From Ruminococcus sp. FC2018 (GTDB lineage: Bacteria > Bacillota > Clostridia > Oscillospirales > Ruminococcaceae): DNA of 64,000 nt. The DNA lies in assembly GCF_000621805.1 (NCBI RefSeq), contig NZ_JHXH01000004.1:1-64000 (forward strand), read 5' to 3'. The notes under the pieces were generated by a model. That model saw only the letters and a program-made list of their open reading frames with translations, ran no database searches and was not told the origin of the DNA. Within the stretch, counting starts at the first letter, position 1. Every line of letters starts with the position of its first letter. A program made the position numbers and the translations under genes. This document shows positions 1 through 64,000 of the stretch, piece by piece.

Positions 1-245
1 AGAAAATGCTCAAAGATAAAGGCATAAGACAGAGTATGTCACGAAAAGGCAACTGTCTTGATAATGCCTGTGCAGAAAACTTCTTCGGATTACTCAAGAC
101 AGAATTGCTGTATTTACAAGAATTCACATCAATAGAACACTTCATATCCGAGCTTCACGCTTACATAGAGTGGTACAACACAAAGCGCATCAAGCTTAAG
201 CTTGATGGTATGTCACCTGTTGAATACAGGCTCAATGCCGCATAA
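1..245 (+). CDS. IS3-family transposase OrfB, C-terminal part
   Basis: This is the last part of a DDE integrase-type transposase, which catalyses strand transfer of the IS. The reading frame is open from the left edge, and an internal ATG lies at position 6. Visible family marks are [20 protein letters not shown], which contains the last catalytic glutamate (the E in AENFF), followed by the usual [10 protein letters not shown] and GMSPVEYR stretch at the C-terminus. The first two catalytic aspartates would lie upstream of the window. The stop codon is followed directly by a hairpin and the element's terminal repeat, as in intact IS copies. The family assignment is secure; the activity of the copy cannot be judged from this fragment. 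Confidence 0.88.
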
Positions 246-246
246 C

Positions 247-290
247 AAAAGCGACCAAGATCTCTCTTAGTCGCTTTGCATATTTTTTCT
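247..290 (+). terminator. Terminator hairpin after the transposase gene
   Basis: AAAGCGACCAAGA and TCTTAGTCGCTTT form a stem with one mismatch, followed by a T-rich tract. It lies between the transposase stop and the IS terminal repeat. Confidence 0.7.
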
Positions 291-300
291 TTAAAAAGTT

Positions 301-325
301 TGTCTAACTTTTTGGGGTCAGTTCA
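301..325 (+). repeat. IS3-family right terminal inverted repeat
   Basis: The stretch TGTCTAACTTTTTGGGG followed by TCAGTTCA is the inward-facing form of the common IS3/IS150 end. The element therefore stops at about 325, and position 326 onward is host DNA. Confidence 0.75.
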
Positions 326-350
326 ATGCCCCGGCGGTCTTTTTTGCTGT

Positions 351-917
351 TTATCTGCTTTCACGGTCTAACTTTTCCATAGTGTCGGCAAGTATCTCGT
401 TTCTTATCTCGGTAAGCTTCGGAGAAAACTCCACTGCATCAAATGCGTATGTCTTGTTAAGTTCAAATTCGTTTTCCGACCAGGTCTCAAGGGGGGATTC
501 ATTGTGCTGTATCAGAGCCTCAAGCTTATCAAGTGCTTTGTACAGCTTTGATTCTGCTGTCTGCTGCATCTGCATCTCGTCAAAAAGCGACGAGAGATCG
601 TCCGATACCTCACCCGGCAGCGAGGCTGTCCACACAGCCAGAATATCATCCTCTTTTGCCCTGTCTCTTTCAGTTTTCTCAAAAGTGGGAATATCTCCTG
701 TAAAGCACTCCCCCAGGTCATGAACGATACACATTGAGATCACCCTGTCCATATCCAGCTGTGCAAACTCATGTCTCAGCAGAAGTGCCATAAGAGACAC
801 ACGCCAGCTATGTTCGGCAACGCTCTCTGTGCGTCCGCTGCTTGTAGTGCAGTGCCTTTTTGTATCCTTCAGCCTCTCAGCCACATGGAGTATATCCAGA
901 AATTCTCTTGCTTCCAC
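351..917 (-). CDS. HD-domain hydrolase (HDDC2/YfbR-like)
   Basis: This encodes a 188-residue soluble metal-dependent phosphohydrolase of the HD superfamily; relatives dephosphorylate deoxynucleoside monophosphates. The metal-binding residues are visible: His36 in VAEHSW, the HD pair His66-Asp67 in CIVHDLGE, and the following TGDIPTFEK stretch, in the usual order and spacing. The start is GTG at 917, preceded by an AAAGGGG ribosome site. It stands alone, with the insertion sequence just downstream of its 3' end. It is more diverged from E. coli YfbR than the second HD gene of this window at 53982-54566, so the substrate is not certain. Confidence 0.8.
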   Translation of the reverse strand: MEAREFLDILHVAERLKDTKRHCTTSSGRTESVAEHSWRVSLMALLLRHEFAQLDMDRVISMCIVHDLGECFTGDIPTFEKTERDRAKEDDILAVWTASLPGEVSDDLSSLFDEMQMQQTAESKLYKALDKLEALIQHNESPLETWSENEFELNKTYAFDAVEFSPKLTEIRNEILADTMEKLDRESR

Positions 918-1361
918 CGTTTTATCCCCTTTCCGGACAAAATCTCATATATGAGAGTATACATCACAAACATTGCATTGTCAATCATTGAGCAGATACA
1001 AAAAAGCCCTGTACGAGCTTTCCAAAGAATGCGCCTGACAGATCTTGAACCTGCACGTTGTTGACAATAGAACCTAATGGCAGCTCAACGAAATTAGTTA
1101 TTTTCCTCGCAGATACGGCCGTTTTCGTGGTCTTAATATAACTCACAAGAGCTGAAATGTCAAGTGATTTTATTTTTTAGTATTCTTGAAAATCAACTTG
1201 TGCAATTTTTGCAACTTGATCTTTCAGACCCTTTGCAGGAGCTTGTCAAGGCGGTCGCTGATTTCAGATCCCTGCCCGATATGACTATGCCGGAAAAAAC
1301 AAACGTGTAAATGTTCATCACTGCTATGTACAAGGACTTGAGCGTATTTTTAGATATTTCG
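918..1361. other. Intergenic region with an unrecognised coding remnant
   Basis: There is no intact gene here. On the minus strand, 986-1174 can be read without a stop as an approximately 60-residue frame that looks protein-like, with stretches such as VSARKITNFVELPLGSIVNN and VQVQDLSG. It lacks a convincing start: GTG at about 1145 and ATA at about 1174 are the only options. On the plus strand, 1137-1310 is also open for 57 codons (ending ADFRSLPDMTMPEKTNV) without a start. I do not recognise either; both may be leftovers of deleted genes. Confidence 0.35.
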
Positions 1362-1390
1362 TTGACTTTTTTCGCTTTTTGTGTTAAAAT
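1362..1390 (+). promoter_or_regulatory. Promoter of the c-di-GMP response regulator operon
   Basis: TTGACT and TAAAAT are separated by 17 bp. A roughly 100-nt leader follows, containing the small hairpin ATTGTC-GATTT-GACAAT (1431-1447), before the ATG at 1494. Confidence 0.75.
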
Positions 1391-1493
1391 AATTATGAGA
1401 AACTATATATTCTGACAGCATTGTACATCTATTGTCGATTTGACAATAATGCAGCTTGTTATTTATTGGAATATTATGTAAGGGGGATCCCAC

Positions 1494-3206
1494 ATGCAGG
1501 AACTGTTGGAACGAAAGAAAGGTCTTCGCAGAAGCATATTGATCGTTGATGATGACTATATCGCAAGAGAGATACTCGGAAAGATGCTGAAAGATCAGTA
1601 CGAAGTCAGCTATGCCGAAAACGGTGTGGTAGCTCTGGACATCATAAAGCGGGACAAGCTGAAGCTCTCACTTGTGATACTTGATCTGCACATGCCGGAA
1701 CTTGATGGTTACAGTCTGCTGAAACTGCTTCGCAGCGACAATGAACTTAGGCGTATCCCTGTTATCGTGCTGACCTCTGAAAAGGGTGCAGAGGTTGAGA
1801 GTCTGAAGATCGGGGCAGCGGATTTTATCACAAAGCCCTTTGATATGCCGCAGGTCATTTGTGCAAGAGTCGGTCGCTCTATTGAGCTTGCCGAGGACAG
1901 CGTTATTATCCATGAGACAGAGCGTGACGAACTAACGGGACTATTCCATAAGGAATTTTTCTTTCAATACGGCAAAAGGCTTGACGAACTGAATAACAAT
2001 ATGCCGATGGATGCAGTGGTAATCGATATAAATCGTTTTCATGTGGTGAATGAGCTGTATGGAAGAAGCTACGGCAATCTTGTATTGAAAAAAATCGGCG
2101 AAAGCCTTCATGAGCTTGTCAGCGAAACAGGCGGACTTGCCTGCCGCCGTGACAACGATCAGTTTTGTGTCTATCTTCCCCATAGTGACGAGCTTAAACT
2201 CAAGCTGCCGCAGTATATCGCTGTGATAGACAAGCGCATAAACGACAGTAATATCAGTCTGCGGTTTGGCGTATATTCCGACGATGGCAGTGAACAGTGT
2301 ATGGAACATCGCTTTGATTATGCCAGACTTGCCTGCCAGAAGCTCAGAAACAGCTATGTATCATGCTTTGACTTCTATAACGATGAGCAGCACAGCAAAG
2401 AGCTGTACGCCGAAAGGCTCATCAATGATATGGACAAGGCACTGTCCGAAAAGCAGTTCAAGGTCTATTATCAGCCGAAATATTCAATAAGGGGTGACAG
2501 ACCGCAGCTTTTCAGCGCTGAAGCACTTATCAGATGGTTTCACCCTGAATTTGGTATGATAAGCCCCGGACAGTTCATCTCGCTATTTGAGGAAAACGGT
2601 CTGATACAAAAGCTTGACCAATTCGTGTGGAATGAAGCAGCGGTGCAGATAAAGCTGTGGAAAGACATATATGGGATACACATTCCCGTGTCGGTCAATG
2701 TGTCGAGAGTCGATATGTTCAATGCACATCTTGCGGATATCTTAGAGAACATTGCAAAACAAAACGGCTTGGATAATACCATGTTGCTGTTGGAGATCAC
2801 AGAAACTGCCTATACCGATGACTCCGACCAGATCATCGAAGCAGTGAAAAAACTTCGCAAGTGCGGTTTCAGGATAGAAATGGACGATTTCGGCAGCGGA
2901 TATTCCTCACTGAATATGCTGACCTCTCTGCCGATAGACGCTTTGAAGCTGGATATGAAGTTTATCAGAGGAATATGCGAAAGTGAAAAAAACGAACGTC
3001 TTGTCGGTATCATGATCGACATAGCAAGACTTCTTGAAGTCCCTGTTATTGCAGAGGGCGTAGAAACAAAGGAACAAATGGAACTGCTGAAAAAGCTGGG
3101 ATGTGACATTATACAGGGCTACTATTTCTCAAAGCCGCTTCCGCCCGAGGAGTTCGGAGCTTTGGTAGAAAAAGAACTGAAGGAGACAAATTATGCTTAC
3201 AATTGA
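1494..3206 (+). CDS. Response regulator with degenerate GGDEF and intact EAL domain
   Basis: This is a 570-residue cytoplasmic signalling protein, predicted to hydrolyse cyclic di-GMP when phosphorylated. The receiver domain (about 15-130) has Asp20/Asp21, phospho-acceptor Asp64 in LDLHMPELDG, Thr94 and Lys114. The GGDEF domain (about 140-295) carries RRDND at 218-222 in place of GGDEF, so cyclase activity is unlikely. The EAL domain (about 310-560) keeps Glu343 in SAEALIR, Glu434, the Asp464-Asp465 pair in MDDFGSGYSS, Lys486 and Glu521 in AEGVET, so phosphodiesterase activity is expected. The ATG follows AAGGGGGATCCC. The gene overlaps the downstream HPt gene by 14 bp, indicating a phosphorelay operon. 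The kinase gene that should follow is broken (3555-4068). Confidence 0.93.
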   Translation: MQELLERKKGLRRSILIVDDDYIAREILGKMLKDQYEVSYAENGVVALDIIKRDKLKLSLVILDLHMPELDGYSLLKLLRSDNELRRIPVIVLTSEKGAEVESLKIGAADFITKPFDMPQVICARVGRSIELAEDSVIIHETERDELTGLFHKEFFFQYGKRLDELNNNMPMDAVVIDINRFHVVNELYGRSYGNLVLKKIGESLHELVSETGGLACRRDNDQFCVYLPHSDELKLKLPQYIAVIDKRINDSNISLRFGVYSDDGSEQCMEHRFDYARLACQKLRNSYVSCFDFYNDEQHSKELYAERLINDMDKALSEKQFKVYYQPKYSIRGDRPQLFSAEALIRWFHPEFGMISPGQFISLFEENGLIQKLDQFVWNEAAVQIKLWKDIYGIHIPVSVNVSRVDMFNAHLADILENIAKQNGLDNTMLLLEITETAYTDDSDQIIEAVKKLRKCGFRIEMDDFGSGYSSLNMLTSLPIDALKLDMKFIRGICESEKNERLVGIMIDIARLLEVPVIAEGVETKEQMELLKKLGCDIIQGYYFSKPLPPEEFGALVEKELKETNYAYN

Positions 3207-3528
3207 TAAACTGAGAGAATATGGTGCTGATGTGGACGAGGGTCTTGCAAGGTGCATGAATATGGAAGATTTTTATATTGGACTTGTAAAAAAGGCACTT
3301 GCTGACAACAGGCTTCCTCTGCTTGAACAGCAGATCGGCGAAGGCGATCTCGATGCGGCGTTTGAGACAGTTCATGCGCTGAAAGGTATGTATGCAAATC
3401 TGTCGCTTTCACCGCTGACAAAACCGCTCAGCGAAATAACGGAACTGCTTCGCAGCAGAACGGTAACCGATTATTCGTCTCTTTTAGTTGAAGCAAAAGA
3501 GCAGTTTGAAACATTGTGCAGTTTATAA
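3193..3528 (+). CDS. HPt-domain phosphotransfer protein
   Basis: This is a 111-residue histidine phosphotransfer protein that would pass phosphate between a hybrid kinase and a response regulator. The signature is VHALKGMYANL, with phospho-acceptor His61 and the usual Lys64-Gly65. The rest is helical, as expected for the four-helix HPt bundle. The start lies inside the preceding EAL gene (ATG at 3193, with AAGGAG just upstream), so translation of the two is coupled. Its natural partners are the receiver of the 1494-3206 protein and, probably, the sensor whose gene is truncated next door. Confidence 0.88.
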   Translation: MLTIDKLREYGADVDEGLARCMNMEDFYIGLVKKALADNRLPLLEQQIGEGDLDAAFETVHALKGMYANLSLSPLTKPLSEITELLRSRTVTDYSSLLVEAKEQFETLCSL

Positions 3529-3554
3529 ATTTATCTCACAAGAGAAAGATTGAT

Positions 3555-4068
3555 ATGAAAAAGATAAAGAATAAAACAGGATTGTATGCAGCCGTTATAG
3601 GCAGCCTTATGATAGCAGCTATACTCATACTTGGCACATACTGGTCGGGACAGAAAGCACAGTAGGATACCGAAAAGGCAGTAAGTTCTGTAAGTAAGCT
3701 TTATCTTGACGAACTTGCCGGCAGGCGTGAACAGGTGGTTGCTTCTGCATTGAAACGAAATATCGGGAATATGCAGACTGCGGTCAGCCTGCTGACAAAG
3801 GACGATCTCAGCGATACAGCACATTTGCAGGCGTATCAGCGGCGTATGAGACAGCTCTATACCCTTGAAAAATTCGCCTTTGTGGACACAAACGGGCTTA
3901 TCTATACCGCAGACGGCACTATGAATGATATAGAGAAGTACAGCTTTGACTACGATCATATCAACAAGCCTGAAATATCTGTAAGGGACAATGGAAGCGG
4001 CGGCAAGAGCGTTATTATCGCTGTACCGGTGGACAGGCTGCCCCTTGACGGGAAAACGCTGACTGTGT
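3555..4068 (+). pseudogene. Truncated membrane sensor (probable hybrid histidine kinase), 5' fragment
   Basis: The frame starts at ATG 3555 with one N-terminal membrane helix (GLYAAVIGSLMIAAILILGT), as in extracytoplasmic-sensor kinases. It meets an in-frame TAG at 3663-3665, after 36 codons. The same frame then continues open through an extracellular sensing-type region (for example FAFVDTNGLIYTADG) to about 4068. There it runs abruptly into DNA that belongs to the convergent VbhA-like gene. No kinase, receiver or HPt part remains. Two lesions, a nonsense codon and loss of the 3' two thirds or more, make it a pseudogene. The role of sensor for the upstream REC-EAL/HPt pair is inferred from position. 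Confidence 0.75.
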
Positions 4069-4070
4069 GC

Positions 4071-4320
4071 CCGCCTCAATTATCGCACGGGACTCACGCT
4101 GCCTGTAATAGCTTTGGATCCTATCCTTTGCAGATTCAATGGTTATGTTTCCCTCAATGTGCTCTTTTGCAGTCTCAAGCAGATAATCGGAGGTCTTCAG
4201 CCCGTCTACATCCTGCAAGCCGATAGCAGTTTTCCAGGCATAGCTTTTCATCGCCTTTTCAGGCTCACCCTGCCTGATATATTCATCAAGATCATACTGC
4301 CATTTCTTATTATCAGACAT
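4071..4320 (-). pseudogene. VbhA-family antitoxin, truncated at its C-terminus
   Basis: The first 70 or so residues match the antitoxin VbhA family, small proteins that block the active site of Fic-domain AMP-transferase toxins. Examples are YDLDEYIRQGEPEKAMKSYA, AIGLQDVDGLKTSDYLLETA and HIEGNITIESAKDRIQSYY. After about codon 80 the frame leaves the family and reads the antisense of the truncated sensor gene, stopping at 4015. The C-terminal inhibitory tail and the expected downstream fic toxin gene are missing. Expression signals are intact: a promoter at 4358-4386 and AAAGGAGG ahead of ATG 4320. Family assignment rests on the recognisable N-terminal block. Confidence 0.7.
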
Positions 4321-4357
4321 AGCCCAGCCTCCTTTTCAAGTAGTATTTGATAAATAT

Positions 4358-4386
4358 ATTATACCATATTTTACGGAGGAATGCAA
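4358..4386 (-). promoter_or_regulatory. Promoter of the VbhA-like gene
   Basis: On the minus strand, TTGCAT (4381-4386) and TATAAT (4358-4363) are spaced by 17 bp. Confidence 0.75.
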
Positions 4387-4560
4387 CTGTATTACCATGA
4401 CTACAGTAGTGATCCAAAATTCCTACGCTGATATTGCTCCAAGCTATTTTTTAAATTCTTTCGTATCTGCATTTTTTGTCGGGTACTACACGGATTTAAA
4501 ATTTCAATAAAAAACCAAGTGTTCCTTTGAGCATACAGCGCTCCTTCTACTTTAAATATA
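4387..4560. other. Spacer with no gene seen
   Basis: This AT-rich spacer has no supported open frame and no clear terminator. It lies between the VbhA promoter and the 3' end of the Nmad3-like remnant. Confidence 0.4.
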
Positions 4561-4827
4561 TCACCTTATAATTCTATTTACCCACTCAATCAAGTCGTCT
4601 GATTCATATACCACAAGCTCCTGCCAGATGCCATTATAGTAAATGCCATCGCCTTTTGCGGAGTTTTTCTTTTTGCCATAGATATGCTCAGGTTTAAGAA
4701 ACTCATATTCGTTCCATAGTCCCCTGCTTTTGCCTTCCATTGTCAAAACACGGTCTTTTCTGAAATCAAGCACCCCGTACCCTTTTCTTGACGAATCAAA
4801 GCCTTTTCTTGAGAGTATTACTTTCAT
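4561..4827 (-). pseudogene. Internally deleted Nmad3-like protein
   Basis: This 88-codon frame starts MKVILSRKGFDSS, the hallmark N-terminus of the Nmad3 (nucleotide modification associated domain 3) family. It then jumps after about 18 residues to what looks like the family's C-terminus (GDGIYYNGIWQELVV, then DDLIEWVNRII). Family members are roughly three times longer, so the middle appears deleted in frame. The start overlaps the end of the upstream small membrane-protein gene, and its ribosome site is weak. Nmad3 genes are often found in mobile or phage-related contexts, which suits this region. The family call is from memory of the N-terminal motif; the C-terminal match is weaker. Confidence 0.5.
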
Positions 4828-4969
4828 TTGCAGCACCCACAATTTGATTTAAAAGGATCGTTCGGTCCATTATCCTGCCGGCAACATAATTTGAGACCAA
4901 TGATAATGTGATAAAGAGGATTACGAATACTGCGAACTTTACGATTATTTTCTTGTTTGTGCTTTTCAT
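4796..4969 (-). CDS. Small single-pass membrane protein, unknown
   Basis: This encodes a 57-residue protein. ATG 4969 is chosen because AAAGGAG lies nine bases upstream on the minus strand. After a basic N-terminus (MKSTNKKIIVK) there is one membrane helix (FAVFVILFITLSLV) and a polar tail. Its last codons overlap the start of the Nmad3-like remnant, so the tail may be the product of a deletion junction. I do not recognise a family. Confidence 0.45.
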   Translation of the reverse strand: MKSTNKKIIVKFAVFVILFITLSLVSNYVAGRIMDRTILLNQIVGAANESNTLKKRL

Positions 4970-5041
4970 AGTGATTGCTCCTTTGCGTTTTATTTTGTGT
5001 TTGTTTTTCGGATATTTTGAAAGATTCTTTTCACTCTCCAT

Positions 5042-5077
5042 AAAAAAGCAAGTCCCCGCACCTTTCGGGTGCGAGGG
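5042..5077 (-). terminator. Intrinsic terminator
   Basis: On the minus strand CCTCGCACC-CGAAA-GGTGCGGGG is followed by a T-rich tract (CTTGCTTTTTTA). It sits downstream of the 5145-5567 remnant and upstream of the small membrane-protein gene. Confidence 0.7.
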
Positions 5078-5144
5078 CTGTCCTCTGAGTAATCACAAAC
5101 ACTATATTCAATTGATGTTAGCTGTGCTTCATATTCGGCGTTAG

Positions 5145-5567
5145 TTACGCTTTCTGTAATGCGCAGGCAAAGCCTTCCTTCATGTATCCCCACTCATGAG
5201 AGTTCTTCGATTTTGTGCCGAGTGTTCCGACCTCTACGAATCCATCGCCAATCTCTTTCCAAGGATCATATCCTGCGTCCATAAACTGTATCTTAGTTTC
5301 GGTTGCGCCAAGCTCGTCAATGTTGATCCCCTTGTACCAGGCTCTTTCGTATTCCTGTCCCCAGAATGTTGAGCTGCTCTTGCCCCATGCTTTTTCTGTG
5401 ATCAGGTTTGCGTTTTCAGGGATATAGCTTTGTCAAAGCCGTTTGCATTGAGCAGCTTACGGACCGTCATTCCCTTGTCTGCTGCATACTTTGCAAGTCT
5501 CTTTACTGTCTCGCCGGTGAACATCTTATACTCGCAAAGCCTGATGCCTGTTATAAATTCTGTAACT
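5145..5567 (-). pseudogene. C-terminal remnant of an unidentified protein, frameshifted
   Basis: On the minus strand the frame first reads TEFITGIRLCEYKMFTGETV and continues through RLAKYAADKGMTVRKLLNAN to GFDKA, at about 5434. A one-base loss then shifts the reading. It continues as IPENANLITEKAWGKSSS and STFWGQEYERAWYKGINIDE, with a later FMDAGYDPWKEIGDGFVEVG, to a stop at 5145. An intrinsic terminator follows. No start remains: the upstream edge (about 5567) abuts a convergent remnant. Codon use and amino-acid composition look like a real gene. I cannot name the family. Confidence 0.55.
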
Positions 5568-5763
5568 GTTGATTACAACGGCAGGACAGATCTGTTCGAC
5601 ACATTTATAGAATCGCTGCTAACTGATTTTCTAAACGAAAGCGGCGCAGAGAATTACGATGCCGCAGCAGAAACAGAGCTTGCCATATCGGCATAGGCTT
5701 ATGCGTTTCTTAAAAATGAAAGAATGAAAAAACTTGAAAACATGGTTATATTACAGGCTGTCT
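5565..5763 (+). pseudogene. 3' remnant of an unidentified gene upstream of the recombinase
   Basis: The plus frame reads TDLFDTFIESLLTDFLNESG and then AAAETELAISA, meets TAG at 5694-5696, and stays open in the same frame through AYAFLKNERMKKLEN to 5763. It overlaps the recombinase start. It has no start codon of its own; its left edge collides with the minus-strand remnant at about 5567. It is probably a small gene of the integrative element cut by a deletion. Confidence 0.4.
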
Positions 5764-7308
5764 CGTGATGAGGACAGTGAAATGAACAGCCTGCAAAATC
5801 AAAGGCAGATACTTGTTGACTACGCACAGCAGAAAGGTCTGGAAATAGTGGGTGAGAGCTTTGATGACAACGTATCGGGAATGTCATTCAACCGAAAAGG
5901 TCTTGAGGAGCTTGAAGCTGCTGTTGACAAAGGGATAGTCGAGCTGGTGCTCGTCAAGGATCTGAGCAGACTTGGCAGGCACAGAACGCAGACTGCCCTG
6001 TTCATCGATCACCTGCGGCAGAACAATGTCAAGGTGTATTCCGTCACCGAGGGCATAGATACCAGCGATGAGGACGACGATCTGCTGATAGGATTCAAGC
6101 AGATATACAATGACTTCTACGCCAAGGACATCGGCAGAAAAATAAGAACGGGCATCAACCAGAAACAAAAGCAAGGGCTGATAGTCAATCTCCCGATGGG
6201 TTACTACAAGGACAAGCTCACGGGCGAGGTCAGAGTCGATGAGATCGCCGCCGACATCGTCAGAGAGATATACCACTCCTATCTCGAAGGTCGAGGACTG
6301 TCATCTATCGCAAGAGAGCTGAACAGACGGGGCGTCAAATCTCCCGAGTTCTACTCCCATAGAAAGATAGGCGCACAGCGGACACAGATGTGCAAGAAGT
6401 TCCTGTGGGCACAGACGACTATTAAAAGGCTTTTGACCAACGAGATATACACAGGCACCCTTGTCAATCACAAGACGGTCACCAGCAAGATATACAAGAC
6501 CAAGAAAGTTGTTCCCGAGGAGGAACGATTCCGCCACGAAGATTTTGTCCCTGCGATAATCGACAAGGTGACCTTCAACAAGGTGCAGGCTGTCATAGAG
6601 AGCAGAACGGCAAACACCTGCCGCACAAAGATAGGAGGTACGCTGCACCGATACTCAGGAATGATAAAGTGTGCTGACTGCGGTGCGATACTTGTTGCTA
6701 AGTGGCGGGGGAAAGGCGATGACAGGTATGTTGAGTACACCTGCAACAGCCACCACAGGTACGGCAAGCAGTACTGCACTCCCCACCGCATACACGAAAG
6801 TCAGCTGGACAAATGCGTGACTGATGAGCTGTACCGCCTGCGTGACAGGCTCAAGGAAGAAAGCAAAAAGTACGAAAAGATAGTCAGGGAGTGGCAGAAG
6901 AACAAGCCGAGGTTCGAGCAGCGGATACAGCAGTACACCCAGCGGATAAACCTGCTTCAGGAGCAGATTCAAGGAATACTTATGGAACGCATAACCGACA
7001 AGGCTCACGCTGATATGTACGATGATATGATAAAAAAGCGAGAAGCCGAGATCAAGGACCTCAAAAACAGGATAAGCGAATGTCAAAGGCTTGACGAGGT
7101 AAGTTCCCAAAAGAGCAGCCAGCTGCGCTCAACTGCCGAACTGCTTGACGAGATACTCTCCCAGCCGAAGATATCGGATTCCGATCTGCGAATGCTGGTG
7201 CAAAAGGTGCTTGTGCATCAAAACGATGACAAGAGCCTTGATGTGCAGTTTATATTCAACGGTGCATTCGAGCAGAGCGTGACAAAGTATGATGACGAAC
7301 AGGTATAA
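5734..7308 (+). CDS. Large serine recombinase
   Basis: This 524-residue site-specific recombinase belongs to the resolvase/invertase superfamily and would integrate or excise mobile DNA through a serine-DNA link. The N-terminal catalytic domain (about 1-140) has YYRLSRDEDSE with nucleophile Ser10, and LVKDLSRLGR with the active-site arginines. The recombinase domain spans about 165-280. A zinc ribbon follows at about 310-350 (CADCG, then YTCNSHHRYGKQYC), then a long coiled coil (about 365-460) and a C-terminal tail. The only in-frame start is TTG 5734, because a stop lies three codons upstream, and the length is complete for the family. Parts of near-identical copies lie at 10507-10637 and 17275-17439. 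An intrinsic terminator follows at once. Confidence 0.92.
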   Translation: MKTWLYYRLSRDEDSEMNSLQNQRQILVDYAQQKGLEIVGESFDDNVSGMSFNRKGLEELEAAVDKGIVELVLVKDLSRLGRHRTQTALFIDHLRQNNVKVYSVTEGIDTSDEDDDLLIGFKQIYNDFYAKDIGRKIRTGINQKQKQGLIVNLPMGYYKDKLTGEVRVDEIAADIVREIYHSYLEGRGLSSIARELNRRGVKSPEFYSHRKIGAQRTQMCKKFLWAQTTIKRLLTNEIYTGTLVNHKTVTSKIYKTKKVVPEEERFRHEDFVPAIIDKVTFNKVQAVIESRTANTCRTKIGGTLHRYSGMIKCADCGAILVAKWRGKGDDRYVEYTCNSHHRYGKQYCTPHRIHESQLDKCVTDELYRLRDRLKEESKKYEKIVREWQKNKPRFEQRIQQYTQRINLLQEQIQGILMERITDKAHADMYDDMIKKREAEIKDLKNRISECQRLDEVSSQKSSQLRSTAELLDEILSQPKISDSDLRMLVQKVLVHQNDDKSLDVQFIFNGAFEQSVTKYDDEQV

Positions 7309-7396
7309 AAAGAAAGGCTGGTGCAGATCAAACTGCATCAGCCTCACTTTTTTTGTGGGTGCAGCCGTTATGTGAACGCCCGTGACTTAGACCTGC
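7309..7396 (+). repeat. Dispersed repeat, copy A: recombinase terminator plus conserved tail
   Basis: This starts right after the recombinase stop. The hairpin AGGCTGGTGCAG ... CTGCATCAGCCT with a T-run (7315-7354) is followed by GTGGGTGCAGCCGTTATGTG and the rest of a block found almost unchanged after the second copy (10636-10722). Shorter hairpin-only copies are at 17440-17485 and 18882-18911. Confidence 0.85.
7315..7354 (+). terminator. Recombinase terminator
   Basis: A 12-bp stem with one mismatch, AGGCTGGTGCAG/CTGCATCAGCCT, is followed by CACTTTTTTT. Confidence 0.85.
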
Positions 7397-7721
7397 AAGC
7401 CTCCTGGGAGCAGCAGCAAATGGCAGCATAACGGCATACTGTCATTGTGCCCGGCTTCAAGGGCGGTGCGGCTATGATGCAGCAGATTCAGGATCAGTAA
7501 TATAAGAAAAGGGCAATGTCCTCCCTGCGTGGAAGAGATCGCCCTTTATCATATCCAATTACTTCAAATATCAACACTCTCCAAATAGAACCTGCTGATC
7601 TTCTCGTGAGTGATCGCAGCTCTGGACCAGGTCCGGATCCAAAGCAGTATTAAAACATAAAAGGCTATTGCACATAATGATAACTGTGCAACAGCCTTTA
7701 TTTTATATGCTTTCCAAAACA
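7397..7721. other. Scrap region with gene 3'-ends and two hairpins
   Basis: There is no intact gene. On the plus strand 7438-7500 reads as a C-terminus (TVIVPGFKGGAAMMQQIQDQ, then stop), followed by a hairpin at 7509-7547. On the minus strand, 7563 to about 7640 reads as another C-terminus (WIRTWSRAAITHEKISRFYL, then ESVDI and a stop). A good hairpin AAAGGCTATTGCACA/TGTGCAACAGCCTTT follows at 7660-7704. A 9-bp inverted repeat GCCGTTATG/CATAACGGC spans 7364-7435. None of the fragments is recognised. Confidence 0.5.
7660..7704. terminator. Hairpin, probable terminator
   Basis: A near-perfect 15-bp stem (AAAGGCTATTGCACA with TGTGCAACAGCCTTT) lies downstream of the TIGR04076-like remnant on the minus strand. 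It is flanked by A and T tracts, so it could stop transcription in either direction. Confidence 0.65.
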
Positions 7722-7870
7722 TTATAGATATCCCCGCCTATGCTTCAGCACAAAGGTGTCACCGGCACTAAAGAACGGACATTTGCCGGGCTTCGGGTCT
7801 GAAGGTACTGCTCCTGCAATTCGGGGAATACTTTGGTATCCGAAACTGTTATTTTGAATTCGTACTGCAT
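7722..7870 (-). pseudogene. TIGR04076-like small protein, frameshifted
   Basis: Starting from ATG 7870 (GGAGG upstream), the frame reads MQYEFKITVSDTKVFPELQE followed by QYL. The family-like continuation DPKPGKCPFFSAGDTFVL, then a stop at 7722, is found only after a frame change. The CPFFSAGDTF piece resembles the CPxFKxGD core of TIGR04076 proteins, whose function is unknown. The C-terminal part of the usual protein is missing. It lies 15 bp after the PhzF gene and would have been the last gene of that operon. Confidence 0.5.
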
Positions 7871-7884
7871 GATATTCCTCCGTT

Positions 7885-8670
7885 TTATTTCAACTCGACC
7901 GCCAGCTCTGCCACCGAAACAAGCACGGCTTCGCCGCTGATCGCTATTCTGCCGCTGCCGAGCAGCTCACATTTCAGATGACCGCCACGCTTTGAAGCCT
8001 GATAAGCATTGATGACAGACTTTCCAAGAATCTCAGACCAATAGTCTGCTATTTGGCAGTGCGCCGAGCCGCACACAGGATCTTCGGCTATTCCGAATTT
8101 TGGGCAAAAGCTGCGTGATACACAGTCTGTTTGCGTACCTCTTGCCGTTGCATTCTGGATGCGCCCCTCGACCTTTTTGAGCATTTCCTGATCAGGGTCC
8201 ATAGTGCGTACCTGTTCTTCATTTTCAAAAACACAGATCAGATCCAGTCCGAGGACAGCCTTGACAGGTCTTACACCGAAAGCCTTTTCCATATCGTCCG
8301 TGACAGGTATCTCCCGAAGCGGATATGTGGGGAAATCCATTTTGTAAAACGAACCGTCCCGTGTAACGGTAAGCATTCCACTCATTGTTTCAAACCGAAC
8401 GGAATCGGCATCAGGCTCATAGTAATTCATTATCACAAAAGCAGAAGCCAGCGTAGCATGACCGCAAAGCTCTACCTCTGTTACAGGCGTGAACCACCGC
8501 AGATGATAATATTTTCCCTCCTTGACGATAAATGCCGTTTCCGAGAGATTATTCTCCATCGCCAATTTCATCATAGCATCTTCCGATACCCATTTATCCA
8601 TAACACACACCGCCGCCGGATTGCCCGAAAAAGGCTTGTTTGTGAATGCGTCAACAATGTATTGCTTCAT
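7885..8670 (-). CDS. PhzF-family isomerase
   Basis: This 261-residue protein of the PhzF/diaminopimelate-epimerase fold was named after the phenazine-biosynthesis isomerase; most relatives have unknown substrates. The family start is clear (YIVDAFTNKPFSGNPAAVCV), with catalytic Glu44 in NNLSETAF and ELCGHATLASA further on. The C-terminal half has DPVCGSAHC, the second-lobe motif. The length is normal or slightly short. It follows the GNAT gene by 17 bp on the same strand, in an operon of small enzymes between two recombinase remnants. No phenazine genes are nearby, so the name should not be read as pathway membership. Confidence 0.9.
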   Translation of the reverse strand: MKQYIVDAFTNKPFSGNPAAVCVMDKWVSEDAMMKLAMENNLSETAFIVKEGKYYHLRWFTPVTEVELCGHATLASAFVIMNYYEPDADSVRFETMSGMLTVTRDGSFYKMDFPTYPLREIPVTDDMEKAFGVRPVKAVLGLDLICVFENEEQVRTMDPDQEMLKKVEGRIQNATARGTQTDCVSRSFCPKFGIAEDPVCGSAHCQIADYWSEILGKSVINAYQASKRGGHLKCELLGSGRIAISGEAVLVSVAELAVELK

Positions 8671-8687
8671 GTTTATACCTCATTACT

Positions 8688-9134
8688 TTAGAACTCTGCT
8701 CCCATCAGTATGACCTCGGTTTCCTTTTTGAAGCCGTATTTAGTGTAAAACTCGGGCAGGACGCCCTCTGCGGCGGTTATAAGGTGAACGCCCGCCATAC
8801 CCTGTGCCTTAATATCTGCAAGGCACTTTTCAAGCAGTTCCTTTGCGATACCTCTGCGCTGATATTCGGGATCAACCGCAAGGTCATTGATCTCAAATGT
8901 CCTGCCGTAATGGAACAGCATTGATGTTCCCAGGATAAAGCCGACGACCTTGCCGTCGAGGACATATTCAAGACCGTAGGATTGCTTTGACTCCAACAGC
9001 TCCCGAACGTGAATGACCGCATCTTCCGGTTTCCACGGATCATTCCACGGCTCACCCGAAAAGGCTCTTGCGTATATGTCACCATAGCGCTTGATATGCT
9101 CCATAGTGATAGGCTGAATGCTATCTTTAATCAT
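8688..9134 (-). CDS. GNAT-family N-acetyltransferase
   Basis: This 148-residue acetyl-CoA-dependent N-acetyltransferase has an unknown substrate. The acetyl-CoA-binding motif A is visible as INDLAVDPEYQRRGIAKELL, with the Q-R-R-G-I-A loop, followed by the typical FYTKYGFKKE near the C-terminus. The start overlaps the upstream SRAP-like stub by 8 bp, and the PhzF gene follows 17 bp downstream. Confidence 0.88.
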   Translation of the reverse strand: MIKDSIQPITMEHIKRYGDIYARAFSGEPWNDPWKPEDAVIHVRELLESKQSYGLEYVLDGKVVGFILGTSMLFHYGRTFEINDLAVDPEYQRRGIAKELLEKCLADIKAQGMAGVHLITAAEGVLPEFYTKYGFKKETEVILMGAEF

Positions 9135-9408
9135 GATCGTCCTCCGTTATTTCTATCCTGCTGATAGCCTGAATGTTTATCCTGGACTTGTCCATGAAAA
9201 CAAGCTCCTGTGAATAGCTGTCAAATATCCGCACCACACCTTGCTTATTCGGAGCGAATACCGCTGCCATATCGGTTGGACGGATATTGCCCGACATTTC
9301 CGCCGAACGTGACATAGTGTTCCTGATCGTATTCGCAAGCGGTAGCTGCTGTGCCTTTGTGATGATCGGTGACAGCGTGGATCTTTCTGCATAGAACCAA
9401 GTACACAT
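9127..9408 (-). pseudogene. N-terminal stub of an SRAP (YedK/HMCES-like) protein fused to a foreign tail
   Basis: SRAP proteins form a thiazolidine crosslink between Cys2 and abasic sites in single-stranded DNA. Here ATG 9408 follows AAAGGAG at eight bases and gives MCTWFY with Cys2 in place. Later GNIRPTDMAAVFAPNKQG matches the family's GDIxPTD-APV block. After about residue 57 the family sequence stops, and an unrelated tail (VVRIFDSYSQELVFMDKSRI and onward) closes the frame at 93 residues; SRAP proteins are usually about 200 or more. The asparagine, glutamate and histidine residues of the active site that lie further on are missing, so the crosslinking function is probably lost. Confidence 0.6.
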
Positions 9409-9465
9409 GGGGTTCACTCCTTTCTTATTTGCTATGCTAAATCAGAATTTGCCGTTATTTGTTTC

Positions 9466-10332
9466 CTATGCCCAGATTGCCATCGCCAAAGTGCCGAAAA
9501 CGATCAGAATCAACCCGGCAAGCGCCTTTCTGCTCAACTTTTCTTTGAATACGAAATAGGAAAAAGCGACGGAAACGATAATGCTGAGCTTATCGATCGG
9601 TACGACAACGCTGACGACGCCGTTCTGTATGGAGTAATAGTAACAGAGCCATGATGCGCCTGTGGCAATCCCGGACAGAGCTATGAATACAAGTTCTTTG
9701 GAATCAGTATTTTTCAGTTCAGCACCTTTGCCTTTAACGAAAACGATCAGCCAAGCCATAACAAGAACAATACCTGTACGGATCGCCGTCCCGAGATTTG
9801 ATTCTACATCCGTTATGCCGATCTTTCCCAGAATAGAGGTCAGGGCAGCAAAAACAGCGGAACCGATCGCGTAGGGCAGCCACGTGCGCTTTGTGTCCTT
9901 TGCTTCAGTTTTCTTCTTTTCGATCATCAGAAACACGCCTGCCGCAAGAAGTGCAGTACCGATCAGCTTGACCGCCAGATGTTCTGTCTCACTGAAAAGG
10001 ATGATTGCGATAAGCACTGTCAGAATCGTGCTGGATTTATCGACGGGAACGACCTTGTTCACATCGCCGACGGACAGGGCTTTAAAATAGCAGATCCACG
10101 AGACTCCTGTCGCAAGGCCGGACAGAATTAAGAAGATGATAGATTTTGCCGATATTTCCGTGATCGTTCCAGCAGAGCCAACGATAAACACCATGATCCA
10201 GGCAAAAAGGAGTACAACGACCGTCCGCAGAGCAGTCGCCACGTCTGAATCAGTCTTTTTGATCCCGCATTTCGCAAGTATCGCCGTAAGTCCGGCAAAG
10301 AGCGCGGACAAAGCCGCCATGATCAGCCACAT
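9466..10332 (-). CDS. EamA-family (DMT) transporter
   Basis: This 288-residue inner-membrane permease has ten predicted helices made of two homologous EamA halves. The two halves visibly repeat each other: TALRTVVVLLFAWIMVFIVG against TAIRTGIVLVMAWLIVFVKG, and LSGLATGVSWICYF against LSGIATGASWLCYY. Such proteins export or import amino acids, nucleobases or other metabolites; the substrate is unknown. Its own promoter lies at 10441-10469. The next gene downstream is the SRAP stub, 57 bp away. Confidence 0.92.
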   Translation of the reverse strand: MWLIMAALSALFAGLTAILAKCGIKKTDSDVATALRTVVVLLFAWIMVFIVGSAGTITEISAKSIIFLILSGLATGVSWICYFKALSVGDVNKVVPVDKSSTILTVLIAIILFSETEHLAVKLIGTALLAAGVFLMIEKKKTEAKDTKRTWLPYAIGSAVFAALTSILGKIGITDVESNLGTAIRTGIVLVMAWLIVFVKGKGAELKNTDSKELVFIALSGIATGASWLCYYYSIQNGVVSVVVPIDKLSIIVSVAFSYFVFKEKLSRKALAGLILIVFGTLAMAIWA

Positions 10333-10405
10333 ATCTTCCCCTTATTCATTGTCATATATTCTGGTAATTCTCGTCCATCAATTATCTCTAAGATAAATTC
10401 CGATT

Positions 10406-10425
10406 TGTGCGAGCATTCTCGCACA
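10406..10425 (-). promoter_or_regulatory. Perfect 8-bp hairpin in the EamA leader, possible operator
   Basis: TGTGCGAG-CATT-CTCGCACA forms a perfect dyad 16 bp downstream of the -10 box of the EamA promoter. It could be a repressor site or an early RNA hairpin. Confidence 0.45.
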
Positions 10426-10440
10426 TTGATTATATTACCT

Positions 10441-10469
10441 ATTATACCATAATCAGCCCCGATTTTCAA
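10441..10469 (-). promoter_or_regulatory. Promoter of the EamA gene
   Basis: On the minus strand TTGAAA (10464-10469) and TATAAT (10441-10446) are 17 bp apart, with a TATGG extension before the -10. Confidence 0.8.
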
Positions 10470-10506
10470 TCCACAATACGAAAAAAACGGGAGCAACCCT
10501 GAGCGA

Positions 10507-10637
10507 GTTGTTCCCGGGGAAGAAAGATTCCGACACAAAAACTTTGTCCCTGCGATCATCGACAAGGTGACATTCAACAAGATGCAGGCTATCATAGAGC
10601 GCAAAACGTGACATAGTATGGTGACGAAAAGGTATAA
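10507..10637 (+). pseudogene. Recombinase remnant B (internal piece joined to the C-terminal end)
   Basis: The frame reads VVPGEERFRHKNFVPAIID followed by KVTFNKMQAIIERKT, nearly identical to an internal part of the recombinase at 5734-7308. A short stretch corresponding to the last eight or nine codons (VT, then a stop in place of Lys, then YGDEKV and a stop) follows directly. About 220 codons between them are deleted. The recombinase terminator and tail repeat follow. Confidence 0.85.
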
Positions 10638-10722
10638 GAAAGGCTGGTGCGTATCAGATCGCATCAGCCTCACTTTTTATGTGGGTGCAGCCGTTATGTG
10701 AACGCCCGTGACTTGGACCTGC
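10636..10722 (+). repeat. Dispersed repeat, copy B
   Basis: The terminator hairpin AGGCTGGTGCG ... CGCATCAGCCT and the following GTGGGTGCAGCCGTTATGTG block match copy A at 7309-7396. The sequences diverge after ACCTGC. Confidence 0.85.
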
Positions 10723-10750
10723 TCTCCTATCGAAAGGGGTGATTTCAGGC

Positions 10751-10855
10751 ATGAAGAGATGTAATATCGACTTCTCTTCAAGTTTGCATAAGAAAAACTT
10801 ATCTAATTTACCCGAAATCCAGATTGATTTATTTGAAAACTATGATAAACTATAA
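10751..10855 (+). CDS. Possible 34-residue small protein
   Basis: ATG 10751 is preceded by AAAGGGGTGAT at a workable distance. It opens a 34-codon frame (MKRCNIDFSSSLHKKNLSNL, then PEIQIDLFENYDKL) ending inside the -10 region of the flavodoxin promoter. The ribosome site belongs to the repeat-tail side of the junction, so this may be a chance fusion left by a deletion. It has no recognisable family. Confidence 0.25.
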   Translation: MKRCNIDFSSSLHKKNLSNLPEIQIDLFENYDKL

Positions 10856-10870
10856 TTACCAAATAAATCA
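10825..10870 (+). promoter_or_regulatory. Promoter region of the flavodoxin operon with a perfect 11-bp inverted repeat
   Basis: TGATTTATTTG (10825-10835) and CAAATAAATCA (10860-10870) are perfect inverted repeats. They flank a TATAAT at 10851-10856, whose -35 region (TTTATT) is weak and covered by the left arm. This arrangement suits control by a DNA-binding regulator. The ribosome site CGGAGG and ATG 10885 follow. Confidence 0.55.
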
Positions 10871-10884
10871 CGGAGGTAACACTT

Positions 10885-11400
10885 ATGGCTAACATTCTTA
10901 TCGTTTACTATTCACGCAAGGGCGAAAACTACTGGAACGGCGGTCTTAAAACCATCGCAAAGGGCAACACCGAGCGTGTGGCTGAGTTCATTCAGAATGC
11001 AGTGGGCGGTGATCTTTTTAAAGTAGATACCGTAAAGCCCTATTCCGAGAGCTATATGACCTGCATCGAGGAGGCAAAGCAGGAGCTTCGTGCAAAGGCT
11101 CGTCCTGAGATAAAGGCTTATCCCGACAATTTTGAAGACTACGACACTATCTTTGTGGGCTTCCCTAACTGGTGGGGAACGATGCCGATGTGTATGTTCA
11201 CACTGCTTGAAAAGTATGATCTGGCAGGCAAGACGATCATTCCTTTCTGCACCAATGAGGGCAGCGGTATGGGTTCAAGCGAGCGTGATCTTAAAAATCT
11301 CTGTAAGGGCGCAGTTGTCAAGGCCGGGCTTTCTGTTCACGGAGCAGAATCGGCAGAGAGTGAAAGCAAGGTCGCTGCGTGGGCAAAGAAATCTGTCTAA
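10885..11400 (+). CDS. Flavodoxin family protein
   Basis: This 171-residue FMN-binding protein would act as an electron carrier or an NAD(P)H-quinone reductase-type enzyme in the cytoplasm. The family start ANILIVYYSRKGENYW holds the phosphate-binding loop region in a longer variant, and GNTERVAEFI continues it. VGFPNWWGTMPMCM and PFCTNEGSGMGSS are the isoalloxazine-side loops seen in the family. The aldo-keto reductase gene starts 12 bp after its stop, so the two are cotranscribed; both are redox enzymes. Confidence 0.9.
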   Translation: MANILIVYYSRKGENYWNGGLKTIAKGNTERVAEFIQNAVGGDLFKVDTVKPYSESYMTCIEEAKQELRAKARPEIKAYPDNFEDYDTIFVGFPNWWGTMPMCMFTLLEKYDLAGKTIIPFCTNEGSGMGSSERDLKNLCKGAVVKAGLSVHGAESAESESKVAAWAKKSV

Positions 11401-11412
11401 GGAGGAACTATT

Positions 11413-12264
11413 ATGAATTACATTACTTTGAATGACGGCAACAAGATCCCAGCGGTAGGTTTCGGCGTGTTCATGATCCCTGCCGACGGCTCGACATACA
11501 AGGCAGTGCTTGAAGCGCTGAAGGTCGGCTACCGCCACATTGACACGGCTGCCGCATATTTCAACGAAGCGGAAGTCGGCAAGGCTGTCCGTGACAGCGG
11601 AATTACCCGTGAGGAGATCTTCGTCACGAGCAAGCTGTGGCTTCAGGACTACGGCTATGAAGCTGCTAAGAAAGGCATTGATGCGTCGCTTTCCAAGCTG
11701 GGTCTTGACTATATCGACCTCTATCTGCTCCACCAGCCTTATGGCGATGTGGCAGGTGCGTGGAAGGCTCTTGAAGAAGCAAAAGCACAGGGTAAGATAC
11801 GTTCTATCGGTGTCAGCAATATGACACCAAAGCTCTACACCGAACTGACTGCTGATTTTGCAACAAAGCCTGCGGTAAATCAGGTTGAATGCAATCCGCT
11901 TTTCCAGCAGAAGGCTCTGCGAGAGGTGCTTGCAAAAGACGATGTAAAGCTAGAAGCGTGGTATCCCCTCGGTCACGGTGACAAGTCACTGCTTAAAAAC
12001 CCGGCGATCACAGCACTTGCTGAAAAGTACGGTAAGAACGCAGGACAGATCATTCTGCGATTTGAGGTGCAGGAGGGCTTTATCGTTCTGCCGAAGTCCA
12101 CAAATCCCGAGCGTATCAAGGGCAACATCGACATTTTTGACTTTGAACTGACCGCTGAGGAAATGGATACTATCCGTGCGCTCGATACAGGCAAGGGTTC
12201 CCACGATCCCGAAGCTCCGGGTGTTGGCGAAATGCTGCTGAACAATTACAAAATTCATGACTGA
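11413..12264 (+). CDS. Aldo/keto reductase
   Basis: This 283-residue NADPH-dependent reductase of aldehydes and ketones has a TIM-barrel fold. The catalytic tetrad is complete: Asp44 in YRHIDTAAAY, Tyr49, Lys74 in VTSKLW and His107 in YLLHQPYG. The cofactor-binding end is seen in VLPKSTNPERI. GAGG lies before ATG 11413. It is the second gene of the flavodoxin operon, and the following NTF2-like gene overlaps or abuts it. Confidence 0.93.
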   Translation: MNYITLNDGNKIPAVGFGVFMIPADGSTYKAVLEALKVGYRHIDTAAAYFNEAEVGKAVRDSGITREEIFVTSKLWLQDYGYEAAKKGIDASLSKLGLDYIDLYLLHQPYGDVAGAWKALEEAKAQGKIRSIGVSNMTPKLYTELTADFATKPAVNQVECNPLFQQKALREVLAKDDVKLEAWYPLGHGDKSLLKNPAITALAEKYGKNAGQIILRFEVQEGFIVLPKSTNPERIKGNIDIFDFELTAEEMDTIRALDTGKGSHDPEAPGVGEMLLNNYKIHD

Positions 12265-12274
12265 TGGTGATACT

Positions 12275-12643
12275 ATGACCGACAAGGAACAGATCATACA
12301 GCTCTACAAAGAGATGTACACTGCAATGGTGAACAAGGACAGAGCAGAACTTGAACGTGTCCATGATGACAGCTTTGTGCTTGTCCACATGACAGGTATG
12401 CGCCAGCCGAAAGAGGTCTACATAAGCTCGATCATGGACGGTACGCTGAATTATTATTCTGCCGAACATGAACATATGCAGGCGGAGATCAATGGTGATA
12501 CTGCTGTGCTTATCGGAAAAAGCAAAGTCACGGCTGCGGTATTCGGAGGCGGAAAGCATACCTGGCGGTTACAGCTTAGGTTTCAGCTTGTGAAGAAAAA
12601 CAGCGAGTGGCGCTTTGCACTTGCGAGCGCCTCGACCAATTGA
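12275..12643 (+). CDS. NTF2-like (SnoaL/DUF4440) protein
   Basis: This 122-residue protein has the cone-shaped NTF2-like fold, predicted from the helix-rich start (EQIIQLYKEMYTAMVNKDRA, then ELERVHDDSFVLVHMTG) and the following strand-rich half. Such proteins are often small isomerases or hydrolases of unknown substrate. ATG 12275 is preferred because of the upstream GGTGAT. An in-frame ATG at 12257 would overlap the reductase stop and is possible. It is the third gene of the operon. Confidence 0.75.
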   Translation: MTDKEQIIQLYKEMYTAMVNKDRAELERVHDDSFVLVHMTGMRQPKEVYISSIMDGTLNYYSAEHEHMQAEINGDTAVLIGKSKVTAAVFGGGKHTWRLQLRFQLVKKNSEWRFALASASTN

Positions 12644-12649
12644 GGTGAT

Positions 12650-12856
12650 ATGATGCTAAAACAGATACGCTATTTTCAGTCGGTGGTGCAGCTTGGCAGC
12701 TTCACAGCTGCCGCAGAGGAGCATTTTATTTCGCAGTCTGCGATCTCACAGCAAATAAAGGCTCTTGAAAAGATCGCAGGTCCCAACAGCAACGCTTCGG
12801 TAATTCCGGCGGCTAAGGGTCCGAAGATCACTCCGCCTATCAAGGACGACAAATAA
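12650..12856 (+). pseudogene. LysR-type regulator reduced to its helix-turn-helix and fused to a foreign tail
   Basis: The first 41 residues are a LysR DNA-binding head (LKQIRYFQSVVQLGSFTAAA, then HFISQSAISQQIKALEK). The wing and the whole effector domain (normally about 250 more residues) are absent. Instead the frame continues with GPNSNASVIPAAKGPKITPP and stops after 68 codons, close to a terminator. This looks like a deletion that joined the 5' end of a LysR gene to the 3' end of another gene. The short head alone might still bind DNA weakly, but no regulation is expected. Confidence 0.75.
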
Positions 12857-12882
12857 GCCTTGATACATAATAACGGATACAC

Positions 12883-12918
12883 AGGCTTCTCTGTTTTCAC
12901 GGAGAAGCTTTTTATTTA
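12883..12918 (+). terminator. Intrinsic terminator
   Basis: GCTTCTCTG-TTTTCA-CGGAGAAGC is followed by TTTTTATTT, 30 bp after the LysR stub. Confidence 0.75.
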
Positions 12919-12972
12919 TATTACGATAGTTAAAACAATAGATTTATTATTTTTGTTTTTAATATTAAATAG

Positions 12973-13001
12973 TTGACTTTTAGAAACAAAAGTGTTATAA
13001 T
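12973..13001 (+). promoter_or_regulatory. Promoter of the S41 peptidase gene
   Basis: TTGACT and TATAAT have 17-bp spacing. AGGAGGAG precedes ATG 13082. Confidence 0.85.
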
Positions 13002-13081
13002 GATGTCGGGCGAATACTCTCTAAAAAATGCCGATGTTGTAAAAATATGGGCGTTAATAACAGAATCAGGAGGAGAAAAAG

Positions 13082-15004
13082 ATGACGATCAAAAAAAGGC
13101 TGGTCGCAGTGGCAGCGGCTACGATGCTTGCAGTTTCAGTCTTTCCGCTTTCCGCTTTTGCCGACAAGGAAGCGAAATACGAAAAAAGGGAAGTTACTGC
13201 TTACAAGTACAGCATGGATAAGAGCGAAAAAATGCAATGCCTGTTCTTGAATGATCTGCCGGACGTTCCGTATGTAGATGTTGAGGCTTACCTTGACAGT
13301 ATATACACAAAGGATTTTACTACCTCGGCAGACGGTGATGTTTACACCGTAAGCGGAAACGGCATGACCATTGTTGCGGATACAGCTAAGGAAACGCTCA
13401 CTATCAACGGATTTGATTCAAACTTCCAGTTGAATATACTTGAGCTTGAAAAAAAGGAAGATAATCCTGAATACGTCACTGAGCCGGAGGCATCCATAGA
13501 CGGTACAGAAAAGCCGGTTTCCATTGATTATTCAAAGTACAAGATCGACCTTATAGGTGACGACGGAAAGCTGTATTTACCATTGACATCAATTTCAAAT
13601 ATTTTTGACTGCGTATACCGTCTGGCTGAATATATAAACGGCAATCTGTACTTTACATCGGTTATGTCACGGTCAGGTACGGGAAGCGGATACTATGACC
13701 GTTCACCGATCTATTTGAAAAAAGAGCGTTCACAGGCAATGATAGATTATACCTACAATGAGCTGTGCGTGTATATGGATTATTTCTTCGGCAAACCGTC
13801 CAAGGCTATAATCTCAAAGGCTATTGCGGAAAAAGGGTTCGATAAGGCACTTGATGATGATTATCCTGAGATAAAGCAGCTGCTTTTGTCAAAGAGCCGT
13901 GCTGATTTCCATCTTGGTACGCTTTTGCTGGACGATGCAACCGATGACGGCGGACATACGGCAATGTATTATGGCATATTCGGAGATTTGCAGATATTCC
14001 CTGAAGACCAGAAGGATAATCTGATCGGGGAGTATATTGTTCGGATACAGGAATCGTTAAAGGCGCAGGAGCAGATCGCAAAAATGCAGACGCCTGACAA
14101 CACTCGGGATAGGGTCCAGGCTGCAAGAGAAGAAAAGCTGAAAAATGCCACAAAGGTAAAGGAATGGCCTGAGGACGGAGTAGCTCTTTACGTTAACGGT
14201 AAAACGGCACTGTTCCAATTTGCCGGCTTTATACATCCTGTTGTTGATGATTTCGTATGGTCGCTGGATTACGCTTCTAAAAACGGCGTAAAGAATTTTG
14301 TTATAGATGTAGCTGCTAACGGAGGCGGAGAAGAAACGATCGCACACTTTATTAATGCTATGATGGCTAACAAGCAGAAAAACAACAATGCGGTCGTTAC
14401 AAAAATGCATAGTGCGCCAACCGGCAACACCATCAACACTAAATATGTATTGGACCTTGACCACAACGGTACGATAGACGATAAGGACAAGAGCGTATAC
14501 TATGATTTCAACTATGCTATACTTACGTCTAAATCATCTTTCTCAAGCGCAAATATGCTGCCATGTCTGGCAAAGGATAATGGCATACTGATCCTGGGCG
14601 AAACATCAGGCGGAGGAACTTGTATGGGAAGTCAGCATCGTTACGCTGACAGTGTTTACTTTGCAGCTGCGGGACTTTACACTATGAATCGCAAGGATGG
14701 CACGGATCTGGACGCCGGCGCAGCGGTTGATTTTGACCTCACGGCAAAGAATGCAGACGGAACCACAAGCTACCTGGGATTTTATGATTTTGCAAAGCTG
14801 GAGGAGTGCATCGACAAGTTCTACGGCGTTACACAGGAAGCTGCTCCCGAGGAAACTCCTCAGCAGGCAAAGGTAGAGCCTGCAAAGGCAGTTGTTGACA
14901 AGGATGCTGCTCCGCCGACAGGTCATGTTGGTGACACTATAACAGCTGCGGTACTTCTGATAGCTGTTGGTTCACTGGCTGTCAAGAGAAAAGACATGGA
15001 TTAA
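13082..15004 (+). CDS. Secreted S41-family peptidase with a C-terminal surface anchor
   Basis: This 640-residue extracellular serine peptidase is of the tail-specific protease family. Residues 1-27 are a signal peptide (KKRLVAVAAATMLAVSVF, cleavage after AFA). A long N-terminal domain follows. The S41 fold is recognised from about 375 onward by FVIDVAANGGGEE, then LTSKSSFSSANMLPCLA with candidate nucleophile Ser488 or Ser489, and GETSGGGTCMG. The Lys partner is not obvious. The end has PPTGHVGDT, a hydrophobic helix (AAVLLIAVGSLAV) and KRKDMD, which resembles a sortase-type sorting signal. It has its own strong promoter. Its substrate is unknown. Confidence 0.85.
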   Translation: MTIKKRLVAVAAATMLAVSVFPLSAFADKEAKYEKREVTAYKYSMDKSEKMQCLFLNDLPDVPYVDVEAYLDSIYTKDFTTSADGDVYTVSGNGMTIVADTAKETLTINGFDSNFQLNILELEKKEDNPEYVTEPEASIDGTEKPVSIDYSKYKIDLIGDDGKLYLPLTSISNIFDCVYRLAEYINGNLYFTSVMSRSGTGSGYYDRSPIYLKKERSQAMIDYTYNELCVYMDYFFGKPSKAIISKAIAEKGFDKALDDDYPEIKQLLLSKSRADFHLGTLLLDDATDDGGHTAMYYGIFGDLQIFPEDQKDNLIGEYIVRIQESLKAQEQIAKMQTPDNTRDRVQAAREEKLKNATKVKEWPEDGVALYVNGKTALFQFAGFIHPVVDDFVWSLDYASKNGVKNFVIDVAANGGGEETIAHFINAMMANKQKNNNAVVTKMHSAPTGNTINTKYVLDLDHNGTIDDKDKSVYYDFNYAILTSKSSFSSANMLPCLAKDNGILILGETSGGGTCMGSQHRYADSVYFAAAGLYTMNRKDGTDLDAGAAVDFDLTAKNADGTTSYLGFYDFAKLEECIDKFYGVTQEAAPEETPQQAKVEPAKAVVDKDAAPPTGHVGDTITAAVLLIAVGSLAVKRKDMD

Positions 15005-15330
15005 ATCTATACCGGAAAAACTTATTGACAACGGTAACAAGCCCTGCCCGGACCTATTTTGAAATGCTCCCCTTTTGTTAGACAATGTGGTATAATAGAA
15101 ATATACCAATTATGAATCTAACGAAAGGGGGCATTTTTATGCCCTTTTCAAAATCCCCCATAACGATTTCACGATAAGAAAAGCTTTATGGCGCACTAAG
15201 GTTCATGTGCGCTGCTAATGTATTTACCCGTACTTTTAAGTGAAATATACCGAGTAAATATTAAAATTCCGTAAATACTGAATTCAATTCAGTTTTGAGA
15301 TAGACTGTTCTCAAGATAAAATATCAGGGG
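15005..15330. other. Intergenic region with an inverted repeat around an extended -10 box
   Basis: There is no gene. CCCCTTTTGTTAGA (15069-15082) and TCTAACGAAAGGGG (15117-15130) are inverted repeats with one mismatch. They surround TGTGGTATAAT (15086-15096). A hairpin GGGCAT-TTTT-ATGCCC with a T-run follows (15129-15151). This could be a relic of a mobile element's end or a regulated promoter of a deleted gene. Confidence 0.45.
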
Positions 15331-15956
15331 GTGGGAACACTGGAGAAAAAAGTTAAGATCAGGCAGGTAAGAGCAGCTGAAACTCGAAAAAAATAGTTTC
15401 GGCAGCAAAAAAACTTATCACGGAAAACGGCTTTGAGAACGTATCCATCGAGGATATTGCCAAACAAGCCGAGGTATCGACAGGCTCGTTTTATACCTAT
15501 TTCAAAAAGAAAGAGGATATTATCGAGGAGCTGAATCAGTCGAACTTCTATCGCCTTGCGGAGATAACCAATGAGATGACAGAAAAGGATCTTGATGAAC
15601 GGCTGAAATACTACTGCCGTGAATTTCTGGGGGAAATAGAGCGTGTCGGGATAGAGATCTGCAGGTAGTGGATACGCAACAATATTGCTCCCGTCAGGAT
15701 AGTTATCTCGGACAAGGAGACCACGAAGTATGACCACGATCACCTTGCGATGAGGTCACTGATAGAGGAAGGTGTGAGCAGAGGCGAGCTTACAGAGAAT
15801 GTTCCCGCTGACGAACTTGCACTTTTTATCAACACACAGCTTTACGGACTTATGGTTGCTTGGTGCATGAGCGATGCTTCGGTAGTCGGCTCTGCCAAGA
15901 CCGATGCATTTTTCGATAGTATCATCAAACCGGCACTTATGCCGTACAAATTATGA
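15331..15956 (+). pseudogene. TetR-family regulator with a frameshift and a nonsense codon
   Basis: The reading begins GTGGGAACACTGGAG (15331), but the frame stops at TAG 15394-15396 because one A is missing from an A-run. In the next frame the TetR helix-turn-helix is clear: KKLITENGFENVSIEDIAKQ and AEVSTGSFYTYFKKKEDII. A second lesion, TAG at about 15668, follows ERVGIEICR. Beyond it the same frame continues to 15956 (LFINTQLYGLMVAWCMSDAS). It lies 18 bp ahead of the alcohol dehydrogenase gene and probably once controlled it. A sequencing error could explain the first lesion but not both. Confidence 0.85.
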
Positions 15957-15974
15957 TTTAACAGGAGGTACGGT

Positions 15975-17150
15975 ATGAAAGATTTTGTATTCAGCAACAC
16001 AACAAAGGTTTATTTCGGCAAGGATCAGCTCCATCATCTGAGTGAGGAGATCGCTAAGTTCGGCAAGAAAGTCCTGCTGGTTTACGGCGGCGGCTCTATC
16101 AAAAGGATCGGCTTGTACGATAAGGTGATGGCTGAACTGAAAAAGGCTGATATGACGGTGTTTGAGCTTGGCGGCGTTGAGCCTAATCCGCACCACACCA
16201 CCGTCAACAAGGGTGCTGCGCTTTGCAAAAAGGAAGGCATTGATGTACTTCTCGCAGTCGGCGGCGGCTCGACGATCGACGCAACAAAGGCTATGGCTGC
16301 AACTGCAAAATACGAGGGTGACGATTGCTGGGACATCATCACAGGCAAGGCTTTCGTGCCCGACAATCTGCCAATCGTATCGGTGCTTACCCTTTCGGCA
16401 ACGGGTTCCGAAATGGACATCGGCGGTGTTATCAGCAATGTTGAGCTTAATGAAAAGCAGCCAATTTTCGGACCGACATTAAGACCGAACGTTTCATTCC
16501 TCGATCCTACAAATACATTCAGCGTCAACGCATACCAGACCGCAAGCGGAAGTGCGGACATTATGGCGCACGTTTTTGATGTGGCATATTTCACCGATCA
16601 GGAAGAAATGGATATGCTCACCCGTATGCAGGAGGAGGTGCTGAAAACCGTAGTCAAGTACGCACCTGTCGCTATCGAAAAGCCCGATGATTACGAAGCA
16701 CGTTCCAATCTGATGTGGGCATCGAGCTGGGCGCTCAATGGTTTCTTGTTCAGCGGCATTTCTCAGGACGCTATCGCTCACATGATCGAGCATGAGCTTT
16801 CCGCTTTCTACAACATCACCCACGGTCACGGACTTGCTATTGTTATTCCGAGATGGCTGACCTATATTCTCAGCGAAAAGACAGCACCGAAGATCAAGCG
16901 TTTCGGTGTGAATGTCCTCGGTGTAGATGCGTCACTTTCCGATATGGACGGCGCAAAGGCTGCGATCAAGGCTCTGGAGAAATTCTACTTTGAGACACTC
17001 GGACTTCAGAGCCGACTGAGCGACCTGGGCATTGACGATAAGAATTTCGCACTCATGGCAAAGAAAGCCTGCAGTGCAAAGGGCAAGCTGGTCGGATTTA
17101 CAACGCTCACCCCTGCCGATGTTGAGGAGATATTCAAGATGTGCCTGTAA
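15975..17150 (+). CDS. Iron-containing alcohol dehydrogenase (NADPH-dependent butanol dehydrogenase/YqhD-like)
   Basis: This 391-residue group III alcohol dehydrogenase interconverts aldehydes and alcohols with NAD(P)H in the cytoplasm. The nucleotide-binding GGGS motifs (VYGGGSIKR, AVGGGSTID) mark the N-terminal Rossmann part. The metal ligands are seen as GSADIMAHVFD, HMIEHELSAF and NITHGHGLA. Length and motif order are normal for BdhA/YqhD-like enzymes. The ribosome site ACAGGAGG precedes ATG 15975. The TetR pseudogene upstream suggests that expression is now unregulated. Confidence 0.93.
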   Translation: MKDFVFSNTTKVYFGKDQLHHLSEEIAKFGKKVLLVYGGGSIKRIGLYDKVMAELKKADMTVFELGGVEPNPHHTTVNKGAALCKKEGIDVLLAVGGGSTIDATKAMAATAKYEGDDCWDIITGKAFVPDNLPIVSVLTLSATGSEMDIGGVISNVELNEKQPIFGPTLRPNVSFLDPTNTFSVNAYQTASGSADIMAHVFDVAYFTDQEEMDMLTRMQEEVLKTVVKYAPVAIEKPDDYEARSNLMWASSWALNGFLFSGISQDAIAHMIEHELSAFYNITHGHGLAIVIPRWLTYILSEKTAPKIKRFGVNVLGVDASLSDMDGAKAAIKALEKFYFETLGLQSRLSDLGIDDKNFALMAKKACSAKGKLVGFTTLTPADVEEIFKMCL

Positions 17151-17178
17151 TTTCTTAAAAAAACGAGGTGAGTTTGAA

Positions 17179-17274
17179 ATGATCTGTGAAGAGGAAATGG
17201 TAGATCTGCGGATCGCTGATCCGAAAAGCATTGAAGAAGGCAAAAGACTGGCGCAGCTTGCTTTGATACAGTAG
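17179..17274 (+). pseudogene. 31-codon N-terminal fragment fused to a recombinase remnant
   Basis: ATG 17179 with GAGGTGAG upstream opens MICEEEMVDLRIADPKSIEE and ends ALIQ-TAG at 17274. The same frame stays open after the stop and runs straight into recombinase remnant C. It is probably the 5' end of a deleted gene joined to the recombinase tail; the family is not recognised. Confidence 0.4.
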
Positions 17275-17439
17275 GCGGAACGCTTGTATTTCAAGCCGAA
17301 GATATCGGATTCCGACCTGCGAATGCTGGTGCAAAAGGTGCTTGTGCATCAAAACGAGGACAAGAGCCTTGATGTACAGTTTATATTCAACGGTGCATTC
17401 GAGCAGAGCGTGACAAAGTATGATGACGAACAGGCATAA
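17275..17439 (+). pseudogene. Recombinase remnant C (C-terminal 47 codons)
   Basis: PKISDSDLRMLVQKVLVHQN and the following codons, through FEQSVTKYDDEQA, are almost identical to the end of the recombinase at 5734-7308. The recombinase terminator repeat follows. Confidence 0.88.
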
Positions 17440-17485
17440 AAAGAAAGGCTGGTGCAGATCAAACTGCATCAGCCTCACTTTTTTG
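17440..17485 (+). repeat. Dispersed repeat, copy C (terminator hairpin)
   Basis: This has the same hairpin AGGCTGGTGCAG ... CTGCATCAGCCT plus T-run as copy A. The GTGGGTGCAG block that follows in copies A and B is absent. In the other direction the hairpin forms the last codons of the antiporter gene. Confidence 0.85.
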
Positions 17486-18703
17486 TCTTCTATTGTTTTC
17501 AGTACCGATATCGGTCGATAAAAGGAAAGAATAGCTGCGGTCGATTCCTAGAGCGCCAAGCGGAGCTGTGATCAGAATCGCAAGCACCGCAACTGATAAC
17601 ACTATCTTTCCGCATGGCAGACCAAGCGACAGCGGTACCGAGCCTATAGCTGCCTGCACCGTTGCTTTCGGAAGATAGGCTATCACACAGAAGAAACGTT
17701 CTTTTGTGTTAAGCTCCGTGCCAACCAGACATAAGACTACACCCACAGACCTGAAAGCGAGAGCTATGAATATCATCAGAACCGCCATACCGCCTGCCGT
17801 AAGTGTGTAGCGAACATCAACAGCAGCACCTACAAGCACGAACAGCATTATTTCGGCGGCTATCCACAGCTTGCCGAACTTTTCAGACAGTCTTGCACAA
17901 ACGCTCTTGTTGGCTTTCAGCTTCACCACGCAAGCCATAGCTACAACAGCAAGCAATCCCGACATGGCAACATAGGGCTTCACAAGATATTCAACACTCA
18001 TCAGAAAAAAGGATGTTCCGAGCAGGATAATGACCTTTGTGCTGTTTCTGATTTTGAGCTTGTTCTGGTATGATTTTTCAAAGAGAAAATAAATCAGAAG
18101 TCCGACTGCCGCACCGAGCAGAACGCCGAGAACTATGGATATGGGGATATTCAAAAAGTCAGTGACTTTTGCCGAGCCGCCCTGCGCCATCGTCACAAAT
18201 GTGGAGAACAGCACGATAACGAAGATATCATCACAGGACGCTCCTGCAAGAATCATCTGCGGAATGCTTTTCTGTGTTCCACATTTTTCTTCTATCAGTT
18301 TCACCATTCTCGGCACGACGACTGCAGGAGAGACAGCACTCAGTACCGCACCCATGACAGCTGATTCAATACGGTTCACACCGAGCAGAAGCGGAGCGAA
18401 CAGAATATATCCGACTATCTCACAGCATGCAGGAACAAATGACATCATCACAGCAGATCTGCCAACCTTCTTCAAGTCTGAAAGGTTAAGCGACAATCCA
18501 GCTTTTATCAGTATAATGATAAGTGCTATCTGCCGAAGCTCTGAGGATATGCCGAGTATTTTCGAGTCGAGCAGGTCAAGAACATATGGACTTACCACGA
18601 TTCCTACGCCAAGCATACCAATTATACGAGGCAATCCTATTTTCTCAAATATTGCAGCGGCAGACAAACCGACAAGAAAAATGACCGCAAGTGATAAAAT
18701 CAT
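17459..18703 (-). CDS. CPA2-type cation:proton antiporter under a fluoride riboswitch
   Basis: This is a polytopic membrane antiporter of about 414 residues and the Kef/NhaS type, with about 12 helices (for example LSLAVIFLVGLSAAAIF at the start and GASCDDIFVIVLFSTF with the paired Asp-Asp). ATG 18703 is the start because GGAGG lies just upstream, and the DNA before it is an RNA leader with its own promoter. Antiporters of this kind are known partners of fluoride riboswitches, so a role in fluoride or linked cation stress is inferred. The last dozen codons (NRRQKSEADAV) are read from repeat copy C, so the natural C-terminus has been replaced; the membrane core seems complete. Confidence 0.85.
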   Translation of the reverse strand: MILSLAVIFLVGLSAAAIFEKIGLPRIIGMLGVGIVVSPYVLDLLDSKILGISSELRQIALIIILIKAGLSLNLSDLKKVGRSAVMMSFVPACCEIVGYILFAPLLLGVNRIESAVMGAVLSAVSPAVVVPRMVKLIEEKCGTQKSIPQMILAGASCDDIFVIVLFSTFVTMAQGGSAKVTDFLNIPISIVLGVLLGAAVGLLIYFLFEKSYQNKLKIRNSTKVIILLGTSFFLMSVEYLVKPYVAMSGLLAVVAMACVVKLKANKSVCARLSEKFGKLWIAAEIMLFVLVGAAVDVRYTLTAGGMAVLMIFIALAFRSVGVVLCLVGTELNTKERFFCVIAYLPKATVQAAIGSVPLSLGLPCGKIVLSVAVLAILITAPLGALGIDRSYSFLLSTDIGTENNRRQKSEADAV

Positions 18704-18724
18704 AATAATACCTCCAAACAGAAT

Positions 18725-18770
18725 AAAAAAGAGCCGATAACTATTGCGTAAAACGCAGAAGTCATCAGCT
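18725..18770 (-). terminator. Riboswitch expression-platform terminator
   Basis: On the minus strand GCTGATGACT pairs with AGTTATCGGC (two G-U pairs) around an inner TGCG/CGCA stem, followed by six T. It overlaps the 3' part of the riboswitch aptamer, so ligand binding and terminator formation would compete. Confidence 0.75.
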
Positions 18771-18826
18771 TGAATAAGCGGTTTAGGTTTCCCAGGGGAG
18801 AACATCATTCCCATATCAAATTGTCT
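18740..18826 (-). promoter_or_regulatory. Fluoride riboswitch (crcB motif)
   Basis: The leader RNA contains GGGAATGATGTTCTCCC, then AAACCGCTT and AAGCTGATGACTTCT. These are the conserved elements of the crcB motif in the right order and spacing. A terminator overlaps its 3' end. In known cases fluoride binding prevents termination and switches on fluoride-protection genes. The match was judged by eye, without a covariance model. Confidence 0.8.
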
Positions 18827-18832
18827 GCATTC

Positions 18833-18861
18833 ATTATATCACGGCAGAACAAACAAGTCAA
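18833..18861 (-). promoter_or_regulatory. Promoter of the fluoride-riboswitch antiporter
   Basis: On the minus strand TTGACT (18856-18861) and TATAAT (18833-18838) are spaced by 17 bp. Transcription would begin near 18826, at the 5' edge of the riboswitch. Confidence 0.85.
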
Positions 18862-18881
18862 TAGGCAAATAAAATAATACA

Positions 18882-18911
18882 AGGCTGGTGCGTATCAGAT
18901 CACATCAGCCT
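18882..18911. repeat. Dispersed repeat, copy D (hairpin only)
   Basis: AGGCTGGTGCGTATCAGATC and the closing ACATCAGCCT match the loop variant of copy B. Neither recombinase codons nor the GTGGGTGCAG block is present. It lies just past the 3' end of the GNAT gene and may serve as its terminator. Confidence 0.7.
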
Positions 18912-18945
18912 TAATTGTTCTTCAATAATTGGCATCGCCCCGTCA

Positions 18946-19482
18946 TCATAAGACATATTCCATTTGTACATCAAACGGCTCGTTTTCAGCAATTTCACGG
19001 TTTATCTCTTCTGCGTCAACACAACCCAGTTTGCGGTATGCCGCCTGACTTTCCTTCGACGAATGTGCTGAAATATACAGTTTCTCAGCTCCTAAAAGTC
19101 TTGCTTCACGACAGATCACTCTGAAAAGACCGGTGCCTATGCCCATTCTGCGAAACGGCTGTGAAACATGAAAAAGCACAAGCTCCAGGTACTGAGCATT
19201 GCTTCCAAACAGCTTATTTGAGATCACTATGTATCCTACAATTTTTTCGCCCAGAAATGCACCGTATGCCGTCCATTCCAAACCAAGTAGTTTGCAGATG
19301 GAAGCGGCGATCTCTCTGCGTTTTTTCAGATCCCAGTCCTCAATATACTCATTGGTGACTAATTTCCATTCCTCACCTACAAACCGCCAGCATTCTTTTA
19401 CTTTCTGATATCTTATAAAGTTATCAAGAGAATATTCGTTGAAGTTCTTATCTGTTAGCTTTTCAATGACAATATTGTTCAT
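18946..19482 (-). CDS. GNAT-family N-acetyltransferase
   Basis: This 178-residue acetyltransferase starts at ATG 19482, because AGAAGG is correctly placed there and the longer in-frame extension has no ribosome site. Motif A is ELVLFHVSQPFRRMGIGTGL, with the R-R-M-G-I-G acetyl-CoA loop, followed by AEKLYISAHSSKESQAAYRK and LG. The N-terminal 60 residues are less typical. It is a single gene downstream of the tRNA-Leu unit; the substrate is unknown. Confidence 0.85.
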   Translation of the reverse strand: MNNIVIEKLTDKNFNEYSLDNFIRYQKVKECWRFVGEEWKLVTNEYIEDWDLKKRREIAASICKLLGLEWTAYGAFLGEKIVGYIVISNKLFGSNAQYLELVLFHVSQPFRRMGIGTGLFRVICREARLLGAEKLYISAHSSKESQAAYRKLGCVDAEEINREIAENEPFDVQMEYVL

Positions 19483-19507
19483 AAATACCTTCTTTCGTGT
19501 ACAAAAA

Positions 19508-19535
19508 AAGTGTTCCCGAAAAATCGAAAACACTT
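19508..19535. terminator. Hairpin between the tRNA and the GNAT gene
   Basis: AAGTGTTCCCGA-AAAA-TCGAAAACACTT has A and T tracts on both sides, so it could act in either direction. Confidence 0.45.
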
Positions 19536-19573
19536 GGATTTCTTATTCACAAAAGGATGTTAAACAAGCAAAT

Positions 19574-19625
19574 GTGAATGATAGAAGTTTCCGATTTTTC
19601 TGTTACGAATATTCATATCATTCAC
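19574..19625. repeat. Perfect 10-bp inverted repeat
   Basis: GTGAATGATA (19574-19583) and TATCATTCAC (19616-19625) are exact inverted repeats with a 32-bp spacer, 17 bp after the 3' end of the tRNA. Confidence 0.6.
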
Positions 19626-19641
19626 CTGCCTTTCTGAAATT

Positions 19642-19726
19642 TGGTGCGGGTGACAGGACTTGAACCTGCACTCCTCTCGGAAGCAGCACCTAAAACTGCC
19701 GTGTATGCCAATTTCACCACACCCGC
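19642..19726 (-). tRNA. tRNA-Leu (anticodon UAG)
   Basis: The minus strand gives an 85-nt tRNA with encoded CCA: acceptor GCGGGTG/CACCCGC, D-arm GGTGAAATTGGCA, anticodon stem GCAGT/GCTGC around TTTAGGT (anticodon TAG), a leucine-type variable arm TCCGAGAGGA and T-arm GCAGGTTCAAGTCCTGT. It reads CUA-family leucine codons. It is the last and only complete member of a small transcription unit started at 19977. Confidence 0.95.
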
Positions 19727-19793
19727 ATATTATTCCAATTATTGATTTTCAGCCTATTGGAATAGTCTGGAAAAATACCACTGTTGTAACGCT

Positions 19794-19832
19794 ACCTAAA
19801 ACTGCCGTGTATGCCAATTTCACCACACCCGC
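19794..19832 (-). repeat. 5' half copy of tRNA-Leu (39 nt)
   Basis: It is identical to the first 39 nt of the complete tRNA-Leu: acceptor 5' strand, D-arm, anticodon stem 5' strand and the loop including TAG. It then diverges completely. It lies about 68 bp upstream of the intact gene on the same strand. Confidence 0.85.
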
Positions 19833-19840
19833 ATATATTT

Positions 19841-19889
19841 TGCCGTGTATGCCCTGCTTGCGTCAGCAAGCATGTTCACACACACCCGC
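19841..19889 (-). repeat. Second broken tRNA-Leu 5' copy with a hairpin insertion
   Basis: GCGGGTGTG and GCATACACGGCA of tRNA-Leu are separated by an insertion that contains the perfect hairpin TGCTTGC-TGAC-GCAAGCA (19855-19872). It ends eight bases before the other half copy begins. Confidence 0.75.
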
Positions 19890-19948
19890 ATATTAACTTA
19901 ACGTGTCAGCCTCGTCTTTGCATACAAAATCACCAACACAGCAATGTG

Positions 19949-19977
19949 ATTATACCACAAATCCCATGGACTGTCAA
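19949..19977 (-). promoter_or_regulatory. Consensus promoter of the tRNA-Leu unit
   Basis: On the minus strand TTGACA (19972-19977) and TATAAT (19949-19954) have 17-bp spacing and a TGTGG extension before the -10. This is one of the best promoters in the window. It would transcribe both half copies before the complete tRNA. Confidence 0.85.
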
Positions 19978-20054
19978 GGGAAACATACCATTGACCGGCT
20001 GTATATTGCGACACAGCCTATATTGTCACTTACGCCAATATTATCACACGAAAA

Positions 20055-20090
20055 GAAAAGAGACCGGTTTTTACACGGTCTCTGATTTTT
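20055..20090 (-). terminator. Terminator of the SleB-like gene
   Basis: AGAGACCG-GTTTTTACA-CGGTCTCT lies three bases past the stop, with T-rich flanks on both strands. Confidence 0.75.
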
Positions 20091-20092
20091 TA

Positions 20093-21358
20093 TCAGCCCC
20101 AGTACTGTCTCCAGATGTTTACGTAGTTGCCCCAAGGGGTTCTGAAGGAGTAGCCGAGTTTCGGACTTGAAACTGCATGTGATGTGCTGTTCCAGTAGTA
20201 AATGTTGTAGTCATTGGCGATGTTGTTGTAGTATGTGATGCCATAAGCTGCGCCCCATACTGCTCTCTTTACTCTGTCTGTAACTCTTGCATAAGTAGCT
20301 CCTCGAGCCGCAAGTGTTGCATCGGAAGCAAATCCGCCGCTGGTATAGATTATGCTCTCAACATTTGAGTATCTTCTGTAATATGATGCCCAGTTGCCCT
20401 GGTATGTGTACTTTGCACATACATACTGGTTTGTTACACAGTCTGCAACATAAACGATAGGCTTATCCCAGAAGGAACCTGCTGCACCGCCCACCTCATG
20501 GTAAACGATACGGCACATTGCCTGCCAGCCTGCTGCGGAATAATCCATTCTGGCTGTCTTGATGTTTATTGATTTGCAAAGCTCCGATGCCTTTCCTGAA
20601 GCGTCAACAGACTTAACTGCAAACGCATACATTGTATCTCTCTTAAGACCTGATACTGTGTAATCGGCAGAGGCAACAGTTGCAACGTTTGTCCAGCCTG
20701 TATACTGACCGCCCTTAACAAAGAGCATATACTTTGATGCACCTGCAACCGGATTCCAGTGAACGTGTATCTTATTTGTCTGCGCATTGTACGGATGAGT
20801 ATAATCCGTATCGTAGGTCTTTTCAGCGATCATAAGTGCTGCGCCCTTATTGTTTCCAACCAGCGGAACAACTGTGGTCGTTACAGGGGCAGGAGCTGCT
20901 GTGGTAGCCTTTGTTGTGGTCGCAACAGTTTTTTTAGCTGTGGTCACAGGAGCTGCCTTTGTGGTTACAGCCGACTTAGCAGCTGTTGCAGCCTTTGCAG
21001 TGGTTGCCGCAGTGGCAGCCGCTTTCTTAGCAGCGGTAGTTGTCGCACTCTTTTCACTTGCTTTGGTTGCTGTTGTTGAAACAGCTGTTTTCAGCTCAGT
21101 CTGTGCTGCGCTGAATATTGAACTGGTAGAAGCATTCTGAGAAGCTTGGAAGGTCGACATACTCAATGTGACCGTACTGTCTGTGATATCGCCTGTATTG
21201 CCCACGGGAGTTGCCTGTGCAGCTTCTGAAGCATCAGCGGCTTTCACAGCATCCGATGAGTTTGAAGTATCAGCGGCACAGCTCATTGTGATTATAAGTG
21301 CCATTGCTGCAACAACACATCTGGATACAAGTTTCCTTGATCTGTTTTCCTTAACCAT
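20093..21358 (-). CDS. Secreted cell-wall hydrolase (SleB-like) with an Ala/Thr-rich linker and FN3 domain
   Basis: This encodes an approximately 421-residue exported protein from ATG 21358. That start is chosen because the signal helix (VSRCVVAAMALIITMSC) follows directly; a longer start at 21457 is possible. ITMSC is close to a lipobox, so a lipoprotein cannot be excluded. Residues about 60-175 are low-complexity Ala/Thr/Lys. A fibronectin type III domain follows (HVHWNPVAGASKYMLFV, YAFAVKSVD). The C-terminal domain (from about 280) has WQAMCRIVYHEVGG and resembles SleB-type cell-wall hydrolases, with Glu of YHEVGG as candidate catalytic residue. It is a single gene with promoter at 21535-21563. 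Confidence 0.75.
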   Translation of the reverse strand: MVKENRSRKLVSRCVVAAMALIITMSCAADTSNSSDAVKAADASEAAQATPVGNTGDITDSTVTLSMSTFQASQNASTSSIFSAAQTELKTAVSTTATKASEKSATTTAAKKAAATAATTAKAATAAKSAVTTKAAPVTTAKKTVATTTKATTAAPAPVTTTVVPLVGNNKGAALMIAEKTYDTDYTHPYNAQTNKIHVHWNPVAGASKYMLFVKGGQYTGWTNVATVASADYTVSGLKRDTMYAFAVKSVDASGKASELCKSINIKTARMDYSAAGWQAMCRIVYHEVGGAAGSFWDKPIVYVADCVTNQYVCAKYTYQGNWASYYRRYSNVESIIYTSGGFASDATLAARGATYARVTDRVKRAVWGAAYGITYYNNIANDYNIYYWNSTSHAVSSPKLGYSFRTPWGNYVNIWRQYWG

Positions 21359-21458
21359 AATTTTTCGACAACTCAAATTGATATGCGCCGTAAGCTGCCG
21401 AAGATTCACACCCTTTCTTCTTTGAAAAGCTACTATATGTATATCTCCGCTTTTCATT

Positions 21459-21777
21459 AAATATTACTGTGTTATTTTCTGATTTGTAAAATCTGAACCC
21501 GTATGATTACAAATTGATTACAAACAGTGTAGTAATTGTAACACATCATTTCTATTTTGTCAACTCTTGCCTTGTGAAAAAGTGTTAACATTCAATTTCA
21601 GACTATCAAGAATAAAAAACCAAAAATCAGCATAAAATTAAATATACGAAGAAAAAGGCGTATTTACGCAGTTTTTGCAATAGCAAACAATTTTACATAA
21701 AATGTCAGCTTGTTAACAAAAAGTTTACATTTAAAACGTTAAAAAAATCACTTTTTAGTGGGAAAAGAGGCTATTTT
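21459..21777. other. AT-rich intergenic region between divergent genes
   Basis: It holds the promoter of the SleB-like gene on the minus strand and repeated GATTACAAA-like words in its leader (near 21505-21525). On the plus side there are many AACA/TTTACA words but no promoter I can place with confidence for the S1-domain gene. Confidence 0.5.
21535..21563 (-). promoter_or_regulatory. Promoter of the SleB-like gene
   Basis: On the minus strand TTGACA (21558-21563) and TACAAT (21535-21540) have 17-bp spacing. Confidence 0.8.
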
Positions 21778-22695
21778 ATGAGGAATTATCTACCCGAAGG
21801 ACGGCTTTTAAACACCCCTCAGAACAGGTATTATCTTCGGGATGCAGCCACATTTGAGGAGGCAAAAAAGCAGGATCTGATACTGGAAAGTCATGCTCTG
21901 ATGTGTGACCCAAAGCACGATCTTATAGTTGAGCTGCCATTCGGAAAGGGGATAATTCCCCGAAGTGAGGGTGCTATCGGAATTGAGGACGGCTCTGTAC
22001 GGGATATTGCGCTTCTTTCACGAGTCAACAAGACAGTCTGCTTTAAGATCATGGAAATAACCCACAGTGACGGCGAAACTATATGTATACTTTCCCGGCG
22101 CAAAGCTCAGGAGGAGTGCCGCAGACAGTACACAGATACTCTTAAACGGGGAGATATAATACCTGCCAGAGTGACGCATCTGGAGCCTTTCGGATGTTTT
22201 GTGGACATCGGCTGCGGTATCATTTCCCTTATTCCCATAGACTCCATATCCGTTTCAAGGATAGCACATCCCTGCGATCGTTTCTTCAACGGGCAGGACA
22301 TTTTTGCCGTTGTCAAGGACATTTCTCAGGACAGGATAACCCTTTCCCACAAGGAGCTTCTGGGAACTTGGGAACAGAACGCTGCCCTTTTTCACACCGG
22401 CGACACGGTAGGTGGGATAATACGCTCGGTTGAGGATTACGGCGTATTTGTGGAGCTTACGCCTAACCTTGCAGGGCTTGCAGAACCGCAGGGAGGGATA
22501 CGTGTGGGACAGTCGGCAAGCGTATACATAAAGGCGATAATACCCGATAAAATGAAGGTGAAGCTGATAATCATAGATGTATTTGATAACTGCGCCTTCC
22601 CGGCAAAATACGATTACTTCATTAACTCAGGTCACATAGACAGCTGGGTCTATTCCACATCAAACGCCAATAAGCACATATCTACGGAGTTTTGA
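21778..22695 (+). CDS. S1-domain RNA-binding protein
   Basis: This 305-residue cytoplasmic protein is related to ribosomal protein S1. At least two S1 (OB-fold) repeats are clear: KRGDIIPARVTHLEPFGCFV with DIGCGIISLIPIDSIS, and FHTGDTVGGIIRSVEDYGVF with VELTPNLAGLAEP. A less typical N-terminal S1-like repeat (SHALMCDPKHDLIVELPFGK) comes first. Such proteins bind mRNA and help translation initiation or RNA turnover. No ribosomal partner is nearby. A GC-rich hairpin follows the stop. Confidence 0.82.
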   Translation: MRNYLPEGRLLNTPQNRYYLRDAATFEEAKKQDLILESHALMCDPKHDLIVELPFGKGIIPRSEGAIGIEDGSVRDIALLSRVNKTVCFKIMEITHSDGETICILSRRKAQEECRRQYTDTLKRGDIIPARVTHLEPFGCFVDIGCGIISLIPIDSISVSRIAHPCDRFFNGQDIFAVVKDISQDRITLSHKELLGTWEQNAALFHTGDTVGGIIRSVEDYGVFVELTPNLAGLAEPQGGIRVGQSASVYIKAIIPDKMKVKLIIIDVFDNCAFPAKYDYFINSGHIDSWVYSTSNANKHISTEF

Positions 22696-22699
22696 CACA

Positions 22700-22740
22700 A
22701 AAAGCCGCATCGGAGATAAACTCTGATGCGGCTCACACTA
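22700..22740 (+). terminator. Hairpin after the S1-domain gene
   Basis: AGCCGCATC-GGAGATAAACTCT-GATGCGGCT gives a strong stem, but there is no long T-run after it. Confidence 0.55.
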
Positions 22741-22862
22741 TATATAGTATAGGAAAGCATTTTGAACCTATACATTTATTACAAATTGTTACCGCTTGCA
22801 ACATCTTTTCTGTGCAATTTTATTACAAAGCTGTAACTATTGAAGAAACCAGGGAACAAAGA

Positions 22863-24125
22863 CTACTTTTTTATCTTCTCCCAATAAGCCTTTGACATCT
22901 TCTCGGTCTTATTGTCACCGTACTCATAATACTTCCTGCCGGCAAGGTTATCGGGAAGATACTGCTGCTGCACCCAATGGTTGGGAAAATCGTGAGGATA
23001 GAGATAGTGCTGTCCCTTTTCAGAAGCCTCATCGCCATCAAAGTGCTTATTCTGAAGTGCTCGGGGAAAGCCCGTAGCTTCGCCATTTCTCACGTCTGAA
23101 AGTGCCATATCCACCGCCATTATTGCGCTGTTTGACTTAGGTGCTGTGGCAAGCAGTATGGCAGCTTCGGCAAGGGGTATCCTTGCCTCCGGCAGTCCAA
23201 GCTGCATTGCGCTGTCAACGCAGGCTTTGACTATGGGCACAGCCATTGGATATGCAAGCCCTATGTCCTCACTGGCGATGACCAGCAGACGCCTGCTCAG
23301 AGAGATTATATCCCCTGCCTCGCAGAGTCTTGCGGCATAATGCACTGCTGCATCGGGATCGGAGCCTCTGATGGACTTTTGCAGGGCAGAAAGAGTATCG
23401 TAATGCTCATCTCCGTCACGGTCATAGCGCATATTGCTGCGCTGGGTAAGAGCATTTGCCGTGTCCATGGTGACTTTAAGCACGCTGCCGTCATCGTCGG
23501 CACTCAAAAGGCAAAGCTCCACGGTATTCATTGCCTTTCTCACGTCACCGCCGCAGCCTTGTGAGATATGCTCCACCACCCCGTTTGACAGCTGAAGCTT
23601 TCTTCCAAGCTCATCAGCCATAAACTGGAACGCTCTTCTAACCGCCAACTGTATTTCGTCCGGGATAACAGGTTTGAACTCGAACATGGTGCAGCGGCTT
23701 ATTATGGCGTTATAGACATAAAAATACGGGTTTTCGGTGGTTGAAGCGATAAGTGTTATGCTTCCGTCTTCAATATATTCCAAAAGCGACTGCTGCTGTT
23801 TCTTGTTAAGGTACTGTATCTCATCAAGGTACAGAAGTATCCCGTTAATTCCGCTGAAAGTCCGTGTCTGGGCGATTATCTCTTTTATATCGGAGATAGA
23901 CGCAGAGGTGCCGTTGAGCTTATGAAGCTCCATATCCGTACGCTTTGCAATTATCCTGGCGATAGTTGTCTTGCCCACCCCTGACGGACCGTAAAATATC
24001 ATATTGGGTATCCTGCCGCTTTCAATTATCCTGCGCAGCGGCTTGCCCTCACCTACCAGATGTGTCTGTCCCACTACATCATCAAGGACTGTGGGTCTTA
24101 TTCTTTCTGCAAGTGGTGTTCCCAT
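22863..24125 (-). CDS. rarA: Replication-associated recombination protein A (RarA/MgsA)
   Basis: This 420-residue AAA+ ATPase of the clamp-loader type acts at stalled replication forks. Walker A is GPSGVGKTT (46-54) and Walker B is LLYLDEIQ (Asp101-Glu102). The family's PRFRP-like N-terminus is LAERIRPTVLDDVVGQTHLV. The C-terminal tetramerisation part is recognised by AIRGSDPDAAVHYAARL-like sequence (here SIRGSDPDAAVHYAARLCEA) and ASEDIGLAYP. The length is standard. It lies 16 bp after a small unknown gene and shares its promoter. Confidence 0.96.
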   Translation of the reverse strand: MGTPLAERIRPTVLDDVVGQTHLVGEGKPLRRIIESGRIPNMIFYGPSGVGKTTIARIIAKRTDMELHKLNGTSASISDIKEIIAQTRTFSGINGILLYLDEIQYLNKKQQQSLLEYIEDGSITLIASTTENPYFYVYNAIISRCTMFEFKPVIPDEIQLAVRRAFQFMADELGRKLQLSNGVVEHISQGCGGDVRKAMNTVELCLLSADDDGSVLKVTMDTANALTQRSNMRYDRDGDEHYDTLSALQKSIRGSDPDAAVHYAARLCEAGDIISLSRRLLVIASEDIGLAYPMAVPIVKACVDSAMQLGLPEARIPLAEAAILLATAPKSNSAIMAVDMALSDVRNGEATGFPRALQNKHFDGDEASEKGQHYLYPHDFPNHWVQQQYLPDNLAGRKYYEYGDNKTEKMSKAYWEKIKK

Positions 24126-24141
24126 GTTTTATTCCTGCCTG

Positions 24142-24435
24142 TCATTCGTCAAGTACATTTTTTATCATGCTGAAATTCATTTTATAAGCACGGCTGTTGA
24201 TCTTCAAGAGCAGATACTCCCTTGCCACGAGCACAGCCTCCTGCGCTTTGGTGTTCTCGGCACCAACAAAGTTCTTATAGATTATCAGCTGTGAAGAGCT
24301 GACTTTCATAAGGACGTGATTCAGACACTCAAAAGTGCCTCGGCAGACATGGCGTGAGCTTACAAAGTTAAAAAGATCCTCATAGGTTGCATCGGTTACT
24401 TCCTGCTCCAAAAACTCATCAAGAACTGCATTCAT
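24142..24435 (-). CDS. Conserved-looking small protein, unknown
   Basis: This 97-residue soluble protein is rich in helix-formers (NAVLDEFLEQEVTDATYEDL at the start, AQEAVLVAREYLLLKINSRA later). AAGGAGG lies ten bases before ATG 24435, and its own promoter is at 24468-24496. It is the first gene of a two-gene operon with rarA. I recognise no family. Confidence 0.7.
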   Translation of the reverse strand: MNAVLDEFLEQEVTDATYEDLFNFVSSRHVCRGTFECLNHVLMKVSSSQLIIYKNFVGAENTKAQEAVLVAREYLLLKINSRAYKMNFSMIKNVLDE

Positions 24436-24467
24436 GGCTAAAAGACCTCCTTTTTATCCTCCACACC

Positions 24468-24496
24468 ATTATACCACACTTGTCTCCCCTTTTCAA
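24468..24496 (-). promoter_or_regulatory. Promoter of the small gene-rarA operon
   Basis: On the minus strand TTGAAA (24491-24496) and TATAAT (24468-24473) have 17-bp spacing with a TGTGG extension. It is back-to-back with the promoter at 24514-24542. Confidence 0.85.
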
Positions 24497-24513
24497 GAAT
24501 TTTAGCAAAGCAC

Positions 24514-24542
24514 TTGAAGAAAATTATCATTTGTGGTATAAT
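24514..24542 (+). promoter_or_regulatory. Promoter of the SGNH-PIN-YfcE operon
   Basis: TTGAAG and TATAAT have 17-bp spacing with a TGTGG extension. Confidence 0.85.
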
Positions 24543-24586
24543 GAGTCTGAAAACAAAGTGCCTTTTTAAGCCAAGGGGGTCATGAC

Positions 24587-25750
24587 ATGAAAAGAAAAAT
24601 CCTGAGCATATTTCTTATCTGCGCATTTGTATTTACGTCGTCCTTTACCGCCTTTGCAGATGACAGCTCCCAATCGGCAAGCCTGACTCAGACCGACGCA
24701 CCCGGCAAAATAGTTTTCCTTGGTGACTCTATTGCGGCAGGTTACGGGCTTGCGGGCTACACCGGTTCCACAACAGCAAGTCCAAAGGACAGCTATGCAA
24801 GCATACTTGGTGAGAAATACAAGGGTGAACTTTCAGACATCACACAGGCTCAGATGGTCAACCTTGCGGTTTCGGGGTACACATCAACACAGGTGCTTAA
24901 AAGTCTTGAGAACCAGCAGACACTGGAGCAGCTCACAGGCAGCGACGTTGTGGTCATATCCGCAGGCGGAAACGACGTTATGGGACCGCTGCTTGCATTT
25001 GTTTATGTGGGACTGGGGGTAAAGTCACAGGAGGACATGAACAAGCTTGACCCGAAGGTTTTTTCAGACCCTAAGACTGAGCTTAAAATGAAGCCCACTC
25101 TGGCGCTTATCACCATGAACATTAAAGCTTTCACCGAAAACATCAGAAAGATATCCGAGATGATCCATAGCAAAACAAATGCCCGGATCATTGTCCAGAC
25201 GGTATACAACCCCCTTGACTCGGAACCCAGATACGCAGACCTTTCAAAGATCGTCGATGAAAAGCTTGGAGAACTGAACAAGGCGATAAACGATTGCTCC
25301 GACGCAGGAAAGAACTACACGGTATGCGATATATCCAAGGCTTTTGCAGGAAAATCGTCACAGCTCACAAACATAGATAAACTGGATATTCACCCATCTG
25401 CGGCTGGTCACAAGGTGATCGCAGATGAGCTTGACAAGATAATAAAGACAGAAAAATACAGCGTCCAGGTCAAGCCTGCGGTGACAAACTCATCACCGAC
25501 TGAAAGCAGCGCACCGGAGTCTGTTTCCCCAGCGCAGGACAGCAGCTCTGCGGCATCACAGGAAACGTCATCACAGCAGGACAAGGACAGCTCCGTAGAG
25601 AGCACATCGGAATCTTTCACCGATGATGACAGCAAAGGCAGCGATAAAAAAATAGATAAAAGCACCCTTTATGTTACTCTGGGGCTGTTCTTCGGCGGAT
25701 TTATTGCGGTGTTTGCCATTGTTATGATAAAGTTCAAAAAAAGCAGATAG
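24587..25750 (+). CDS. Secreted, membrane-anchored SGNH/GDSL hydrolase
   Basis: This 387-residue extracellular lipase/esterase-type hydrolase starts with a signal peptide (residues 1-24, KRKILSIFLICAFVF, cut after AFA). The SGNH blocks are in order: GDSIAAGYGL with nucleophile Ser48, a Gly-containing block near LAVSGYTSTQVL, SAGGNDVMG, and DIHPSAAGHK with the Asp-His pair. A Ser/Glu-rich linker (about 305-350) leads to a C-terminal membrane helix (LYVTLGLFFGGFIAVFAIVM) and a basic tail, so the enzyme is tethered outside. The natural substrate (acyl or acetyl esters on surface polymers) is not known. It is first in a three-gene operon. Confidence 0.88.
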   Translation: MKRKILSIFLICAFVFTSSFTAFADDSSQSASLTQTDAPGKIVFLGDSIAAGYGLAGYTGSTTASPKDSYASILGEKYKGELSDITQAQMVNLAVSGYTSTQVLKSLENQQTLEQLTGSDVVVISAGGNDVMGPLLAFVYVGLGVKSQEDMNKLDPKVFSDPKTELKMKPTLALITMNIKAFTENIRKISEMIHSKTNARIIVQTVYNPLDSEPRYADLSKIVDEKLGELNKAINDCSDAGKNYTVCDISKAFAGKSSQLTNIDKLDIHPSAAGHKVIADELDKIIKTEKYSVQVKPAVTNSSPTESSAPESVSPAQDSSSAASQETSSQQDKDSSVESTSESFTDDDSKGSDKKIDKSTLYVTLGLFFGGFIAVFAIVMIKFKKSR

Positions 25751-25775
25751 AGATCAGACTGAAAGGTAGGAAACA

Positions 25776-26771
25776 ATGAAGATATATCTTGTTGATTTTG
25801 AGAACGTTAAATCAAAAGGTCTTGAGGGAGTTGACAAACTCAGCGAGACAGACAGCGTTATCATTTTTTTCAGCGAAAACTCCGACACACTCAGCTTTGA
25901 GATGCACCAGAAGGTGCTGTCGTCAAAGGCTGATATAGAATATTTCAAGGTTAGCGTGGGCGGCAAGAATGCCCTTGATTTTCAACTGTCCACCCTGCTG
26001 GGTTACATGGTAGCAAAGGAAACTTACTCCCATATCTTTGTTATAAGCAACGACAAGGGATTTGATTTTCTCCACGCCTTTTGGGGCGGTAACTATATCG
26101 ACACGCCAAAGACCCATGTTTACAGGACAAAAACCATAAGTGGAGCTATCGAGTACACAATAAACGAAGCTTCAAATCAGAAGGTCAGAGCAGAGGCTGA
26201 AACAGAGTCTGAGGATACGGACGATGCACAGCAGGAAGCTGTGACCCGGCAGGCAGTACAGGAGAAAGCTGCTGAGGAAAAAAGCGAACCTTCTGCAAAG
26301 CGCAGGTCTTCGGCAAGAAAGGTTCAGGACTTTGACACCACCTTCAAGGGGCTCTTAAAGGACGCCTGCGATGAAAACAGCTACGGCATCGTAAAAGAGC
26401 TTTTCATTAAGTCGCAGACAAAAGAGGAATTCCACAACTCACTTGCAAAGGAATACAAGCAGGACGGCACGGAAATATACAAGGCTGTGAAATCAAGGTA
26501 CATAAAGCTCAAAGAAAAGCTGGAAAAAGAGCTTGCAAAGGCACCTGCACCACAGCAGGAGCAGCCCGCCGACAAGCTTGACGAGATACTTGCACAAAGC
26601 TGTTCGGCAGAAAACATCCAGCGCATTCGCAGATGTATCGAGAACACCGCCAGCAAAAAGGAGCTTTACATAAGCATGGTCAAGGAGTTCCAGAAGAAAA
26701 AGGGCTGCGAATATTACAACATCATCAAGCCGCATTACAGCGAGATAACACAGAAAGTTAGTGAAAGCTGA
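25776..26771 (+). CDS. PIN/NYN-like nuclease with a duplicated C-terminal module
   Basis: This 331-residue cytoplasmic protein has an N-terminal PIN-like RNase fold (1-130). Acidic candidates for metal binding are Asp7 in YLVDFENV, Asp68 in NALDFQL and Asp93/Asp97 in SNDKGFDF. A charged linker (135-185) follows. Then come two similar helical modules, about 186-245 (FDTTFKGLLKDACDENSYGI, ending IYKAVKSRYIKL) and about 268-325 (LDEILAQSCSAENIQRIRRC, ending YYNIIKPHYSEI). The duplication is seen directly; the module has no name I know. The stop codon overlaps the ATG of the phosphoesterase gene. Confidence 0.75.
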   Translation: MKIYLVDFENVKSKGLEGVDKLSETDSVIIFFSENSDTLSFEMHQKVLSSKADIEYFKVSVGGKNALDFQLSTLLGYMVAKETYSHIFVISNDKGFDFLHAFWGGNYIDTPKTHVYRTKTISGAIEYTINEASNQKVRAEAETESEDTDDAQQEAVTRQAVQEKAAEEKSEPSAKRRSSARKVQDFDTTFKGLLKDACDENSYGIVKELFIKSQTKEEFHNSLAKEYKQDGTEIYKAVKSRYIKLKEKLEKELAKAPAPQQEQPADKLDEILAQSCSAENIQRIRRCIENTASKKELYISMVKEFQKKKGCEYYNIIKPHYSEITQKVSES

Positions 26772-27286
26772 TGAAACTCTTTATTGCCTCGGATATCCAC
26801 GGCTCGGCGCACTGGTGCAGGAAGATGCTGGACGCTTTTGAGAACAGCGGTGCTGAAAAGCTTGTTCTTCTTGGAGATATCCTTTACCACGGTCCGAGAA
26901 ACCAACTGCCCGACGGATACGACCCAAAGCAGGTCATTGCCATGCTCAACCCATTGAGGGACAAGATCCTTTGCGTGCGTGGCAACTGCGACACGGAGGT
27001 TGACCAGATGGTACTGGACTTCCCTGTGCTTGCGGATTACTGCTGGATATACGCAGACGGCTGCAAGCTGTTTCTGACCCACGGACACCACTTTAACCCG
27101 GAGGAGCTGCCGCCTCTTTCAAAGGGCGACTTTCTCCTTAACGGGCACACCCACATTCCTATGATAAAGGACATGGGCGACTACACATATGTAAACTGCG
27201 GGTCTGTTGCCATACCAAAGGAAAACTCGTCTCACAGCTACATTATCTTTGAAAACGGACAATTCTGTCTGATGTCACTTGAATAG
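26771..27286 (+). CDS. yfcE: YfcE-type metallophosphoesterase
   Basis: This 171-residue dinuclear-metal phosphodiesterase is of the MJ0936/YfcE family. The motifs are complete: Asp8-x-His10 in ASDIHG, Gly-Asp36 in LLGDILYHGP, GNCDTE, and the two histidine motifs LTHGHHF and NGHTHIP. Members cleave artificial phosphodiesters; the natural substrate is uncertain. Its start overlaps the end of the PIN-like gene (ATGA), so the two are translationally coupled. A terminator follows. Confidence 0.92.
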   Translation: MKLFIASDIHGSAHWCRKMLDAFENSGAEKLVLLGDILYHGPRNQLPDGYDPKQVIAMLNPLRDKILCVRGNCDTEVDQMVLDFPVLADYCWIYADGCKLFLTHGHHFNPEELPPLSKGDFLLNGHTHIPMIKDMGDYTYVNCGSVAIPKENSSHSYIIFENGQFCLMSLE

Positions 27287-27297
27287 CAAAACAAAAA

Positions 27298-27321
27298 CCA
27301 CCCTTTTCGGGTGGCTTTTTT
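27298..27321 (+). terminator. Intrinsic terminator of the SGNH-PIN-YfcE operon
   Basis: CCACCC-TTTTC-GGGTGG is followed by seven T. The minus strand also ends the DUF4317 gene here. Confidence 0.85.
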
Positions 27322-27323
27322 AA

Positions 27324-28481
27324 TCATACCGGTTCGGCTATCTTATTTTCTTCAATGGCAGTTTCAAGTCCGTTCACAGACATTTTATCGTCCAGCTCGA
27401 TAACAAGACACTTTTTACCGCCTACCGTCTGGGTGCGGACCTTGTCCATTCCCTCCTTGGAGATGTTTACCGTTACGCCGGGGACAGACAGCACGGTCTT
27501 TTTGTCCACAAGGTTTGCACAGGTAAGCTCCTTTTCACCCAAGGCAGTTTCGTACACCTTTGGCAGGTGTTCCAGTTTCTGCTGGCTTATGCCCGATTCC
27601 CACAGGATAGAGGATATATCCCTGCTGTTTACCGTTGGTATCTCGGTGTCATGGGCACTTCGGTCGATTATATCCTGTATCTTGTTATTGACTGTATTGA
27701 TTACCTTCAGGTCAAGCTCCTCACCGCAGACATTGTTCATTATGGCGTGGAACGTTACTTTCTCGCTGACTCCGCTCATGGAATACTCACAGCCCAGAAG
27801 CTCATCTACAATGGACGAATTGGGCTTTTTTGCATTCTTGGTATAATACAGCACCCCGTTGATGTCAGACTGTCTGTCGGAAAACAGGGGGAACAAAAAG
27901 CCGTCTGTTGGCGGGTCAACTATCCTGTCGGCGGTATCCTTTTTAGCGATAGAGTTGCTTTCCTCGTCATAGATAAGCCCGTCGATACGCAGATTTACAG
28001 GGCATATCGCAGTTATGATAAAGTTATAGTTATTATCGCTCTCCATATCGCTTTCAAGATTTTTGTTCTTGCTTATGACCGCATATGTACAATGGGCAAC
28101 AAAAATAGTATAGGTGGATATATACTCCATTTTCTCGATAATACGCTGGATATACTTATTGACAAGCTCCTCATCGGTAAGCTTGCTGCGCAGCACCTGG
28201 TTCATAAAAAGCTGTGCTCCCCCTTCAAGGTAAGCGTCCTTAGGAAAATGGTACTCCAGCAGATTCTTTCCGATAGAGCCTGAAAGTATCTTTTTGAGGT
28301 ACGCCACGATAAGCTCGCTTTCATCCTCCGGGATAAGATTATTCATACGGTTGGTCATGCACTTGACCTTCTTTTCCGCATCAACACAGGCTGTGACCAC
28401 ATGGTTTATGGTGAAAAAGCCGCTATCCTTATCAAGATTTCTTTTTATCTCGTTTATCTCTTTTTTATTCATTTTTGCCAT
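27324..28481 (-). CDS. DUF4317 family protein
   Basis: This 385-residue soluble protein is recognised as DUF4317 by its start (NKKEINEIKRNLDKDSGFFT) and general pattern. The function is unknown. It has no signal peptide or membrane helix. ATG 28481 follows ACGGAGG, and a dedicated promoter is at 28507-28535. It is a single gene, convergent with the YfcE operon. Confidence 0.8.
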   Translation of the reverse strand: MAKMNKKEINEIKRNLDKDSGFFTINHVVTACVDAEKKVKCMTNRMNNLIPEDESELIVAYLKKILSGSIGKNLLEYHFPKDAYLEGGAQLFMNQVLRSKLTDEELVNKYIQRIIEKMEYISTYTIFVAHCTYAVISKNKNLESDMESDNNYNFIITAICPVNLRIDGLIYDEESNSIAKKDTADRIVDPPTDGFLFPLFSDRQSDINGVLYYTKNAKKPNSSIVDELLGCEYSMSGVSEKVTFHAIMNNVCGEELDLKVINTVNNKIQDIIDRSAHDTEIPTVNSRDISSILWESGISQQKLEHLPKVYETALGEKELTCANLVDKKTVLSVPGVTVNISKEGMDKVRTQTVGGKKCLVIELDDKMSVNGLETAIEENKIAEPV

Positions 28482-28506
28482 TCCTCCGTTTTAGTAGCTG
28501 ATTACC

Positions 28507-28535
28507 AGTATACCACATTTCAGGCATTTTTGCAA
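28507..28535 (-). promoter_or_regulatory. Promoter of the DUF4317 gene
   Basis: On the minus strand TTGCAA (28530-28535) and TATACT (28507-28512) have 17-bp spacing with a TGTGG extension. Confidence 0.75.
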
Positions 28536-28576
28536 CAAAAAACAGCCGACAGTTTACGCCGCCGGCTGACATTTTT
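28536..28576 (-). terminator. Terminator of the oadA operon
   Basis: CAGCCGGCGGCGTAAACTGT, read on with CGGCTG, forms a GC-rich stem followed by six T on the minus strand, right after the OadA-type stop. Confidence 0.8.
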
Positions 28577-29974
28577 TTATACAGGATGAACTTTGCTGTC
28601 GGCATCGGAATGTTTGGAATCGACACCGTACTTTTTATCTCTTCTTGCCTTGAAGAAGTTTGGAGCGACCTTGGGGAACATAGCGTATGTGAGAATGTCC
28701 TCCTCCTGCTCTGTCCACTCGGCAGATTCTTTCTTCATAGTCTCAAACTCAGGTTCAAGCAGGTCTGCAGGACGGCAGGTTATCGGCTTTTCGTCCTTGA
28801 GTATCTGTTTTTGGAACTCGGGGTCGATATCCACGGGAGTCTTTCCGTACTCGCCCTTGACAAGTCCCCTGAACTCCTTGGTAACGGTCTTGTATCTCTC
28901 CCCTGTAATAACATTGAACACAGCCTGTGTACCGACTATCTGTGAGGTCGGCGTAACAAGCGGCGGGAATCCGGAATCCTTACGAACTCTGGGCACCTCC
29001 TTGAGCACCTCTTCAAGCTGGTCTGCCTTGCCTGCCTGCTTGAGCTGTGAAAGCAGGTTGGAGAGCATACCGCCCGGCACCTGATAAAGCAGTGCCTTTG
29101 TATTTGAAGCCAGCATTGACGGGTCAAGCAGACCGCTGTCTATGTATTTCTTTCTCAGACCCATAAAGTATTCTCTTATCTCGTTGAGCTTTACAAGGTC
29201 AAGACCTGTGTCATACTCGGTTCCCTGGAAAGCAGCCACCACAGACTCGGTAGGAGCGTGGGAAGTACCGTTTGCCAGAGGTGACATAGCGGTATCAACG
29301 CCGTCAACGCCTGCCTCGGCAGCCTTCATGATACACATTGAAGCAAGACCGGAGGTATAGTGTGTATGCAGCTGGACAGGTATCTTTACTGCTGCTTTAA
29401 GGTCCTTAACAAGGGTGGAAGCCTCATAAGGTGTAAGCAGCGCAGCCATGTCCTTGATACACAGGGACTTTGCCCCCGCAGCCTCTATTCGCTTTGCGTA
29501 GTCAACATAATACTCATGGGTGAAAACTTCACCTGTGGTATAGCTGATCGCTACCTGAGCGTGACCGCCCTCTTTGTTAGCCGCCTTGATAGCGGTTTCA
29601 AGGTTTCTTATATCGTTAAGTGCGTCAAATATCCTGATGATGTCGATACCGTTTGCGATAGACTTCTGAACGAAATATTCAACCAGGTCATCGGCATAGT
29701 GACGGTAGCCAAGCATATTCTGTCCTCTGAACAGCATCTGCAGCTTGGTATTGGGCATTTCCCTTCTGATTATCCTGAGTCTTTCCCAGGGGTCCTCGTT
29801 AAGGAATCTGATGCAGGAGTCAAAAGTTGCTCCGCCCCAGACCTCTGCGGAATAAAAGCCGACCTTATCAAGCTCGGGAAGAATGTCTATCATGTCGTTT
29901 ATGGACATTCTTGTTGCAAGCAGGGACTGGTGTGCGTCACGAAGCACGGTTTCGGTTATATTAAGCTTTGCCAT
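28577..29974 (-). CDS. oadA: Oxaloacetate decarboxylase alpha / transcarboxylase 5S-type subunit
   Basis: This 465-residue carboxyltransferase of the pyruvate carboxylase subunit B/OadA family moves CO2 between oxaloacetate/pyruvate and biotin. The TIM-barrel core has ETVLRDAHQSLLATR with metal ligand Asp13, CIKDMAALL with the carbamylated-lysine position, and QLHTHYTSG with the two metal histidines. There is no biotin domain of its own; the biotin carrier is the next gene upstream (30012-30383). With the carboxyltransferase at 30418 the operon equals the three soluble parts of a transcarboxylase or of a sodium-pumping decarboxylase. The membrane pump subunits are 24 kb away (54628-56324). 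Confidence 0.93.
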   Translation of the reverse strand: MAKLNITETVLRDAHQSLLATRMSINDMIDILPELDKVGFYSAEVWGGATFDSCIRFLNEDPWERLRIIRREMPNTKLQMLFRGQNMLGYRHYADDLVEYFVQKSIANGIDIIRIFDALNDIRNLETAIKAANKEGGHAQVAISYTTGEVFTHEYYVDYAKRIEAAGAKSLCIKDMAALLTPYEASTLVKDLKAAVKIPVQLHTHYTSGLASMCIMKAAEAGVDGVDTAMSPLANGTSHAPTESVVAAFQGTEYDTGLDLVKLNEIREYFMGLRKKYIDSGLLDPSMLASNTKALLYQVPGGMLSNLLSQLKQAGKADQLEEVLKEVPRVRKDSGFPPLVTPTSQIVGTQAVFNVITGERYKTVTKEFRGLVKGEYGKTPVDIDPEFQKQILKDEKPITCRPADLLEPEFETMKKESAEWTEQEEDILTYAMFPKVAPNFFKARRDKKYGVDSKHSDADSKVHPV

Positions 29975-30011
29975 TATCCTTTATGTCCTTTCGTTAATAT
30001 GTAGTGAGAAA

Positions 30012-30383
30012 TTATCCGATAACAGCAAGAACTGCGCCTGTTTCAACAGCCGAGCCCTTGGTGGTGTTGATGCTGAGCACCTTGCCTGCGCACGGAGCAT
30101 TCACATCGTTCTCCATTTTCATAGCCTCAAGCACGCAAACTGCCTGTCCTGCAGCGACCGTATCCCCCACTGCGACCTTGATGTCAAGGATAGTTCCCGG
30201 CATTGGAGCGGTCACCTTTGTGCCCTCTGCAACAGGTGCTGCTGCCGCAGGTGCGGGAGCTGCGGGTGCTGCCGGTGCTGCAACAGGTGCTGCTGCAGCA
30301 GGTGCGGAAGCTGAGCCTGCATCCACCTCTTCAACTGCTACGTCATAAGCCTTACCGTTTACTGTAATATTATATCTTTTCAT
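30012..30383 (-). CDS. Biotin carboxyl carrier protein
   Basis: This 123-residue biotinyl carrier links the two carboxyltransferases of the operon. The C-terminal biotinyl domain has the biotinylation site Lys89 in EAMKMEND. An Ala/Pro-rich flexible linker (about 25-52) precedes it, as in OadC/GcdC/MmdC-type carriers and the transcarboxylase 1.3S subunit. It is the middle gene of the operon, with short gaps on both sides (37 and 34 bp). Confidence 0.95.
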   Translation of the reverse strand: MKRYNITVNGKAYDVAVEEVDAGSASAPAAAAPVAAPAAPAAPAPAAAAPVAEGTKVTAPMPGTILDIKVAVGDTVAAGQAVCVLEAMKMENDVNAPCAGKVLSINTTKGSAVETGAVLAVIG

Positions 30384-30417
30384 TTATAAAACCACCAATC
30401 TGTATAATATACTTTTA

Positions 30418-31800
30418 TTAGAGCTGGATGTTGCTGTGCTTCTTGGGGAGATTTGTAACTCTCTTGCCAGCCATTATCTCTATGGAATCCAAAAGTGTTT
30501 TGCGGATATCTCCGGCAGCTATAACGCTGTCCACGCATCCGTTTGCAGCTGCAAGGACTGCGCTTGCATTTTCCTTGATATACTGCTGTGCAAGCTCATT
30601 TCTCTTAGCTGTCAGATCGCTTGCGCCTTTGAGCTGGTCATGCTGCATAAATTCCACAGCGGTCAGCGGGTCAAGTGCGCTTATAGCGGCGTTTTCAGTA
30701 GCATACACAAGGTCTGCATTTGCTCCTCTGCCTGCAAGTGCCACAAACGCAGGACCGTAAGCTTTTCCTGTGACCACAGAAAGCTTGATCGTTGTAGCTT
30801 CCGCATATGCGCTGGCAAGCTTGGTCATATCCTTGACTGCACCCTGCATCTCAGTAGTGTCGTTAGCCTCAAATCCCTGAGTATCCACAAATGTCACAAC
30901 GGGAACAGCAAAGGCATCGCAAAGCCTTACAAATCTTGCTATCTTCGAGCAGTCCCCAGAGGAAAGCTTATCCTCTGTTTTATTTGTAGCCACAACACCC
31001 ACGGTTGCGCCGCCGAGAGTTGCAAGAGCTGTATAGGAAGCCTTGCCGTAGTCGGCATAAAGCTCGGTTGCGCTGTTTGCATCAAAAACGCTCTTTACTG
31101 AGCTTTGTGCATCATCTGCTCCTTCAAAGGCAGGTTCTTCAAACTCATACATAGGCACAGGCGAGAGATTGTTCTGGGGAAGCTTTGCGATAAGCTCCTT
31201 AGCAAGCTCGCAGGCTTCTTTATCGCTTTCACATACAGCACAAGCGGTGCCGTTTTTTACAGCATTTTCAGCCAAATCCTTTATATCTGCATTGGGAGCC
31301 ACATAAAGCTCTCCCTGCTTTGCAATGACCGTAAGGTCTGCGGACTCAGCGAGCATAGCCGCACAGCCTGCACAGGTACCTGCCACAACGGCGATCTGGG
31401 GAACCACGCCTGAAAGGTTAGACACCTTGGAAAGAAGGTAGCCGTAGGCGGTAAGCGCCGAGGACGGATCTGTAACATCGGCACCGAATGAATCATAGAT
31501 ACCCACAACGGGAACACCTGTTTTAGCCGCAAGGCTGTATACCTTTGAAATTTTCTTGGCATGAGCTTCCGTCATTGCGCCCTTCTTTACGGAAATATCC
31601 TGGGAAAAAGCATAGACGGGATTCTGCTCCACATAGCCGAAAGCTGTAATAACACCTGAAAGGTCCTCACCGCTCATGGCATAGGGGTCAAGCTCGGTGA
31701 ATTTTCCTTCATCAAACAAATATGTAAGCCTGTTTCTTGCTTCGCTGTCACGGCTTGCCGCTGCACTGAGCTCCGCAAGAGTTTTCATCTTGTCAGACAT
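30418..31800 (-). CDS. Acyl-CoA carboxyltransferase (MmdA / transcarboxylase 12S type)
   Basis: This 460-residue protein with two crotonase-like halves transfers the carboxyl group between an acyl-CoA (methylmalonyl-, glutaconyl- or acetyl-CoA) and biotin. ATG 31800 is preferred over an in-frame TTG because GGAGG is eight bases upstream. The first half has GIYDSFGADVTDP and AGTCAGCAAMLAESADLTVI; the second half has VTFVDTQGFEANDT and the CoA-pocket-like stretch VVTGKAYGPAFVALAGRGAN. It is somewhat shorter than typical MmdA (about 510). Substrate choice cannot be read from the sequence; methylmalonyl-CoA would fit propionate or succinate metabolism. The promoter is at 31853-31881. Confidence 0.85.
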   Translation of the reverse strand: MSDKMKTLAELSAAASRDSEARNRLTYLFDEGKFTELDPYAMSGEDLSGVITAFGYVEQNPVYAFSQDISVKKGAMTEAHAKKISKVYSLAAKTGVPVVGIYDSFGADVTDPSSALTAYGYLLSKVSNLSGVVPQIAVVAGTCAGCAAMLAESADLTVIAKQGELYVAPNADIKDLAENAVKNGTACAVCESDKEACELAKELIAKLPQNNLSPVPMYEFEEPAFEGADDAQSSVKSVFDANSATELYADYGKASYTALATLGGATVGVVATNKTEDKLSSGDCSKIARFVRLCDAFAVPVVTFVDTQGFEANDTTEMQGAVKDMTKLASAYAEATTIKLSVVTGKAYGPAFVALAGRGANADLVYATENAAISALDPLTAVEFMQHDQLKGASDLTAKRNELAQQYIKENASAVLAAANGCVDSVIAAGDIRKTLLDSIEIMAGKRVTNLPKKHSNIQL

Positions 31801-31852
31801 ACAGATATCCTCCAATCAAAGTATATTAAAAGCATAATTATCACACATAATC

Positions 31853-31881
31853 ATTATACTATTTTTTTGCATTTTTTACAA
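31853..31881 (-). promoter_or_regulatory. Promoter of the carboxyltransferase-carrier-oadA operon
   Basis: On the minus strand TTGTAA (31876-31881) and TATAAT (31853-31858) have 17-bp spacing. Confidence 0.8.
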
Positions 31882-31913
31882 GCAGTTTTACAGAGTTCAC
31901 TTTAATTTTACAA

Positions 31914-32651
31914 TTAGCCCTGTTTTTTAGTGACCGCATTTCTAAGTGCTCTCAGCTCGTCAGGTTTAAGCTCTCTGTAAGTGCCGGGTTTTAACATTCC
32001 CAGTTTCACCGGGCCCACGGCAGTTCGCTTCAGCCTTGCAACCTCAAGTCCCACGGCTTCGCACATTTTTCTTATCTGTCTGTTCCTGCCCTCAAAGATA
32101 GTCATCTGCAGTACCACTCTTCCGGGCTGTTTATCCAACACCACCACATTACACTCGGCAGTCTTTCTGCCGTCTATTTCCACACCTGCGGCAAGCTGCA
32201 CCAGCTGCTGTTCGGAAATATCCGGTCTGACTGTGACACGGTACGTCTTTGAGATATGCCGTGAGGGGTGCATCATATCGTTGGCAAAGCCACCGTCGTT
32301 GGTGAAAAGTAAAAGTCCCTCAGAATCCTTATCGAGCCGTCCTATGGGGTAGACTCTTTCGGGGATATTTTCCAGCAGCTCGGTCACGCATCTTCTGCCA
32401 AGCTCGTCGCTGGTGGTCGTCACATATCCACGGGGCTTATGCAGCATTATGTAATACAGCTTTCTGCGATTATCCACCGTTATATTCTCTCCGCCCACGG
32501 AAATAATATCCTTGCCGGGCAGAGCCTTATCTCCAAGCTTACAGGGGTGACCGTTCACCTTGACCTGTCCTTTTTCGATAAGCTCCTCCGCTTTTCTTCG
32601 GGAGCAAAGTCCGCTGTCAGCAATTATTTTCTGTATCCTGACTTTTTCCAT
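31914..32651 (-). CDS. rluB: 23S rRNA pseudouridine synthase B (RluB/RsuA family)
   Basis: This 245-residue enzyme isomerises uridine to pseudouridine in rRNA. It has an N-terminal S4 RNA-binding domain (about 1-60, RIQKIIADSGLCSRRKAEEL) and a catalytic domain with GRLDKDSEGLLLFTNDG, the family's catalytic Asp motif. The C-terminus has EGRNRQIRKMCEAVG. Length and motifs are standard. It is the last gene of the seven-gene operon that begins with the M50 protease; this order is common in Clostridia. Confidence 0.94.
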   Translation of the reverse strand: MEKVRIQKIIADSGLCSRRKAEELIEKGQVKVNGHPCKLGDKALPGKDIISVGGENITVDNRRKLYYIMLHKPRGYVTTTSDELGRRCVTELLENIPERVYPIGRLDKDSEGLLLFTNDGGFANDMMHPSRHISKTYRVTVRPDISEQQLVQLAAGVEIDGRKTAECNVVVLDKQPGRVVLQMTIFEGRNRQIRKMCEAVGLEVARLKRTAVGPVKLGMLKPGTYRELKPDELRALRNAVTKKQG

Positions 32652-32702
32652 TTTATCTCCTTATGTACCCCTTGCAGTTACTCCCTGCAAAGGTATTATT
32701 TT

Positions 32703-33851
32703 TTATGAAAACCATGAGACCAGCCTCTGTTTCATTTTTCCCCAGAAGCCTTTATCCTGTCCCTGCGCCACCTGACAATCCTCGTCGGCAAAGATAACGC
32801 TCTGGGCTATAAGCTCGCCTTTATACCAGAAATCCACTCTGCCCACGGCATCCCCTTTTTTCACCGGGGAATACACAAACATTGGAAGATGCACCACAGG
32901 CTTGACACTTTCACTGCTGTCCTTTGAGATGCAGGCATAGGCAGGCTGAAATGTACATCTTATTTTATCGCACTCGCCGCCTGCTACGTTAAGCACAAAA
33001 CCTTTTCTGCCGCAGGACAGCTCCTGCCTTGCAACCAGGGGAAAACAGCTGTCATAAAGCCTGCTGTGATCCTGCCAGTCATTTCTGTCGCCTAGGGTAA
33101 CGCAGATAAGCTCCGCACCGCCTCTTGAGCAGCAGGACACAAGGCATCTGCCTGCCTTATCGGTAAAGCCTGTTTTAACGCCGATAACTCCGTGACAGGT
33201 CTTCAAAAGCTTGTTTGTGTTGGTCAGCCACCTGTCATAAGGCGGGTCACCAAAGCTGAGCTTGACACTTCCGGCAGAGCATATCTTTCTGAACTCGTTA
33301 TTTTTCATGGCATAGCGTGTGAGCTTTGCCATATCGAGGGCTGTGGAATAGTGCTCCTCGGTGTAGTCATCAAGTCCCGACGGAGTGACAAAGTGGGTGT
33401 TTTCAAGACCCAGCTGTTTCGCCTTGTCGTTCATCAGCTTTACAAAGTTCTCAACGCTGCCTCCCACTCTTACGGCGGTACAGTTTGCCGCATCGTTTCC
33501 GCTGGGGAGCATCATACCGTAGCACAGGTCTCGCAGAGTCACCTTGTCGTTTTCCTTCAAGCCCATAGATGAGCCTTCCACCCTTACCGCCACAGGGTCA
33601 ACGGTAAACCTGCTATCCAGGTCGCCGTGCTCAATGGCAAGTATGGTGGTCATTATTTTAGTTGTGCTTGCCATAGGAAGCCTTTTCTCTACAAAATGGC
33701 TGTAAAGCACTTCCCCTGTGGAAGCGTTCATGACTATGGCACCCTTTGCGCTCACAGACGGCATATTTTCCGCAGTTGCAGCGGGACAAGTACAAAAAAT
33801 TGTACATAAAGCCGCAAAAACGCAAAGAGCCTTTCCAAGCAGTTTTCTCAT
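32703..33851 (-). CDS. dacF: D-alanyl-D-alanine carboxypeptidase (DacF-like, PBP5 family)
   Basis: This 382-residue exported penicillin-binding protein removes the terminal D-Ala from peptidoglycan stems. ATG 33851 is used because a signal peptide follows at once (RKLLGKALCVFAALCTIF, cut after ATA) and AAGGA lies upstream. The active-site motifs are STTK (with SMAS-like context LPMASTTKIMT), SGN in MLPSGNDAANCT, and KTG in IGVKTGFTDKAGRC. A C-terminal PBP5-type beta domain and an amphipathic end (KMKQRLVSWF) anchor it to the membrane. DacF genes next to gerW and scpAB are typical of sporulating Clostridia. Confidence 0.94.
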   Translation of the reverse strand: MRKLLGKALCVFAALCTIFCTCPAATAENMPSVSAKGAIVMNASTGEVLYSHFVEKRLPMASTTKIMTTILAIEHGDLDSRFTVDPVAVRVEGSSMGLKENDKVTLRDLCYGMMLPSGNDAANCTAVRVGGSVENFVKLMNDKAKQLGLENTHFVTPSGLDDYTEEHYSTALDMAKLTRYAMKNNEFRKICSAGSVKLSFGDPPYDRWLTNTNKLLKTCHGVIGVKTGFTDKAGRCLVSCCSRGGAELICVTLGDRNDWQDHSRLYDSCFPLVARQELSCGRKGFVLNVAGGECDKIRCTFQPAYACISKDSSESVKPVVHLPMFVYSPVKKGDAVGRVDFWYKGELIAQSVIFADEDCQVAQGQDKGFWGKMKQRLVSWFS

Positions 33852-33916
33852 TATGTTCACGTCCTTACACAGATTATCAATAGATATTCTGTGCACAAAC
33901 GTCTTATAAATTCAGC

Positions 33917-34306
33917 TTATTCAGCGGAATCATTTCCCTCTTTCTTTTTGCCGAGAAAATCCGTGATCTTGTCGATGACCTCAGGGACCATATTAACGAT
34001 AGCGTTGCCCTTATCCGCATTTGCAGTCATCTGAAGCAGCTTGACCTCACCGCCGGAGATAACGATGAAAGCCATTGGCTGAATGGAAACTCCGCCGCCG
34101 GAGCCGCCGCCGAAGGTATCCTTTGCCTTTGTGGGCAGGTCGCTTCCGCCGGATGCAAATCCGAAGGAGACCTTTGAGATAGGAATGATCGTTGTTCCGT
34201 CAGCGGTAACAACTTCCTTTCCCACAATAGTCTGACAGTCTGCGATCTCACGCAGCTTTGACATGGCGGTGTTTACCAGAGCTTCGATCTTTGAGTTTGA
34301 ATTCAT
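33917..34306 (-). CDS. gerW: Sporulation protein GerW (YtfJ)
   Basis: This encodes an approximately 129-residue protein of the GerW/YtfJ family, a forespore protein linked to spore germination in Bacillus. Recognition marks are IVGKEVVTADGTTIIPISKV, the Gly-rich FGGGSGGGVSIQPMAFIVIS and a Lys-rich end. An upstream in-frame ATG at 34315 adds three residues. It lies between DUF2953 and dacF in the standard clostridial order. Its presence suggests an organism with sporulation ancestry, though not proof that it forms spores. Confidence 0.93.
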   Translation of the reverse strand: MNSNSKIEALVNTAMSKLREIADCQTIVGKEVVTADGTTIIPISKVSFGFASGGSDLPTKAKDTFGGGSGGGVSIQPMAFIVISGGEVKLLQMTANADKGNAIVNMVPEVIDKITDFLGKKKEGNDSAE

Positions 34307-34347
34307 ATCTATCAACCTTTCTGTATATTAGTCTTTGTTATCCTGAT

Positions 34348-35250
34348 TTATGCAGCCTTTTTCTGCTGCTTTTTTTTAAGCTGTTCACGTTTTTTTCGTG
34401 CGGTTTCGGCTTTGAGCTTCTGCTCTTTTTTCTGCCTTATAAAAATACACAGTGCCTTGATAGCCATACAAAAGGCTATGTGTATCATTGTACTTGGTCT
34501 GACCTTGACTTTGAGATAGATCTCGCCGTCCATTATCTTCTCGTTGAACTCACAATGGACATCCAGCCTTTTGAGCTTCACTGTGAAAATGCAGCCCAGC
34601 CAACCTATTGTTGAGAACAAGAAGCCTTGTACCTTGCCGTACCACAGTGCTGCTTCGTAGGCATCTTCCTTACCCACGGTAACGTCTGCCTGCACATTGG
34701 TAATGCGTATCTTTTTCAGTATTTTCCTGAAATACTTCCAACCCATGGGGATATAGGGCTTGACCATATTGAACTTGTCCTTGAGCTGGGCAAGCTTGCC
34801 TTTTTCCTTTTTCCCCTCCTGCGGTTCAATATCAGGCTCATGCTGTTTTTTCCGTTTTTCCTTTTCAGCCTTCTTTGCTTGCTTCTTATCCGTCTTTTTC
34901 TCGGCGGCAGCCTTCTCACGGGGCAAAATCTCCGGCTCATCAGGCTGTGAGGATCGTTCCTGTTCTTGCTGTGTCTGCTCAGCCTGTTTAATAAACTCCT
35001 CAAGAGCTTCCTCGGAAAGATTGGGCTGCTCAACCACAGGCTGCTCATCAGCCGTTTCAGGCTCGCCTTTTTTCTTTTTGGGCTTTTTAGGCTTCTTCGG
35101 TTTTCTCGGATACAACGTGAAGAAAAGCCATTTGACCTTTATTTCCACACCCTGCTTGCTTGCCTTTATCGTGGCTCGCACAGAAAAATGGAGCAATATG
35201 ACAATAAAAGCTATAATGCCAAGCAGTATATACAGAACTATTATAGTCAT
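34348..35250 (-). CDS. DUF2953 domain protein
   Basis: This 300-residue membrane-associated protein has an N-terminal helix (IVLYILLGIIAFIVILLHFS) and a very charged Lys/Glu/Gln-rich middle (about 55-150). The DUF2953 core follows at the C-terminal side (VTVGKEDAYEAALWYGKVQG, GWLGCIFTVKLKRLDVHCEF). Its function is unknown. DUF2953 genes sit beside gerW in most Clostridia and Bacilli, as here (32-bp gap), which points to a sporulation-related role by association. Confidence 0.85.
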   Translation of the reverse strand: MTIIVLYILLGIIAFIVILLHFSVRATIKASKQGVEIKVKWLFFTLYPRKPKKPKKPKKKKGEPETADEQPVVEQPNLSEEALEEFIKQAEQTQQEQERSSQPDEPEILPREKAAAEKKTDKKQAKKAEKEKRKKQHEPDIEPQEGKKEKGKLAQLKDKFNMVKPYIPMGWKYFRKILKKIRITNVQADVTVGKEDAYEAALWYGKVQGFLFSTIGWLGCIFTVKLKRLDVHCEFNEKIMDGEIYLKVKVRPSTMIHIAFCMAIKALCIFIRQKKEQKLKAETARKKREQLKKKQQKKAA

Positions 35251-35280
35251 CAGCTCCTTTCAAATTGTCACATATATAAA

Positions 35281-35856
35281 TCATTGTTCCCCGTCTTGTT
35301 CGCTGCGGGAATTCTCCAGTATCTCGTCAATAGTAACCTGTTCGCTTGGCTCGGGCAGAGGCGGCAGGTCTTTAAGACTTGAAAGCTTAAAGGCTCTCAG
35401 AAAATTATCGGTGGTTTTATATGCGATAGGTCTGCCCGGCAGGTCAAGTCTGCCTGCTTCGGCAAGCAGGTCCTTTTCCACCAGAGAATTTACAACTCCC
35501 GAGGAGTCAACGCCTCTGACGTTTTCAACAAAGCCCTTTGTTACAGGCTGGTTGTAAGCTATTATTGTCAGTGTTTCAAGTGCCGCAGGGGAAAGCTGTG
35601 AGTTCTTCTTTATCTCCAGCGCAGACTTTATGTATGCGGCAAACTCTTGTTTTGTTGCCAGTTGGTAGGAATCGTTCAGCCGCAGCAGCTCGATACCGCT
35701 GCCCGGGTCTTTATATCTGTCCTCAAGGGCACATATCACCTGCTCGAGCTCCTGTTTTACAAGCCCTGTTATCTCGCACAGTCTTGATGCCTCAACAGGC
35801 TCTCCCCCTGCAAACAGCACTGCCTCCACAACAGGCAGCATATCTTCAAATTCCAT
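35281..35856 (-). CDS. scpB: Segregation and condensation protein B
   Basis: This 191-residue kleisin-associated winged-helix protein joins ScpA and SMC in the chromosome condensation complex. Family marks are VEAVLFAGGEPVEASRLCEI at the start, LSPAALETLTIIAYNQPVTK and GRPIAYKTTDNFLRAF. It lies 18 bp after scpA. The length is normal. Confidence 0.95.
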   Translation of the reverse strand: MEFEDMLPVVEAVLFAGGEPVEASRLCEITGLVKQELEQVICALEDRYKDPGSGIELLRLNDSYQLATKQEFAAYIKSALEIKKNSQLSPAALETLTIIAYNQPVTKGFVENVRGVDSSGVVNSLVEKDLLAEAGRLDLPGRPIAYKTTDNFLRAFKLSSLKDLPPLPEPSEQVTIDEILENSRSEQDGEQ

Positions 35857-35874
35857 ATCTATCCTCTCAAATCC

Positions 35875-37317
35875 TTATGATTTTCCATATCTCCAGTAAT
35901 TTCCCGCAGCGTCGTCGCCTACCGAAACATTACCCCAGTACCGGCGCAGTCTGTTCCAGTAATTGGGCTTGAATCTACAGCCCTGGGCGTTATCCGGCAA
36001 AGCCTGCTCACTTTCGCTGTTCACAGGCGCAGTATCCTGCTCAGGCACAGGCTCATTTTCCCGGGGCACTATCTGCTCTTGGGCAAGCTTCTGGGCAACG
36101 ATCCTTTCCACTGCCACAGGCTTATAAATCAGTGCACTGCTTTCACGCACACGCTCCGCAGCAGGTCTGTTCTCGCCTTTGGGCATGTTCGTTTTAACAG
36201 CTTCCGACGGGGTATACACCACGTCGTCTGGCACAAAGACAGGGATATCCTCCACGGGTGATTCGGTTTCACACATTTTGTCCTGCACAGGCTTCTGAGA
36301 AGCTTGCTCGATTTCTTCGGTTTCGTCCGTATCATCTATCTGTACAGGTAATTCAGCCTGCAGAGCTTCAGTTTGCTCTTGTACGGCAGCAAGTTCCTCT
36401 GCCGGTTCAGTAATCACGCTGTTTTCCTCGGCCTGTCCGTCAGCTTCATCACAGTCAAGCTCGCTGTCCCGAGGCATCTGCTGTGCCTGAATTTGCTCTG
36501 TCTCAGAGTCTTCCGCACTTTCCTGCTGCAGCGGTATTTCCTCTGCGATATCCTCAGCAGGCAGCACGTCAGCCGAGCTGGTATCCTCCGGGTTATCAAG
36601 GTGCTTTTTGCGCTTTCTGCTCTTTTCGCTGAAAAATATCTGCGTATTGTCGTCGTTAAGGCATATCCTTCCGGATTTTGTAAGTTCCAGAATAGCCAGA
36701 AAAGTAGCCACTCTCTCGCTTTTTGTTTCCATTCCGTCGTAGATATGGGAAAGATCGCACACCCCTACGGTATACAGCTTTTTAAGCACATAAACTATCT
36801 TTGAGCCCACCGACACCACTTTGTATGATACAATGGGCTGGAATATCTTTGCATTTATAGGCTTCTCGTTCCTTGCCTTTTCCGAAAGCCCGAAATAGGC
36901 TTCAAGGAGCACCTGTGGGTCATGCTCACGGGTATAGGTCTTGTCAACGGGTATCACCACAGGCTTGCGCACAAAAATGTCGCCCCCTGCGTACACCCTG
37001 CCAAGCTCCTTTGCCAGCAGCTTGCACTGGGAATACTCGATAAGTCTTCCCTCAAGCTCCTTTTTAAGCTCCACCGCTTCCTCGTCCTGAGGCAGCAGGG
37101 ATACTGTCTTTATATATATCAGCCTTGCTGCCATTTCAAGGAAATCCGCAGCATCCTCCAGATCCTCATGGTCAAGCTGATGCATATATTCCAGATATTG
37201 CTCCAGCAGCAGCGATATCTCGATATCGTGTATATTCAGTTTGTGCTTTGATATAAGGTGGAGCAGCAGGTCCAGCGGTCCCTCGAACATATCAAGCTTG
37301 AACTGTGCTGAAGACAT
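35875..37317 (-). CDS. scpA: Segregation and condensation protein A with a long acidic extension
   Basis: This is the kleisin subunit of the SMC-ScpA-ScpB complex. The N-terminal kleisin part is typical (FEGPLDLLLHLISKHKLNIH, FLEMAARLIYIKTVSLLPQD). The C-terminal winged helix that contacts the SMC head is complete (RVATFLAILELTKSGRICLN, then TQIFFSE) and ends near residue 235. ScpA normally ends there, at about 240-260 residues. This protein goes on to 480 with a Glu/Gln/Pro/Ser-rich, probably disordered tail that closes with a more conserved-looking KPNYWNRLRRYWGN. The frame is continuous with normal codon use, so the tail seems real. Confidence 0.93.
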   Translation of the reverse strand: MSSAQFKLDMFEGPLDLLLHLISKHKLNIHDIEISLLLEQYLEYMHQLDHEDLEDAADFLEMAARLIYIKTVSLLPQDEEAVELKKELEGRLIEYSQCKLLAKELGRVYAGGDIFVRKPVVIPVDKTYTREHDPQVLLEAYFGLSEKARNEKPINAKIFQPIVSYKVVSVGSKIVYVLKKLYTVGVCDLSHIYDGMETKSERVATFLAILELTKSGRICLNDDNTQIFFSEKSRKRKKHLDNPEDTSSADVLPAEDIAEEIPLQQESAEDSETEQIQAQQMPRDSELDCDEADGQAEENSVITEPAEELAAVQEQTEALQAELPVQIDDTDETEEIEQASQKPVQDKMCETESPVEDIPVFVPDDVVYTPSEAVKTNMPKGENRPAAERVRESSALIYKPVAVERIVAQKLAQEQIVPRENEPVPEQDTAPVNSESEQALPDNAQGCRFKPNYWNRLRRYWGNVSVGDDAAGNYWRYGKS

Positions 37318-37355
37318 TTGGTTCTATCCTTTCGATTTCATTTATGGTTGTATCA

Positions 37356-38027
37356 CTACAGACCGAATATTGACCTCATAATTGGATCTACCCAGAAGGT
37401 AAGCTTATCTATGATCCAGAACAGTGCATCATTTACTGCGCCCAAAGGTCTGTCAAGCAGCCCGGAGAACACCAGCAGAACAAAGCCTATCATAATGTAT
37501 AAGCTGTACTGCTCGATTTTTCTGTCTATTTTATAGCTGGTAAAATAGCTCAGTATCTTTGAGCCGTCAAGAGGCGGAATAGGAATAAGGTTGAATATTG
37601 CCAGTCCCAGATTTATCTGGGTAAAAAATCTGAAAAGCAGCGTCATCCAAAAAAGTACATCTGACGGGTTGGCATAATAGGCGTAATACATCACCTTGTA
37701 GATAATAACTCCCACAACTGCGGCGATAACATTGGCGATAGGTCCTGCCGCTGCGCTCAGAGCCATGCCCTTTCTGGGCTTTTTGAAATAATTTGGGTTT
37801 ACCTGGACAGGTCTGCCCCAGCCAAACCCTGACACAAGTATCATAAGTCCGCCTATGGGGTCTATATGGTTAAAAGGGTTAAGGTTCAGTCTGTTCTGAA
37901 GTCTTGGAGTGGGGTCACCCATTTTGTGCGCCGACCAGGCATGAGCAAACTCGTGCAGGGGAATGATCATAAAAACGATCATTATTCTTGCACCGTATTT
38001 TAAAATTGTTTCCACCGTAAAAGTCAA
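37356..38027 (-). CDS. M50-family membrane metalloprotease (site-2 protease-like)
   Basis: This polytopic intramembrane zinc protease of about 223 residues has the HEFAH motif in IIPLHEFAHAWSAHK and NLIPIPPLDGSK with the third metal ligand, plus four or five more helices. Longer reading to 38072 is possible, but the promoter at 38078-38106 would start transcription at about 38071. GGGAGG ten bases before TTG 38027 therefore fits better as the real start. It heads the operon with scpA, scpB, DUF2953, gerW, dacF and rluB. The substrate is unknown. Confidence 0.88.
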   Translation of the reverse strand: MTFTVETILKYGARIMIVFMIIPLHEFAHAWSAHKMGDPTPRLQNRLNLNPFNHIDPIGGLMILVSGFGWGRPVQVNPNYFKKPRKGMALSAAAGPIANVIAAVVGVIIYKVMYYAYYANPSDVLFWMTLLFRFFTQINLGLAIFNLIPIPPLDGSKILSYFTSYKIDRKIEQYSLYIMIGFVLLVFSGLLDRPLGAVNDALFWIIDKLTFWVDPIMRSIFGL

Positions 38028-38077
38028 GATCTCGTCGCCTCCCAAACGTACATTCTCCAAAGAACATACCACGTTTT

Positions 38078-38106
38078 ATTATACACTATTTTAAAAAAGA
38101 TTTCAA
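38078..38106 (-). promoter_or_regulatory. Promoter of the M50-scpAB-gerW-dacF-rluB operon
   Basis: On the minus strand TTGAAA (38101-38106) and TATAAT (38078-38083) have 17-bp spacing. Confidence 0.8.
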
Positions 38107-38176
38107 GTATTATTGTGCTCTTTTGCCACAAATATATTAACTTTTTATGATTTTTGAAAAAAACGCAAAAAAACAC

Positions 38177-38205
38177 TTGCATTTTCCTGTCGGGTGTGCT
38201 ATAAT
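38177..38205 (+). promoter_or_regulatory. Promoter of rpmB
   Basis: TTGCAT and TATAAT have 17-bp spacing. AAAGGAGG and ATG 38253 follow. Confidence 0.85.
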
Positions 38206-38252
38206 AACTTACGTTGCGAATTTAGTTATTAAGTTAAAGGAGGTGCAAACTA

Positions 38253-38438
38253 ATGGCAAAGTGTGATATTTGCGGAAAGGGTGTAACTTTCGGTATCAAG
38301 GTCTCCCACTCTCACAGAAGATCCAACAGAACATGGAAGCCAAACGTTAAGAGAGTAAAGGCTATTGTAAACGGTACTCCTTGTCATGTTTACGCTTGCT
38401 CAAGATGCTTGCGTTCCGGAAAGGTAGAGAGAGCGTAA
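38253..38438 (+). CDS. rpmB: 50S ribosomal protein L28
   Basis: This 61-residue ribosomal protein is of the zinc-binding type, with CDICGK at 4-9 and a second pair in YACSRCLRSG. VSHSHRRSNRTWKPNVK is the family core. It is monocistronic, with its own promoter and terminator. Confidence 0.98.
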   Translation: MAKCDICGKGVTFGIKVSHSHRRSNRTWKPNVKRVKAIVNGTPCHVYACSRCLRSGKVERA

Positions 38439-38479
38439 GCTTCTTTCTCTTGCCCTTTATATGTTAAAACGTAAAAACA

Positions 38480-38509
38480 GGCTGACCTTTAGGGGGTCAG
38501 TCTTTTTTT
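38480..38509 (+). terminator. Terminator of rpmB
   Basis: GGCTGACC-TTTAG-GGGTCAGTC is followed by seven T. Confidence 0.85.
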
Positions 38510-38535
38510 GTCCCGAATTTCCCGCAAGCACAAAA

Positions 38536-38569
38536 AGACTGCGCTGAGAGCATATGTCTCAGGCAGTCT
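38536..38569 (-). terminator. Terminator of the LtaS-like gene
   Basis: AGACTGC pairs with GCAGTCT around an inner CTGAGA/TCTCAG stem. On the minus strand a T-run follows. Confidence 0.7.
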
Positions 38570-38586
38570 GTTATTATTTATATGAC

Positions 38587-40869
38587 TTACACAGCGTACA
38601 GATATCTGTCCTTGCGTATGGAAGGCGGAGAGAACAGAGTTTCACTGTCGCCTGAATCAGACGACTTGGGGGCACTCTGCTTGCCCTTTCCTGCGAAGCC
38701 CTCCTCTGTCTTGTTTATCATATCAAAATAGATTATGGCATTGGAGATATCTATTCTCTCGTCGGCGTAGTCGCAGTATTTCTTGATGTACTGCTGGTCA
38801 ACCCTTTCGTCGTTTCTGCGTTTTTGCAGCGTTTCTTCGTTATATTCGGCATCAGCTGCCGCCTTGTAACTACCCTTTATCTTATCGTTGTAAAGGGGCG
38901 AGGGGTCTTCCTTGAATATTTGGTTGCAGGAGGCGAACTTTGCCACATTCCTGTAACCCTCAAGGTCGAAGTAAGCATCTTTCTGGCTGTCATAATAGAC
39001 CTTATCGGTGATATAGTTACCATTTGGGAAAATAACCACATTATCCTCCTTCTCGTCAATGGAGAATATGTCGTGTCCCAGGGCGTACTTGTTTTCAAAG
39101 CCCATCATATTTCCCACGGTAGGCTGTACGTCGTACATACCCATCACCTTGTCTATCTCCTTGGGTTCATATCCCCCGTCCTTACTCCAGATTATAAGGG
39201 GCACTTTACGGTTTATATTATAGCAGAACGGGTCAACGGGGATATATCCGGGGTCGCTTGATGAAAGCACCTTGTCATTGAACGGGTCGTAGTTATAATA
39301 ATACTCGAACTCCTCTTCCTTTATCTTTGCATCGTGGTCACCATACAGCACCACAACGGCATTATCCAGCATTCCCTCCTTGTCCATATCATCAAGGAAC
39401 TGCTTTATTGCCTCATCGGCATAATGGACGGACTTGAAATACGAGCCAAGCTTTCTGCCCTCAAGGAAAGGTGCGCTGACCTCGTCGTAAAGACCTGTCT
39501 TTTCGTTATATTTCTTATACTTGAAGTCCACCTTGTAGTCGCTTACTCTTTCGATATCGGTGAAAGGGGTATGGTTGGTGAGCATAAGTATCTCGCCCAT
39601 CCAGTTTTTATTCTTCTGGGCTATCTCCTTTATGATCGGGATAGCCTGCCTGAACATGGACTTATCGGACAGTCCCAGACCTATGGTCTCATCCACCTTA
39701 AAATCGGTGGTGGAATTATAGAACTTATCGTAGCCATATGACTTATGCACATTGAGTCTGTTCCAGTAGGAACCGTTGTTTCCGTGCATACTGAACACAT
39801 AGTAACCCATTGACTTGAGCAGCTTCTGGGTAGTGGTATAATCCCTATCCCAGTAATTTATTGCCACAGTGCCGCTTGATGCAGGCATAAGGGATGTTGA
39901 GAGGGTAAACTCCGTATCGGATGTGGTTCCTACGCTTTCCTGGGCGTAGAAGTTAGTGAAATATATACCCTCCTTGGCGAGCTTGTTTATAGTCGGAGTA
40001 AGGGGCTCACCGTTTATGTATGTATCAAGGGTAAAACCCTGTATACTTTCTGCGTGGATAAAGATAAGGTTCTTGCCTGCAAACATATTTGAATACTTAT
40101 TTTTCTTCACCTGTGCACTTACGTCCTCAACAGCCTTGTTGTCGTAGAACTTATTGAAAAGCTCCTCACTGTCGGAGTAGCCGAACATCATATTGAGCTG
40201 GGCATTTGCACAGGAAACTGCATCACTTACATGATACGTGTAAACGCCGAATGTGGCAAGGACATACTCTCTGTTCCACTGTTTCTGGAGTCGTGAATAA
40301 TCGGTGCCGGTCATAAGGCTGGCTGCGATACCAAGAAAACAAAGCGAAAGCACGAATGTGGCAAGTCCTGCAAGCCTGCGGTGCTTTTTCTCCTTATTCT
40401 GGGTGGTATAACCCTTGGTTTTTTTCTTTATGAGGATATAGCTTACGATAAGCGCAGGGATAGACCACAAAAACGTCAGATCTTTTATCTCCATGATGTT
40501 CTTGGTCACCGCATCCATTACTCCGCCCAGCTGTGAGGCTGTAGATAGCATGGATACGGACATGAAGGATCTGAAGTTGGTATAATATATGGAGTTGCCC
40601 GCACAGATAACATCCAGAATTATTGTCAGCACCAAAAGAAGTATGAACTGTCTTTTCGGCTTTTTGATTAAAACAGCCAGCGAACCGATTAACAGACACA
40701 TACCTATATCCGCCAGCAGAGGTTTTATCTGGTTATACTCAAACTTTACCGTGAAAGCCCTGAGGATAAAGCCGTTTATTACTGCCGACAGAACAAATAT
40801 CAAAGGCAGCATATTGTCACGGGCATAGTCGTGGACCATTATACCCACTTTCTTGCATTTTTCTTTCAT
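38587..40869 (-). CDS. LtaS-like sulfatase-family membrane enzyme (glycerol-phosphate transferase)
   Basis: This 760-residue polytopic protein has about five N-terminal membrane helices (to about residue 210) and an extracellular sulfatase-fold domain. The active-site region has FIHAESIQGF with the metal-binding Glu, and YAQESVGTTSDTEFTLSTSL with the nucleophilic Thr. FSMHGNNGSYWNR and LYGDHDAKI follow with further ligands. This is the pattern of lipoteichoic acid synthase and related enzymes, which move glycerol phosphate from phosphatidylglycerol to a polymer or glycan. It is monocistronic, with promoter at 40951-40979; AAGGAG precedes ATG 40869. Confidence 0.9.
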   Translation of the reverse strand: MKEKCKKVGIMVHDYARDNMLPLIFVLSAVINGFILRAFTVKFEYNQIKPLLADIGMCLLIGSLAVLIKKPKRQFILLLVLTIILDVICAGNSIYYTNFRSFMSVSMLSTASQLGGVMDAVTKNIMEIKDLTFLWSIPALIVSYILIKKKTKGYTTQNKEKKHRRLAGLATFVLSLCFLGIAASLMTGTDYSRLQKQWNREYVLATFGVYTYHVSDAVSCANAQLNMMFGYSDSEELFNKFYDNKAVEDVSAQVKKNKYSNMFAGKNLIFIHAESIQGFTLDTYINGEPLTPTINKLAKEGIYFTNFYAQESVGTTSDTEFTLSTSLMPASSGTVAINYWDRDYTTTQKLLKSMGYYVFSMHGNNGSYWNRLNVHKSYGYDKFYNSTTDFKVDETIGLGLSDKSMFRQAIPIIKEIAQKNKNWMGEILMLTNHTPFTDIERVSDYKVDFKYKKYNEKTGLYDEVSAPFLEGRKLGSYFKSVHYADEAIKQFLDDMDKEGMLDNAVVVLYGDHDAKIKEEEFEYYYNYDPFNDKVLSSSDPGYIPVDPFCYNINRKVPLIIWSKDGGYEPKEIDKVMGMYDVQPTVGNMMGFENKYALGHDIFSIDEKEDNVVIFPNGNYITDKVYYDSQKDAYFDLEGYRNVAKFASCNQIFKEDPSPLYNDKIKGSYKAAADAEYNEETLQKRRNDERVDQQYIKKYCDYADERIDISNAIIYFDMINKTEEGFAGKGKQSAPKSSDSGDSETLFSPPSIRKDRYLYAV

Positions 40870-40950
40870 TGTCCGATCTTTCTCCTTAAAATCCGGTTTG
40901 TTCCGACACTATATATAAAACTATATGCTTTCCTGCTGAAATACACCATT

Positions 40951-40979
40951 ATTATAATATCAGATGCGTTGAAAGTCAA
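40951..40979 (-). promoter_or_regulatory. Promoter of the LtaS-like gene
   Basis: On the minus strand TTGACT (40974-40979) and TATAAT (40951-40956) have 17-bp spacing. Confidence 0.8.
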
Positions 40980-41171
40980 GATTTAGCCCTTCTTTTTATA
41001 ACTTTGACTAAAAAAAGAAGCCAAAGAACGCACCATTTATAAAATAATTGCATCAATCACAATGGCAATTTTCTCCGGCTCTTGCCTTTTGTCAATAAAG
41101 CTCAATAAAATCACCGAGGTTTAATTAAAAATATGTAAGTCTACAAACTTTCAAAACCTTGTCGAAAATCA
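40980..41171. other. Intergenic stretch with no gene seen
   Basis: This AT-rich spacer lies between divergent promoters. No supported frame, repeat or hairpin was found. Confidence 0.5.
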
Positions 41172-41200
41172 TTGCCAAAGGTTGGTTTTTATATTATAAT
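41172..41200 (+). promoter_or_regulatory. Promoter of the HAD phosphatase gene
   Basis: TTGCCA and TATAAT have 17-bp spacing. Confidence 0.8.
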
Positions 41201-41231
41201 CTAAGCAGAAAAACCAAAGCGGAGGATACTT

Positions 41232-42014
41232 ATGATAAAGATAATCGCCACAGATATGGACGGTACACTTCTTGATGACAACAAGCAGCTCCCGGAAAAC
41301 TTTGAGGACGTTATCCACAAGCTGATAAAAAAGAATATTCGCTTTGTTATATCAAGCGGAAGAAGCTTTGGTGCGCTTAAAATGCAGTTCGTCAAGTACC
41401 TTGACAGCCTCACTTTTATCTGCGACAACGGCGCATATATAGTTGACCGTGGCAGCGTTATCAGCGTTTCGGTAATGGACAGATCCACTGTTGACAGCAT
41501 TATCGACTACTGTGAACAGCAGGGATACTCGGTGCTTCTTTGCGGGAAACAGGGGGCATGGTACAGTACGAGCAGCAGCAGCTATGCTGATGAGATAGCA
41601 AAGTACTATGTTGACTGTCACTTTATCGAAGATCTGCACAGCTGCAGCGACGAGATCTTCAAGATCGCTGTTTTCAATGAAAAAGGATTTTCCGAGTTTC
41701 AGTATGACGTAATGGGAGAAGCTTTTTCCAAAAACACAGTCCAGCTGTCAGGCAAGTACTGGATAGATATTATGAACAGCGGCATAAACAAGGGTGCTGC
41801 TCTTTCAAAGATATGCAACCGCCTTGGGGTGGGATACAACGAGATAATGGCATTCGGCGATTATCTTAATGATGTGGATATGCTTGGCTGCGCATACTAC
41901 AGCTTCGCCATGTCAAACGCTCACAATTCGGTAAAGCGTGCTGCCAACTTCATCACCGGCTCCAACAACGACAATAGCGTGATGAAAGAGGTCAAAAAGT
42001 ACTGCCTGCAATAA
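41232..42014 (+). CDS. Cof-type HAD-IIB phosphatase
   Basis: This 260-residue soluble phosphatase has motif I ATDMDGTLLDD (nucleophile Asp8, general acid Asp10), motif II SSGRSFGALK, motif III Lys in GINKGAALSKI, and motif IV AFGDYLNDVDM. Cof-type enzymes dephosphorylate sugar phosphates, flavin or other small phosphates. It is monocistronic. Confidence 0.93.
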   Translation: MIKIIATDMDGTLLDDNKQLPENFEDVIHKLIKKNIRFVISSGRSFGALKMQFVKYLDSLTFICDNGAYIVDRGSVISVSVMDRSTVDSIIDYCEQQGYSVLLCGKQGAWYSTSSSSYADEIAKYYVDCHFIEDLHSCSDEIFKIAVFNEKGFSEFQYDVMGEAFSKNTVQLSGKYWIDIMNSGINKGAALSKICNRLGVGYNEIMAFGDYLNDVDMLGCAYYSFAMSNAHNSVKRAANFITGSNNDNSVMKEVKKYCLQ

Positions 42015-42028
42015 AAATATGACAATGC

Positions 42029-42062
42029 ACTGTGCTGCTATTTATGGCGGCACAGTTTTTTT
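42029..42062 (+). terminator. Terminator of the HAD phosphatase gene
   Basis: ACTGTGC/GCACAGT (inner loop TGCTATTTATGGCG) is followed by a T-run. The flavodoxin-like gene ends from the other side in the same T-run. Confidence 0.8.
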
Positions 42063-42600
42063 ATATCTCCTTGCAGAATTCTGTAAGCTCGCTAGTCCTT
42101 GGGATCACCGCTTCCCTGTTTTCAATGCTGCAAAGCCCGATGTGTCCGCAGCACTCTATTTCAAGGTGTCCGTAAAAGTGCTCGATAGTCTGAATAAGCC
42201 GTTCACACTCTTTCATATTCGGACCTGTACGCAGGACCACTGCATACCCTTTTTTGCCTTTTGAAAGACGTGCGTGGGGCTCATGGGTGTTGCTGTAAGG
42301 AGTGCAGCGGTCGATGAAAACCTTGAACTGCCCGGGTACGTCCGCCCAGTAGGAAGGCGAAGCACAAATGATAACATCAGCGGCTTCAAATTCCGCCATC
42401 AGCTGCTGTACACCATCGGTCATAACGCATTTTGCTGTGTTGTGGCAGCTTCGGCAGCCTTTGCAAAAGGCGATGTCGTAATCGTCAATACAGACCTGTT
42501 TAGTTTCATATTTTTGTGACAGCTCATCTGAGATAATGCTTGTTATCTCTGCGGTCGCTCCGTCCCTGACAGGTGAACAATTGATGATAAGTGCCTTCAT
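42061..42600 (-). CDS. NAD(P)H-dependent FMN reductase / flavodoxin-fold protein
   Basis: This encodes a protein of about 179 residues. ATG 42600 is chosen because GGGAGG is eight bases upstream. The flavin-binding start is MKALIINCSPVRDGATAEI. A CKGCRSCHNTAKCVM stretch with four cysteines resembles iron-sulfur-flavoprotein relatives, and CASPSYWADVPGQFKVFIDR is the usual flavin loop. It reduces or carries FMN; the partner is unknown. It is the last gene after nspC, with a hairpin in between, so it may only partly belong to the polyamine operon. Confidence 0.88.
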   Translation of the reverse strand: MKALIINCSPVRDGATAEITSIISDELSQKYETKQVCIDDYDIAFCKGCRSCHNTAKCVMTDGVQQLMAEFEAADVIICASPSYWADVPGQFKVFIDRCTPYSNTHEPHARLSKGKKGYAVVLRTGPNMKECERLIQTIEHFYGHLEIECCGHIGLCSIENREAVIPRTSELTEFCKEI

Positions 42601-42634
42601 TCCCATTACCTCCCGTAAATAATAAGTATATAAC

Positions 42635-42667
42635 AAATTCCTCTCCGCAAAATGCAGAAAGGAATTT
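42635..42667 (-). terminator. Hairpin between nspC and the flavodoxin-like gene
   Basis: AAATTCCT/AGGAATTT arms with an inner TGCA-rich loop. The T-run is short, so attenuation rather than full stop is possible. Confidence 0.5.
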
Positions 42668-42672
42668 TGGTT

Positions 42673-43803
42673 TTAAAGCCTTTGTTTAAAATCGTTATAT
42701 CCGAACTCACGCACAAGCTCAAGCTTGCCGTCAAGCTTTTCAAGATATATCGCAGGCAGAGGCATTCCGTTGAATGTGTTATTCTTCACAGTTGTATAGA
42801 TAGCCATATCGGTGAAAACAAGCCTGTCCCCCTCTTTCAGCGGCGAATCGAACGAGTAATCACCAATCACATCCCCTGCAAGGCAGGTCGGTCCGCCAAG
42901 TCGGTAGGTGTAAGCCTTCTCCCCAGCCTCACCTGAGCCTATTATCATTGGTCGGTAAGGCATTTCAAGCACATCCGGCATATGGCAGGCAGCCGAGGTA
43001 TCTACTATAGCCAGATCCATGCCGTTTTTAAGAGTATCAAGAACGGTCGTAACAAGCCAGCCTGCATTAAGGGCAACAGCCTCACCCGGTTCAAGATACA
43101 CCTGCACGCCATACTTGTCATGCAGATAATTCACGCATTTTTCCAGCTTTGCAAGATCATAGCCCTCTTTGGTTATGTGGTGTCCGCCCCCAAGATTGAG
43201 CCATTTCATCTTTCCAAGATACTTGCCGAACTCTTCCTCAATATGCACAATCGTGCGCTCCAGAACATCTGCACCCTGCTCGCACATGGTATGAAAGTGC
43301 AGTCCGTCGATACCGTCAAGCTGGTTTTCGTCAAAGTTTTCAAGTGTGATGCCAAGCCGTGAGTTGGTAAAACAGGGGTTATAAATATCCGTCTCTATCT
43401 CCGAATACTCCGGGTTGCAGCGCAGTCCGCAGGATATATTGCGCCCACAGTTTTTCACCTTTTCACGGTGCTTTTTCCACTGTGAGATGCTGTTGAACAC
43501 AATATGGTCTGCTATTTTCACAAGCTCGTCCATATCCCGGTCTGTATACGCCGGGCTGTAAACGTGCACCTCGCCGCCGAACTCCTCCTTGCCCAGCCTT
43601 GCCTCATACAGTCCACTGGCAGTAGTTCCGCAAAGCACCTTTGAAAGCTGCGGATAAGTGCAGAAGTTTGAAAACGCCTTTTGCGCCAGCAGTATCTTAC
43701 AGCCTGTGTGCTCCATAACTGTGCCCAGTATATCAAGATTATGCGCCAGTGCCTTTTCACTTATAACGTAACAAGGCGTTTTGACCTTTTTTATATCAAA
43801 CAT
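42673..43803 (-). CDS. nspC: Carboxynorspermidine/carboxyspermidine decarboxylase
   Basis: This 376-residue PLP enzyme of the alanine-racemase-fold group removes CO2 from carboxyspermidine to give spermidine (or from carboxynorspermidine). The PLP lysine is Lys42 in ILLAQKAFSNF, and the family's catalytic cysteine is in GGPTCLAGDVIGDY. HTMCEQGADVLERT and GGGHHITKEGYDLAKLE are family blocks. It lies nine bases after the barstar-like gene and acts on the product of the 44352-45554 enzyme. Confidence 0.94.
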   Translation of the reverse strand: MFDIKKVKTPCYVISEKALAHNLDILGTVMEHTGCKILLAQKAFSNFCTYPQLSKVLCGTTASGLYEARLGKEEFGGEVHVYSPAYTDRDMDELVKIADHIVFNSISQWKKHREKVKNCGRNISCGLRCNPEYSEIETDIYNPCFTNSRLGITLENFDENQLDGIDGLHFHTMCEQGADVLERTIVHIEEEFGKYLGKMKWLNLGGGHHITKEGYDLAKLEKCVNYLHDKYGVQVYLEPGEAVALNAGWLVTTVLDTLKNGMDLAIVDTSAACHMPDVLEMPYRPMIIGSGEAGEKAYTYRLGGPTCLAGDVIGDYSFDSPLKEGDRLVFTDMAIYTTVKNNTFNGMPLPAIYLEKLDGKLELVREFGYNDFKQRL

Positions 43804-43812
43804 CTTTTCACC

Positions 43813-44100
43813 CTAATACGTTGTATTCTCAAATTTAACGGAAAGCTTTTCGTTGGTGCTTTTGGCATTCATAAATGCGGCAAGCACCTCCTCAGCGAAG
43901 GGTCTCATTTCATCAGATATCTCGTCTGTGTCATAGAATGTGACCTCTGCCTCGTTCTCAAAGCCGCAAAGCACATCAAATAGCTTTGACACGGAATTTA
44001 TTTTCCCTTCACCGCAGCCGAGTGCCTTGCTGATATAGTCAAAGAACCTTTCCCTGCTTTCAAACTGTACGTCGTCAATCATTATCAGCATTTTCATCAC
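43813..44100 (-). CDS. Barstar-like small protein
   Basis: This 95-residue protein has the barstar pattern: a short strand (MLIMIDDVQFES), helix (RERFFDYISKALGC), then INSVSKLFDVLCGFENEAEV, a long helix (PFAEEVLAAFMNAKSTNEKL) and a last strand (SVKFENTTY). Barstar proteins inhibit secreted RNases such as barnase. No barnase gene is visible nearby. It overlaps the preceding gene by 26 bp and precedes nspC by nine. A role in the polyamine operon is unclear; the family call is by pattern only. Confidence 0.5.
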   Translation of the reverse strand: MMKMLIMIDDVQFESRERFFDYISKALGCGEGKINSVSKLFDVLCGFENEAEVTFYDTDEISDEMRPFAEEVLAAFMNAKSTNEKLSVKFENTTY

Positions 44101-44341
44101 CGCTTTCTCTTTCTTTTCTGCGCCGTTTCAGATGTGTGCCGTAGCGTATATCCAGTACCAGAAGCGTGACTGCCACGCCCATAAAGAACGACGGCAGCGT
44201 CAGCGCAAATATCTTGGGCAGCATGGAGATCTTCATATAAGACATTATTACTCCCACAGCCAGATACCATGCAAAAAGCAGCACAACAACAAGCATTATC
44301 AGCAGTCTGCGTCTGCCATTTTTACGTCTTATCCTTGCCAT
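44075..44341 (-). CDS. Small two-helix membrane protein, unknown
   Basis: This 88-residue protein has a basic start (ARIRRKNGRRR), two membrane helices (LLIMLVVVLLFAWYLAVGVI and IFALTLPSFFMGVAVTLLVL) and a charged tail (RYGTHLKRRRKERESGDENA). It lies ten bases after the carboxyspermidine synthase gene and overlaps the barstar-like gene. The operon position suggests polyamine transport, sensing or membrane protection, but nothing in the sequence shows it. Confidence 0.65.
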   Translation of the reverse strand: MARIRRKNGRRRLLIMLVVVLLFAWYLAVGVIMSYMKISMLPKIFALTLPSFFMGVAVTLLVLDIRYGTHLKRRRKERESGDENADND

Positions 44342-44351
44342 AGTTCACCTG

Positions 44352-45554
44352 TCAGTCTACCAGCACGGGGTCAAAGTTCTCTTTCCAAGGAAGTCCCCAC
44401 TTATTCAGTGCGTCCATGAACGGGTCCGGGTCAAACTCCTCGATATTGTGTACACCCGGCTTTTTCCACTTGCCTGTCATGACCATCATTGCGCCTATCA
44501 TTGCAGGAACACCTGTGGTGTAGCTGATAGCCTGGGAGCCTACCTCCTTGTAGCACTGCTGGTGGTCGCAGACGTTGTAAACGTAGTATTTAACGTCTTT
44601 GCCGTCCTTTTTGCCCCGGCAGATACAGCCGATATTTGTTTTGCCCTTTGTTCTGGGACCAAGGCTTGCAGGATCGGGAAGAACAGCCTTTAAGAATTGC
44701 AGCGGAACGATCTTCTTACCCTCAAAGTCTATCGGCTCGATAGATGTCATACCCACATTTTCAAGGCATTTGAGATGTGTCAGGTAGCTCTGTCCGAAGG
44801 TCATGAAGAATCTGATACGCTTGATCCCCTTGATATTCAGAGCCAGGGATTCCAGCTCCTCGTGGTGCAAAAGGTACATATCCTTTTCGCCCACTTCATC
44901 AAAGTTATACACTCTCTTTATCTCCATAGGCTCGGTCTCGACCCACTTGCCGTCCTGAATGTAGGAGCCTTTAGCCGAAACCTCACGGATATTTATCTCG
45001 GGATTGAAGTTGGTTGCAAAGGGGTAGCCGTGGTCGCCGCCGTTGCAGTCCAGAATGTCGATATAGTTTATCTCGTCAAAATAGTGCTTCTGAGCGTAAG
45101 CGCAGAAAACGCCCGTAACTCCCGGGTCAAAGCCGCTGCCCAGCAAAGCTGTGATGCCTGCTTTTTCAAATCTTTCACGGTAAGCCCACTGCCAGGAATA
45201 CTCAAACTTTGCCGTATCCTCAGGCTCATAGTTTGCTGTGTCAACATAGTCCACCTTGCATTCAAGGCAGGCGTCCATTATGTGCAAATCCTGATACGGC
45301 AAGGCAACATTTATACATATATCGGGCTTATACTCTTCCATAAGCGCAACAAGCTGCGGCACGTTGTCAGCGTCCACCTGCGCAGTAGTTATCTTAGTCT
45401 TTGTCTTTCCCTCAAGCTCTGATTTGAACTTGTCGCACTTTGATTTTGTGCGGCTTGCAATGCATATCTCCTCAAAAACCTCGCTGTTCTGGCAGCACTT
45501 GTGGATAACCACGCCTGCAACTCCACCGGCACCTATTATCAATGCTCTTCCCAT
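44352..45554 (-). CDS. Carboxynorspermidine/carboxyspermidine synthase (saccharopine dehydrogenase-like)
   Basis: This 400-residue NADPH-dependent enzyme condenses putrescine (or diaminopropane) with aspartate semialdehyde into carboxyspermidine. The Rossmann start is LIIGAGGVAGVVIHKCCQNS. TANYEPEDTAKFEYSWQWAY and GSGFDPGVTGVFCAYAQKHY are family blocks that distinguish it from lysine-pathway saccharopine dehydrogenases. The decarboxylase that finishes the route is nspC, two small genes downstream. The gap to speB upstream is 97 bp, so an internal promoter is possible. Confidence 0.93.
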   Translation of the reverse strand: MGRALIIGAGGVAGVVIHKCCQNSEVFEEICIASRTKSKCDKFKSELEGKTKTKITTAQVDADNVPQLVALMEEYKPDICINVALPYQDLHIMDACLECKVDYVDTANYEPEDTAKFEYSWQWAYRERFEKAGITALLGSGFDPGVTGVFCAYAQKHYFDEINYIDILDCNGGDHGYPFATNFNPEINIREVSAKGSYIQDGKWVETEPMEIKRVYNFDEVGEKDMYLLHHEELESLALNIKGIKRIRFFMTFGQSYLTHLKCLENVGMTSIEPIDFEGKKIVPLQFLKAVLPDPASLGPRTKGKTNIGCICRGKKDGKDVKYYVYNVCDHQQCYKEVGSQAISYTTGVPAMIGAMMVMTGKWKKPGVHNIEEFDPDPFMDALNKWGLPWKENFDPVLVD

Positions 45555-45651
45555 TCAGATCAACCTCCGTTATCTATTATTAGTTTGATATTATTTATAT
45601 TTTCAGTATCTCACCGCCAAAGCTCGTCAGAAGCAATTTGCGTTTTTCTCC

Positions 45652-46503
45652 TTACAAGATAGCAAGCAGTATCTCTCGCAGCAGCTTGCAGGCAAGGGCT
45701 GTGCTTCTGCCCGAGGGGTCATAAACGGGCGAAAGCTCGTTCATATCAAGTCCCACGATGTTGAGCTTTGAAAGCGTCATTACCGCCTTGTGCAGCTCCC
45801 TGAAGCTGACTCCTCCGGCTTCAGGTGTGCCTGTTCCCGGGAACTCCGACGGGTCGAGAACGTCAAGGTCAAGTGTGAAATACACCGGCTTTCCTTTGAG
45901 TTTTTCCACCACCTCGTCAAGGGTTTCAAGGTCAAAGCGGTGCAGATAGGTGTGAGTTTTTGCGAACTCAAATTCGTCCCTGTCGCCGCTTCTTATGCCG
46001 AACTGATTTATCCTTCCGTCGCCGACAATGTCGTGACATCTGCGCAGAACACAGGCGTGTGAAAGCTTTACGCCCAGGTAATCATCTCTCAGGTCGCAAT
46101 GCGCATCAAAGTGGATTATGTGCACATCAGGATATTTCTGCGCAACGGCTCTGAATTCGCCCAGCGTAACGAGGTGCTCGCCGCCGATCATAAAGGGTAT
46201 CTTGCCGTCGTCAAGTATCTGTCTTGTCCTGCTTTCAATGTCTGAAAGTGCCTGCTCGGGACTTCCGAACGGCAGCTCCAGATCTCCGCTGTCAAACACC
46301 TTATAGTCCAGCAGGTCCTTGTCCTGGTATGGCGAAAAAGTCTCAATGCCAAAGCTTTCGCTTCGTATCGCACTTGATGCAAAGCGGGTTCCCGGGCGGA
46401 AAGATGTGGTGCTGTCAAAGGGTGCTCCGAAAATTACTATCTTTGCGTCATCATACTCACAATCGCAGCCGATAAAGGTAAATACGTTCTTATTCATCGG
46501 CAA
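45652..46503 (-). CDS. speB: Agmatinase (SpeB, ureohydrolase family)
   Basis: This 283-residue dimanganese enzyme hydrolyses agmatine to putrescine and urea. The metal ligands are His110 in IGGEHLVT, Asp133/His135/Asp137 in HFDAHCDLRD, and TLDLDVLDPSEFPGTG with the last two aspartates. EAGG after it is typical for agmatinases. The start overlaps the end of speE by 14 bp. It follows arginine decarboxylase in the pathway encoded by this operon. Confidence 0.95.
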   Translation of the reverse strand: MPMNKNVFTFIGCDCEYDDAKIVIFGAPFDSTTSFRPGTRFASSAIRSESFGIETFSPYQDKDLLDYKVFDSGDLELPFGSPEQALSDIESRTRQILDDGKIPFMIGGEHLVTLGEFRAVAQKYPDVHIIHFDAHCDLRDDYLGVKLSHACVLRRCHDIVGDGRINQFGIRSGDRDEFEFAKTHTYLHRFDLETLDEVVEKLKGKPVYFTLDLDVLDPSEFPGTGTPEAGGVSFRELHKAVMTLSKLNIVGLDMNELSPVYDPSGRSTALACKLLREILLAIL

Positions 46504-47338
46504 GTATCTCCTTTACATAATTGGGCAGGGCAAAACAGCCCTTGTGCAGCTCGGTATTGTAGTATTTTGTAGCTATGCCGAAATTCTCCCACTCCTGCGC
46601 TTTGAGATCATATACGGGGTGAAGATTTTTCGAGGCAAAGCCGAAAAGCCAATGTCCCGAAGGATATGTGGGGATATGCGCCTGATACACCATTGACACG
46701 GGGAATGCGCTGCTGATGCGCTTGTGTGTGCGCTTTACCATATCCACATAGGAATCGTAGTAGGTGCTTTCGTGTTGGTTTATAAGTATTCCCTTGTCAC
46801 TCAGTGCCTTTGAACAGTTGCCGTAAAACTCCTTTGTGAAAAGCCCCTCACCGGGACCAAACGGGTCTGTTGAATCCACGATTATAAGGTCGTACTCATT
46901 CTCCTTGCGGCGGACATATTTAAGCCCGTCCTCAAAGAAAAGGTTGACCCTTGGGTCATCGAATTTGCAGGCTGTCCGGGGCAGGAACTCCCTGCAAACC
47001 TTGACCACCTGCTCGTCTATCTCCACCATATCTATCTTCTCTACCGTTTCATATCTTGTAAGCTCACGGATAGTTCCGCCGTCGCCTGCGCCGATAACGA
47101 GCACGTTCTTTATGTCCGGGTTGACCGCCATAGGCACGGCAGTAACCATTTCGTGATAGATATACTCGTCCTTTTCTGTGAGCATTATAAAGCCGTCCAG
47201 CACCAGCACTCTGCCGAACTCGTAGGTGTCAAAAACATCTATCTGCTGGTAGTAGCTTTTTCCGCTGTACAGCTGCTGTTTAACTTTTATAGTGAAATTC
47301 ACATCATCGGTGTGCTTTTCGGTAAACCATAAGTCCAT
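46490..47338 (-). CDS. speE: Spermidine synthase
   Basis: This 282-residue aminopropyltransferase joins putrescine with decarboxylated S-adenosylmethionine to give spermidine. The motifs are YQQIDVFDTYEFGRVLVLDG, EYIYHEMVTAVPM, VLVIGAGDGGTIREL and IIVDSTDPFGPGEGLF with the catalytic Asp. The length is normal. Its donor substrate is made by SpeD in the same operon. Confidence 0.97.
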   Translation of the reverse strand: MDLWFTEKHTDDVNFTIKVKQQLYSGKSYYQQIDVFDTYEFGRVLVLDGFIMLTEKDEYIYHEMVTAVPMAVNPDIKNVLVIGAGDGGTIRELTRYETVEKIDMVEIDEQVVKVCREFLPRTACKFDDPRVNLFFEDGLKYVRRKENEYDLIIVDSTDPFGPGEGLFTKEFYGNCSKALSDKGILINQHESTYYDSYVDMVKRTHKRISSAFPVSMVYQAHIPTYPSGHWLFGFASKNLHPVYDLKAQEWENFGIATKYYNTELHKGCFALPNYVKEILADE

Positions 47339-47373
47339 GGTAGGTTCTCCTTTCGCTTATAACTATATATGCC

Positions 47374-48063
47374 TTATTTTTTCAGTAATGAGTCATTATC
47401 CGAATCAACATATCGCCACATATTGTCCATTATTTCCTTTTGCATCTTCGGGTCATCAGGGAATCCGTATTTTTTCAAAGAGGCACTGCTTCCATTGCTT
47501 TTGAACATTCTTAAACCATCTTCGATAGTCTGCTTTTCATCAGGATGTGACTTCAAATAATCGCTGTAATAATTGCACATAAATTCTTCACTTGAAAGCA
47601 AATGCTGCCCAGCATACGTTATAAGCTTACCGTCAGCCTCGGACAGCTGATACATCTTTGTGAAATCCTCTCCGCCTGACGAATAGATGATATTACCGCG
47701 AACAAGATATGCCCTGAACTGTTCCTCATCAGCTATTACCTCAACATCATCATTTGAATAAGACTCTTTTGAACGTATAAGATAATCGCTTTTGCCCTTT
47801 TGTCTGAGTTCGCAGAAATTATCGCCTTGCAGAAAGCATTCTTCCGTTACATAATAGTTATCAAAAGTATCTCCAAGCTCGGTCGTAAAGCTGCCCGTGT
47901 ACTCTTCCTCATCAGACGAGCCTGATGTCAATAGAAACATCAATCCCACATATATCATAAATGGGATACACAAAAAGATGATAAGCGCTACTATCCAGCC
48001 CTTAGGCTCTTTTCTCGCCTGTGCCTGCTGTTGCTGCACTACGTAAGACTCAAACTCGTTCAT
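47374..48063 (-). CDS. Single-pass membrane protein in the polyamine operon, unknown
   Basis: This 229-residue protein has a Gln-rich start (FESYVVQQQQAQARKEPKGW), one membrane helix (IVALIIFLCIPFMIYVGLMF) and a large, acidic extracytoplasmic part (from about 50: DEEEYTGSFTTELGDTFDNY). No cleavable signal or known domain is evident. It sits between speA and speE (20- and 35-bp gaps). An extracytoplasmic acidic domain could bind polyamines, but this is speculation. Confidence 0.75.
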   Translation of the reverse strand: MNEFESYVVQQQQAQARKEPKGWIVALIIFLCIPFMIYVGLMFLLTSGSSDEEEYTGSFTTELGDTFDNYYVTEECFLQGDNFCELRQKGKSDYLIRSKESYSNDDVEVIADEEQFRAYLVRGNIIYSSGGEDFTKMYQLSEADGKLITYAGQHLLSSEEFMCNYYSDYLKSHPDEKQTIEDGLRMFKSNGSSASLKKYGFPDDPKMQKEIMDNMWRYVDSDNDSLLKK

Positions 48064-48083
48064 ATGCTCATCTCCAAAGTTTT

Positions 48084-49532
48084 CTACTCGTCAATGACAT
48101 TGATATAGTTTATCTCCAAGTCCTCTGTGCCTGTCATAAGGCAGCCCTTTTCTTTGCAGTATGTTATATATTCGATTATCTCTTTTGTTATCATTTCGCC
48201 CGGCGCAAGTATAGGTATTCCCGGAGGATAGCACATTACGAACTCAGCACACACTTTGCCGCAGCTCTCCTTTACGGGAACAGCTTTTTTATCACTGTAA
48301 AAGGCTTTCTGGGGTGTGACCTTTACTATGGGGTTGATATACTCGTGGTCAAAAAGCCCTGCGGGGTCTTTGGAATACAGCCTTTTTATCTCGCTGAGTG
48401 CCGAGATAAATCGCTCGATCTCCAGCTCTCTGTCCCCTGCGGAAACTATGGCAAGGATATTTCCTATATCGCCGAACTCGATCTGTATATCATACTCGTC
48501 ACGCAGCAGGTCGTAGACCTCAACTCCTGCCAGCCCCACTGCCCTTGTGTGCACCGACAGCTTTGTATCGTCAAAGGCAAAGATGTCCCTGCCGTTCACA
48601 AGGTCCTGCCCGAATGCGTAATATCCGCCGATCTTGTTTATCTCGCCCCTTGCATAGCTCACGTAGTCGCACGCCTTTGCAAAAAGCTCCTTACCATTCA
48701 GCGCAAGATTTCTCCTTGCCATATCCAGCGATACCATGAGCAGATACGAACCGCTGGTGGTCTGGGTAAGGTTGATTATCTGTCTTACATAGCCCTCGGA
48801 TACGTTCTTTCCGCAAAGCAGAAGTGATGACTGGGTAAGGCTTCCTCCTGTTTTGTGAATGGACACCGCAGCCATATCCGCACCTGCCTGCATAGCATTT
48901 ACAGGCAGGTTATCTCCAAAATAAAAATGAGTGCCGTGAGCTTCGTCGGCAAGCACCAGCATTCCGTGCTTGTGGGCGATGTCCACGATCCTCCTGATAT
49001 CCGAGCATATGCCGTAATAGGTGGGGTTATTCACCAGAACGGCTTTGGCATCGGGGTTTTCGATTATTGCTTTTTCAACGTCCTCCACCGACATACCAAG
49101 TGGTATCCCAAGCTTTTTGTTTGTCCCGGGGTTTACGTAAACAGGTACAGCTCCGCAGACCACAAGGGCATTTATCGCACTTCTGTGGACGTTTCTGGGC
49201 ATGATTATCTTCTCCCCCGCCTTGCAGGCTGTAAAGACCATTGTCTGCACAGCGGCGGTGGTTCCGTTGACTATAAAAAAGGCATTATGCGCATTGAAAG
49301 CCTCTGCCGCAAGCCCCTCAGCCTGCTTTATGACCCCGGTAGGGTGACAGAGGTTATCAAGATTTTTCATTGAGTTCACATCGCACCGCAGGCACTGCTC
49401 CCCCAGAAAATCACGAAGGGGCTTGTTCATCCTGCCCCCCTTATGACCCGGAACATCAAGCCTTACCACACGGTTTTTCATGTGCTTTGTCAGCGCCTCA
49501 TACACGGGCGCATTTTCCTGCTTTAGTTTCAA
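48084..49532 (-). CDS. speA: Arginine decarboxylase (Orn/Lys/Arg decarboxylase, Bacillus SpeA type)
   Basis: This 482-residue PLP enzyme of the aspartate-aminotransferase fold converts arginine to agmatine. PLP contacts are Asp196 and His199 in VLADEAHGTHF and the Schiff-base Lys227 in VSIHKTGGSLTQ. The start PGHKGGRMNKPL and the C-terminal YPPGIPILAPGE are family marks. The length is that of the short, Bacillus-type enzymes, which lack the receiver-like wing domain. The substrate (arginine rather than lysine) is inferred from the agmatinase in the same operon. Confidence 0.92.
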   Translation of the reverse strand: MKLKQENAPVYEALTKHMKNRVVRLDVPGHKGGRMNKPLRDFLGEQCLRCDVNSMKNLDNLCHPTGVIKQAEGLAAEAFNAHNAFFIVNGTTAAVQTMVFTACKAGEKIIMPRNVHRSAINALVVCGAVPVYVNPGTNKKLGIPLGMSVEDVEKAIIENPDAKAVLVNNPTYYGICSDIRRIVDIAHKHGMLVLADEAHGTHFYFGDNLPVNAMQAGADMAAVSIHKTGGSLTQSSLLLCGKNVSEGYVRQIINLTQTTSGSYLLMVSLDMARRNLALNGKELFAKACDYVSYARGEINKIGGYYAFGQDLVNGRDIFAFDDTKLSVHTRAVGLAGVEVYDLLRDEYDIQIEFGDIGNILAIVSAGDRELEIERFISALSEIKRLYSKDPAGLFDHEYINPIVKVTPQKAFYSDKKAVPVKESCGKVCAEFVMCYPPGIPILAPGEMITKEIIEYITYCKEKGCLMTGTEDLEINYINVIDE

Positions 49533-49549
49533 TTCATAATTCCTCTTAC

Positions 49550-50362
49550 TTAATAAATATTCATTCCACTGTATATCTCTATCATTTCACGCCTGAGGGC
49601 ATCGGTTATATCCAGCCTTTGCTTTGGCGTAAGCTCCAGGGCATCGGTCTTGAAAAGATAGTTCTGAAGCTCGATATCCTTTATAAGGAGCTTTGTATGG
49701 AAGATATTGGACTGGTACATATTAACGTCTATCGCATCGTATCTTGTAAGGGTATCGTTGTCGATATAATCCTGTATTGATGTGATATTATGGTCGATAA
49801 AAAACTTTTTGCCCAGAACGTCCCTTGTGAAACCTCTGACACGGTAGTCAATTGTGATAATATCCGAATCAAAGCTGCTGATAAGATAATTCAGGGCGTT
49901 CAGAGGGGATATCATACCGCAGGTGGAAACGTCAATATCCACTCTGAAGGTGGAAATGGCATTATCGGGGTGATACTCGGGGAAGGTATGCACCGTAACG
50001 TGGCTCTTATCAAGGTGCGCAGCCACTGTTCTGGGCTTTGCCTCGGGAAGTATACCCTGGTTGCAGGACGGGTCAATGGAGTCCTCGTCCAGAGCCTTTT
50101 CGGCAATAAGAACGTTGACCGATGCACCCTGGGGTTCATAGTCCTGCTTTGATATATTCAGCACTCTTGCGCCGATCATTTCCGTAACGTCACACAGTAT
50201 CTTTGTAAGACGCTCGGAATTATACTGTTCGTCGATATAGGCTATATAGCCCTTTTGTTCTCTTTCTGTTTTTGCATAGCATACATCATAGATATTAAAG
50301 CTAAGAGTTTTCGTAAGATTATTGAATCCGTACAGTGAAAGCTTCTGCTCCAACCCTATCAT
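49550..50362 (-). CDS. speD: S-adenosylmethionine decarboxylase proenzyme (long bacterial type)
   Basis: This 270-residue pyruvoyl enzyme makes decarboxylated S-adenosylmethionine. ATG 50362 is chosen because GGAGAGGA lies four bases upstream. The self-cleavage site is Lys119-Ser120 in [14 protein letters not shown], and Ser120 becomes the pyruvoyl group. [14 protein letters not shown] follows with the active-site Cys. It resembles the E. coli-type, not the short Bacillus-type, enzyme. It is the first gene of the polyamine operon; a TATAAT lies near 50424-50429 on the minus strand with no good -35. Confidence 0.94.
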
Positions 50363-50538
50363 CCCGTCCTCTCCGGATAAAATACAGCACAACGTCCACA
50401 GGGCACATATATGCAGTATGATTATATCACACTTCTTCGCAAAAGTACATAGTTTTACAAACTTTTTTTATTATTTTCATATTTTATTTTTTCCTGTCTT
50501 TATGCTATTAACCGCCCTGCTTTCAGGTCAAACTTAAA

Positions 50539-50568
50539 ACGTCCCCGGTTCAATCGTTCCGAGGACGC
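50539..50568 (-). terminator. Terminator of the EIIA-like gene
   Basis: CGTCCTCGG/CCGGGGACG arms lie just past the stop, followed by a short T-run on the minus strand. Confidence 0.55.
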
Positions 50569-50579
50569 TTATATGCTAT

Positions 50580-51056
50580 TTATAAAGAATACTTCATTGC
50601 AGTTTCCGAGGCAGCAATACTGCCCTTTTTAAGCTTATAATCCATAAGTATATCGCTGTTTTCCACAACAACGAACACCGCACGCTTTATGTCACCCTCA
50701 GGGGTCGTCACAGCCAGCTTATCCCCTGTTTCCACATTGTCACCGATTTTTGCTGTCAGCTTTATCTCCTCACGGGAAAATGCGCTGAAGCTGACAAGCA
50801 CTTTCAGTCCGTCGGCGGTTTTCAGAACAACTGCATCAGGCTTTGTGGAAACATCTATTACCCTTGCGCTTACCGGGCTTACAACCTCTGCCGAGCCGCT
50901 TTCAAAATCGGGATATATTCCATACCCCACTCCCAGTATTCCCGAGGACATTATGTCATCACCTGTATCTTCAAGGGCACAAAGCTCACCGTTACAGCAG
51001 GCGTTCAGCTCTCCCTTACCCTTTTCCTCAGACTGTTTTTCTCCGAAAAGCTTCAA
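50580..51056 (-). CDS. EIIA-Glc-like protein lacking the active-site histidines
   Basis: This 158-residue soluble protein has the PTS glucose-IIA (Crr) fold, judged by GVGYGIYPDFESGSAEVVSP, VSARVIDVS and IGDNVETGDKLAVTTPEGDI. In active EIIA-Glc two histidines carry and assist phosphate transfer (in TKHAIG and ILIHIG). Here the matching places read TKPDAV (Pro73) and VLVSFS (Ser89). Phosphotransfer therefore seems impossible, and a binding or regulatory role is more likely. It is monocistronic, with promoter at 51106-51134. Codon use is normal and the frame complete, so it is not an obvious pseudogene. Confidence 0.75.
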   Translation of the reverse strand: MKLFGEKQSEEKGKGELNACCNGELCALEDTGDDIMSSGILGVGYGIYPDFESGSAEVVSPVSARVIDVSTKPDAVVLKTADGLKVLVSFSAFSREEIKLTAKIGDNVETGDKLAVTTPEGDIKRAVFVVVENSDILMDYKLKKGSIAASETAMKYSL

Positions 51057-51105
51057 AACTACCCCTCCTTCCGGATACTTTAGAAAATAACACTTGTTTG
51101 ATATT

Positions 51106-51134
51106 ATTTTAACAAATTGTTACCCAAATTACAA
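51106..51134 (-). promoter_or_regulatory. Promoter of the EIIA-like gene
   Basis: On the minus strand TTGTAA (51129-51134) and TAAAAT (51106-51111) have 17-bp spacing. Confidence 0.7.
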
Positions 51135-51267
51135 CCTCATTTGAACAGAATTAACGTTTTTCTGTTGTTTTTCGTATATCTGCACAATTATTGAGTAATG
51201 CCTCTCTACAAGTTTATGCATATTTACGATAACTTTAATCAAGCGTTCTTCTCTCAAACTCTGCCTA

Positions 51268-51296
51268 TTGAAAAAGGCGGCGGCATAAGTTATAAT
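51268..51296 (+). promoter_or_regulatory. Promoter of the ABC-F gene
   Basis: TTGAAA and TATAAT have 17-bp spacing. GGGAG and ATG 51332 follow. Confidence 0.85.
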
Positions 51297-51331
51297 AGTA
51301 ATAACACAAACGCACAAGCGGGAGAATTATC

Positions 51332-53278
51332 ATGATAGTAAGCATAGAAAGCATAAATAAATACTTTAACGGCGAGGTCTTGCTGAAAGACATCTCACTG
51401 ACCATTGAGGAAAAGGAAACGGTGGGTCTTATCGGCTCAAACGGCTGCGGAAAGACCACCCTTCTGAACATTATAACCGGATGTGAGGAATTTGACAAGG
51501 CACCTGACGGGTCGGGAAGCATATCTGTTGACCCCAGGGCTGTGGTGGGGTATCTGCGGCAGAACAGCGGGCTTGAATCGCACAGGACCATTGAGGAGGA
51601 GATGCGAAGTGCCTTTGAGCAGCTTATAAGCACAAAGGAAAGAATGGATATTCTTTCATCGCAGATGCAGACTGCACAGGGGGAGGAGCTTGAAAAGATA
51701 AGCCATGAGTATTCCCGGCTCAACACATATTTTGAGGCTCGTGACGGGTACCGCATGGACGTTAGGATAAAGCAGGTGCTTGGCGGCATGGGATTTGGCG
51801 AAACGGACACCTCACAGGTGGTGGACACTCTTTCGGGAGGTGAAAAGACAAGACTTGCCCTTGCCAAACTGCTTTTAGAGCAGCCCGATCTCCTTATCCT
51901 TGACGAGCCCACAAATCACCTTGACCTTAACACGCTTATGTGGCTGGAGGAGCATCTTAAAAGCTACAAAGGCTCTGTGCTGGTGGTTTCCCACGACAGA
52001 TACTTTATCGACCGTGTCTGCACACGGATCTGTGAGATAGAGCAGGGGCATATATACAGCTACAAAGGCGATTACAGCGCATATCTGGTCCAGAGAAAAA
52101 TGCGTGACGAGCGGATGATGAAGGAATTTGAAGCCCAGCAAAAAGAGATAGCAAAGCTTGAGGACTACATTGCCCGCAACAAGGTACGGGCTTCTACGGC
52201 TAAAATGGCAAAGTCACGTCAGCATATGCTGGACAGGATAGACAGGCTGGACAAGCCGTCAAGCTATACCAAGCCGCCGAAAATAGACCTTTGCTATGAC
52301 ATTGAGCCGACCAAGGACATAGTAAAGGTGTCACAGTGTCCCCTTGAAGTGGGCGAGGGAGAACAGAAAAGGGTGCTTATCAAAGACCTCAGCTTTAATG
52401 TCCGCCGTGGAGAGCACGTTGGAATAATCGGTCCCAACGGCATTGGAAAGTCCTCCATATTAAAGCTTATACAGGGTCTTATCCCTCACGACGGGGGCAG
52501 CATAAGCTGGGGAAACAATGTAAAGATATCGTATTTTGACCAGGAGCACAAGGAGCTTGACAGGCACAACACGGTCATCGGTGAGGTACAGCGGAAAAAT
52601 CCACGGCTTTCAGACGGTGACGCAAGAAACGTTCTGGGCTCGGTGCTTATCCGTGGGGAGAATGTTTTTAAGCCTGTTTCGGTCATTTCAGGCGGTGAGC
52701 GGGCAAAGCTTTACTTTGCTATAATGGCTCTGAACCGTGGAAACGTACTTGTTCTTGATGAGCCTACAAACCACCTTGACATGATGACCAAGGAGGTGCT
52801 TGAAGATGCACTTGCTGCCTTTGAAGGCACTATTATTCTTGTTTCTCATGATAGATATCTGCTGAACAAGGTGGCTGACAGGATACTTGAGGTGACAGCT
52901 GAGGGTGTGAACTCCTACGAGGGCAATTTTGATGCATATTACCGTGAGTACACCACTCAGCAGCAGGCTTTGCAGGCTCAGGCAGAGCAGCAGAAGAAAG
53001 CCTCAGAGCTTGCGGCATACGAACAAAAAAAGCAGCAGAGCCACAAAAGCAAGCAGCAGCGTGCTCTTGACGCAAAGAGGCGTGAGCAGATACGGCAGCT
53101 GGAAAAGGAGATCGAGCAGACCGAGGAGCTTATAGCTAAGCTGGAGGGCGAGATATCCGATCCGGCGGTAGCGGCGGATTACTCGGCGATAAACGAAAAA
53201 TGCTCACAGCTGGACCGGGCACGTCAGAAACTTGAGGAAGATATGGAGCTGTGGGCGGAGCTTGCAGACAAGGTATAA
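51332..53278 (+). CDS. ABC-F family ATPase
   Basis: This 648-residue cytoplasmic protein has two ABC ATPase domains and no membrane part. The first has Walker A GSNGCGKTT (35-43), signature LSGGEKTRLA and Walker B LLILDEPTNHLD. The second has Walker A GPNGIGKSS (about 370), signature ISGGERAKL and VLVLDEPTNHLD. The long helical linker between them (MMKEFEAQQKEIAKLEDYIA, with KMAKSRQHMLDRI) is the P-site tRNA interaction motif of ABC-F proteins, which rescue or regulate ribosomes. A Gln/Lys-rich C-terminal coiled coil (about 545-645) follows, as in Uup/YdiF types. Nothing points clearly to antibiotic resistance. Confidence 0.94.
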   Translation: MIVSIESINKYFNGEVLLKDISLTIEEKETVGLIGSNGCGKTTLLNIITGCEEFDKAPDGSGSISVDPRAVVGYLRQNSGLESHRTIEEEMRSAFEQLISTKERMDILSSQMQTAQGEELEKISHEYSRLNTYFEARDGYRMDVRIKQVLGGMGFGETDTSQVVDTLSGGEKTRLALAKLLLEQPDLLILDEPTNHLDLNTLMWLEEHLKSYKGSVLVVSHDRYFIDRVCTRICEIEQGHIYSYKGDYSAYLVQRKMRDERMMKEFEAQQKEIAKLEDYIARNKVRASTAKMAKSRQHMLDRIDRLDKPSSYTKPPKIDLCYDIEPTKDIVKVSQCPLEVGEGEQKRVLIKDLSFNVRRGEHVGIIGPNGIGKSSILKLIQGLIPHDGGSISWGNNVKISYFDQEHKELDRHNTVIGEVQRKNPRLSDGDARNVLGSVLIRGENVFKPVSVISGGERAKLYFAIMALNRGNVLVLDEPTNHLDMMTKEVLEDALAAFEGTIILVSHDRYLLNKVADRILEVTAEGVNSYEGNFDAYYREYTTQQQALQAQAEQQKKASELAAYEQKKQQSHKSKQQRALDAKRREQIRQLEKEIEQTEELIAKLEGEISDPAVAADYSAINEKCSQLDRARQKLEEDMELWAELADKV

Positions 53279-53290
53279 CGGCGATAAAAA

Positions 53291-53322
53291 AGAGCGTGGA
53301 TCCTTCCACGCTCTGTTTGTTT
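53291..53322 (+). terminator. Terminator of the ABC-F gene
   Basis: AGAGCGTGG-ATCCTT-CCACGCTCT is followed by GTTTGTTT. It is shared with the convergent rpe gene. Confidence 0.75.
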
Positions 53323-53968
53323 ATCTCAAAGACGAAATAGCTTTTTTCATATCGGAGCTGTTAAAGATGTACGACCCGGAAACAAGGGCATCTGCGCCTG
53401 CTTTGCGGCATATCTCCCCTGTTTCGCCGTTGATCCCTCCGTCTACCTCAACGTAGATATTTCTGCCTGTCTCGTCAACCATCTTTCGCACCTGTGTGAT
53501 CTTATCCACTGTATCATAAATAAATCCCTGACCGCCGAAGCCCGGCTCAACCGTCATGACCAGCACCATATCCACCAGCGGAACAATGTCCTTTATTGCC
53601 TCCGCAGGGGTTCCCGGCTTTATGGAAACGCCTGCTTTAACACCACAGCTGTGTATTTTATCGATCACGCTTACAGGGTCATCGGCAGCTTCCACATGAA
53701 AGGTTATATAGCTTGAGCCAAAGCTTGCATAATCCTCGATATAGCGAATAGGGTTTGTGATCATCAAGTGAGTATCTATCGGCTTTGATGCGGCTTTTGC
53801 CAGAGCTTTAAGCACCGGCTGACCAAAGGAGATATTCGGCACGAACACCCCATCCATAACATCAAAATGCAGCCAGTCCGCACCGGCAGCTTCCACTCTT
53901 TTTACCTCAGCTGCAAGGTCTCCCAGGTCACAGCCAAGCAGCGAGGGAGAAACAATAATATCATTCAT
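53321..53968 (-). CDS. rpe: Ribulose-phosphate 3-epimerase
   Basis: This 215-residue TIM-barrel enzyme interconverts ribulose-5-phosphate and xylulose-5-phosphate. ATG 53968 follows AAAGGATG at a normal distance. Metal and catalytic blocks are LHFDVMDGVFVPNISFG, DTHLMI, THFHVEA-like sequence here as ITFHVEAADD, MTVEPGFGGQGF and EVDGGINGET. It is the second gene of a two-gene operon with the YfbR-type gene (13-bp gap). Confidence 0.96.
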   Translation of the reverse strand: MNDIIVSPSLLGCDLGDLAAEVKRVEAAGADWLHFDVMDGVFVPNISFGQPVLKALAKAASKPIDTHLMITNPIRYIEDYASFGSSYITFHVEAADDPVSVIDKIHSCGVKAGVSIKPGTPAEAIKDIVPLVDMVLVMTVEPGFGGQGFIYDTVDKITQVRKMVDETGRNIYVEVDGGINGETGEICRKAGADALVSGSYIFNSSDMKKAISSLR

Positions 53969-53981
53969 TTTAAACATCCTT

Positions 53982-54566
53982 TCAGGCTTGCTCATCAAGT
54001 GTCAGCTCATATGCAGGGATAAATTCTTCCAGGAACACATTTGCCTCCGGCAGGTTCATTTTCTCCACCGCTTCCCTTGTGGCTTTTTCGGCAGATGCAA
54101 AATCCGCATTGCCCATTTTCCGCTCTTCAAGGCATTTTATCAACGCCGACAGCTTATCAGCTGCCTTTACCAGCTGCCACAGTTCCGCCTCGGCTTCGGT
54201 CTTACAGAAAAGCGGCTCATAATCCTCTTTCAGATCTTCGGGCAGATAGCTTAAAAGCTGATCTTTAGCCTTTTGCTCTATCTCGTCATAGGCACCCTTG
54301 ATCTGCTTGTTATAATACTTTATAGGCGTGGGCAGGTCCCCTGTGATTATCTCGGTGGTATCGTGGAACATGGCAAGCAGGGCGCATCTTTCCGCAGATA
54401 CGCTGCCGCCAAAACGCTTGTTGCGTATAAGTGCCAGGGCATGGGCAATAAACGCCACATCAAGGGAATGCTGGCTTATATCTTCTTTTATTGTGTTTCT
54501 CATAAGTGCCCAGCGGTCGATATATTTCATTCTTGAGATCACCGCAAAAAACTTATAGCTATCCAT
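53982..54566 (-). CDS. yfbR: YfbR-type 5'-deoxynucleotidase (HD domain)
   Basis: This 194-residue metal-dependent enzyme dephosphorylates deoxynucleoside 5'-monophosphates. ATG 54566 follows GGAGGAG. Similarity to E. coli YfbR runs along the whole length: FFAVISRMKYIDRWALMRNT, ISQHSLDVAFIAHALALIRN, ALLAMFHDTTEIITGDLPTP and VKYYN-like IKYYNKQI. The first metal His is in QHSLDV, and the HD pair is in MFHDTTE. It is clearly a different subfamily from the HD gene at 351-917. Confidence 0.93.
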   Translation of the reverse strand: MDSYKFFAVISRMKYIDRWALMRNTIKEDISQHSLDVAFIAHALALIRNKRFGGSVSAERCALLAMFHDTTEIITGDLPTPIKYYNKQIKGAYDEIEQKAKDQLLSYLPEDLKEDYEPLFCKTEAEAELWQLVKAADKLSALIKCLEERKMGNADFASAEKATREAVEKMNLPEANVFLEEFIPAYELTLDEQA

Positions 54567-54580
54567 TTTTCTCCTCCGGA

Positions 54581-54612
54581 AAAAATATCGCACCCGAAAA
54601 GAGTGCGATATT
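54581..54612 (-). terminator. Terminator of the oadG-oadB operon
   Basis: AATATCGCAC-TCTTTTCGG-GTGCGATATT is followed by a run of six T on the minus strand. Confidence 0.85.
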
Positions 54613-54627
54613 ACCAATTTTCTTGAA

Positions 54628-55848
54628 TCAGTGAGCAACTATGCTCAAAAGCACACCGGCTGCAACCGCAGAACCGATAACGCCGGCAACGTTTGGACCC
54701 ATAGCGTGCATGAGCAGGTAGTTTGTGGGCACTTCTTCCTGTCCCACCTTCTGGGATACTCTGGCTGCCATAGGAACGGCGGAAACTCCCGCAGAGCCAA
54801 TAAGGGGATTGACCTTACCATGCGTAAGAACGCACATAAGCTTACCGAGCAGTATTCCGCAGGCAGTTCCGATAGAAAATGCGATAACTCCCAGGATTAT
54901 GACCTTTGCAAAGGAAAGGGTCATAATAGTTTTTGCGGTTGTTGTTGCACCAACGGTAACTCCGAGGAATATTGTGATTATGTTCATAAGCTCATTCTGA
55001 GCAGTTTTAGCGATTCGGTCACACACGCCGCTTTCTTTCAGCAGATTGCCCATCATAAGCATACCTACCAGCGGAGCAGCTGACGGGATCATCAGAGCGA
55101 TAACAACTGTAACCAGTATAGGGAAAATAAGCTTTTCTGTCTTGGAAACAGGTCTGAGCTGTCCCATAACGATAGAACGTTCCTTCTTGGTGGTGAGCGC
55201 CCTCATTATAGGCGGCTGAATAATAGGCACAAGTGCCATATACGTATACGCCGCAAGGGCTATGGTACCCACTCCGATAGAGTCCGAATTTGAAAGAAGT
55301 TTAGACGAAACATAGATAGATGTAGGACCGTCTGCACCGCCGATGATCGCAATAGAACCGCACTCCGCAGCGCTCATTCCCAGGACTGCAGCACCCAGGA
55401 AGGTGAAGAAAATACCGCCCTGTGCAGCAGCTCCCAGCAGGAAGCTCTTGGGGTTTGCGATAAGAGGTCCGAAGTCGGTCATGGCGCCTATGCCAAGGAA
55501 TATCAAAGGCGGATAGATCTGTAGCTTTACGCCCATATACAAAATATCCAGCAGTCCGCCGTGCTGCAATATATTTCCGTAGTCTATGTAGTGGTCATTG
55601 TCCCCCACCGTCTGATAAACCCAGAATTCCGAGTGGTACATATCCGCACCGGGAAGGTTGGTAAGCAGCATACCAAAGGAGATAGGAAGCAGCAGAAGCG
55701 GCTCAAAGCCCTTCGCGATGGCAAGGTACATAAACAAAAAGGATATCAATATCATCACTATATTTTTCCAGCCGCCGTCAACGAAAAATCCGGCGACGCC
55801 CGAAGCTTTTGCAAGATCGGCAATAGTGCTCAAAAACTGATCTAACAT
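54628..55848 (-). CDS. oadB: Sodium-pumping decarboxylase subunit beta
   Basis: This 406-residue polytopic protein is the carboxybiotin-driven sodium channel part of oxaloacetate, methylmalonyl-CoA and glutaconyl-CoA decarboxylases. Family marks are GIGAMTDFGPLIANPKSFLL, GIFFTFLGAAVLGM, CGSIAIIGGADGPTSIYVSS (with the essential Asp of GGADGPT) and the end NYLLMHAMGPNVAGVIGSAV. It lies 35 bp after the gamma-type gene. The soluble partners in this window are at 28577-31800. Confidence 0.96.
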   Translation of the reverse strand: MLDQFLSTIADLAKASGVAGFFVDGGWKNIVMILISFLFMYLAIAKGFEPLLLLPISFGMLLTNLPGADMYHSEFWVYQTVGDNDHYIDYGNILQHGGLLDILYMGVKLQIYPPLIFLGIGAMTDFGPLIANPKSFLLGAAAQGGIFFTFLGAAVLGMSAAECGSIAIIGGADGPTSIYVSSKLLSNSDSIGVGTIALAAYTYMALVPIIQPPIMRALTTKKERSIVMGQLRPVSKTEKLIFPILVTVVIALMIPSAAPLVGMLMMGNLLKESGVCDRIAKTAQNELMNIITIFLGVTVGATTTAKTIMTLSFAKVIILGVIAFSIGTACGILLGKLMCVLTHGKVNPLIGSAGVSAVPMAARVSQKVGQEEVPTNYLLMHAMGPNVAGVIGSAVAAGVLLSIVAH

Positions 55849-55883
55849 TTCTCAAACTGTCCTTTCATTGAATTGGGTGTGGA

Positions 55884-56324
55884 TCAAAACGGTCTTGTAT
55901 TGTCTGCAAGTCCTGCAGCAGCCCATGGATCACGCTGGGCAACAGACCTTCTGACACTTTTGATGACAGGCTTTTTGCCGTTTTTAGCACATATAGCTGT
56001 CACCGCAGCGGCAATAACTGCCACGATCTCATCATCGATCCCGTCCTCAATTACCGGTCCGCTTTGCTTTGATTCAGCCTTCTGGGCAGGGGCAGCAGCC
56101 TGCTGTTGAGCCTTAGCCGCAGCCTTTTCCGCTTCCAGTTTTGCTTTTTTCTTCTCGTTTTTGCGTTTGAAAGCTGTTCCGTAAATGGAAACGAACAGCA
56201 CCAAAAGTATAAGTCCGATAAACACAACGCTCATGCCTGTGATGACCACCGAGGCAATATCCGTGCCTGAATAGTCATGACCGCTGAGCTTGCTTGCCAG
56301 CATCTGCACTGCTATATCCTGCAT
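55884..56324 (-). CDS. oadG: Sodium-pumping decarboxylase subunit gamma (OadG family)
   Basis: This 146-residue single-pass membrane protein couples the soluble and membrane parts of the pump. The membrane helix (VVITGMSVVFIGLILLVLFV) has the family's GMxVVF start. A charged Lys/Ala/Gln-rich stretch (75-115) follows, then a C-terminal segment (EIVAVIAAAVTAICAKNGKK) like other OadG proteins. The promoter is at 56393-56421, and it is the first gene of the two-gene pump operon. Confidence 0.88.
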   Translation of the reverse strand: MQDIAVQMLASKLSGHDYSGTDIASVVITGMSVVFIGLILLVLFVSIYGTAFKRKNEKKKAKLEAEKAAAKAQQQAAAPAQKAESKQSGPVIEDGIDDEIVAVIAAAVTAICAKNGKKPVIKSVRRSVAQRDPWAAAGLADNTRPF

Positions 56325-56392
56325 GACACTTCTCCTTTTATATAAATTATGTAATTTTAAAAATCACTTTAGCTTATACACCAGTTAAAACA

Positions 56393-56421
56393 ATTATACA
56401 CCAGTTTCTCAGATTTTACAA
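56393..56421 (-). promoter_or_regulatory. Promoter of the oadG-oadB operon
   Basis: On the minus strand TTGTAA (56416-56421) and TATAAT (56393-56398) have 17-bp spacing. Confidence 0.8.
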
Positions 56422-56513
56422 GTGTTTTTTCATCAATTTTTGCACAAAATTGTTAAGAAACTCACAATTATTTTCCCTTATATACAAAATAGCTGCCATA
56501 AGGGCGTTTGCTA

Positions 56514-56542
56514 TTGAAAACAAGGAAAAAATATGCTATACT
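56514..56542 (+). promoter_or_regulatory. Promoter of the mscS gene
   Basis: TTGAAA and TATACT have 17-bp spacing. Transcription would start near 56549, which rules out coding starts upstream of it. Confidence 0.8.
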
Positions 56543-56627
56543 GTATGCTGAAAAGACGCAAACATATAGTTATCCTTGTATGCAGATGAGCAGTAAAAGG
56601 TTACAGCTACGATACGGAAGTGATATT

Positions 56628-57425
56628 ATGCAGAAATTTTTTGACAGATTTGTGGACTATCTTCCCCACATTGTTGCGGCGTTGATAATCTACATCGGCG
56701 GCATGATCGCCATGAAAATAGTTATCAAGATAATGAACAAAGGGCTTAAGGTCAAGCGTGTTGACAAGACGCTGCACAAATTCGTTACATCTGTGGTCCA
56801 TGTTGCAATGATGATACTTATACTTGTGATGGTGCTTTCCGCACTTCAGGTATCCACAAGCTCCATTATCGCAGCTATCGGTGCGGCAGGTCTGGCGATC
56901 GGTCTGGCACTTCAAAACAGCCTTTCCAACGTTGCGGGCGGATTTATAATACTGCTGACAAAGACCTTTAAAATAGGCGATTTCATAAGCATAAACAACG
57001 TTGAAGGCTTTGTGGACTCCATATCCATATTGCAGACCACCATTCTGACCATGGAGAACAAGAGAGTCAGCATACCCAACAAAATGGTGACAGAGTCCAT
57101 TGTCATAAACTTTACCGCACAGCAAAAGCGCAGGCTTGAACTCAGATTCAACATTGCCTATGAGGACGACCACAAAAAGGCTATGTCGATAATCCTGGCT
57201 ATACTCAACACTCATCCTGATATTATCGATGTTCCCGATGAGCCTATGTGCGTTATGGAGGCACACGCCGACAGCTCCATTGTGCTTCTGATGAGGGCAT
57301 GGCTGCCAACGGAGAAATACTGGGCGACAAGGTACGATGTTATACAGAGAGTGAAGGAACAATTCGACCGGGAAGGCATCACCATCCCGTTCAACCAGGT
57401 AGATATGCACATAAAAAACAATTAG
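56628..57425 (+). CDS. MscS-family small-conductance mechanosensitive channel
   Basis: This 265-residue membrane channel opens on hypo-osmotic shock. Three helices are followed by the pore helix GAAGLAIGLALQNSLSNVAG, the Gly/Ala-rich TM3 typical of MscS. The cytoplasmic beta and alpha/beta domains include FKIGDFISINNVEGFVDSIS and SIPNKMVTESIVIN. ATG 56628 is chosen because it follows GGAAGTGAT and the promoter lies downstream of a longer in-frame start at 56508. It is monocistronic. Confidence 0.95.
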   Translation: MQKFFDRFVDYLPHIVAALIIYIGGMIAMKIVIKIMNKGLKVKRVDKTLHKFVTSVVHVAMMILILVMVLSALQVSTSSIIAAIGAAGLAIGLALQNSLSNVAGGFIILLTKTFKIGDFISINNVEGFVDSISILQTTILTMENKRVSIPNKMVTESIVINFTAQQKRRLELRFNIAYEDDHKKAMSIILAILNTHPDIIDVPDEPMCVMEAHADSSIVLLMRAWLPTEKYWATRYDVIQRVKEQFDREGITIPFNQVDMHIKNN

Positions 57426-57430
57426 CCCAC

Positions 57431-57463
57431 AAAAAAAGAGCCGCAGCAAATGCGGCTCTTTTC
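57431..57463 (+). terminator. Terminator shared by mscS and rplS
   Basis: AGAGCCGCA-GCAAA-TGCGGCTCT is followed by T, with an A-run before it, so it works for both convergent genes. Confidence 0.85.
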
Positions 57464-57476
57464 AGTTGTTGATAAA

Positions 57477-57818
57477 TTATACGCTCTCCTTGACCTTGGC
57501 AGCCTTACCAACTCTGTTACGCAGATAGTAAAGCTTAGCACGGCGAACTTTACCCTTTCTTACTACCTCTACCTTATCGACAGATGGTGAGTGAACAGGG
57601 AAAACTCTCTCGATGCCGCAGCCGTGAGCAACTCTTCTTACTGTGAAGGTCTCGCTGATGCCGCCGTGTTTCTTGGCGATAACAGTACCCTCAAATACCT
57701 GGATCCTGGACTTTTCGCCCTCAACGATCTTAACGTGTACCCTTACGGTATCACCGATGTTGAATGCAGGGATCTCTTTTCTCATGCTTGACTCAGAAAT
57801 AAGTTTTAAAGCGTCCAC
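57477..57818 (-). CDS. rplS: 50S ribosomal protein L19
   Basis: This 113-residue ribosomal protein lies at the 30S-50S interface. GTG 57818 is the start: AAGGAGG lies eight bases before it, and the resulting MDALKLISE start and length match other L19 proteins. A reading from ATG 57848 would place the ribosome site inside the gene. Family blocks are [20 protein letters not shown] and [21 protein letters not shown] structured leader and strong promoter lie upstream. Confidence 0.97.
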
Positions 57819-57977
57819 TTTAAATTCCTCCTTAATATTTTCAGACATTCATACACTTTATGGCGAAAACAAATTCCGCAAAGTCAGAGGACTATCCGCT
57901 TTAATGTCACCCCGAGGGGAGGCACTAACTCTCGTCACGAACAATTCCGAAGACTTATCCGAGACGGTATCAAATGC
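57819..57977 (-). promoter_or_regulatory. Leader RNA of rplS, possible L19 autoregulatory structure
   Basis: This is a leader of about 159 nt between the promoter and GTG start. It has hairpins such as CCCC-TC-GGGG (inside GTGCCTCCCCTCGGGGTGAC) and CGGATAAGTCTTCGG. L19 leader motifs that bind the protein are known in Firmicutes; whether this one fits the consensus was not tested. Confidence 0.5.
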
Positions 57978-57983
57978 TTGTAT

Positions 57984-58012
57984 ATTATACCACATTTGTC
58001 CTTGAATTTCAA
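57984..58012 (-). promoter_or_regulatory. Promoter of rplS
   Basis: On the minus strand TTGAAA (58007-58012) and TATAAT (57984-57989) have 17-bp spacing with a TGTGG extension. Confidence 0.85.
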
Positions 58013-58071
58013 CTGTGCATTTCGTAAAATATCGTGGTTTTTCTTACTCGTGATTTGTATTTATTGCACAA

Positions 58072-58665
58072 TCAGGAGACAAATGCGCTTATATAGCTTA
58101 TAAACATATACAGCAAAACGCACACAAGGGTAACGCTCATATGCCCGTTTACGGCACAAAGCACTGCAAGAACGGCAACAAGAAGGGCAAAGCACCCTTT
58201 TATCCATACCGCTCCCCTTCCGTTCAGGACAAGCTCAAGCATTTTTCCCCCGTCCAGATAACCCACAGGCAGCAGATTAAAGCCCCCGAGCAGCAGGTTG
58301 ACCTGTGCAAAAAAAGTCAGCTCCCCTTTTACCAGGCAGCTTGCAAATGCCAGCAGAAAGTTGACTCCGCAGCCGCTGGCAAGGATAAAAATATCCTTTT
58401 TAAACGAGTTCAGGCGCACAGGGGTGGTAAGTTTTATGCCTCCGCCGTAAAGGGTCAGCTCTCCCGGCTTGCAGCCGCAAAGCAGCATGGCAGCAATATG
58501 TCCGCACTCATGCAAAGCGCAGCAGGCAAGCATTACAAGCAATTTTCCTGAATTGCCCTCTCCCAGAAGGAAGCTCAGCGACAACACCGCAGGGAACGAA
58601 AAACAAAGCCGCAGCTTTACCCCTTTTATCTCACAGACAAACAAAAGCATCACCCCTGAAAGCAT
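58072..58665 (-). CDS. M50-family membrane metalloprotease (SpoIVFB-like)
   Basis: This 197-residue intramembrane protease has HECGH at 52-56 (ALHECGHIAAM) as the zinc site and LLPVGYLDGGK with the Asp ligand, with several membrane helices around them. The size and GGG-type loop (LTLYGGGIKL) resemble SpoIVFB/SpoIVFB-like proteases, which process membrane-bound sigma factors. The exact start is unsure: ATG 58665 or the ATG five codons later. It follows uvrA by 66 bp on the same strand and may be read from the uvrBA transcript. Confidence 0.85.
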   Translation of the reverse strand: MLSGVMLLFVCEIKGVKLRLCFSFPAVLSLSFLLGEGNSGKLLVMLACCALHECGHIAAMLLCGCKPGELTLYGGGIKLTTPVRLNSFKKDIFILASGCGVNFLLAFASCLVKGELTFFAQVNLLLGGFNLLPVGYLDGGKMLELVLNGRGAVWIKGCFALLVAVLAVLCAVNGHMSVTLVCVLLYMFISYISAFVS

Positions 58666-58731
58666 ATGCTCCCGGGGGCGTATGTTATTACACTTTCTTA
58701 ATAGTGTGTCTTACCGCATTTATATCCCTTT

Positions 58732-61563
58732 TTACTTTTTCAGCATTGGCACAAGGAACTGTCCGGTATAAGATTGCTTGCACTTTGCCACCTGCTCTGG
58801 TGTGCCTGTGCAGACGATATTTCCGCCGCCGTCGCCGCCCTCGGGACCCAGGTCGATGATATAGTCCGCTGTCTTTACAACATCAAGGTTATGCTCGATA
58901 ACAAGCACGGTATTGCCCGCATCCACAAGCTTTTCAAGCACCTCGAGCAGCCTGCTGACATCTGCGGTATGCAGACCTGTTGTCGGTTCGTCAAGGATAT
59001 AGATAGTCTTGCCGGTACTGCGCTTTGAAAGCTCTGCGGCAAGCTTTACCCTCTGGGCTTCACCGCCGGAGAGTGTGGTTGCAGGCTGACCGATTTTTAC
59101 GTAGCCCAGTCCCACCTCAAACAGCGTTTCCAGTTTACGCTTTATCTTGGAATGGTTCTCGAAAAATGACACTCCCTCTTCAATAGTCATTTCAAGGACA
59201 TCGTAAATATTCTTTCCCTTATATCGCACCTCCAGGGTCTCACGGTTATATCTCATTCCGCCGCAGACCTCACAGGGTACATATACATCAGGCAGAAAGT
59301 GCATCTCTATCTTTATTATGCCGTCGCCCTCGCAGGCTTCGCAGCGTCCGCCCTTGGTGTTAAAGGAAAATCTGCCTGCGGTATAACCTTTCATCTTGGC
59401 ATCGTTGGTATTTGCATAAAGCTCACGGATATCGTTGAACACACCTGTATATGTGGCAGGGTTTGAACGTGGTGTCCTGCCTATGGGTGACTGGTCAATA
59501 ACGATAGCCTTGTCAAGATGCTCAATGCCAAGCATTTTATCAAACTTGCCGGGAAATGTTTTTGCACGGTTGAGCTTTGCCGAAAGCTCTTTCTGTATTA
59601 TTGCGTTGACAAGAGATGATTTTCCGCTTCCGGACACACCTGTAACGCAGGTGAATGTACCAAGAGGGATCTTTACGTCTATGGCTTTAAGGTTGTTTTC
59701 CCGTGCTCCCAGCACTTCAAGGAACTTGCCGTTTCCTTTGCGCCTTTGAGCGGGAATCGGTATTTTCTTCTTTCCGCTGAGATACTGACCTGTTACAGAC
59801 TTTTCACAGTTCATTATATCCTCAACGGTGCCTGCTGCCACTATCTCTCCGCCGTGGACGCCTGCTCCCACGCCTACATCAACGATAAAATCCGCCGCAC
59901 GCATAGTATCCTCGTCGTGCTCAACGACTATTACGCTGTTTCCGATATCACGCAGACGCTTCAATGTGGCGATAAGCTTATCGTTGTCACGCTGGTGCAG
60001 ACCAATAGACGGCTCGTCCAGGATATACAGAACTCCAACCAGCGATGAGCCTATCTGCGTGGCAAGCCTTATGCGCTGGCTCTCTCCTCCCGAAAGGGTG
60101 CCGCTGGAACGTGAAAGGGTGAGATAATCAAGTCCTACGCTGGACAAAAAGCGCAGTCTGTCCTTTATTTCCTTTATGATGCGCTCGCCTATAAGCGTCT
60201 CTTTTTTCGTCAGCTCAAGTCCCTCAAAAAACTCAAGGCACTTTATTACGGACATAGAGGTAAGCTCATGGATATTTATCCCTCCAACGGTAACCGAAAG
60301 GCTTTCCTTTTTAAGCCTTTGACCGTGACACTCGGGACAAGGCTCGTCGGTCATGACGGTTTCGATATCCGCCTTTGAATACTCGCTTGCCGACTCTCTG
60401 TATCTTCTTTCAAGGTTGGGGATAATGCCCTCAAACGGACCTTCGTACTGGGCATTGTAGAAAAAGCTTCCCCCTCTGGTCAGCTTCAGCTTCTGCCCCT
60501 GGGTCCCGTAAAGGAAAATATCTATTGCGTCCTGCGGCAGGTCCTTAACAGGCACATCTAGTGAGATGTCGTACTGCTTTGAGATAGCCTCATAATACAT
60601 CATGGAAATCGACTTCTCGTCAAGGCTGTTCCAGCCGGAAGCTTTGATAGCTCCCTGTCTTATTGTAAGCTCTTTGTTTGGTATTATAAGGTCGGGGTTT
60701 ATTTTCTTGAACACCCCAAGACCTGTACACTTGGGACAGGCACCAAAGGGGTTGTTGAAGGAGAACATTCTCGGTGTGAGGTCCTCCATGGACACACCGT
60801 GCTCGGGGCAGGCGTAGTTCTGGGAAAACATCATTTCTTCACCGTCGATAACGTCGATTATCACCGTCCCCCCCGACATGGAGCAGACGGTTTCCAGGCT
60901 GTCGGTAAGGCGTGACTTGATGGAGTCCTTTATCACCAGTCTGTCAACGATTATCTCGATGTTATGCTTTTTATTCTTATCTATCTTTATCTCCTCGGTA
61001 AGCTCATAGGTTATCCCGTCCACCCTTGCTCTTACAAATCCCGATTTCATGCACCTTTCAAGTTCCTTGGTATGCTCGCCCTTCCTGCCTCTGACAATGG
61101 GGGCAAGCACCTGTATCTTGGTGCCCGGTTCAAGGGACATTACCTTATCCACTATCTGGTCTATGGTCTGGTGCTTTATCTCCCTGCCACAGACAGGACA
61201 ATGCGGCACGCCTATACGGGCGTACAAAAGACGAAGATAGTCATATATCTCCGTGACCGTTCCCACGGTGGAACGTGGGTTCTTTGAGGTGGTTTTCTGG
61301 TCAATGGATATTGCAGGAGAAAGCCCCTCTATGGTGTCCACATCCGGCTTGTCCATTTGTCCGAGAAACATTCTTGCATAGGAGGACAAAGACTCAACGT
61401 ACCGTCTTTGTCCGTCGGCATAAATGGTATCAAACGCCAGAGATGATTTGCCCGAGCCGGAAAGTCCGGTCATCACCACAAGCTTGTCCCTTGGAATGGT
61501 AACGTCTATATTTTTCAGGTTGTGCTCTCTTGCACCTTTGATAATTATTTCGTTTTTTGCCAT
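58732..61563 (-). CDS. uvrA: Excinuclease ABC subunit A
   Basis: This 943-residue DNA-damage sensor of nucleotide excision repair has two ABC ATPase units. Walker A motifs are GLSGSGKSS (near 35) and GVSGSGKSS (near 640). Zinc fingers include [17 protein letters not shown] (ACPKCTGLG), [10 protein letters not shown] and [20 protein letters not shown]. Signature and Walker B pairs are LSGGESQRI with [11 protein letters not shown] and [11 protein letters not shown] with [11 protein letters not shown]. The length is standard. It lies 20 bp after uvrB in the same operon. Confidence 0.98.
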
Positions 61564-61583
61564 AATAACCTTCCTGTTAACAA

Positions 61584-63554
61584 TTATTTGTCTTCTCCAC
61601 GCAGTTCCTTTATCTTGTCACGTAAAAATGCGGCGTGTTCAAAGTCAAGCAGCTTTGCGGCTTCCTTCATCTGCCGTGTGAGCTTGTCTATCAGCGCAAG
61701 GCGCTCCTGCTTGGACATCTTCAGACTCTGCCGTGTCTTATACTCAACGTCCTCCTTGGAGGATATCTCGATAACGTCCCTGATGTCCTTTATTATAGTC
61801 TTTGGCACAATGCCGTGAGCCTCATTGAAGGCAGCCTGAAGCTCACGTCTTCTCTGAGTCTCGGTGATAGCAGCTTCCATTGAGCGGGTGACAGTATCTG
61901 CGTACATTATGACCTGTCCGCCGGCATTTCGTGCTGCTCTGCCTATGGTCTGGATAAGGGCAGACTCGGAACGCAGAAAGCCCTCCTTATCTGCATCAAG
62001 TATAGCCACAAGCGACACCTCAGGCAGATCAAGACCCTCTCTGAGCAGGTTGATCCCCACAAGCACATCAAACTCACCGAGGCGCAGGTCTCTGATTATC
62101 TCCATACGCTCTATGGTATCTATCTCACTGTGCATATAGCGTACCTTTATATCAAAGCCTTTAAGATAATCGGTAAGGTCCTCCGCCATTTTCTTGGTCA
62201 GGGTTGTCACAAGCACTCTTTCATTTTTGTCAATGCGCTTGTTTATCTCGCTCATAAGGTCCTCGATCTGTCCTTCGATAGGCTTTACGATAACCTCCGG
62301 GTCAAGCAGTCCTGTGGGTCTTATTATCTGCTCCACGATCTGTCCCGACTTTTCCTTTTCAAAGGGTCCCGGGGTGGCAGAGACAAATATCGCCTGGTTT
62401 ATGCGCTCATAGAATTCGTCAAATTTCAGCGGTCGGTTGTCAAGTGCCGAGGGCAGTCTGAATCCGTAGTCTACCAGAGTCTGCTTGCGCTGTCTGTCAC
62501 CTGCATACATTGCCCGTATCTGGGGCAGGGAAACATGGGACTCGTCTATTATAACAAGGAAGTCCCGGGGAAGATAGTCAAGCAGTGTAAAGGGTGCAGT
62601 GCCGGCAGGTCTGCGCTCCAGCACACGTGAATAGTTTTCTATACCGCTGCAAAAGCCTATCTCCTCCAGCATCTCGATGTCATAGTTTGTGCGCTGGGCA
62701 ATACGCTCTGCTTCGATGAACATTTCGTTGTCCTTAAAATATTTAACACGCTCATCAAGCTCCTGCTTTATCTCGTGGATAGCATCCTGCATTTTATCCC
62801 TGCTTACAACATAGTGACTGGCAGGAAAGATCATGTAGTGCAGATAACTCCCGATCAGTTCCCCTGACACCACGTTTATCTCGCTGATGCGGTCTATCTC
62901 GTCACCGAAAAATTCCACTCTTACAGCTATATCTGTGGAGTTGGCAGGCATTATCTCAACGGTATCGCCTCTGACTCTGAACTTTGTTCTTGTAAAGTTT
63001 ATATCGTTTCGCTCGTACTGTATCCCCACCAGCTGTGCGATCAGCTGTTCACGGGAGATCTCCTGTCCTTTGCGTATAGATACCATCATGGACTTGTACT
63101 CCGAGGGGTCGCCCATTGAGTAGATACAGGAAACGCTGGCAACTATTATTACGTCCTTGCGCTCGGCAACAGCGGCGGTTGCAGAATGGCGCAGGCGGTC
63201 GATATCCTCGTTCACATCCGAGTCCTTTTCGATATACACATCCTTGCTGGGCACATACGCCTCAGGCTGATAGTAGTCATAGTAAGACACAAAGTACTCA
63301 ACGGAGTTGTTGGGGAAAAATTCCTTGAACTCGGAGCACAGCTGTGCGGCAAGTATTTTATTGTGGGCAAAAACCAGAGTGGGGCGGTTGACACGCTGGA
63401 TAACATTTGCCATGGTGAAGGTCTTTCCCGAGCCTGTTACTCCCATAAGTGTCTGTTCCTTCATTCCGCTTTCAAGACCTTTTACCAATGCGTCTACAGC
63501 CTCGGGCTGATCCCCGGCAAGCTTATAATCGCTGACAAGTTCAAAGTGATCCAT
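61584..63554 (-). CDS. uvrB: Excinuclease ABC subunit B
   Basis: This 656-residue helicase-like repair protein is loaded onto damage by UvrA. ATG 63554 follows AAAGGAG and gives the standard start [20 protein letters not shown]. Walker A is [10 protein letters not shown]. The damage-clamping beta-hairpin is [25 protein letters not shown] is the DExH box, and GRAARN is motif VI. The C-terminal UvrC-binding UVR motif is [21 protein letters not shown] LexA-like box overlaps its transcription start. Confidence 0.98.
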
Positions 63555-63572
63555 AATAACTCCTTTTGTGCA

Positions 63573-63584
63573 TAACAAACGTTA
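63573..63584 (-). promoter_or_regulatory. LexA-like SOS box of uvrBA
   Basis: The dyad TAACGTTTGTTA (AAC-N4-GTT) covers the expected transcription start, seven bases after the -10. It is close to the Firmicute LexA consensus GAAC-N4-GTTC; the outer bases differ. Control of uvrBA by LexA is well known, which supports the call. Confidence 0.55.
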
Positions 63585-63590
63585 CACATA

Positions 63591-63619
63591 ATTATACTCC
63601 ATAATATTTTTAATGTAAA
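63591..63619 (-). promoter_or_regulatory. Promoter of uvrBA
   Basis: On the minus strand TTTACA (63614-63619) and TATAAT (63591-63596) have 17-bp spacing. Confidence 0.8.
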
Positions 63620-63670
63620 GACTTTTTTGATAAACTTTTCAACAGCACATTCCAACAAGTGCTGCGGCTC

Positions 63671-63699
63671 TTGAAAAACGGTAAAAAATGTGGTACAAT
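63671..63699 (+). promoter_or_regulatory. Promoter of the RluA-family gene
   Basis: TTGAAA and TACAAT have 17-bp spacing with a TGTGG extension. Confidence 0.75.
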
Positions 63700-63732
63700 C
63701 TTTGTTGACAACTCGTGAAAGGACAATGGGCT

Positions 63733-64000
63733 ATGCGTGAATTTGTGATAAACAAAAATGACAGCGGACAAAGGCTTGACAAATTCGTGACCAAGGCGGT
63801 GAAGGACCTGCCGCAAAGCCTGCTGTACAAATATATACGTCTAAAGCGCATAAAGCTTAACGGCAAACGCTGTGCCATTTCCGACAGGCTCAGAGAGGGT
63901 GACGTTTTACAGCTTTACATAAACGATGAGTTCTTTGAGGGCGACACGTCAAAGCCTGCCTTCCTCAAAGCCCCGGATGTACTGGACATTGTGTACGAGG
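63733..64000 (+). CDS. RluA-family pseudouridine synthase, 5' part
   Basis: Only the first 89 codons are in the window. They contain the S4-like RNA-binding domain of RluA/RluD-type enzymes (FVINKNDSGQRLDKFVTKAV, LLYKYIRLKRIKLNGKRCAI, LREGDVLQLYINDEFF). The catalytic domain with its HRLD motif would follow outside the window. ATG 63733 is preceded by AAAGGACA. Confidence 0.85.
   Translation, partial: MREFVINKNDSGQRLDKFVTKAVKDLPQSLLYKYIRLKRIKLNGKRCAISDRLREGDVLQLYINDEFFEGDTSKPAFLKAPDVLDIVYE

Follow-up and report, generated by a model that had tools for sequence, protein, structure and literature searches.

Fluoride tolerance is usually explained by the Fluc and CLC-F exporters, with antiporters being regarded as helpers. 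In one review, Na+/H+ antiporters appear as the next-most common riboswitch-associated class after the fluoride exporters (PMC11139923). Riboswitch-controlled fluoride genes are also carried on mobile DNA, namely on GI3, an island in the genome of Enterobacter cloacae FRM (PMC5533749), and on the Listeria plasmid pLM7802 (PMC9484302); both elements carry crcB, whereas the module described below carries an antiporter only. In architecture, the nearest parallel to the surrounding DNA is offered by the ssrA islands of Dehalococcoides, which are built by the serine recombinase DsiB, lie in tandem at an RNA gene among displaced repeats of its 3' end, and place the 3' end of the recombinase gene at the att edge, with some of the islands having no recombinase at all (PMC3146451). 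The target of those islands is given there as the T loop of the tmRNA, whereas at the present locus it is apparently the anticodon loop of a tRNA-Leu, and here a hairpin terminator is repeated as well.

The locus lies in the window, by which we mean the whole 64-kb stretch of DNA that was analysed, which opens a contig of 190 kb in a 2.40-Mb genome (G000); the relatives that carry the same module (G009, G010, G012, and G016) belong to the same genus. The riboswitch–antiporter pairing is not new, since the review cited above already lists Na+/H+ antiporters as a class (PMC11139923), and the first-pass annotation was right to call the antiporter a known partner of the switch. The aptamer, the terminator, and the antiporter partner are all shared with the known RF01734 systems; the differences from these lie in an NHA2-like gene, the lack of any detected CrcB or CLC, and a module that is nearly unchanged between species. 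Overall, judged from its sequence, this looks like a unit of a known type, which would be distinguished by the apparent stack of mobile islands at tRNA-Leu and by a genome in which neither known fluoride exporter was detected. We consider it likely that the unit is a module for fluoride response, self-contained in its transcription, and that it forms part of the cargo of a stack of tandem mobile islands at tRNA-Leu(UAG). No publication on this module was found among the titles and abstract openings of the openly accessible literature. The coordinates of the features are collected in Table 1.

Table 1. Features of the module and its surroundings in the window
Feature	Position	Strand	Basis
Promoter-like TTGACT-17-TATAAT with TG (extended -10)	18833..18861	-	Promoter scan; similar pair in 17/20 homologous leaders
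Fluoride riboswitch aptamer, RF01734	18749..18821	-	50.1 bits, E 6.6e-11
Overlapping intrinsic terminator (expression platform), stem 18770-18732 plus U run	18722..18770	-	Folding; 20/20 antiporter leaders
Ribosome-binding site GGAGG, 7 nt upstream of the ATG at 18703	18711..18715	-	Read from the sequence
Na+/H+ exchanger family protein, 414 aa, ASCDDIF motif	17459..18703	-	PF00999; nearest solved relative NHA2
Codons past the 1-nt indel relative to the G010 copy	17459..17495	-	Last four sense codons and stop in hairpin
Hairpin repeat, 3' boundary of module; U-rich tail in antiporter direction on folding	17447..17474		Repeat search and folding
Hairpin repeat, promoter-side boundary of module	18883..18910		Repeat search and folding
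Serine recombinase 3'-end remnant, residues 437-523, 62%, near hairpin	17188..17433	+	Sequence match
Module M: flavodoxin, aldo/keto reductase, S41 peptidase, and Fe-ADH genes	10670..17446		97-98% identical in G012, G006
Intact large serine recombinase, 524 aa, stops 7 bp short of a hairpin copy	5734..7308	+	Domain scan
Hairpin repeat behind the intact recombinase	7316..7343		Repeat search
Degenerate tRNA-Leu 3' half (antisense), att-like core at its end	7344..7432	+	Pattern match
Hairpin repeat; internal recombinase piece 10501-10629 (residues 257-299) before it	10642..10669		Repeat search
Segment D3, GNAT acetyltransferase gene 18946-19533, between tRNA-Leu and module	18911..19641	-	Sequence comparison
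Intact tRNA-Leu, anticodon TAG, presumed integration hot spot	19642..19726	-	tRNA match

The riboswitch leader and its antiporter gene

The leader had been read at first as a crcB-motif fluoride riboswitch with an overlapping terminator, set behind a strong promoter, and all three parts of this reading are supported. The Rfam covariance model matches the leader well above its gathering score (50.1 bits against 34), and no second fluoride riboswitch was found in the 2.40-Mb genome. On folding, the terminator stem is followed by CUUUUUUAUU, and its 5' arm, which starts at 18770, coincides with the conserved 3' portion of the aptamer; the leader as a whole has a folding z-score of -3.66, and one of 200 shuffles was as stable. 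The promoter, with its extended -10, agrees with the consensus at 11 of 12 positions and lies 11 nt from the aptamer; because the scan returned 6 promoter-like sites where 3.7 were expected, the evidence for it consists of its position and of the similar pair upstream of 17 of the 20 antiporter leaders. These leaders come from a survey of 61 genomes with 27 riboswitch matches, whose partners, named by eye from translations with tblastn backing in the genus only, are an antiporter of the NHA2-like type in 20 cases, CLC in 2, crcB in 1, and no recognized partner for 4 weak matches. The antiporter-linked riboswitches comprise 19 of the 20 matches above the gathering score and one just under it. 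An equivalent overlapping stem is present in all 20 of their leaders, with the U run being shortened in one (L011), and across the 13 distinct terminator sequences two of the 13 predicted pairs show changes on both sides, while two pairs are disrupted, one in 2 of the sequences and one in 3. Given the aptamer match, the overlapping terminator, and the conservation of the leaders, as well as the behavior expected of the family, the leader is most likely a fluoride-on transcription switch. A separate observation concerns the leader L010 (G024:C203), which shows an apparent partial tandem duplication of the 3' part of the riboswitch between terminator and gene that could be an assembly error.

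The gene itself runs from the ATG at 18703 to the stop at 17459; a longer reading frame from 18814 was rejected as the gene, its start falling within the riboswitch. It belongs, as had been claimed, to a cation:proton antiporter family and not to CrcB/Fluc or CLC-F, with PF00999 matching residues 8-383 at 138.9 bits (profile positions 4-365 of 375). The more specific label of "Kef/NhaS-type" did not stand: the CPA2 subfamily model TIGR00932, which we take to include Kef, reaches 39.5 bits against a cut-off of 238.3, and with two models of potassium/proton antiporters, too, the 414-aa protein stays far under the cut-offs. The nearest solved relatives are structures of NHA2/SLC9B2 (7b4l and 7p1i; E 6.2e-38 over residues 23-387, with the DD pair aligned), whereas NapA (4czb) matches weakly (E 3.9e-4). 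We have provisionally assigned the protein as NHA2/SLC9B-like on the strength of this nearest solved relative, from which it differs in being bacterial and in having a shorter N-terminus. Within the genus, all close homologues (67-100% identity) whose sequence takes in the N-terminus have a riboswitch 41-110 nt upstream (14/14, two more close homologues, in G020 and G024, having been left out of the count as they lack the N-terminal part), while none of 18 distant paralogues (22-29%) has one.

Hairpins, recombinase remnants, and tRNA-Leu halves

A hairpin repeat occurs four times in the genome, with all copies lying in the window (7316, 10642, 17447, and 18883), a number that none of 100 shuffles of the window reached; the copy at 17447-17474 was given on the + strand only in the promoter-scan listing. 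Since the copy at 18883-18910, which the first-pass annotation overlooked, lies upstream of the promoter, the riboswitch–antiporter unit is bracketed, and it is bracketed likewise in G009, G010, G012, and G016. Across the genus, the hairpin is present in 8 of 29 genomes with 34 exact pattern copies, or 35 as analysed, the exact pattern missing the copy at 18883. Elsewhere, the pattern matched 8 times in 7 of 297 genomes outside the genus, in at least 120 stretches of wider genome contigs (among the matches listed mostly single, in unrelated genomes, and chance-like), and as 30 single matches in viral contigs.

The neighbors of the module change at these hairpins. To its left lie M in G000 and G012 and, in G016 and G009, modules that encode a recombinase of full length, whereas to its right lies D3 in G000, segment D2 in G012, G016, and G009, and the 3' end of tRNA-Leu in G010. 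Junctions that have no module also exist, as in G006, where M, a hairpin, and D2 follow one another (204 bp of D2, up to the contig end), and in G012:C24 and G020:C130, where the hairpin adjoins D3, as it also does in G004:C40, where the contig extends just 6 bp past the hairpin. The riboswitch and the antiporter together, rather than the tail alone, thus appear to be the mobile unit in these comparisons. Another stretch between hairpins (those at 7316 and 10642) holds PhzF-like, GNAT, and EamA transporter genes together at 7885-10332 of the window.

The end of the antiporter gene had also been linked to recombinase-associated repeats, and this link is borne out by recombinase sequence directly ahead of 14 of the 35 hairpins, of which ten adjoin its 3' end and four an internal piece (about residues 243-301), the remainder having seemingly been lost by deletion. 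The intact recombinase has Resolvase, Recombinase, and zinc-ribbon domains. The other 21 hairpins have no adjoining recombinase match, which counts against an account by islands. Halves of tRNA genes form the second trace: tRNA-Leu 3' halves, broken in the anticodon loop and in several cases lying on the far side of a hairpin, are joined to ATGGCAGCATAAC or near variants at ten junctions, which were found by loose patterns with no chance control, and which are not ten independent events because some are near-identical copies in two genomes. At the anticodon loop, each of these ten halves meets a core of the ATGGCAGC type. Six of the junctions have a hairpin 57-82 nt away, one has D3 in between, and three have no hairpin within 1 kb on the DNA examined. 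At the module itself a tRNA half stands beside the hairpin in G010 only, which is a further point against islands. Two other tRNA remnants lie in the window, one being a second, exact 5' half of tRNA-Leu just past the intact gene (19795-19832), perhaps a relic of integration or loss, and the other a 3'-half remnant with an att-like core at about 1030-1090, with no hairpin within 1 kb upstream.

Transfer RNA genes are unusual targets for serine recombinases. In four of six loci encoding related recombinases (57-65%), an intact tRNA-Leu nevertheless lies on the 3' side (L263, L266, and L267 from other genera and L276 from G016, but not L264 or L265, where the DNA examined holds no tRNA), and relatives at 50-60% are found downstream of tRNA-Leu(UAG) in G011, G013, and G025. 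The recombinase family of the four tRNA-flanked loci seems to be tRNA-Leu-adjacent, with both TAG and CAG anticodons. Further relatives, at 46-72% in partial protein matches, are encoded in G000 at C4 187651-190285 and C22 1-579 (L280, L277, and L282). The locus thus shows what marks tandem islands targeted to an RNA gene, that is, an intact RNA gene at one edge with displaced 3' fragments and a recombinase gene beside the att edge. Repeated integration at the anticodon loop of tRNA-Leu, with each island adding a tRNA 3' half and a terminator, would be the simplest account. The large serine recombinase would have inserted the islands with its crossover in the anticodon loop, and every island would have supplied a tRNA 3' half in place of the one that it displaced, closely followed by a hairpin terminator that faces the recombinase gene; repeated insertion would have left multiple hairpins, recombinase remnants, and tRNA halves, and recombination between the repeats, probably homologous, may then swap the modules in between. 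This account leaves the presence of hairpins on both sides of the module unexplained.

Another reading, which we regard as unlikely, is that the hairpin itself is the recombination site and that the modules are cassettes cut and joined by the serine recombinase, somewhat as in integrons. Recombinase sites are often near-palindromic, and so is the hairpin; the points of change between neighbors, as judged by eye, lie no more than about 10 bp from the hairpin, the recombinase gene ends 7 bp from one, the module is present or absent as a unit although it has no recombinase of its own, and in a few hairpins, among them the one next to the module in G010, the two inner arms do not match. Against this reading, most hairpin alleles, again by eye, have matched inner arms, whereas crossovers at the center should often mix the halves. 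Moreover, the hairpins that follow the stop codons of the related recombinases are unrelated in sequence, and different hairpins and contents follow tRNA-Leu(UAG) in other species of the genus, and a crossover in the anticodon loop already explains integration. Integron gene cassettes are small modules with imperfect hairpins between them, and the modules here resemble them in being small and set apart by hairpins; unlike cassettes, the module has its own promoter, there is no sign of recombination at the hairpin, and no tyrosine integrase or recombinase was found among the 23 window proteins scanned.

The module in other species and the end of the antiporter

One alternative to mobile islands would be an old chromosomal gene, inherited vertically beside tRNA-Leu and flanked by ordinary terminators. 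The five modules, of 1408 or 1409 bp, are 98.86-99.93% identical, while the rpoB region is 93.0% identical between G000 and G012, 87.0% between G000 and G016, and 86.1% between G012 and G016, with the comparison covering these three genomes and not G009 or G010 because rpoB was found in only 5 of 8 genomes, several relatives being incomplete drafts. Vertical inheritance would fit with the riboswitch-bearing orthologues that are common in the genus and with the intact tRNA-Leu that 4 of 5 species have either close to the module or elsewhere on its contig stretch (its 3' end in G010). We nevertheless hold it to be quite improbable, given a module identity of 99.5-99.9% against 86-93% for rpoB in the three comparable pairs, the junctions at which the hairpin has no module, and the differing neighbors. 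Near-identity of 98.9-99.9% in genomes whose rpoB differs by 7-14% suggests recent transfer between species, perhaps under selection. As for possible carriers, PLSDB plasmids gave no near match to the module, and 21 phage records gave only recombinases less than 60% identical.

The 3' end of the gene calls for separate treatment. Its final codons had been described as being read from the recombinase-associated terminator repeat, and this is confirmed: the 28-bp repeat at 17447-17474, of which an identical copy stands behind the intact recombinase gene at 7316-7343, takes in the stop (17459-17461) as well as the four sense codons before it (17462-17473). From this overlap, the first-pass annotation had concluded that the antiporter gene lost its natural 3' end to an element that took its place, which a comparison of protein ends goes against. 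Nine more distant full-length orthologues, drawn from eight genomes, have stop codons of their own at 399-408 aa, with alignments extending to residues 395-403, and the module copy of G010 has a TAG stop at 404 aa, ahead of the hairpin, while the other four copies have one base missing relative to G010 and read 10 codons further, into the hairpin. Because of these two facts about the copies, we read the odd C-terminus as a 1-nt frame shift into the hairpin terminator, with the 404-aa form being probably the older one, because in the outgroups, too, the protein stops close to residue 400. Replacement of the 3' end is thereby largely refuted, unless the additional base in G010 is a sequencing error, and we give it very little credence. 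Equally little is given to an assembly or binning artefact, which could draw on the fragmented drafts of several relatives and on hairpins near contig ends, as the same bracketed module recurs in five assemblies with sequence differences among the copies and the contig of the window is itself 190 kb long.

Fluoride exporters and the role of the antiporter

If the module is cargo of this kind, it matters what other fluoride defense its hosts possess. CrcB (PF02537) had no match in G000 and is present in 1 of 29 genomes of the genus, the control for this search giving a signal in 10 of 14; Voltage_CLC (PF00654, which includes CLC-F) likewise had none in G000 and is present in 4 of 29, with the control giving a signal in 12 of 14. 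Among the 13 genomes of the genus with the riboswitch and antiporter, one (G015) has a CLC, while in the other 12, of which three (G010, G012, and G017) are only 70-86% complete, neither exporter family was detected, so that the switch there controls one NHA-like antiporter. It is possible that such a genome encodes some other, unrecognized exporter. A bolder proposal, which we advance tentatively and regard as doubtful, is that the NHA2-like antiporter is a stand-alone fluoride-resistance transporter that has replaced Fluc and CLC-F in this lineage, where it would be the only riboswitch-controlled fluoride defense (possibly moving fluoride itself) and would spread between species as a 1.4-kb module bounded by hairpins.

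In the mechanism that we propose, fluoride, together with Mg2+, would stabilize the aptamer and so keep its 3' side from the overlapping terminator, allowing RNA polymerase to read on and the NHA2-like cation/proton antiporter to be made, which in turn may counter the proton load and the drop in membrane potential that result when HF enters. The 12 of 13 genomes in which the exporters were not detected allow a clear test of whether such an antiporter is sufficient alone. More generally, the island illustrates how terminators next to a duplicated end of a tRNA gene can come to mark the limits between exchangeable pieces of cargo, and how a C-terminus can look fused, misleadingly, when a frame shift carries translation into such a terminator.
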